Shown piece by piece: positions 1 through 32,112 of a DNA stretch of 32,112 nt. Numbering within the stretch: position 1 is the stretch's first letter; each line of letters starts with the position of its first letter. The notes beneath the pieces were generated by a model that did not search any database, had not been told where the DNA came from, and saw only the letters and a program-made list of their open reading frames with translations. Source of the stretch: Alphaproteobacteria bacterium (GTDB lineage: Bacteria; Pseudomonadota; Alphaproteobacteria; Micropepsales; Micropepsaceae); NCBI GenBank assembly GCA_947445215.1, contig CANFDA010000009.1, positions 1 to 32,112 of the forward strand. The letters are read 5' to 3'. The position numbers and the translations under genes are program-made.

Positions 1-1
1 C

Positions 2-142
2 CTGGGCGCAGCTGGCCGCATCCTGGTGCGCAAGTCCGGCACCGAGCCCTTGATCCGCGTCATGGCTGAAGGCGAGGACGAGGTGCTGGTGCGCGCCGTG
101 GTGCGCGAAATCGCCACGGCGATTGAAGAAGCGGCAGCTTAG
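2..142 (+). CDS. glmM: Phosphoglucosamine mutase, C-terminal fragment (5' end outside window)
   Basis: Frame 2 translates to [46 protein letters not shown], the typical C-terminal [12 protein letters not shown](A/V)E motif of GlmM. Confidence 0.88.
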
Positions 143-152
143 AACGCCGCTT

Positions 153-222
153 CTCACCCTTCGACAAGCTCAGGGTGAGGATATATAGCTCTTCCTCATG
201 CTGAGCCTGTAGAAGCATGAGG
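153..222. repeat. Pair of oppositely oriented REP-like hairpins
   Basis: CTCACCCT(153-160)/AGGGTGAG(172-179) and CCTCATGC(194-201)/GCATGAGG(215-222). Loop TTCGACAAGCTCAG of the first is nearly the reverse complement of CTGAGCCTGTAGAA in the second. Confidence 0.75.
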
Positions 223-226
223 TAGC

Positions 227-1018
227 ATGATCCCACGTCTTCTCATCGTCGCCGGTTCGGATTCCGGCGGCGGCGCCGGCATCCAGGCCGACATCAAGAC
301 CGCATGCGCCTTCGGCGTCTATGCCATGACCGCGATCACGGCGGTGACGGTGCAGAACACGCTGGGCGTCAACGGTTGGCAGTCCATCGACACCGATGTG
401 GTGAAGGGCCAGATAGACGCCTGTCTTTCCGACATTGGCACCGATGCGCTCAAGACCGGTATGCTGGGCGATGCTGCCGTGGTGACGGCGGTGGCCGATG
501 CCTTGCGCGGCCAGTCCGCGCCGCTGGTGCTTGATCCCGTCATGGTGGCCAAGGGCGGCGCGAAATTGCTGACCGATGAAGCGGTGACCGCCATCCGAAC
601 GCAATTGTTGCCGCTGGCCATGGTGGTGACGCCCAACCTGCCGGAATGCGAGGCGCTGATCGGCTTCGCGCCCACCACCGACGGCCAAGCGCGCGACGCG
701 GCGAAGAAATTCCGCGCTCTGGGCGCGCGTCATGTCCTGTTCAAGGGCGGCCATGCCTCGGGCGCTATCGTGCGCGATATCCTGGCCGACGGCGAAACCG
801 GCGAATTGCTGGTGCTGGAAGCGCCGCGCTTGGAGACCTGCCACACCCATGGTACCGGCTGCACGCTGGCGTCGGCCATCGCTTCAGGCCTGGCGCAGAA
901 GCGTTCGCTGGCCGATGCCGTGCGCCGCGCGCATGCCTATGTGCAGTACGCTATCCGCACCGCGCCGGGATTGGGCAGCGGCCACGGGCCGTTGAACCAT
1001 TTTGTGAAGCCAAGCTAG
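227..1018 (+). CDS. thiD: Hydroxymethylpyrimidine/phosphomethylpyrimidine kinase
   Basis: 263 aa; [24 protein letters not shown] and [16 protein letters not shown] motifs of ThiD. Confidence 0.93.
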
Positions 1019-1025
1019 CCCAATC

Positions 1026-1112
1026 GTCATGGCCCACTTTAAGTGGGCCATCCAGGGCTGCGAGCGTCGGTGTTTGTTGCCCTGGATGGCCCGGGCAAAG
1101 CCGGGCCATGAC
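1026..1112. repeat. Cloverleaf-like palindromic intergenic element A, probably a bidirectional 3'-end/terminator structure
   Basis: Closing stem GTCATGGCCC(1026-1035)/GGGCCATGAC(1103-1112); inner arms GGCCCAC..GTGGGCC, GGCCATCCAGGGC..GCCCTGGATGGCC, GGCCCGGCaaaGCCGGGCC. Lies between convergent thiD and purA. Confidence 0.75.
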
Positions 1113-1120
1113 AGAGTCAA

Positions 1121-2410
1121 TTAAAGGACCACAAACGGGTCTCTTACCATGATGGTGTCATCGCGGTCCGGGCTGGTGGACAACAGCAGCACCTGCGAGC
1201 CGATAAGCTCCTCGACGCGGCGGACATACTTGATGGCGTTGGCCGGCAGTTCGGCCCAACTGCGCGCCCCGGCGGTGGTTTCGCTCCAGCCCTGCAGCGT
1301 TTCATAGACCGGCGTCGCCTGCCCCTGCGCGTTGGCGTCGGCGGGCAGATAATCCAGCCGCTCGCCATCCAGCATGTAATGGGTGCAGACCTTCAGTTCG
1401 TCGAAACCGTCCAGCACGTCCAGCTTGGTCAGGCAGATGCCGTCCACGCCGCCGGTGATGCAGGTCTGGCGCACCAGCACGGCATCGAACCAGCCGCAGC
1501 GGCGCTTGCGGCCCGTGACGGTGCCGAATTCATGACCGCGCTGGCCCAGCTTCTCGCCGATGGCGTCCTTCAGTTCGGTGGGGAAGGGGCCTTCGCCGAC
1601 GCGGGTGGTGTAGCTCTTGACGATGCCCAGCACGGTGCCGATGTCGCGGGGCGACACGCCCGAACCCGCCGCCGCCTGGCCCGCCACCGTGTTGGACGAG
1701 GTGACGAAAGGATAGGTGCCATGGTCGATATCCAGCAGCACGGCTTGCGCGCCTTCGAACAGCACGCGCTTGCCCGCCAGCTTGGCGGCATGCAGTTCCC
1801 GCCAGGACGAGCCAATGAACGGCACGATCTTCGGCGCCAGCTCGGTCAGCGACTTCAGCAGGCCCACCGCATCGACTTCCGGGTGGCCAAAGCCGCGCCG
1901 CAGCACATTGTGATGCGCCAGCAGCTTCTCGATCTTGCCCGGCAGCGAGATGGGGTCCTTGAGGTCGATGGCGCGCAGGGCGCGGCGGCCAACCTTGTCT
2001 TCGTAAGTCGGGCCGATGCCACGCTTGGTGGTGCCGATCTTCTGGGCGGCGGCATCCTCGCGCATGGCGTCGAGTTCGCGGTGCAGCGGCAGCACCAGGC
2101 AGGCATTCTCGGCCAGTACCAGCAGCTCGGGCGTCACGCTGAGACCGGCGGCGCCGACCTTGGCGATTTCCTCTAGCAGCGACCAGGGATCGACCACCAC
2201 GCCATTGCCGATGATGGAGCGCTTGCCCTGGACCACGCCGGACGGCAGCAGCGATAATTTGTAGGTCTTGTCGCCCACCACGATGGTGTGGCCGGCATTG
2301 TTGCCGCCCTGAAAGCGGACAACTATCTCGGCCCGGTTCGACAGCCAGTCGATGATCTTGCCTTTGCCTTCGTCGCCCCACTGGGCGCCGATCACGGTGA
2401 CGTTCGACAT
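1121..2410 (-). CDS. purA: Adenylosuccinate synthetase
   Basis: [45 protein letters not shown]. The ORF-track start at 2506 is extended; the ATG at 2410 matches the family N-terminus. Confidence 0.96.
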
Positions 2411-2496
2411 GGCTGGTCCACGCAATAAAACCCGCGAGGCATTCGCGGATTTGCGTGGCGGCTTATAGCAGGTGGGGAAGGCGGCGTAAGCCCCAA

Positions 2497-2524
2497 GGTG
2501 CCGCACCCTTGTGGATGCGGCACC
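2497..2524. terminator. Hairpin downstream of the RcnB-like gene, upstream of purA; no clear U-tract
   Basis: Perfect 9-bp stem GGTGCCGCA(2497-2505)/TGCGGCACC(2516-2524). Confidence 0.45.
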
Positions 2525-2536
2525 CGGACGCTCATT

Positions 2537-3205
2537 TTACCAGAAGACGCTCTAGGAAACCTGGATTACTTCGCCCGTATAGCGGTCGATGAGCAGGGCA
2601 TCATCGCCATAACGTACCCAGGTGGTGCCTGCAGAGGGGCGCGGCAGGTCATAGGCATAGTAATTGTTCAGCTAATAGCGGCTGCCCCAGAAGACGCTGG
2701 GCAGGATGTCGCCATAGCTCCAACGGCGATAGGAGAAGCCATTCGGGCGGTAATAGGCGCCGGCCCGGAAGCGGCTCTAGGAGTTCCAGTTGCGATAATA
2801 CTGGGAGAAGCGGCGATTGTCGTAGCCCGGACGGTTGTTGTAGCCGCTGCGATCGTTGTCGAAGCGGTTGTCGTTGCCGCCACGGTTGACGTCCGGGCGG
2901 CGGTCATTGTCGCCGCGATTGTAGCCGGAGCGATTGTCGTTGCGCTGGGACTGGACCTGCGGCGCCTGCTGACGCTGCTGGACCTGCGACAACTCTTCGG
3001 TGCGGGTCACGCCGCCGTCATTGCCACGGTCATAACGCGGCTGGCCCTGCGGCGCGCGCTGCTGGCCGTCATCGCTGCCACTGCGATTGGGGTACTGATC
3101 GCTTTGCTGGGCACGGGTACCGTCGCCGCGACCATCGCGCTGGGCCAGTGCCGGGGCGGTCAGGGCCGCAACCAGCGCGGCGGACAACAGAAGGATATTT
3201 TTCAT
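2537..3205 (-). pseudogene. RcnB-like secreted protein; full-length frame interrupted by three in-frame TAG codons (2777-2779, 2672-2674, 2552-2554) and closed by TAA (2537-2539)
   Basis: Signal peptide MKNILLLSAALVAALTAPALA, D/N/R/G/Q-rich middle, then ...YYRNWNS*SRFRAGAYYRPNGFSYRRWSYGDILPSVFWGSRY*LNNYYAYDLPRPSAGTTWVRYGDDALLIDRYTGEVIQVS*SVFW*. The C-terminal half resembles the RcnB family (W-V-R-Y-x-D-D-x-L-L-I-D-x-x-T-G-E-V-I). The annotatable ORF covers only 2777-3205. Confidence 0.7.
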
Positions 3206-3297
3206 GGCGTTTACTCCACACGCTATCTGAACCATAACTTGGGGATAAGGAGCCGGTTCTATGGGCGCCAGAATGATCCACCCGACATGACTGCAGT

Positions 3298-3786
3298 ATG
3301 AACAAAGACGCCGCCGTTCCGTTCAGCATCTGCGCCGCGCAGGCGGGCGATGAAGGCGCAATTGTGGCTTTGCTGCGGGAACTGGCGGATTACGAGCGCG
3401 CCAGCGGCTTTGCGCTGACGGAAGTCGCGGTGCTGCGCGATCTGATCGGAGAAAATCGCGTGGCGCATTGCGATCTGGTCTTTGTCGGCGATGCGCCCGC
3501 GGCCATCGTGGTGTGGTTCTCGGTCTATCGCAGCTTCGGCGCGGCGCGCGGTCTTTGTGTCGAGGATCTCTATTTCCGTCCCGCCTTCCGGCGCCAGGGC
3601 CTGGGCGCGAAGCTGCTGGCGCGGCTGGCGAAGATGGCGCCGGCCGATGACGGCTTCCTGGAATGGCGCGTGCTGGACTGGAACGGCAAGGCCATGGCCT
3701 TTTACGAGGAATTGGGCGCGCGCGTGGTGGATGACTGGGTCACCTACCGCCTGACGGGCGAAGATTTGGAAAGATTGGCTTCATGA
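3298..3786 (+). CDS. GNAT family N-acetyltransferase
   Basis: 162 aa; VEDLYFRPAFRRQGLGAKLLARLAKMA acetyl-CoA loop and RVLDWNGKAMAFYEELGARVVDDW. Confidence 0.88.
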   Translation: MNKDAAVPFSICAAQAGDEGAIVALLRELADYERASGFALTEVAVLRDLIGENRVAHCDLVFVGDAPAAIVVWFSVYRSFGAARGLCVEDLYFRPAFRRQGLGAKLLARLAKMAPADDGFLEWRVLDWNGKAMAFYEELGARVVDDWVTYRLTGEDLERLAS

Positions 3787-4253
3787 TCACGCTGGTGGTG
3801 GCGGCGGCGCGCAATGGCATGATCGGCAAGGATGGCGCAATTCCCTGGCGGCTGCCGGATGACCTGAAGCGCTTCAAGGCGTTGACGCTAGGCCACACCG
3901 TAGTGATGGGGCGTAAGACCTGGGATTCGCTGCCCGACAAGAACCGGCCCCTGCCGGAACGGCGCAATGTCGTAGTCACCCGCGATGCGGCTTGGGCGGC
4001 GCCGGGCGCACAGCGTGCCACGCTGGAAAAGGCGCTGGCGGAAGAGGGCGAGATTTTCGTGATCGGCGGGGCGGAAATCTATCGCGCCGCCCTGTCGCGG
4101 GCCCGGCGCATCGAACTGACCGAAGTGCACAAGGATTTCCACGGCGACGCCGCCTTCACCTTCGACCGCTCGCAATGGCAGGAAACGGTGCGCGAAGATC
4201 ACGTCACCGACGACAGACTGGCCTACAGCTTCGTGACGCTGGAAAGAAAATGA
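3783..4253 (+). CDS. folA: Dihydrofolate reductase
   Basis: 156 aa; VVAAARNGMIGKDGAIPWRLPDDLKRFKALTLGHTVVMGRKTWDSLP and FVIGGAEIYRAAL. ATGA overlap with the upstream GNAT gene. Confidence 0.95.
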   Translation: MITLVVAAARNGMIGKDGAIPWRLPDDLKRFKALTLGHTVVMGRKTWDSLPDKNRPLPERRNVVVTRDAAWAAPGAQRATLEKALAEEGEIFVIGGAEIYRAALSRARRIELTEVHKDFHGDAAFTFDRSQWQETVREDHVTDDRLAYSFVTLERK

Positions 4254-4375
4254 TTGTCATCCCAGCCAAGCGATGTGTCAGCATCGCGCCGAGCTGGGAC
4301 CCATTGTGCTGCTTGGGGAATGGGTCCAGGGTCTGCACTGCATCACTGCGTGCCGCAGTGCGCCCGGGATGACAA
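4254..4375. repeat. Cloverleaf-like palindromic intergenic element B
   Basis: Closing stem TTGTCATCCC(4254-4263)/GGGATGACAA(4366-4375); arms CCCAGC..GCTGGG enclosing GCGATG..CATCGC, GGACCCATT..AATGGGTCC, GCACTGC..GCAGTGC. Lies between convergent folA and the gene at 4383. Confidence 0.75.
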
Positions 4376-4382
4376 ATTGGGC

Positions 4383-5027
4383 CTAGACGGGCGCGCTCAA
4401 TTCAAACTCGATGACCAGCCGCTGCTCCTCGCCTTCATAGGCGCGTTCGCCGCGCGGCAACCAGCCAGGATAGAGCAGGATCATGCCCGATTGCGGGCGG
4501 ATCACTTCGGAGAAGCCGCCGCCGCCCTGGCTGCCGCTCAGTCCGCTGAGAAGGCGGAACGACAGGCTAGGGGCCACCATGGCGGGCATTGGTCCGCGCG
4601 GATCGCCCAGTTCGACCTGGCCGCCCAGCGCATCGTCATCCGACTTGCCATAGCCGTCATCGACGAAATAAACGCCCGCCCAGAAGGCTCCGGCGCGGGT
4701 GGCGGCGGCGTCCTTATGTTCGCCCTTGAAGCGCATGCTGGCGCGGGCGGCGATCTTCCAATCGGTTTTCACCCGTCCGCCGGTGCGCGAGGCGGTCATG
4801 CTGTCGGCGATGTCGGTAACGACGGTGAACAAAGTCTCGGCGTGATGATTGCCCCAGCTGCGGAAATCCTCCGCCGCATAGGCGCCCTGGTCTTTGGATT
4901 TCGCGCCATCCAGCTTCGCCGCGATCATCGGCTTCAGCGCGGCGTTCATCTCCACCGCCACGGGCAGGAAATGCACGCAAAGCGGTGTGGCGAACAGGCT
5001 GTGAATTTGCGGTTTGGTCGGGGGCAT
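4383..5027 (-). CDS. Putative 2OG-Fe(II) oxygenase-like protein (TIGR02466/PF13759-like)
   Basis: 214 aa; LFATPLCVHFLP N-terminus, GAFWAGVYFVDDG and SGMILLYPGWLPRGERAYEGEEQRLVIEFEL C-terminal pattern. Confidence 0.6.
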   Translation of the reverse strand: MPPTKPQIHSLFATPLCVHFLPVAVEMNAALKPMIAAKLDGAKSKDQGAYAAEDFRSWGNHHAETLFTVVTDIADSMTASRTGGRVKTDWKIAARASMRFKGEHKDAAATRAGAFWAGVYFVDDGYGKSDDDALGGQVELGDPRGPMPAMVAPSLSFRLLSGLSGSQGGGGFSEVIRPQSGMILLYPGWLPRGERAYEGEEQRLVIEFELSAPV

Positions 5028-5038
5028 GGCGGGTGACG

Positions 5039-6181
5039 CTATTCCAGCACAATTTTGGGCGCGGCACGCTGTGTCGTTTCGAGCGCAGTGGCGACTTTTT
5101 TTGCGACCGCCATAAAAGCCGCGGCTTCTGGGCCTACCGGCTCGGCCACCGCGATGGGCGTGCCGAGATCGGACAGTTCGCGGATTTTCAGCACCAGCGG
5201 AATCTCACCCAGGAAGGGCGCGCCCACGGTTTCGGCGGTGGCGCGTGCGCCGCCATGGCCGAAGATGGGGTGTTCATGGCCGCAATTGGCGCAGACGAAC
5301 ATGCTCATATTCTCCACGATGCCCAGAATGGGGACCTGCACCTTGCCGAACATGGCGATGGCCTTGCGGGCGTCGATCAGCGCGATGTCCTGCGGTGTCG
5401 AGACGATCACCGCGCCGGCCATCGCCACGCGCTGGGTGATGGTGAGCTGGGCGTCGCCGGTGCCGGGCGGCATGTCCAGCACCAGCACATCCAGCGGGGC
5501 CCAGTTCACCTGGTTGATAAACTGCATCAGAGCCGATTGCACCATCGGGCCGCGCCAGATCGCGGCTTCGTCTTCGCGGATGATGAAGCCCAGCGACATC
5601 GACTTGATACCGTATTTCTCGATCGGCAGGATGCGCTTGCCGTCGGTGGTTTCCGGCTTGGTGGTGATGTCGAGCAGGCGCGGTACTGAGGGGCCATAAA
5701 TGTCGGCATCCAGCAGGCCCACCTTCAGGCCCAGCTTCGACAGTGACAGCGCTAGGTTGACCGCGACGGTGGATTTGCCGACGCCGCCCTTGCCGCTGGC
5801 CACGGCGATGATGTGCTTGACGCCTTCGACGCCTGTAGGACCCGTAGGAGCCTGGCGCGGCGGCGGCGGGGCGGCGGAATGCCCACCGGAATGTGAGTGG
5901 CCGTGATCATGGCTGTGATGATCCGAAGGCGCGCCGTCATGCGCCGTCAGCACCGCCGTCACCGACAGCACGCCGGGTACCGCCTTGGCGGCAGCCTCGA
6001 CCGCCAGGCGCAGGGGTTCGGCCTCGCGGCCACGGTTGTCATCGACTTCCAGCGCGAAGCCAACATGACCGTCCCGGACCACCAGGCCCTGCACCATGTC
6101 CTGCTGCACCACGCTGCGGCCGGAGACCGGGTCGATCACCTGATCCAGCGCTGCCAACACATCGTTCCGGGAAACCGCCAT
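5039..6181 (-). CDS. mrp: Mrp/ApbC-type P-loop ATPase, iron-sulfur cluster carrier
   Basis: MAVSRNDVLAALDQVIDPVSG (MIP18-type N-terminal domain), VASGKGGVGKSTVAVNLALSL deviant Walker A, CANCGHEHPIFGHGG. Confidence 0.93.
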   Translation of the reverse strand: MAVSRNDVLAALDQVIDPVSGRSVVQQDMVQGLVVRDGHVGFALEVDDNRGREAEPLRLAVEAAAKAVPGVLSVTAVLTAHDGAPSDHHSHDHGHSHSGGHSAAPPPPRQAPTGPTGVEGVKHIIAVASGKGGVGKSTVAVNLALSLSKLGLKVGLLDADIYGPSVPRLLDITTKPETTDGKRILPIEKYGIKSMSLGFIIREDEAAIWRGPMVQSALMQFINQVNWAPLDVLVLDMPPGTGDAQLTITQRVAMAGAVIVSTPQDIALIDARKAIAMFGKVQVPILGIVENMSMFVCANCGHEHPIFGHGGARATAETVGAPFLGEIPLVLKIRELSDLGTPIAVAEPVGPEAAAFMAVAKKVATALETTQRAAPKIVLE

Positions 6182-6332
6182 AATTCGCCTGCTTTTGCGC
6201 GGCCTCCTATAGCGGCCACCCACGCCGAAACCAAGACAAAGCTGGGAACCGGCCGGGTTGCCGCGAATTCACCCTGTTTGCGGGGCAAAAGCCTCACTAG
6301 ACTGCCGCTGCGAATCCCAAAGCTCCTCCACC

Positions 6333-7790
6333 ATGCGCATCCTGCCCGCCCTTCTGGTTTCCTTCTGCCTCGCGCTGGGCGCGATGCCCGCGCTGGCGCA
6401 GCCCAAGCCGGCGGCCCCCATCACGCCGCGGCCCAATGCGCCGACTTCGTTCTCGCAGCTCACGGCGCGGCTGCTGCCGACGGTGGTGCAGATCACCACC
6501 TCGCAGACGCTGAATGCCCCGGCGCGGGGCAACCTGCCCAACCTGCCGGAAGATTCACCGCTTTCGGAGTTGTTCAAGAATTTCCTGGGGCCACGCGGCA
6601 ACCAGCCCCGTCAGGTGACGTCGCTGGGCTCGGGTTTCATCATCGATCCGTCGGGCTACATCGTCACCAACAACCATGTGATCGAGAATGGCGAGTCCGT
6701 CACCGTCATCCTCAGCGACGACACCAGCCTGCCCGCCCGCGTCATCGGCCGCGATCCGCAGACCGACCTGGCGCTTCTGAAGGTGAACCCCGCCAAGCCG
6801 CTGCCCGCCACCCGCTTCGGCGACAGCGACAAGGCCCTGATCGGCGACTGGGTCATCGCCATCGGCGATCCCTTCGGCATCGGCTCCACCGTGACGGCGG
6901 GCATCGTTTCGGCCCGCAACCGCAACATCAATGCCGGGCCCTATGACGATTTTATCCAGACCGACGCGCCGATCAACCGCGGCAATTCCGGCGGTCCGCT
7001 GTTCAACATGGATGGCGACGTTATCGGCGTGAACTCGGCGATCTTCTCGCCCACTGGCGGCAGTGTCGGCATCGGCTTCTCCATTCCCGCCAATCTGGCG
7101 CGCGACGTGATCCAGCAGCTGCGCAAGTTCGGCCAGGCGCGGCGTGGCTGGATCGGCGTGCGCATCCAGGCGGTGACGGCGGAACTGGCGCAGGCGATGA
7201 ATCTGCCCTCGCGCCAGGGCGCGCTGATCTCCGATGTGACGGCGGCGGGTCCTGCGGCCAGGGCGGGCCTGCGCAATGGCGATCTGGTGGTGAGCTTCGA
7301 CGGCAAGCCGGTGACGGACAACCGCGCCCTGCCGCACATCGTCGCCAACACGCCCATCGGCAAGACCGTGAATGTCGATGTGCTGCGCGGGGGCCGCAAA
7401 CTCAGCCAGCGCATCTTGGTGGCCAGGCTGGCCGAGGACAAACCCGCCGATCGCGCCTTGAAGCCCGCCCCGCCCGCGCCTCGGCCGCAGTCGCGGCTGG
7501 GCCAGATGGGCTTGACGGTGAGCGCGCTGGATAGCGGGGCGCGCACCCGCTTCAAGATCGGCGGCAATGTGCAGGGCGTGGTGGTGACCGCCGTGACACC
7601 GGGCAGCCGCGCGGGCGAGAAAAATCTGCGCCCTGGCGATGTGATCGTGGAAGTGCAGAGCCAGAAAGTGACGACGCCCGAGGCGCTCAACGGCGCGATC
7701 GAAGCGGCGGCCAAGTCGGGCAAGCCGGTGGCGCTGTTCCTGATCAGCCGTGCTGGCGAGGTTACTTATGTTGGTGTTCGCTTGAATTAA
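6333..7790 (+). CDS. DegP/DegQ-type periplasmic serine protease with two PDZ domains
   Basis: Signal peptide MRILPALLVSFCLALGAMPALAQ, triad motifs TNNHVIENGE / DPQTDLALLK / GNSGGPLFN, two PDZ regions. Start chosen at the ATG preceding the signal peptide. Confidence 0.93.
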   Translation: MRILPALLVSFCLALGAMPALAQPKPAAPITPRPNAPTSFSQLTARLLPTVVQITTSQTLNAPARGNLPNLPEDSPLSELFKNFLGPRGNQPRQVTSLGSGFIIDPSGYIVTNNHVIENGESVTVILSDDTSLPARVIGRDPQTDLALLKVNPAKPLPATRFGDSDKALIGDWVIAIGDPFGIGSTVTAGIVSARNRNINAGPYDDFIQTDAPINRGNSGGPLFNMDGDVIGVNSAIFSPTGGSVGIGFSIPANLARDVIQQLRKFGQARRGWIGVRIQAVTAELAQAMNLPSRQGALISDVTAAGPAARAGLRNGDLVVSFDGKPVTDNRALPHIVANTPIGKTVNVDVLRGGRKLSQRILVARLAEDKPADRALKPAPPAPRPQSRLGQMGLTVSALDSGARTRFKIGGNVQGVVVTAVTPGSRAGEKNLRPGDVIVEVQSQKVTTPEALNGAIEAAAKSGKPVALFLISRAGEVTYVGVRLN

Positions 7791-7846
7791 GCGAACACTT
7801 GACGCCCTCTCCGGCCTTCGCATCGTAAGCGCTGCTAAGGCCAAAT

Positions 7847-7863
7847 CCCCCGCGTGGCGGGGG
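7847..7863. terminator. GC-rich hairpin between convergent degP-like and serB
   Basis: CCCCCGC(7847-7853) / GCGGGGG(7857-7863), flanked by AAAT and ATTT; also GGCCTT..AAGGCC just upstream. Confidence 0.55.
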
Positions 7864-7890
7864 AGGAATTTGTATCAGCACCGCGTCCAA

Positions 7891-8742
7891 TTAGACGGCA
7901 ACGATCTCGGACTCTTTGTAGCCCTGCAGATACAGCAGCGCCGTGAGGTCGTTGTGCGCGATGCTTGCGCCCGCTGCTGCCGCGACCACGGGCTTGGCGT
8001 GAAAGGCGACGCCCATGCCAGCCGCCTGGATCATGGCGAGGTCGTTGGCGCCGTCACCCACCGCCAGCGTTTGCGCCAGCGTGATGCCCAGCGCTGTGGC
8101 GCCCTCTTGCAGCGCCGCCAGCTTGGCCTCGCGGCCCAGGATCGGTTCCTGCACCGCGCCGCTGAGGTAGGTGTCATAGTCTAGAAGGATATTGCCGCGC
8201 TCTTCATGGAAGCCTGCCGCTTCCGCCACGCGTTTGGTGAAAAAGCCGAAGCCGCCGCTGACCAGCATCGTGTGCGCGCCATGGGCCCGCATGGTGGCCA
8301 GCAGCGATTTCGCCCCCGGCATCAGCCGCACCCGCTCGTCATAGGTGCGCGCCAGCGCGTCCAGATGCAGCCCCTTCAGCATGCCGACCCGCTCCCGCAG
8401 GGCCGCCTCGAATTCCAGTTCGCCGCGCATGGCGCGCTCGGTGATGGCGGCGATCTGTGGCTTCAACCCCGCCATGTCGGCCAGCTCGTCCAGACATTCG
8501 ACGGTGATGATGGTGGAATCCATGTCGGCCACCAGAAGCCACTTGCGGCGGTGTTCGAGCGCGACAAGGTTGATGTCCCATGGCGCATCTCCCGCCATCT
8601 CGCGCGCCGCATCCAGCGCGGCGCGGCCTTCCACCGGAATGTCGCAGGCGAAACCATTCGCCAGCACCATGGGCCGGCTGGTCGCCAGCGCCGCGAAGGC
8701 GTCTGGGCTCACGCCCTTGCCGATGACGTTGAGAACAAACAT
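7891..8742 (-). CDS. serB: Phosphoserine phosphatase
   Basis: MFVLNVIGKGVSPDAF..., LLVADMDSTIITVECLDELADMAG, LVSGGFGFFTKRVAEAAGF, VGDGANDLAMIQAAGMGVAFHAKP. An alternative start is the ATG at 8754. Confidence 0.94.
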   Translation of the reverse strand: MFVLNVIGKGVSPDAFAALATSRPMVLANGFACDIPVEGRAALDAAREMAGDAPWDINLVALEHRRKWLLVADMDSTIITVECLDELADMAGLKPQIAAITERAMRGELEFEAALRERVGMLKGLHLDALARTYDERVRLMPGAKSLLATMRAHGAHTMLVSGGFGFFTKRVAEAAGFHEERGNILLDYDTYLSGAVQEPILGREAKLAALQEGATALGITLAQTLAVGDGANDLAMIQAAGMGVAFHAKPVVAAAAGASIAHNDLTALLYLQGYKESEIVAV

Positions 8743-8752
8743 TCTGCCGCCC

Positions 8753-9658
8753 ATGTTTGACGCGGTGCTTATTGCAGGGCCGACCGCCAGCGGCAAGTCG
8801 GCCGCGGCGCTGGCGTTGGCCGAGCGTATCAATGGCGCGATCATTAACGTTGATTCCATGCAGGTCTATGCCGAAGCGCCGATCCTGACGGCGCAGCCCG
8901 GCGCGGTGGCGCAGGCGCGCGTACCGCATCTGCTCTACGGCCATGTTTCCGCGCGCGAGGCCTATTCGGTGGGACGCTGGGCCGAGGAAGCGCAGTCCGC
9001 CTTGGCGCACGTGCAAGCGATGGGCAGGGTGCCGGTCTTTGCCGGCGGCACCGGCATGTATTTCATGGCGCTGGAAGAAGGGCTGGCGACTATCCCGCCC
9101 ATCTCCGATGCGGTGCGCGACACCGCACGCGCGCTGTTGGTGCAAATTGGCGTGAAAGAATTGCATAAGCGGTTGGCGGCGCGCGATCCGGAGACGGCGG
9201 CGGGCCTTCGCCCCACCGATCCGCAGCGCACCTTGCGCGCCTGGGAAGTGTTGGAGGCCACTGGCCGTCCACTGGTGTCGTGGCAGAACGAACCCGCCGA
9301 ACCGGTCCTGCGCGGCATGACGCTCGCCCGCTTCCTGCTCGACCCGCCGCGCGAGCAACTGCGCGCCGCCATCGCCATCCGCTTCGAGACCATGGTGGAG
9401 CAGGGGCTGGACGAGGCGCGCGCGCTGGAAGGCCTCGATCCGGCGCTGCCCGCCGCCAAGCTGCTCGGGCTGCGCCCTCTGCAGGCCCTGGCGCGGGGTG
9501 AGATGGCGCGGACGGCGGCGATCGAGGAAGCGGTGACGGTGACGCGGCAGTTCGCCAAGCGCCAGATGACCTGGTTTCGGGGCCGGATGCCCCAGTATCG
9601 CCGGTTCGATCCTACGAAAAGCAATATTATTGCTGAATTTAATGAAATTACCGCATGA
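8753..9658 (+). CDS. miaA: tRNA dimethylallyltransferase
   Basis: MFDAVLIAGPTASGKSAAALALAERINGAIINVDSMQVYAEAPILTAQP and FAGGTGMYFMALEEGLA, TRQFAKRQMTWFRG. Real start inside the longer track ORF. Confidence 0.95.
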   Translation: MFDAVLIAGPTASGKSAAALALAERINGAIINVDSMQVYAEAPILTAQPGAVAQARVPHLLYGHVSAREAYSVGRWAEEAQSALAHVQAMGRVPVFAGGTGMYFMALEEGLATIPPISDAVRDTARALLVQIGVKELHKRLAARDPETAAGLRPTDPQRTLRAWEVLEATGRPLVSWQNEPAEPVLRGMTLARFLLDPPREQLRAAIAIRFETMVEQGLDEARALEGLDPALPAAKLLGLRPLQALARGEMARTAAIEEAVTVTRQFAKRQMTWFRGRMPQYRRFDPTKSNIIAEFNEITA

Positions 9659-9664
9659 AATGTC

Positions 9665-9693
9665 TTGACGTGGCCGCTTCTTGTCCATAAGTT
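9665..9693 (+). promoter_or_regulatory. Candidate sigma70 promoter for the ilvB leader transcript
   Basis: TTGACG (9665-9670), then CATAAG/TAAGTT in the -10 window (9686-9693). Confidence 0.5.
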
Positions 9694-9701
9694 GCGCTGC
9701 A

Positions 9702-9752
9702 ATGCAACATACTTTGGTACTCACACTTCTGCCGTGCCGACGGGCTCCCTGA
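9702..9752 (+). CDS. Putative ilv leader peptide MQHTLVLTLLPCRRAP*
   Basis: 16-codon ORF with run TTG GTA CTC ACA CTT CTG (Leu-Val-Leu-Thr-Leu-Leu), followed by alternative hairpins and a terminator before ilvB. Confidence 0.72.
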   Translation: MQHTLVLTLLPCRRAP

Positions 9753-9809
9753 GCCCAGGTAGGACATGGCGGGTATGAGAAAAGGGGCTGCAACGCCCCT
9801 TAATCTTTT
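9742..9809 (+). promoter_or_regulatory. Candidate transcription attenuator upstream of ilvB
   Basis: Hairpin GGGCTC/GAGCCC (9742-9747/9751-9756); terminator AAGGGGC/GCCCCTT (9782-9788/9795-9801) followed by AATCTTTT; AGCCC (9752-9756) can alternatively pair with GGGCT (9785-9789). Confidence 0.72.
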
Positions 9810-9843
9810 CGGGCATAAGCGGATTTCACGAGCGGGTTGGACG

Positions 9844-11637
9844 ATGAGCGAGACGAAGACCAAGACGGCGGACGCGGCGGCGCCAAATAGCAGCCAAGAA
9901 GTTATGACCGGGGCGCAGATGGTGATCCGCGCCCTAAAGGATCAGGGCGTCACGCATATCTTCGGCTATCCCGGCGGCGCCGTGCTGCCGATCTATGACG
10001 CGCTGTTCCAGGCCGAAGGCATCGAGCACATTCTGGTCCGCCATGAGCAGGGCGCGGCGCATGCGGCGGAAGGCTATGCCCGCTCCACCGGCAAGCCCGG
10101 CGTGCTGCTGGTTACCAGCGGCCCCGGCGCCACCAATGCCGTCACCGGCCTGACCGATGCGCTGATGGATTCCATCCCGATCGTGATGCTTTCGGGCCAG
10201 GTGCCGACGCATCTGATCGGCACCGACGCCTTCCAGGAATGCGACACGGTCGGCATCACCCGGCCCTGCACCAAGAACAACTGGCTGGTGAAGAACGTCA
10301 ATGATCTGTCGCGTACCATCCATGAAGCCTTCGAGATTGCGACCACGGGTCGTCCGGGTCCGGTAGTGGTCGACATCCCCAAGGACATCCAGTTCCAGAA
10401 CGGCGCATATGTCGGCCCCAAGGCGGTGCATCATCGCACCTACAAGCCCAAGATCGAGCCCGATGCCGATGTGATCGCCTGCGCGGTGGATATGATGGCG
10501 CAGGCCAAGCGCCCGGTTTTCTATACCGGCGGCGGCATCATCAATGCGGGCCCGCAGGCCTCAAAGCTGCTGCGCGAACTGGTGGACATCACCGGCTTTC
10601 CTGTCACCTCAACTTTGATGGGCCTGGGCGCGTTTCCGGCGTCGCGTCCCGAATGGTTGGGCATGCTAGGCATGCACGGCACCTGGGAAGCCAACCATGC
10701 CATGCATGATTGCGACCTGATGATCTGCCTGGGCGCGCGCTTCGACGACCGCGTGACGGGCCGCATCGCCGCCTTCTCGCCGGCGTCCAAGAAAATCCAT
10801 CTCGATATCGACCCGTCGCAGATCAACAAGGTGGTGCAGGTCGATCTCGGCATCGTCGCCGATGCCGGCAAGGCCATCGCGGCGATGATCGCGGCCTGGA
10901 AGGCGAAGAAGACTGCTAAGCCCGAGATCGGCGAATGGTGGGCGCAGATCCAGCAATGGCGCGGCCGCAAGAGCCTCGCCTACAAGGCGTCCGACACGCT
11001 GATCAAGCCGCAATACGCCATCGACCGCCTTTACGAGCTGACTAAGGATCGCAAGACCTTCGTCACCACCGAAGTCGGCCAGCACCAGATGTGGGCGGCG
11101 CAGCGCTATCATTTCGAAGAGCCGAACCGCTGGATGACATCGGGCGGCCTGGGCACCATGGGCTATGGCCTGCCCGCCGCCGTCGGCGTGCAGGTGGCAC
11201 ATCCCGACGCGCTGGTGATCGACATTGCGGGCGAAGCTTCGGTGCAGATGACGATGCAGGAAATGTCCACGGCGATGCAGTACGATCTGCCGATAAAGAT
11301 CTTCATCCTGAACAACGAATATATGGGCATGGTGCGCCAGTGGCAGGAATTGCTGCATGGCGGCCGCTATTCGCATTCCTATTCCGAAGCGCTGCCCGAT
11401 TTCGTCAAGATGGCGGAAGCCTTTGGCTGCCTGGGTCTGCGCGCAAGCAAGCCCGCAGACCTGGATGGCGCCATCCTGGAGATGATCAACACCAAGCGCC
11501 CGGTGCTGTTTGATTGCCGCGTCGATCCGAAGGAGAACATCTTCCCGATGATCCCGTCTGGCGCGGCGCACAATGAGATGATCCTGGGCGAACTGGACGA
11601 AGCGAGCGTTTCCGACGCCGGCAAGATGATGGTCTGA
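9844..11637 (+). CDS. ilvB: Acetolactate synthase large subunit
   Basis: [73 protein letters not shown]. Start placed at MSETK. Confidence 0.95.
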
Positions 11638-12164
11638 TGCTGTACGAGAAAGACACCAACACCACCACGCGCGAGAGCCACACGATCACGGTGCTGGTGG
11701 ACAATGAGGCGGGCGTGCTTGCCCGCGTCGTCGGCCTGTTTTCTGGCCGCGGCTACAACATCGAAAGCCTGACGGTGGCCGAAGTGAATCCGGCCGAACA
11801 CACCAGCCGCATCACCGTCGTCACCAGCGGCCCGCCGCATGTCATCGAGCAGATCGAGGCGCAATTGGCGCGCCTGATCCCGGTGCATTCGGTGACCAAC
11901 TGGACCTCGCAGAAGGGCGGCATCGAGCGCGAAATGGCGCTGATCAAGGTGGCGGGCACCGGCGACAAGCGCATGGAAGCGCTGCGCATGGCCGACGCCT
12001 TCCGTGCCCGCGCCGTGGACACCACCCATTCCAGCTTCGTCTTTGAGATCACCGGCGCGCCCGCCAAGATCGACAGCTTCGTGGAGCTGATGCGGCCGCT
12101 GGGTCTGGTGGATGTGTCGCGCACTGGTGTCGCCGCCATGAGCCGCGGCCCGGACGCCATGTAA
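11637..12164 (+). CDS. ilvN: Acetolactate synthase small subunit
   Basis: 175 aa; HTITVLVDNEAGVLARVVGLFSGRGYNIESLTVAEV ACT domain. TGATG overlap with the large subunit. Confidence 0.94.
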   Translation: MLYEKDTNTTTRESHTITVLVDNEAGVLARVVGLFSGRGYNIESLTVAEVNPAEHTSRITVVTSGPPHVIEQIEAQLARLIPVHSVTNWTSQKGGIEREMALIKVAGTGDKRMEALRMADAFRARAVDTTHSSFVFEITGAPAKIDSFVELMRPLGLVDVSRTGVAAMSRGPDAM

Positions 12165-12172
12165 CGCGGACG

Positions 12173-12787
12173 ATGGACGCCGCCGCCACCTTCCTGCCGC
12201 CCGCGACGATCATCGCGCTGATGTGGTTCACCCTGGTCAATTCGATCACGCCGGGCCCGAACAACATCATGCTCGCCACCTCGGGCGTGAATTTCGGTGT
12301 TCGGCGCACCGTGCCCCAGATGGCGGGCGTTTTCACCGGCCTGCTCGTCATCACCGTCGCCATCGGGCTGGGGCTGGGCGCGATCTTCAGCGAATACCCC
12401 GTCGTGCGCGATGTGCTGCGGGTGGCGGGTATCGGCTACATCCTGTTCCTCGCCTGGAAGATCGCCACCTCCGGCAGCCTGGGCGGCGGCGAGTTGCCCC
12501 ATCCCATGCGCTACAGCGCCTCGGTCCTGTTCCAGGGCGTGAATGTGAAGCTCTGGATGGCGGCGGTGGCAACGGTCTCGCTCTATGTCCGGCCTGGCCA
12601 CACGCTGGTCGATACCGCCACGGTGACGGCGGCCTATGCCCTGATCAACCTGCCCTGCATGCTGATCTGGACCGGCTTCGGAGCGGGGCTGCGCGATGTG
12701 CTCAAGGTTCCCGGCCGCATCCAGGTCTTCAACATCGTGATGGCCCTGGCGCTGGTCGCCTCCATCGTCCCGCTTTTGCGGGTATAG
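12173..12787 (+). CDS. LysE family translocator (amino-acid efflux)
   Basis: 204 aa; NSITPGPNNIMLATSGVNFGVRRTVPQMAGVFTGL motif and multiple hydrophobic segments. Confidence 0.87.
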   Translation: MDAAATFLPPATIIALMWFTLVNSITPGPNNIMLATSGVNFGVRRTVPQMAGVFTGLLVITVAIGLGLGAIFSEYPVVRDVLRVAGIGYILFLAWKIATSGSLGGGELPHPMRYSASVLFQGVNVKLWMAAVATVSLYVRPGHTLVDTATVTAAYALINLPCMLIWTGFGAGLRDVLKVPGRIQVFNIVMALALVASIVPLLRV

Positions 12788-12857
12788 CCATGCGGGCGGC
12801 CGGATTGCCCTCCCGGCCAGCCCCTTGTAGAAACCGGGCGGATTTCAGGGGCATTAG

Positions 12858-13901
<1,044 letters not shown>

Positions 13902-13920
13902 GGTGCCTGCGATTATCGAC

Positions 13921-13957
13921 AAGGCCGCTGTATCGGGTACGATGCGGCGGCCTTTTT
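13921..13957 (+). terminator. Intrinsic terminator of the ilv cluster
   Basis: AAGGCCGC (13921-13928) / GCGGCCTT (13947-13954) followed by TTTTTGTTT. Confidence 0.8.
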
Positions 13958-13970
13958 GTTTGAGGACGCG

Positions 13971-14444
13971 ATGACCGCCCGCCCGCCCATCCCCGCGCCG
14001 CCTTATCAGGGCGGCTGTCTCTGCGGCCAAGTGCGCTGGACGCTGACGGCGCGGCCACGCGCGATCAACGCCTGCCATTGCCAGGCCTGCAAGAAACAGT
14101 CGGGCGCCACCAACATCCTGGCGTTGATCGCGCCCGCCGAAGCCTTCACCGCCACCGGCGCGACCCACACCTATCGCAAGACGGCGGAGTCCGGCCGCCA
14201 GCTCGATGTGCAGCGCTGCGCCCATTGCGGCACGCGCGTCTTCCACCACAATCTGGCCAATGCGGCGCTGGTCTTCATCGCAGCGGGAACGCTGGATGAC
14301 ACCAGCTGGGCAATTCCCACCTCGCATATCTGGGTGGAATGTATTTCGCCCGGCGTGGTGATGCAGGACGACGCCATCAAGGTGGTGGGCCAACCGGAGG
14401 ACCGCGCTATGCTGATGGACGCCTTCACCAAAGTGTATGGCTGA
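13971..14444 (+). CDS. GFA family (glutathione-dependent formaldehyde-activating-like) Zn protein
   Basis: GGCLCGQVRW, CHCQACKKQSG, and CAHCGTRVF cysteine motifs. Confidence 0.85.
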   Translation: MTARPPIPAPPYQGGCLCGQVRWTLTARPRAINACHCQACKKQSGATNILALIAPAEAFTATGATHTYRKTAESGRQLDVQRCAHCGTRVFHHNLANAALVFIAAGTLDDTSWAIPTSHIWVECISPGVVMQDDAIKVVGQPEDRAMLMDAFTKVYG

Positions 14445-14447
14445 GCC

Positions 14448-15632
14448 ATGACGCTGGGCACGCCGCTATCGCCTGCCGCCGTCAAGGTGATGCTGCTGGG
14501 CTCGGGCGAGCTGGGCAAGGAAGTGGTGATCGAATTGCAGCGGCTGGGCGTGGAGACCATCACCGTGGACCGCTATGCCGGCGCGCCCGCCGCGCAGGTG
14601 GCGCACCGCGCCCATGTCATCGACATGACCGACGCGAAGGCGCTGCGGGCGCTGGTGGAGCGGGAAAAGCCGCATTTCCTGGTGCCGGAGATCGAGGCGC
14701 TGGCGACGGACGAACTGGTGAGGATCGAGGCCGATGGCCTTTGCACCGTGATCCCGACGGCACGCGCCGCGCACATCACCATGAACCGCGAGCGCATCCG
14801 GGTTATGGCGGCGGAAGAACTGAAGCTGCCGACCTCGCCTTATGCTTTTGCCTCCTCGCTGGAAGAATTGCAGGCCGCCGCCGCGAAGATCGGCTTTCCC
14901 AGCTTCGTCAAGCCGGTGATGTCATCCTCCGGCAAGGGCCAATCGCGCCTCAAATCGGCGGCGGATGTCGAAGCCGCCTGGGAGAAGGCGCTCAGCGCCG
15001 GGCGCGTGCGCGAGGCGCGCGTCATTCTGGAAGGCGAGATCAGCTTCGACTTCGAGATCACGCAATTGACCGTCCGTGCCGCTTCGGGCACGCATTTCTG
15101 CGCCCCCATCGGCCATGTGCAGAAGGATGGCGACTATGTCGAAAGCTGGCAGCCCCAGGCCATGAGCGCGGTCGCGCTGGAGAAATCGCGCGACATGGCC
15201 GCCAAGGTCACCGGCGCGCTGGGCGGGCTGGGCATCTTCGGCGTCGAGCTGTTCGTGAAGGGCGACGCGGTCTGGTTCTCAGAAGTCTCGCCCCGGCCAC
15301 ACGATACCGGGCTGGTGACGCTGGTGAGCCAGTTCCAGTCGGAATTCGCCCTGCATGCCCGCGCCATACTGGGCCTGCCGGTCTCCACCGAGATGGCGTC
15401 GCCCGGCGCCTCCGCCGTGATCTATGGCGGCGTCGATGCGGTGGCGATGCGGTTCGAAGGCGTCGATGACGCGTTCGCCGTGCCGGAAAGCGAATTGCGC
15501 CTGTTTGGCAAGCCGGAGTCTTTCGTGAAGCGCCGCATGGGCGTGGCGCTGGCGCGGGGCGGCAATACCGACGAAGCGCGAGACCGGGCGAAACTGGCAG
15601 CGAGTTTGGTGAAGCCGAAAGCTCTTTCGTAA
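14448..15632 (+). CDS. purT: Formate-dependent phosphoribosylglycinamide formyltransferase
   Basis: 394 aa; [62 protein letters not shown]. Confidence 0.95.
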
Positions 15633-15642
15633 CCCACAATCT

Positions 15643-15742
15643 CCATGGCCGGCCTTGAGCCGGCCATCCCGCTTTCTATCAAGCGGCACCAAGTTGGATG
15701 GGCCGGGGTCGGTAGCGTCAGCGTGCCGACGCCCGCCCATGG
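15643..15742. repeat. Cloverleaf-like palindromic intergenic element C
   Basis: Closing CCATGG(15643-15648)/CCATGG(15737-15742); arms GGCCGGC..GCCGGCC, CCATCC..GGATGG enclosing CCGCTT..AAGCGG, GTCGG..CCGAC. Between convergent purT and the ABC ATPase gene. Confidence 0.6.
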
Positions 15743-15751
15743 TGAGAATTG

Positions 15752-17041
15752 TTAGGTCGGGTTCTCCAGCGAAAACAATTCCGCGTCGTCATCGTAGGAG
15801 AACAGCTCCGCGAAACGGGCCCAGGACACGACGCATTTCAGCGTCTCGTCCGCCGTCTCCTCAGTCATATGGTCTTCCAGCTCGTCGAGGAAGCGGGTGC
15901 GCGGGGCGGAATGGCTGGCGCGTTCGTCCAGAACTTTCCGGATATGCGCCGCCAGCGGCAGGTGGCTCATCAAGGCGCGGGAGAAGATTTCCTTGCGCTC
16001 GTTCAGTTCGGCATCGGCGAAGCGCTTGCCCATGTGAGTCAGCTTGATGTCGCCGCCTTCGACATCCGCCAGCCGCAGCAACTGCATCGCTTCCGCCACG
16101 GGGAACAGTTCGTCCACTTCCAGTTCCTGCTCATAGGCGATGTCGGGCAAGTCCGCCTTGCCGTCATAGGGCGGCGCCGACAGCGCTTCGATCAAACCGG
16201 CGATCTGGTTGGGCGGGACATGACCCAAGGGCAGCGCGATGCTGTCGCCCTGGGCCTGCACTTGGCGCATCCGCTCGACGCGGCGGGCGGTCATTTCGAC
16301 ATAGATGCGGTCGACATAATCCTCGAAGGCGGGGCTGGTGCGCTCGCGCGGCTGCGGCAGGTCAATGACGATCTCGGCGCTGACGCGGGCGGGATCGGAA
16401 GAGAACAGCAGGACGCGGTCGCACATCAGCACCGCTTCCTCGATATTGTGCGTCACCAGGATAATGCCCTTGGTGGGCAACTGCTTGTTGCCCCACAATT
16501 CGATCAAGTCGGTGCGCAGATTTTCGGCGGTCAGAACGTCCAGCGCCGAGAAAGGCTCGTCCATCAGTAGGATGTTGGGATGCACCACCACGGCGCGGGC
16601 GAATCCGACACGCTGGCGCATGCCGCCCGACAATTCGCGCGGATAGGCGCTCTCGTAACCGTCCAGGCCGATCAGATCGATCGCGGCCAGGGCGCGGGCG
16701 CGGATATCCTTTTCCGGCAGGCCCAGCGCTTCCAGTCCCAGTTCCACATTCTCCAGCACCGTCATCCAGGGAAACAGCGCGAAGCCCTGGAACACCATGG
16801 CGACGCCCTGGGCGGGGCCGAGAATGGGCGCGCCCATATAGGAGATTGTGCCGCCTTGCGGCCGCGCCAAACCCGCGATCAGCCGCAGCAGGGTCGATTT
16901 TCCGGAGCCGGAACGGCCCAGCATGCCGACGATCTCGCCTTCCTTCAGGGTGAGGCTGACATCGTCCAGCACCAGCAACTCGCCGCCGCCGCTGCGGGGA
17001 AAGGACCGGCGCACATTGCGCACTTCGAGCAGGTCGGTCAT
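15752..17041 (-). CDS. ABC transporter ATP-binding protein with C-terminal AAA-associated domain (nitrate/sulfonate/taurine class)
   Basis: MTDLLEVRNVRRSFPRSGG..., GRSGSGKSTLLRLIAGL, ELSGGMRQRVGFARAVVVHPNILLMDEPFSALD, plus about 165-aa C-terminal extension. Start at 17041 overlaps the permease stop (ATGA). Confidence 0.9.
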   Translation of the reverse strand: MTDLLEVRNVRRSFPRSGGGELLVLDDVSLTLKEGEIVGMLGRSGSGKSTLLRLIAGLARPQGGTISYMGAPILGPAQGVAMVFQGFALFPWMTVLENVELGLEALGLPEKDIRARALAAIDLIGLDGYESAYPRELSGGMRQRVGFARAVVVHPNILLMDEPFSALDVLTAENLRTDLIELWGNKQLPTKGIILVTHNIEEAVLMCDRVLLFSSDPARVSAEIVIDLPQPRERTSPAFEDYVDRIYVEMTARRVERMRQVQAQGDSIALPLGHVPPNQIAGLIEALSAPPYDGKADLPDIAYEQELEVDELFPVAEAMQLLRLADVEGGDIKLTHMGKRFADAELNERKEIFSRALMSHLPLAAHIRKVLDERASHSAPRTRFLDELEDHMTEETADETLKCVVSWARFAELFSYDDDAELFSLENPT

Positions 17042-18765
17042 GCGGTCATCCGGAATTTGCGCTCTGCGTACCAGTAGAGAGGCTGCCAGAACAGCCGGTT
17101 CACCACCACCACGAAGAAGGCCATCACCGCGATGCCCAGCACCACGCGCTTGAAATCGCCCGATTGCGTGGCGTCGGCGATATAGGCGCCCAGGCCATGG
17201 GCCCGCAGCGTGTGATTGCCCCAGTTGGCGACCTCCGCCACGATGGAGGCGTTCCAGGTGCCGCCCGATGCCGCGATGGCCCCCGTCAGGTAATGCGGGA
17301 AGACGGCGGGCAGGGCGATCCGCTTCCACCACAGCCAGCCCTTCACGCTGAAATTGTCGCCCACATCCATCAATTCGCGTGGGATGTTGCTGGCCCCACC
17401 AATGACGTTGAACAGGATGTACCACTGCGTCCCCAGCACCATCAGCGGCGACAGGAAGATGTCGGGATTAAGATCCCAGAAGATGATCAGCGACACCGCC
17501 AGCGGAAAGACAATGTTGGCCGGGAAGGCGGCGAAGAATTGCGCCACCGGCTGCACGATGCGGGTCAGCTTCGGACGCAGGCCGACATAGATGCCGATGG
17601 GCGTCCAGATCGCGCTGGCCAGCAGGATCAGAACCACCACCCGCAGCATGGTGAGAAAGCCCAGCCCAGTGGCGTGCAGCAGCTCGCGCCAGCTGAAATT
17701 CGCCGCCGCGAAGCCCCAGATGCGCCACAGCGCGAATGCGCCCAGCAGCGCCAGGATGCCGTACCAGACGGCGCCGGACACGCGGCTGTCGGAATCGCGG
17801 AAGGCGGCGCGCACGCCGAAGCTGGGCGGGGTGAAGCGATAGCTCCAGCGCATCATCGCCTCGAACGGTGCGGTCAGCCAGTCGATCAGGCGCGAACGGC
17901 GCAGCATGGTCAGCACCCAGCTTTGTGGCGGGTCATCGCGCTGTTCCTCGCCGACCCGAAAACGGTCTGCCCAGGACACCAGCGGGCGGAACAGAAGCTG
18001 GTCATAGATCAGGATCACCACCAGCATGGCGCCGATGGCCCAGAAGATCGCACCGACATCCTGTTGCGCGATGGCCACTGCGATGTAACTGCCGATGCCG
18101 GGCAGGGCGATGGTGGTGTTGCCGACGCTGATCGCTTCGGACAGCGTGACGAAGAACCAGCCGCCCGACATCGACACCATCATGTTCCAGATCAGCGACG
18201 GTGTGGCGAAGGGCGCTTCGATGCGCCAGAAGCGCGCCCAGGCCGACAGGCCGAAGGTGCGCCCCGCTTCCGTCAGATCTTCGGGCACGGTGCGCAGCGA
18301 CTGGTAGAAGCTGAAGGCCATGTTCCAGGCCTGGCTGGTGAAGATGGCGAAGACGCAGGCCAGCTCGGCGCCGAAGACGCGGCCCGGCGACAGCGACAGG
18401 AACCAGACCACGGTGATCGAAAGGAATCCCAGGATCGGCACCGATTGCAGGATGTCGAGCAGTGGCACCAGCAACAGCCTGGCGCGCGGATTCTTCGCCG
18501 CCCAGGTGGCGTAGGCAAAAGTGAAGGCCAGCGACACGCCCATGGCGATCAGCATGCGCAGGGCGGTGCGCGCGGCGAAGCCGGGCAGGTTGGCGGGATC
18601 GAGCGACAGGGTACTGGTCGAGACGCTGGCCAGGGGCTGCACCAGGTCGCGGCTGACATCGGCGAAGAGTATCAGAAAGCCAAGCACCAGCACCGCCGCC
18701 AGCAGGTCCCATTTGCCGGGAAGCAGGCTGCGTCCTTCGATCGAGACGGGGGGCAGGATTTTCAT
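17038..18765 (-). CDS. ABC transporter permease with two tandem BPD-type permease domains
   Basis: Two permease modules in one chain, each with an EAA-like loop (RIEAPFATPSLIWNMMVSMSGGWFFVTLSEAISVG and RIALPAVFPHYLTGAIAASGGTWNASIVAEVANWG). Start chosen at MKILPP. Confidence 0.88.
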   Translation of the reverse strand: MKILPPVSIEGRSLLPGKWDLLAAVLVLGFLILFADVSRDLVQPLASVSTSTLSLDPANLPGFAARTALRMLIAMGVSLAFTFAYATWAAKNPRARLLLVPLLDILQSVPILGFLSITVVWFLSLSPGRVFGAELACVFAIFTSQAWNMAFSFYQSLRTVPEDLTEAGRTFGLSAWARFWRIEAPFATPSLIWNMMVSMSGGWFFVTLSEAISVGNTTIALPGIGSYIAVAIAQQDVGAIFWAIGAMLVVILIYDQLLFRPLVSWADRFRVGEEQRDDPPQSWVLTMLRRSRLIDWLTAPFEAMMRWSYRFTPPSFGVRAAFRDSDSRVSGAVWYGILALLGAFALWRIWGFAAANFSWRELLHATGLGFLTMLRVVVLILLASAIWTPIGIYVGLRPKLTRIVQPVAQFFAAFPANIVFPLAVSLIIFWDLNPDIFLSPLMVLGTQWYILFNVIGGASNIPRELMDVGDNFSVKGWLWWKRIALPAVFPHYLTGAIAASGGTWNASIVAEVANWGNHTLRAHGLGAYIADATQSGDFKRVVLGIAVMAFFVVVVNRLFWQPLYWYAERKFRMTA

Positions 18766-19174
18766 TCCGGCCTCGAAGGGGTGGCGACGATGGAGCGTTC
18801 GATTGCGCGGTTCCAGTTGAACCGCATTGGCAGACAACCACTTTGCCAGCCTGCGGAAAAGAAAAGATTGCGAGACAAATCAGGGCGGTATGTCGCGCTG
18901 GCGCCATCCGCCGGACGGGCGTGCGCCGGGTGCGACTGTGCGGCGGCAGGGGCAGTGTGGCGGGCGGAGAGCTCGAAACGATTGTTTATATCGATAACTT
19001 TATGGCCAAGCCGCCGGAAAGAAATCCCTTTCCGGACCCCGTCGCACTTGCGCCACAGGGGGAAATCGGCGTAAAAAAGCGGCCAAAACAAGGGAAAATT
19101 TGGGTTTTTTCTCTTAGAATACCTTGTTATGGAGCACTCCGGCTTTAAACGGCGGACGGAACGGCGACAGGTCA

Positions 19175-19297
19175 ATGACCACGGGCATGCACATTGCGAA
19201 TAGGAAGGGTGGCTCTGCCGCTCGCATCCGCTCGCGCGCCCAGCGTCAGCCCCGTCCTTCCTCTTCGCGCGCGCTGCTTCTTCTTAGCTGCCCCTAG
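19175..19297 (+). CDS. Putative leuA leader peptide MTTGMHIANRKGGSAARIRSRAQRQPRPSSSRALLLLSCP*
   Basis: 40-codon ORF ending with CTG CTT CTT CTT (Leu x4); stop codon lies within CCCCTAG, the 5' arm of a downstream structure. Internal ATG at 19187 is an alternative start. Confidence 0.65.
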   Translation: MTTGMHIANRKGGSAARIRSRAQRQPRPSSSRALLLLSCP

Positions 19298-19343
19298 GCG
19301 CTGATAGGCGCGTGTGTTCGCACACGCGCCAGGTGTTTAGGGG
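19291..19343 (+). promoter_or_regulatory. Structured leuA 5' leader
   Basis: Perfect 10-bp hairpin GGCGCGTGTG-TTCG-CACACGCGCC (19307-19330) within outer pairing CCCCTA(19291-19296)/TAGGGG(19338-19343). Confidence 0.65.
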
Positions 19344-19397
19344 AGACAGCAACGAGGAGAAACATAAGCCCGCGCGGCGGACAGAAGGACGTAACTC

Positions 19398-20951
19398 ATG
19401 ACCAACGACAGCAACAGGATCATCATTTTTGACACCACCTTGCGCGACGGCGAGCAATCGCCCGGCGCTGCGATGACGCATGAAGAGAAATTGCGCATCG
19501 CTGAACTGCTCGACGAAATGGGCGTGGATGTCATCGAGGCCGGCTTCCCCATTTCCTCGCCCGGCGATTTCAAGGCCGTGCAGGAGATCAGCAAGATCGT
19601 CAAGAACGCCAGCGTCTGCGGCCTCGCGCGCGCCGGCTTCAAGGATGTCGACCGCGCCGGCGAAGCGCTGAAGGGCGCGAAGCGTCCGCGCATCCACACC
19701 TTCATTTCCACCAGCCCCGTGCACATGAAGCACAAGTTGAATATGGGCGAAAATGCCGTGCTGGAAGCGATTGGCGCCTCCGTCACGCGGGCCCGCAACT
19801 ATACCGGCGAAGTGGAATGGTCGGCCGAAGACGCCACCCGCACCGTGCCGGAATTCCTGGTGCGCTGCGTCGATGTCGCCATCAATGCCGGCGCCACCGT
19901 CATCAACATCCCCGACACAGTGGGCTATTCCACGCCGCAGGAATATTTCGAGCTCTTCAAGATGCTGCGGGAGCGCGCGCCCAATTCCGACAAGGTGATC
20001 TTCTCCACCCATGTCCATAACGATCTGGGCCTGGCAGTGGCCAATTCTCTGGCCGGCGTGCTGGCGGGCGCCCGCCAGGTGGAATGCACCATCAACGGCA
20101 TCGGCGAGCGGGCGGGCAACGCCGCGCTGGAAGAGATCGTGATGGCGCTGAAGGTGCGCAAGGACATCATGCCCTTCACCACCGATATCAACACCACCAT
20201 GCTGACCCGCGCTTCCAAGCTGGTCTCGTCGATCACCGGCTTTCCGGTCCAGTACAACAAGGCCATCGTCGGCAAGAACGCCTTCGCGCATGAGAGCGGC
20301 ATTCACCAGGACGGCATGCTCAAAAATGTCGAGACCTACGAGATCATGCGGCCCGAGGATGTCGGCGTCCACGCCACCAGCCTGATGCTAGGCAAGCTGT
20401 CGGGCCGCCATGCCTTCAAGGACAAGCTGGAATCGATGAGCTATCGCCTGGATGCGGACGCCTTTGAAGACGCCTTCAAGCGCTTCAAGGACCTGGCCGA
20501 CAAGAAGAAGCACATCTTCGACGAGGATATCGCCGCCCTGGTGGACGACGAGATCATGCGCGGCCAGGACGCCATCCTCGTCAAGCATCTGCGGGTCGAA
20601 AGCGGCACCGGCATCGAGCCGGTCGCCGCCCTGACCCTGGTGGTCAATGGTGACGAGCGCTGCATCACCGCCGAAGGCGGCGGCCCGGTGGACGCCATCT
20701 TCAAGGCGATCCGCGGCCTCTATCCGCACACCGCTACGCTGCAGCTGTTCCAGATCAGCGCCGTTACCGAGGGCACCGACGCCCAGGCGACGGTCACGGT
20801 CCGGCTGGACGAGAATGGCCGCACCGTCACGGGCAAGGCGTCGGACACCGACACCATGGCCGCCGCCGCCTACGCCTATGTCAACGCGCTGAACAAGCTG
20901 GTCGTGAAGCGCGAAAAGCAGGAGCCGGAAGCGCTCTCTGTCGCAAGATGA
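19398..20951 (+). CDS. leuA: 2-isopropylmalate synthase
   Basis: 517 aa; [45 protein letters not shown] and C-terminal LeuA regulatory domain. Confidence 0.96.
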
Positions 20952-20958
20952 AACAGAT

Positions 20959-20985
20959 CGGCCCCGGAAGAGCGCTCCGGGGCCG
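20959..20985 (+). terminator. Strong GC hairpin downstream of leuA
   Basis: CGGCCCCGGA (20959-20968) / TCCGGGGCCG (20976-20985), followed by TTCATT. Confidence 0.65.
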
Positions 20986-21036
20986 TTCATTAACGGTACG
21001 GCGCTTGCAGGTTTTGTCGTAGCTCTCCAGCTCTAA

Positions 21037-22095
<1,059 letters not shown>

Positions 22096-22124
22096 AACCC
22101 GCTCGGGCAGGGGCCGCGTATCGA

Positions 22125-23126
22125 ATGGCCAACCGTACCTGGAAAATCGCCCGACGCGGCAATGCTCAGCTTCCGCTGATCATTGTTCTGGCGCTCGCGG
22201 TGGTGCTGGTGCTGGTGGGCAAGGCGCAGAGCGGGCTGTTCGACGCCGCCCGCGTGCGCATCACAGACTGGATGGCCCCGGCGCTGTCCCAGGTGCGCGC
22301 GCCGCTCGATGGCGCGGAACGCTGGGCCGGTTCCATCGGCGAGATCTTCCGGGTCTATGAAGAGAATCTGAAGCTCAAGGACGAGAATGCCCGCCTGCGC
22401 CAGTGGCGCAACACTTCGGTGGTGCTGGAAGGCCGCGTCCGCCATTACGAGAAGCTGCTCAACGCCGTGCCGGACCTGGAGCTGAACGCCGTGCTGGCGC
22501 GGGTGATCGGGCGGGCCAACCGTCCCTTCCTGCGCACCATGGTGCTGGATGCCGGCACCGCCAATGGCGCGCGCCCCGGCCAGGCGGTGATGGACGAGAA
22601 CGGCATGATCGGCCGCCTCTACCTCACCGGCAAGCAGACCAGCTGGGTCATCCTGCTCACCGACATCAACAGCCGCATTCCCGTTTCCATCGCGCCGGGC
22701 GGCGTGCAGGCGGTGCTGGCGGGCGACAATTCCGCCGGGCCGCGCCTGGACATGATCGCCCCCAACACCCGCATCAAGGCGGGTGACCAGGTGGTGTCGA
22801 GCGGTGACGGCGGCCTGCTGCCGTCGGGGCTGTCCATCGGCACGGTGGTGGCCGATGGCGGCGGCTTCCGCGTCGCGCTGCTGGCCGACAGCGCCCAGAG
22901 CGAGAGCGTCCAGATCCTGAATTTCGCGCGGCTGCAGGAAGCGCCGCCCGCCACCGCCACGCTGCCCGCCGAAGCCGCGGGCCTCAAGCCGGTGCCGCCG
23001 CCCGCGCCCGTCACCGCGATTGCGACCACGGCGCCGCAGCCGGGTGAACTGACCACCAAGCCCAAGCAGAAGCCCTTTGTCATGCCGCCGCTCAGCCCTG
23101 CCGCGCCCGACGCGGGATCGGAGTAG
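22125..23126 (+). CDS. mreC: Rod shape-determining protein MreC
   Basis: N-terminal TM, coiled coil EENLKLKDENARLRQWR, and MreC beta-domain; position after mreB. Start placed at MANRTWK. Confidence 0.92.
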   Translation: MANRTWKIARRGNAQLPLIIVLALAVVLVLVGKAQSGLFDAARVRITDWMAPALSQVRAPLDGAERWAGSIGEIFRVYEENLKLKDENARLRQWRNTSVVLEGRVRHYEKLLNAVPDLELNAVLARVIGRANRPFLRTMVLDAGTANGARPGQAVMDENGMIGRLYLTGKQTSWVILLTDINSRIPVSIAPGGVQAVLAGDNSAGPRLDMIAPNTRIKAGDQVVSSGDGGLLPSGLSIGTVVADGGGFRVALLADSAQSESVQILNFARLQEAPPATATLPAEAAGLKPVPPPAPVTAIATTAPQPGELTTKPKQKPFVMPPLSPAAPDAGSE

Positions 23127-23129
23127 GCG

Positions 23130-23666
23130 ATGGGCACCACCGAAAAACTCCATGCTCCAGCGGTGCTGCGTTTCCTGACGGCGCTGGTGCCTTTGCTGTG
23201 CGGTCTGGTGGGCGTCTTCATCGCCAACATTCCCATCTCCTTCGTCAGCGTTGTGGTGCCGCCGCCACTGCTGGGGCTGGCGCCGGTCTATTTCTGGTGC
23301 CTGGTGCGTCCCGACCTGATGACGCCTGCAGCCGCCTTCACCATCGGCATGCTGGAAGATGTGATGTCGGGCGCGCCGCCCGGCGTCTGGACGCTGGCCT
23401 TCGTGCTGTCTTACGCATTGGTGGCGCGCCAGCGTGAAAGCTTCGCGGGCTTGGGCGGGCTGGGCGCGGTGCTGGGCTTCGCGGCCTGCGCCTTCGCCGC
23501 CATCACCGCCGCCTATGCCATTGTCGGCGTCTATTATGGCCGCGTCCCGCCGCTGGGGCCCATGGTGGTGCAGCTGGCGATGACCGTCGCATTCTATGTT
23601 CCGGCGACCTATCTCGTCAGCACCATCCATCATCGCGTCATAGGCCCGCTCAGGAGCGACTTCTGA
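23130..23666 (+). CDS. mreD: Rod shape-determining protein MreD
   Basis: 178-aa multi-TM protein with GMLEDVMSGAPPGVWTLAFV motif; between mreC and PBP2. Confidence 0.9.
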   Translation: MGTTEKLHAPAVLRFLTALVPLLCGLVGVFIANIPISFVSVVVPPPLLGLAPVYFWCLVRPDLMTPAAAFTIGMLEDVMSGAPPGVWTLAFVLSYALVARQRESFAGLGGLGAVLGFAACAFAAITAAYAIVGVYYGRVPPLGPMVVQLAMTVAFYVPATYLVSTIHHRVIGPLRSDF

Positions 23667-25591
23667 TGCCGGTCTTTGATAAAAAATACAAAAGCCGCTA
23701 CACCACCTTCACCCGCCGCACCGTGGGCGTGGGCGGCACCATGAGCCTGGTCTTCGCCGTGCTGGCGGGCCGCCTCTACCAGCTCCAGATTCGCGACGGC
23801 GAGGAATACCGCGTCGCCGCCGAGAATAACCGCGTCTCGCAGCGCCCGCTGGCGCCGCCGCGCGGCCGTGTTCTGGACCGTTTCGGCGCGGAGATGGCCA
23901 CCAACCGCCGCAATTATCGCGTCATGATCGTGGCCGAACAGGCCAAGGATGGCGTCAAGGAAGCGCTCGACCAGATTGGCAAGGTGATCCACCTCACCGA
24001 AGCACAGAAGAAGAAGGTTCTGGCCGACGTCGCCAAGAACAAGAAATTCGTGCCAGTGCCGGTGATGGAGAATATGAGCTGGGAAGAATTCTCCCGCATC
24101 AATCTCCACTTGCCATATCTGCCGGGCGTGCAGCCCGATGTGGGCGAGACCCGCGATTATCCCTTCGGCGCCGAGATGGTGCATGTGCTGGGCTATGTCT
24201 CTTCCGTCAGCCCGGACGATCTCAAGGACGACACCGACCCGCTGCTCGACCTGCCGGGCTACCGCATCGGCAAGCGCGGCATCGAAAAAGCCTATGACAA
24301 GGAGCTGCGCGGCAAGGGCGGCGACACGCGGGTGGAAGTCAACGCCTATGGCCGCATCGTGCGCGAACTGGGCAAGGACCCCGGCACGCCCGGCCAGGAT
24401 GTCTGGCTGACCATCGACTGCGAATTGCAGCGTTTCGCCGACCAGCGGCTGGGCCAGGAAAGCGCCGCCTGCATCGTGATGGATGTGGAGACTGGCGCGA
24501 TCCTGTCGCTGTCGTCAACGCCCGGCTTCGATCCCAACTGGTTCAATGTCGGCGTCACCAACTCACAGTGGAAGGATCTTTCCACCTCCGACTACAAGCC
24601 GCTGCTCAACAAGGCGATGGGCGGCACCTATCCGCCGGGCTCCACCTTCAAGGCGGCGGTCGCCCTGGCGGCGGTGGATGCGGGCATCGCCACGCCCGAC
24701 TATCACGTGAATTGCAGCGGCGTTTACAATTTCGGCGGCCACGCCTTTCACTGCTGGCAGCGCAAGGGCCATGGCACGCTGGACATCGAAGGCGCCGTCC
24801 AGCGCTCCTGCGACGTCTTCTTCTACGAAACCTCGCGGCGGTTGGGCATCGACAAGATCGAGGCGGCGGCTCGCAAGCTGGGCCTGGGCACGCCCACTGG
24901 GATTGAACTGCCGGGCGAACGCTCCGGCCTGATCCCCAGCCGCGCCTGGAAGCAGAAAACCTATGGCTGGAGCTGGCAGCAGGGCGACACGATCAGCGTC
25001 GGCATCGGCCAGGGCTATGTCACCGTCACGCCGTTGCAGCTTTGCCAGATGATGGCGCGCATTGCCGGTGGCAAGGCGGTCAACGCGCACATGGTGCATT
25101 CGGTGGGCGACAAGGTGCTGGAGCAGGAAAGCGTCCCGCATCTGGATTTCGCCGATGAATCGCTGGCGGTGGTGCGCTCCGGCCTCAACAAGGTGACCAA
25201 CGTGCCGGGCGGCACCGCCTTTGCGTGGCGCATCAACGAGCCCGGGATGGAGATGGCGGGCAAGACCGGCACGGCGCAGGTGCGCCGCTTCACCAAGGAA
25301 GAGCGCGCCCGCGGCCTTATCAGCAATCATAACCTGGCCTGGAAGCTGCGCGACCATGCGCTGTTCATCGGTTATGCACCGATCGAGAAGCCGCGCTATG
25401 CGCTGTCCATCATCATCGAGCATGGCGCGGTCGGCCATCCGCATGTCGAGATGGCGCGCGACATTCTCACCTTCGCCCAGAAGCGCGACATCGTCGCGCG
25501 TCCCACCGCCTATCCGCTGAATTCGGCCTCCGCGACCCGCGACACGCGCGGGGCGCAGAACGCCACGCCCAGCCGGAAGGAGCCGGGCTGA
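23666..25591 (+). CDS. mrdA: Penicillin-binding protein 2
   Basis: 641 aa; PPRGRVLDRFGAEMATNRRNYRV, YPPGSTFK active-site SxxK, KTGTAQ. Confidence 0.96.
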   Translation: MPVFDKKYKSRYTTFTRRTVGVGGTMSLVFAVLAGRLYQLQIRDGEEYRVAAENNRVSQRPLAPPRGRVLDRFGAEMATNRRNYRVMIVAEQAKDGVKEALDQIGKVIHLTEAQKKKVLADVAKNKKFVPVPVMENMSWEEFSRINLHLPYLPGVQPDVGETRDYPFGAEMVHVLGYVSSVSPDDLKDDTDPLLDLPGYRIGKRGIEKAYDKELRGKGGDTRVEVNAYGRIVRELGKDPGTPGQDVWLTIDCELQRFADQRLGQESAACIVMDVETGAILSLSSTPGFDPNWFNVGVTNSQWKDLSTSDYKPLLNKAMGGTYPPGSTFKAAVALAAVDAGIATPDYHVNCSGVYNFGGHAFHCWQRKGHGTLDIEGAVQRSCDVFFYETSRRLGIDKIEAAARKLGLGTPTGIELPGERSGLIPSRAWKQKTYGWSWQQGDTISVGIGQGYVTVTPLQLCQMMARIAGGKAVNAHMVHSVGDKVLEQESVPHLDFADESLAVVRSGLNKVTNVPGGTAFAWRINEPGMEMAGKTGTAQVRRFTKEERARGLISNHNLAWKLRDHALFIGYAPIEKPRYALSIIIEHGAVGHPHVEMARDILTFAQKRDIVARPTAYPLNSASATRDTRGAQNATPSRKEPG

Positions 25592-26745
25592 TGGCCTTGC
25601 GCGCCTATGCCGCCGCCAAGCGGACCCTTTCAGTTTTCGACAAGCTGCAGGAAGTGGATTGGGGCCTGGTGCTGCTAATCACCCTGGTGGCGCTGGCCGG
25701 TGTCGCGATGCTCTATTCGGTGGCGGGCGGGCAGATGCAGCCCTGGGCCATGTCGCAACTGCTCAAATTCACCATGGGCCTGTTCGTGCTGGTGGCGGTG
25801 GCCACCATCGACATCCGCATCTGGATGCGTCTTGCTTATCCGGCCTATGGCGTGGCGCTGCTGCTGCTGGTGGCGGTGACGCTTATGGGCACAGTCGGCA
25901 TGGGCGCGCAGCGCTGGGTGTCGCTGGGCGGCTTCGACCTGCAGCCGTCCGAGCTGATGAAGGTGTCGCTGGTGCTGGCGCTGGCCCGCTTCCTCCATGG
26001 CAAGAGCGTGGAAGATATTTCCCGCCCGCTCAATCTCGCCATCGCCCTGGCGATGATCGCGGTGCCCGCCGTGCTGGTGGTGTTGCAGCCCAATCTGGGT
26101 ACCACCCTGATCATTGTCGCCGATGGCTGCGCCCTGCTGTTCCTGGCGGGGCTTTCCTGGTGGTGGATCGGGCCGACCTTCGCCGCCATAGTCGCCGCCA
26201 TTCCGCTGACCTGGGAATTCCTGCTGCACGATTATCAGCGTGCCCGGGTCGAGACCTTTCTCGATCCCGGTTCCGATGCGCTGGGCAAGGGCTGGAACAT
26301 CACCCAGGCCAAGATCGCCATCGGCTCGGGCGCCCTCACCGGCAAGGGCTTTCTGGAAGGAACCCAGAGCCGCCTCAACTTCCTGCCCGAAAAGCAGACC
26401 GACTTCATCTGGACCGCGATCTGCGAGGAATTCGGCTTTGTCGGCGCCCTAGCGATCCTGATCCTGTTCGGGATGATCCTGTATTACGGCGTGCAGATCG
26501 CCATGAGTGCCCGCAGCCAGTTCGCCCGTCTGCTGGCGATGGGCGTAACCCTGAACTTCTTCTTCTACATCATGATCAACGGGGCGATGGTGATGGGACT
26601 GATCCCGGTGGTGGGAATCCCGATGCCGCTGCTCTCCTATGGCGGCTCGGCTATGCTGACCGTAATGTTCGGATTCGGGCTCCTGATGAGCGTTCACATC
26701 CACAGCCAGGTGGAAATCCCGCGCCATTCGGGCGGAATCATATAA
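25591..26745 (+). CDS. mrdB: Rod shape-determining protein RodA
   Basis: 384-aa SEDS protein; QPSELMKVSLVLALARFLHG, FLPEKQTDFIWTAICEEFGFVG, GIPMPLLSYGGSAMLTVMFGFGLLMS. Confidence 0.95.
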   Translation: MALRAYAAAKRTLSVFDKLQEVDWGLVLLITLVALAGVAMLYSVAGGQMQPWAMSQLLKFTMGLFVLVAVATIDIRIWMRLAYPAYGVALLLLVAVTLMGTVGMGAQRWVSLGGFDLQPSELMKVSLVLALARFLHGKSVEDISRPLNLAIALAMIAVPAVLVVLQPNLGTTLIIVADGCALLFLAGLSWWWIGPTFAAIVAAIPLTWEFLLHDYQRARVETFLDPGSDALGKGWNITQAKIAIGSGALTGKGFLEGTQSRLNFLPEKQTDFIWTAICEEFGFVGALAILILFGMILYYGVQIAMSARSQFARLLAMGVTLNFFFYIMINGAMVMGLIPVVGIPMPLLSYGGSAMLTVMFGFGLLMSVHIHSQVEIPRHSGGII

Positions 26746-26769
26746 TCCACAGTAGTATTTAACGGCTGC

Positions 26770-26798
26770 TGGACAGGGGGTACCCCCTTAGCTATAAG
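26770..26798 (+). promoter_or_regulatory. Candidate promoter of tRNA-Lys with palindromic spacer
   Basis: TGGACA (26770-26775), 17-bp spacer beginning with GGGGGTACCCCC (26776-26787), TATAAG (26793-26798), and GC-rich discriminator CCCCGC. Confidence 0.6.
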
Positions 26799-26824
26799 CC
26801 CCGCTTCCGGTGCGCCGGATGCTT

Positions 26825-26900
26825 GGGTGATTAGCTCAGTTGGTAGAGCAGCTGACTCTTAATCAGCTTGTCGCAGGTTCGATCCCTGCATCACCCACCA
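26825..26900 (+). tRNA. tRNA-Lys (anticodon CTT), CCA encoded
   Basis: GGGTGAT acceptor / ATCACCC; GCTC..GAGC D-arm; GCTGA-CTCTTAA-TCAGC anticodon arm; GCAGG-TTCGATC-CCTGC T-arm; A-CCA end. Confidence 0.96.
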
Positions 26901-27070
26901 CTTTCCCACCTGAAATCATTGTCTTACAGTGCCCGTATGAAACAGGTCCTGATTACGGGCGAATGAACCGGACATTGACCGGACGCACAGGAAAAAACGC
27001 TTCAAATTTCCGCCCGCTTTGACAGGCGGCCTGACCGGCGGCAGAATTCGGCCAAATCAACAAGAAGAAT

Positions 27071-28441
27071 ATGCAGGGAGGCGTCATGCCGTGTGAGGGA
27101 AGTGCCGCGCCACGGCAAACCCTGTCGCTTGTCGACGGCCTCGTACTCGTCGTGGGCATGGTGGTGGGCATTGGCATCTTTGCCCTGCCAGCCCAAGTGG
27201 CCATGTTCGCCGGCAACGGCTTCAACTATCTGGCCTTGTGGCTGGTGGGCGGCGCGCTCGCGCTCAATGGCGCGCTTTGCTATGCCGAACTCGCCGGGCG
27301 TTTCCCCAGCGCCGGTGGCGAATACCAGTTTCTCTCTCGCGCCTATGGCAAGAACCTTGCCATCCTGTTCGCCTGGGCCCGCTGCAGTGTGATCCAGACA
27401 GGCTCGATCGCGCTGGTCGCCTTCGTTTATGGCGACTATGCCCAGTCGCTGCTGCCCCTGGGCGCGCACGGCGCCGCCATCCATGCCGCCATCATCATCT
27501 CCATCTTCACTGCCATCAACATGGCGGGCACCTTCCAGGGCACGCTGGCGCAGAAGGTCTTCACCAGCCTGGACATGCTGGCGCTGGTCTCGCTGCTAGC
27601 GGCGGGCGCCGTGCTGATCCTGGGCGGAACCGCCTCGCCTGCGCCGGTGGCCGCGCCATCGTCCGGCGACGGCGGCATGATCGGTCTCGCCATCGTCTTC
27701 GTGATGCTGACCTATGGCGGCTGGAACGAAAGCGCCTATCTTTCCGCCGAACTGAAAGACGGCAATCGCAACATGGTCCGCGTTCTGGTGCTGAGTATCC
27801 TCATGATCACCGCGCTCTATTTCGCCGTCGCCTTCATCTACCTGCAGGCCGTCGGCTTCGACGCGCTTGCCAAAAGCAGCACAATCGCCGCCGATGTGAT
27901 GGGCGCCGCCTTCGGGCCCGCGGGCGCCACCGCCATCGCGATCTTCATCTGCGGTTCGGCCATCAGCACGCTCAACGCCACCATCTTCACGGGTGGCCGC
28001 ATCTATTATGAACTCGGGCGCGATCTGCCCTGGCTGCAGAAATTCGGACGCTGGAGCCCGCAGGGCGAAAATCCCGTCAACGCCTTCATACTGCAAGGCG
28101 CGGTGGCGCTGCTGCTGGTGATGCTGGCCGTCAATCTGCAAAAGAGCGGCCTGCAGACCATGGTGGACTACATCACCCCGATCTTCTGGCTGTTCATGAC
28201 CCTGGTGGGCGTCTCGCTCTTCCTGTTCCGCCATCGCGGCCAGGGCGAGAGCGGCGGCTACCGCGTGCCGCTCTATCCGGTGACGCCGCTGATCTTCGTC
28301 GCCACCTGTCTCTATATGCTTTATTCCAGCGTGAACTATGTCCAGCAAGGCACCCTGATCGGTCTCGCCATGCTGCTGGCCGGTGTGCCGCTGCTCTTCT
28401 TCCGGGGTCGGGCCCAACCCGCCTCAGATGCCGCTGAATGA
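27071..28441 (+). CDS. APC superfamily amino acid permease
   Basis: 456 aa; LSLVDGLVLVVGMVVGIGIFALPAQVA motif in TM1 and multi-TM pattern. The ATG at 27086 is an alternative start. Confidence 0.88.
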   Translation: MQGGVMPCEGSAAPRQTLSLVDGLVLVVGMVVGIGIFALPAQVAMFAGNGFNYLALWLVGGALALNGALCYAELAGRFPSAGGEYQFLSRAYGKNLAILFAWARCSVIQTGSIALVAFVYGDYAQSLLPLGAHGAAIHAAIIISIFTAINMAGTFQGTLAQKVFTSLDMLALVSLLAAGAVLILGGTASPAPVAAPSSGDGGMIGLAIVFVMLTYGGWNESAYLSAELKDGNRNMVRVLVLSILMITALYFAVAFIYLQAVGFDALAKSSTIAADVMGAAFGPAGATAIAIFICGSAISTLNATIFTGGRIYYELGRDLPWLQKFGRWSPQGENPVNAFILQGAVALLLVMLAVNLQKSGLQTMVDYITPIFWLFMTLVGVSLFLFRHRGQGESGGYRVPLYPVTPLIFVATCLYMLYSSVNYVQQGTLIGLAMLLAGVPLLFFRGRAQPASDAAE

Positions 28442-28472
28442 TCCCGTTTTCGCAATCCTTGAGGAGGTACCT

Positions 28473-29273
28473 ATGACATCCAAGTTTGCTTTCCGTTCCA
28501 TCATCGCCGCCGGTGCGTTCGCCCTTGTCGCCGCGGGCGGCGTCGCCATCGCCCAGCAGAAGCCGTTCGAGCCGCAGGTCGGCCAAGCCGGCAAGGACGT
28601 GGTCTGGGTGCCGTCGCCGGATGGCCTGGTCACCGCCATGCTCGACATGGCACTTGTGACCAAGAGCGATTATCTGGTCGATCTGGGTTCGGGCGACGGC
28701 AAGACCGTCATCGCCGCCGCCAAGCGCGGCGTGCGGGCCCAGGGCATCGAATACAATCCCGACATGGTGGCGCTGTCGCGCAAGAACGCCGCCGCCGCGG
28801 GCGTGACCAACCTGGCTACCTTCACCAATGGCGACATCTTCCAGACTGATTTCACCAAGGCCACGGTCGTGACGATGTTCCTGCTGCCGTCACTCAATGT
28901 CCGCCTGCGTCCGCAACTGCTCAAGATGCGGCCGGGCACCCGCATCGTCTCCAACTCGTTCGACATGGGCGACTGGACCCCGGACCAGGAAGCCGGCGCC
29001 AAGGGCGACTGCACCAGCTATTGCCGCGCCATGCTCTGGATCATCCCGGCGCAGGTGAACGGCAGCTGGAAGACCGCCAACGGCCAGCTGGTGCTGGACC
29101 AGAAGTACCAGATGTTGACCGGCTCGATGACCAATGCCGGCAGCACCTCACAGATCAGCGAAGGCAAGATGAACGGTGAGAACATCACCTTCACCGCCGG
29201 CGGCCGCACCTATACGGGCAAGGTCAATGGCAACAGCATTCAGGGCAATGGCTGGACCGCCACCAAAGGCTAA
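28473..29273 (+). CDS. Exported class I SAM-dependent methyltransferase-like protein with C-terminal extra domain
   Basis: Signal peptide MTSKFAFRSIIAAGAFALVAAGGVAIAQQ, motif I DYLVDLGSGDGKTVIAAAKRGVRAQGIEYNPDMV, strong SD GAGGAGGT, G-rich beta-type C-terminus. Confidence 0.82.
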   Translation: MTSKFAFRSIIAAGAFALVAAGGVAIAQQKPFEPQVGQAGKDVVWVPSPDGLVTAMLDMALVTKSDYLVDLGSGDGKTVIAAAKRGVRAQGIEYNPDMVALSRKNAAAAGVTNLATFTNGDIFQTDFTKATVVTMFLLPSLNVRLRPQLLKMRPGTRIVSNSFDMGDWTPDQEAGAKGDCTSYCRAMLWIIPAQVNGSWKTANGQLVLDQKYQMLTGSMTNAGSTSQISEGKMNGENITFTAGGRTYTGKVNGNSIQGNGWTATKG

Positions 29274-29289
29274 AGTCCGACCTGATCTG

Positions 29290-29334
29290 AACAACCCCGC
29301 CGTGCGGCGACGCGCGGCGGGGTTGTTCTTTTTG
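29290..29334. terminator. Bidirectional intrinsic terminator
   Basis: Perfect 13-bp stem AACAACCCCGCCG (29290-29302) / CGGCGGGGTTGTT (29315-29327) followed by CTTTTTG. Confidence 0.85.
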
Positions 29335-29337
29335 AAA

Positions 29338-30693
29338 TTATTCCTTGCGCACCTTTGCCGCCGCCGCGCCCTTGCCATGCGTGGTGGTGAAATAGAGCGT
29401 CAGGATCGCCGCCACCATGCCACCCGCGATGGCGGGGGCCCGCCAGTCAAGCTGCAATAGCTGTCCGGCGATAAGCCCGGCGCAGATCACGGCGCCGCAG
29501 GCGGGCACGACGATGGGCACGTTGAAGCGGCCCTTCAATTTGCCTTCCCGCCGCATCAGCAGCACCAAGGCGCTGTTGACGATGGTGAAGACCAGCAGCA
29601 GCAGCAGCACCGTGGCGCCGGCCAGCTGCGAGATGTCGCCCGCGAATTGCAGCGCCACGATGATGACGAACAGCACCATCACCGCGACATGCGGCGTGTG
29701 GCGCGTCGCATGCACCTTGCCGAGCGCGGATGGCAGCAGGCCCTGCTTGGCCAGGCCATAGAGCATGCGCGAGCCCATCACGGTATTGACCAGCGCAGTA
29801 TTGGCGACGGCGGCGATGGTGATGAAGGTAAAGCCGATGGCGGGAAACCAGGGCGCGGCCCGTTCGATCACGGCGCGCAGGGGCGCGGGCGCCGCCGCCA
29901 GTTCCTTCCACGGCACCACCGACACCGCCGTAAGCGCCACCAGCATGTAGAGCGTGCAGACCACCAGCATCGCCCCGATCATGGCGATGGGCATGTTGCG
30001 TTCGGGCTCTTTCACTTCCTCGGCGACATTGAGCATGTCTTCGAAGCCCAGGAAGGAGAAGAAGGTCAGCAGCGTTCCCTGCATCAGCAGCGCCGCCGTC
30101 ACCAATCCTTCGGGATTGTGGGCGGTGGCGGGCACTTCTGTCATGTCGGCCTGGCCCCAGAAGCGCATGCCGACCGCGATCACCAGCACCAGGCCCGCGG
30201 CCTCGATGAAGGTGCAGGCGGCGTTGGCCCACAGCGTCTCGGTGATGCCGCGCCAGACAAGGCCGCACACCAGCAGCAGGAATCCCACCGCCAGCAACAG
30301 CACCTCCAGCGGCGCGCCCGCCACCGAGACGCCGAAATCCAGTCCCAACAGGGTGTTCAGGTTCAGCGCCACAACCTTGGACTGGGTGGCGGCCGAGGCG
30401 ATGCCCGACGCCACCACCGCCAACCCCACCAGATAACTCAGCCACGGGGCGGCGAAGGCGCGTTGGGTGGCATAGGCGGCCCCGGCGGCGCGCGGGTAGC
30501 GCGAGGCGATGGAGGCGTAGGAAAGCCCGGTCAGCAGGGCTGCGGTCATGGCCAGCAGAAAAGCCATCCACATGGCCCCGCCCATCACCCCCGCCGCGCG
30601 CCCCACCAAGCCGTAAATGCCCGCGCCCAGCATGGAGCCGATGCCATAGAGCATCATCTGGCCGGGGCCGACGGTGCGTTTCAGTTCCGCCAT
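29338..30693 (-). CDS. APC superfamily amino acid permease
   Basis: 451 aa; RTVGPGQMMLYGIGSMLGAGIYGLVGRAAG and FFSFLGFEDMLNVAEEVKEPERNMPIAM. Confidence 0.92.
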   Translation of the reverse strand: MAELKRTVGPGQMMLYGIGSMLGAGIYGLVGRAAGVMGGAMWMAFLLAMTAALLTGLSYASIASRYPRAAGAAYATQRAFAAPWLSYLVGLAVVASGIASAATQSKVVALNLNTLLGLDFGVSVAGAPLEVLLLAVGFLLLVCGLVWRGITETLWANAACTFIEAAGLVLVIAVGMRFWGQADMTEVPATAHNPEGLVTAALLMQGTLLTFFSFLGFEDMLNVAEEVKEPERNMPIAMIGAMLVVCTLYMLVALTAVSVVPWKELAAAPAPLRAVIERAAPWFPAIGFTFITIAAVANTALVNTVMGSRMLYGLAKQGLLPSALGKVHATRHTPHVAVMVLFVIIVALQFAGDISQLAGATVLLLLLVFTIVNSALVLLMRREGKLKGRFNVPIVVPACGAVICAGLIAGQLLQLDWRAPAIAGGMVAAILTLYFTTTHGKGAAAAKVRKE

Positions 30694-30798
30694 GACGGGT
30701 TCCCGCTTCGCTTATTACGCTTCATGGGGGCCATCATGGGGGCAAACGCCGTGGAAATGCGAGCGGGCGGGGTATTAGACTGCAGCCGGAGGTCCCCC

Positions 30799-31695
30799 AT
30801 GCGCGCCATCTGTCTGTTACCCATCCTGCTGTCGCCGCTGCTGCTGGCCGCGACGCCCGCTGCCAAGGACCCCGTCACGGTCTGGAAGCAGGGCATCGCC
30901 GACCAGAATCGTTTCTATGCCGCGACGCCCCACGCCATGCTGAAGATCCAGGACTCGGTCTATCTGGGTGAGGGCGAGTCCGCCGTGCTGGAAGGCCGCA
31001 AGGGCGTCGCATCCAGTTGGCGCTGGAACAGCAAGCCAGGCGCGCCCAAAAAGGGAGACGATGCCCCTGTGCGGCTGTCCATCAAGGGCGGCAAGCTCGC
31101 CATCCAGCATGACGGCAAGCCGGTGGCCCCGGCCCAATTGCAGAAAAGCGTGGTGGTGGATGCCGGTGTCGATATTTCCGGCCAGCCCACCCAGGTGGGC
31201 GCAGGCGTGGATGGCTGGCGCATCTTCGTCTTCAACCAGACCCATAAGGCGGCCAGGGCCTTCAAGAGCGTGTCGTATTTCGCTTACGACCCGGCCTTTC
31301 GCGTCGAAGCGCGTTTCGTGGCCAACGCGAAACTGCCGCCGCGCGTCTTCAAGACCTCACGCGGCACCGACAAGCAGTTCTTCCATGCTGGCGATGCGCT
31401 GTTCCGCCTGAAGGGCAAGGATGTCCGCTTGCCGCTCTACACCAGCGACACCAGGAACATCGCCGACATGTCGTCCTTCTTCACGGATGAACTCAGCACC
31501 GAAGGCGTCTATGGCGCCGGGCGCTATGTCGATGTCGCCGGTTTCGGCCGTTTCCCGCCCAAGGCGGTGCCCATCGATTTCAACACCGCCTATAACCCCA
31601 ATTGCGCGCTGTCGCCGCATTTCACCTGCCCGCTGGCTGTGGATGCGATTCCGGTGGCGATGACGGCTGGCGAACGCGATCCGGGCAAGCACTGA
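30799..31695 (+). CDS. DUF1684 domain-containing secreted protein
   Basis: Signal peptide MRAICLLPILLSPLLLAATPA; RYVDVAGFGRFPPKAVPIDFNTAYNPNCALSPHFTCPLA is the typical DUF1684 C-terminal signature. SD GGAGG. Confidence 0.85.
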   Translation: MRAICLLPILLSPLLLAATPAAKDPVTVWKQGIADQNRFYAATPHAMLKIQDSVYLGEGESAVLEGRKGVASSWRWNSKPGAPKKGDDAPVRLSIKGGKLAIQHDGKPVAPAQLQKSVVVDAGVDISGQPTQVGAGVDGWRIFVFNQTHKAARAFKSVSYFAYDPAFRVEARFVANAKLPPRVFKTSRGTDKQFFHAGDALFRLKGKDVRLPLYTSDTRNIADMSSFFTDELSTEGVYGAGRYVDVAGFGRFPPKAVPIDFNTAYNPNCALSPHFTCPLAVDAIPVAMTAGERDPGKH

Positions 31696-31713
31696 CTAGA
31701 GTGCGATGCACTT

Positions 31714-32112
31714 TTAAAGTGCAATTCCTTGGGCATTGAGACGCTGCACCACCATGGCGATGTCTTCGCGCACGGCCTGGCGCTTCTTGCCCATGAAGAT
31801 CACCGTCTGCGTGCCCGGCGCATATTCGGCCCGCGCCACCGGCTTGATGGCGCTGATGCTGTCGGTGTCGATCGCCACGACCTTGCCGTCGGGCCCGGTC
31901 AGGTGCACGGCGTTGACCAGGCTGGCGGGCGAGGCCTTCAGATAGGCGGTGATCTGCTTCAGATAGTTGCGTGTCTCGGTCGGCAGGGCGCGGCGGCCAC
32001 GGCGGTGCAGCTCCCAATTGCCGGGGCCGAAATTGTAGGCGGCGAACATGCCGGGAAAGCCGTAGCGGCTTTTCAGCCAGCGCAGATAGGCCGCTGCGGC
32101 ATGGATGTTGTC
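31714..32112 (-). CDS. Lytic transglycosylase (SLT-type), C-terminal part, continues beyond window
   Basis: DNIHAAAAYLRWLKSRYGFPGMFAAYNFGPGNWELHRRGRRALPTETRNYLKQITAYLK, matching the AYN-G-G / P-T-ETRNY motifs of SLT domains. Confidence 0.85.
   Translation of the reverse strand, partial: DNIHAAAAYLRWLKSRYGFPGMFAAYNFGPGNWELHRRGRRALPTETRNYLKQITAYLKASPASLVNAVHLTGPDGKVVAIDTDSISAIKPVARAEYAPGTQTVIFMGKKRQAVREDIAMVVQRLNAQGIAL

Follow-up and report, generated by a model that had tools for sequence, protein, structure and literature searches.

The gap of 185 bp between miaA, which ends at 9658, and ilvB, which starts at 9844, in the 32,112-nucleotide stretch of DNA analysed here (the window) very probably holds a ribosome-mediated attenuator that controls transcription of the ilvBN(-ilvC) operon. 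The window belongs to the Rhizomicrobium group, its named relatives being Rhizomicrobium (Micropepsales). A sequence-only reading had proposed a leader-peptide attenuator of ilvBN in this gap, and had placed there a 16-aa ORF whose coordinates we reproduced. The proposal is borne out by the conservation of branched-chain amino acid (BCAA) codons, a rare codon choice, covariation of the stem, a conserved terminator and strong matches before ilvB. Comparison with related sequences establishes the upstream ORF (uORF), its control codons, the hairpin and the terminator, and links them to ilvB. Since the uORF before these genes of Val, Leu and Ile synthesis is rich in codons for the same amino acids and is followed by an RNA stop signal, a shortage of the three probably turns ilvBN on.

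Organization of the ilvB upstream region

The features of the locus are collected in Table 1. The TTGAC-N17(18)-TANNNT pattern of the putative promoter is kept across the genus group in the comparison of upstream regions; a strict sigma-70 scan gave no call for the pair at 9665-9693. Downstream of ilvBN, ilvC possibly lies on the same transcript. A gene for a LysE/RhtB-type amino-acid exporter (12173-12787) is located between ilvN and ilvC; its top NCBIfam matches, LeuE among them, are below the cut-off.

Table 1. Features of the ilvBN leader and operon, in window coordinates.
Feature	Position	Strand	Details
Putative promoter	9665..9693	+	-35 TTGACG 9665-9670, 17-nt spacer, -10 TAAGTT 9688-9693
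Leader peptide uORF, 16 aa, MQHTLVLTLLPCRRAP	9702..9752	+	ATG 9702-9704, TGA 9750-9752
Control codons Leu5 Val6 Leu7 Thr8 Leu9 Leu10	9714..9731	+	TTG GTA CTC ACA CTT CTG
Hairpin 1:2	9731..9770	+	Outer arms 9731-9738/9762-9770, inner arms 9742-9747/9751-9756; folding and covariation
Candidate antiterminator	9743..9789	+	9743-9748 (GGCUCC) : 9784-9789 (GGGGCU); main helix at Leu9/Leu10, 0.65-0.66
Antiterminator of the sequence-only reading	9752..9789	+	AGCCC 9752-9756 : GGGCT 9785-9789; prevails only at Cys12 (folding)
Intrinsic terminator and U-rich tail	9782..9809	+	AAGGGGC 9782-9788 / GCCCCTT 9795-9801
ilvB, acetolactate synthase large subunit, regulated gene	9844..11637	+	NCBIfam PRK09107/TIGR00118 above cut-off
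ilvN, acetolactate synthase small subunit	11637..12164	+	NCBIfam above cut-off
ilvC, ketol-acid reductoisomerase	12885..13901	+	NCBIfam above cut-off

The leader peptide and its control codons

As expected of an attenuator, the short uORF contains a run of codons for end-product amino acids. This run had been described as made mostly of codons other than the dominant Leu codon CTG, and codon usage in 20 genes of the window agrees: CTG accounts for 69.5% of Leu codons and CTT for 6.1%, GTA for 2.3% of Val codons and ACA for 3% of Thr codons. The leader ORF and its Leu/Val/Ile codons are kept in all 47 same-genus regions, 47 being the genomes whose DNA upstream of ilvB was taken. GTA is found in 45/45 parsed leaders of genus relatives; the parser searched for GTA, and no leader was dropped because it lacked it. 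Counted from the stop codon, the codon next to GTA encodes Leu, Val or Ile in 96% of the 45 parsed leaders and the one further on in 87%. The codons flanking GTA swap among Leu, Val and Ile in frame.

The hairpin at the leader stop and the terminator

The GGGCTC/GAGCCC hairpin reported to overlap the leader stop is present (9742-9747 and 9751-9756), and constitutes the tip of a longer hairpin with the stop codon at this tip. Folding of the leader region gives z = -2.6 relative to dinucleotide shuffles. Hairpin 1:2 covaries beyond shuffles: none of 500 matched its stem covariation score, two-sided cells number 64 vs 29 in shuffled alignments, and a sliding control is maximal at zero, which is the proposed register. 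With the ribosome upstream, the genus leaders catch the terminator arm less than their shuffles do (0.29 vs 0.66, lower in 39/40). As capture is so far below the shuffled level, hairpin 1:2 has the conserved job of holding the terminator arm free. Covariation and masking together indicate a hairpin that is open to disturbance by a stalled ribosome.

An intrinsic terminator lies between the uORF and the first structural gene. The AAGGGGC/GCCCCTT stem and U-rich tail were correctly recognized from the sequence, although the U tract in the sequence that follows the stem, AATCTTTT, is interrupted. Within the genus the terminator hardly varies: it reads AAGGGGCG-loop-CGCCCCTT, with a loop that is mostly GNRA. 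In one genus leader (L037) its sequence differs (GAGGC/GCCTC) with pairing kept, and in sister genera (L191, L192, L195 and L196) the sequence is likewise altered and the pairing retained. The window itself departs from its relatives at 9784-9794, with GGGGCT for GGGGCG, which breaks the last pair of the nearly invariant stem. Among the aligned sequences only the window has U9789; a G-C pair is kept there in 38/39 rows.

Folding of the leader with a stalled ribosome

Ribosome positions were modelled by masking the RNA up to 12 nt past the first base of the A-site codon. Capture was scored as how often the terminator 5' arm is engaged in pairing ahead of the synthesis of its 3' arm. The E. coli trp attenuator, whose leader sequence was confirmed, served as method control and gave 0.62 at the Trp codons and 0.01 at the stop. 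In the window, capture is 0.05 at Leu5, 0.16 at Val6, 0.45 at Leu7, 0.52 at Thr8, 0.89 at Leu9, 0.85 at Leu10 and 0.44 at the stop, corresponding to a partial switch. The genus mean is 0.28 before the control codons and 0.61-0.66 on most of them; it is highest, 0.78-0.79, 4-5 codons before the stop and falls to 0.53, well short of zero, at the stop itself.

With the ribosome stalled at Leu9/Leu10, the helix favoured for the window is the candidate 9743-9748:9784-9789, as judged from the model; 3-5% of shuffles catch the terminator arm equally well. From the capture values and this helix, Leu9-Leu10 rather than the TTG-GTA start of the run are predicted to be the effective codons here. The antiterminator proposed earlier fared less well. 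AGCCC (9752-9756) is indeed able to pair with both GGGCT copies (9742-9746 and 9785-9789), but the AGCCC:GGGCT helix is dominant (0.95) only with the A-site at Cys12, and masking 9714-9745, the folding check suggested for it, yields only 0.18 before region 4 is made. Nor is it conserved as such, its last pair resting on the window-specific U9789. The exact antiterminator of the sequence-only reading is thus weakly supported and does not hold as stated.

The terminator is the more stable structure in every ribosome state tested and wins at equilibrium once region 4 is present; the E. coli trp terminator is likewise more stable in the same calculation. The switch would therefore have to be kinetic.

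Search for a conserved antiterminator

When terminator arms were swapped among 23 alphaproteobacterial lineages, no segment was significantly co-adapted to the terminator arm; for the inner 3' arm, which is region 2 of the sequence-only reading, p = 0.17 (23 leaders). With the ribosome on the control codons, arm capture in the genus does not exceed the shuffled level (0.64 vs 0.65). Several candidate pairings were rejected. Pairing of the outer 3' arm with region 3 is less complementary in own than in swapped pairs (p of own being as good = 0.9994) and no better than in shuffles; in the swap test of the 23 lineages this arm avoids its own terminator arm. The outer 5' arm offers the best mean complement (-9.2 kcal/mol), yet it would be hidden under the stalled ribosome and shows no co-adaptation (p = 0.29). 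Pairing between the outer 3' arm and region 4 was dropped since several leaders, read by eye, lack the complementary motif. The inner 3' arm with region 3, which reaches 0.77 vs 0.65 shuffled when region 1 is masked, is strong as an antiterminator in L192 and L173 and absent in others. The ilvB leader L192 (G127) is among the two strongest individual examples in favour of a 2:3 antiterminator: its inner 3' arm, GGCCCTC, is a perfect complement of the altered terminator arm GAGGGCC.

Probable leaderless start of the uORF

The leader ATG of the window sits 8 nt past the -10 hexamer, and the uORF is therefore probably leaderless or nearly so, with an RNA that would begin at the ATG or no more than a few bases from it. 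Within the genus, 23 genomes have the start 7-8 nt past the -10 hexamer, and the codon is ATG in 23/23, whereas 22 other genus genomes have it 22-45 nt downstream of the -10, with GTG or TTG in 13. An IlvB tree places the putatively leaderless rows in a single group that includes the window (support 95/88, one change, 98% of bootstrap trees). They thus represent a single evolutionary event, and the contrast in start codons does not amount to 23 independent cases. The apparent transition from led to leaderless initiation within a single genus offers a natural comparison of the effect of initiation mode on attenuation. The same short spacing from -10 to ATG is seen in a second genus (L188). Four Mesorhizobium ilvB leaders (L168, L171, L176 and L182) also look leaderless, since their uORF ATG lies ~8-9 nt after a putative -10.

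Distribution of the leader

A uORF with a Leu/Val/Ile run, a hairpin and a terminator is present in 47/47 same-genus ilvB upstream regions. A covariance model built from 39 same-genus leaders matches 71/96 genomes of the order. When additional matches were opened, those at E ~1e-3 or better all precede ilvB; five weaker ones (L197-L201, E 0.0014 to 0.008) are not before ilvB and look like chance matches to terminators. The nine genus members that lack a match to the model also lack an ilvB match at the cut-off used. A uORF with an in-frame Leu/Val/Ile run, often CTC GTA, and a terminator also stand before ilvB in Hyphomonadaceae, Methylocystis, Mesorhizobium, Bradyrhizobium, Caulobacteraceae and others. 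Across alphaproteobacterial families the spacing from GTA to the stop is mostly 27-33 nt and that from stop to terminator mostly 28-37 nt, which indicates that many Alphaproteobacteria share one layout of the ilvB leader.

In the Rfam scan suggested by the sequence-only reading, only a tRNA of the window was above the gathering cut-off; no leader family appeared up to E = 5, and the leader element matches no Rfam family. We found no earlier description of such a leader-peptide switch for the Rhizomicrobium/Micropepsales group. Leader-peptide control of ilvBN is extended here to Micropepsales, with a covariation-supported model that is absent from Rfam.

Proposed mechanism and alternative explanations

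In the mechanism that we infer, with leaderless initiation, ribosome stalling and a candidate antiterminator, RNA would start at or within ~3 bases of the leader ATG and the 16-codon leader would be translated. With charged Leu and Val tRNA, the ribosome would run on as far as the stop codon, at the hairpin 1:2 tip, leaving the terminator arm free, and transcription would end before ilvB. When Leu is short (Val or Ile in relatives), the ribosome would stall on the rare codons that immediately precede hairpin 1:2, preventing its proper formation. Upstream RNA would then catch the G-rich terminator 5' arm before the 3' arm is made, resulting in read-through.

A constitutive, unregulated terminator, for instance one ending the miaA transcript, with an incidental uORF beside it, would account for the thermodynamic dominance of the terminator in all ribosome states tested and for a specific antiterminator that the shuffle and swap tests do not find conserved. 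We give this explanation very little credence, as a putative promoter separates miaA from the terminator, BCAA codons including the rare GTA are conserved in frame, the covarying hairpin carries the stop codon at its tip, and the layout is seen again ahead of ilvB in distant families whose sequences are unrelated. The in-frame exchange of Leu, Val and Ile codons at the control positions also argues against another BCAA-responsive route, in which a protein binds RNA or DNA around CTCGTACTTATT or in which the ribosome works via Rho or translation instead of an antiterminator helix. Moreover, an intrinsic terminator is always present, and Rho or translational control would not need one. The CTCGTA sequence is nevertheless conserved across families and the evidence for an antiterminator is weak. 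In addition, mutation of the leader codons of Streptomyces coelicolor ilvB had no effect (PMC1262725), a result that also counts against the attenuator reading of the window. On balance such a route appears improbable.

Returning to attenuation, a more general picture may be considered, tentatively, for alphaproteobacterial ilvB leaders, although it is unlikely to hold as a whole. Their geometry of control codons, stop codon and terminator would be fixed and a dedicated antiterminator helix absent. A stalled ribosome would remove a protector hairpin, letting the G-rich terminator arm mispair with any upstream RNA, and one clade would have moved from a led to a leaderless uORF while retaining the layout. 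If the absence of a conserved antiterminator is real, how specific must such a helix be?

Comparison with known attenuators

Attenuation of Caulobacter ilvBN was reported by Tarleton (1994), as cited in PMC4117421. By the description given there, Caulobacter crescentus resembles the window in having an alphaproteobacterial ilvBN operon with Ile/Val codons in its leader and a paused ribosome that prevents a Rho-independent terminator; the likeness is one of description, and the caulobacterial leaders examined have a different terminator sequence. The E. coli trp attenuator shares with the window a uORF with control codons, a 1:2 hairpin around the leader stop and an intrinsic terminator. However, it switches cleanly in the same computation, whereas the switch of the window is partial and its antiterminator not conserved. 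The E. coli trp uORF is also not leaderless: in the sequence used, 26 nt separate its start codon from the 5' end.

Another alphaproteobacterial attenuator, Sinorhizobium meliloti trpL, has an RNA that begins with the ATG of its uORF (PMC7298713), but it belongs to the Trp operon and its products rnTrpL and peTrpL have known trans functions. The Corynebacterium glutamicum ilvBNC leader likewise encodes an ilvB leader peptide with BCAA codons (IlvL, MTIIRLVVVTARRLP), with a single nucleotide between the start site and the leader's start codon as the distance, and with CUU and GUA as control codons (PMC11857589). It differs in being actinobacterial and in having an antiterminator that is backed by mutations, unlike that of the window. 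S. meliloti trpL and C. glutamicum ilvL are precedents for a leaderless leader uORF.

A uORF upstream of leuA

A strongly conserved uORF of ~36 codons (19188-19298) precedes leuA (19398-20951) in the same window and ends in Leu-Leu-Leu-Leu-Ser-Cys-Pro-stop. No U-tract terminator is evident at this place in genus relatives, and Rfam gives no match for the element. A uORF ending in LLLL is found before leuA in 29/30 genus relatives, and genome G076 carries a related one. Most leuA uORFs of genus relatives have a conserved RPSLGSS..LLLLSCP ending with CCCCTA/TAGGGG complementarity downstream. In outline, the leuA uORF of the window is similar to the actinobacterial LEU element.
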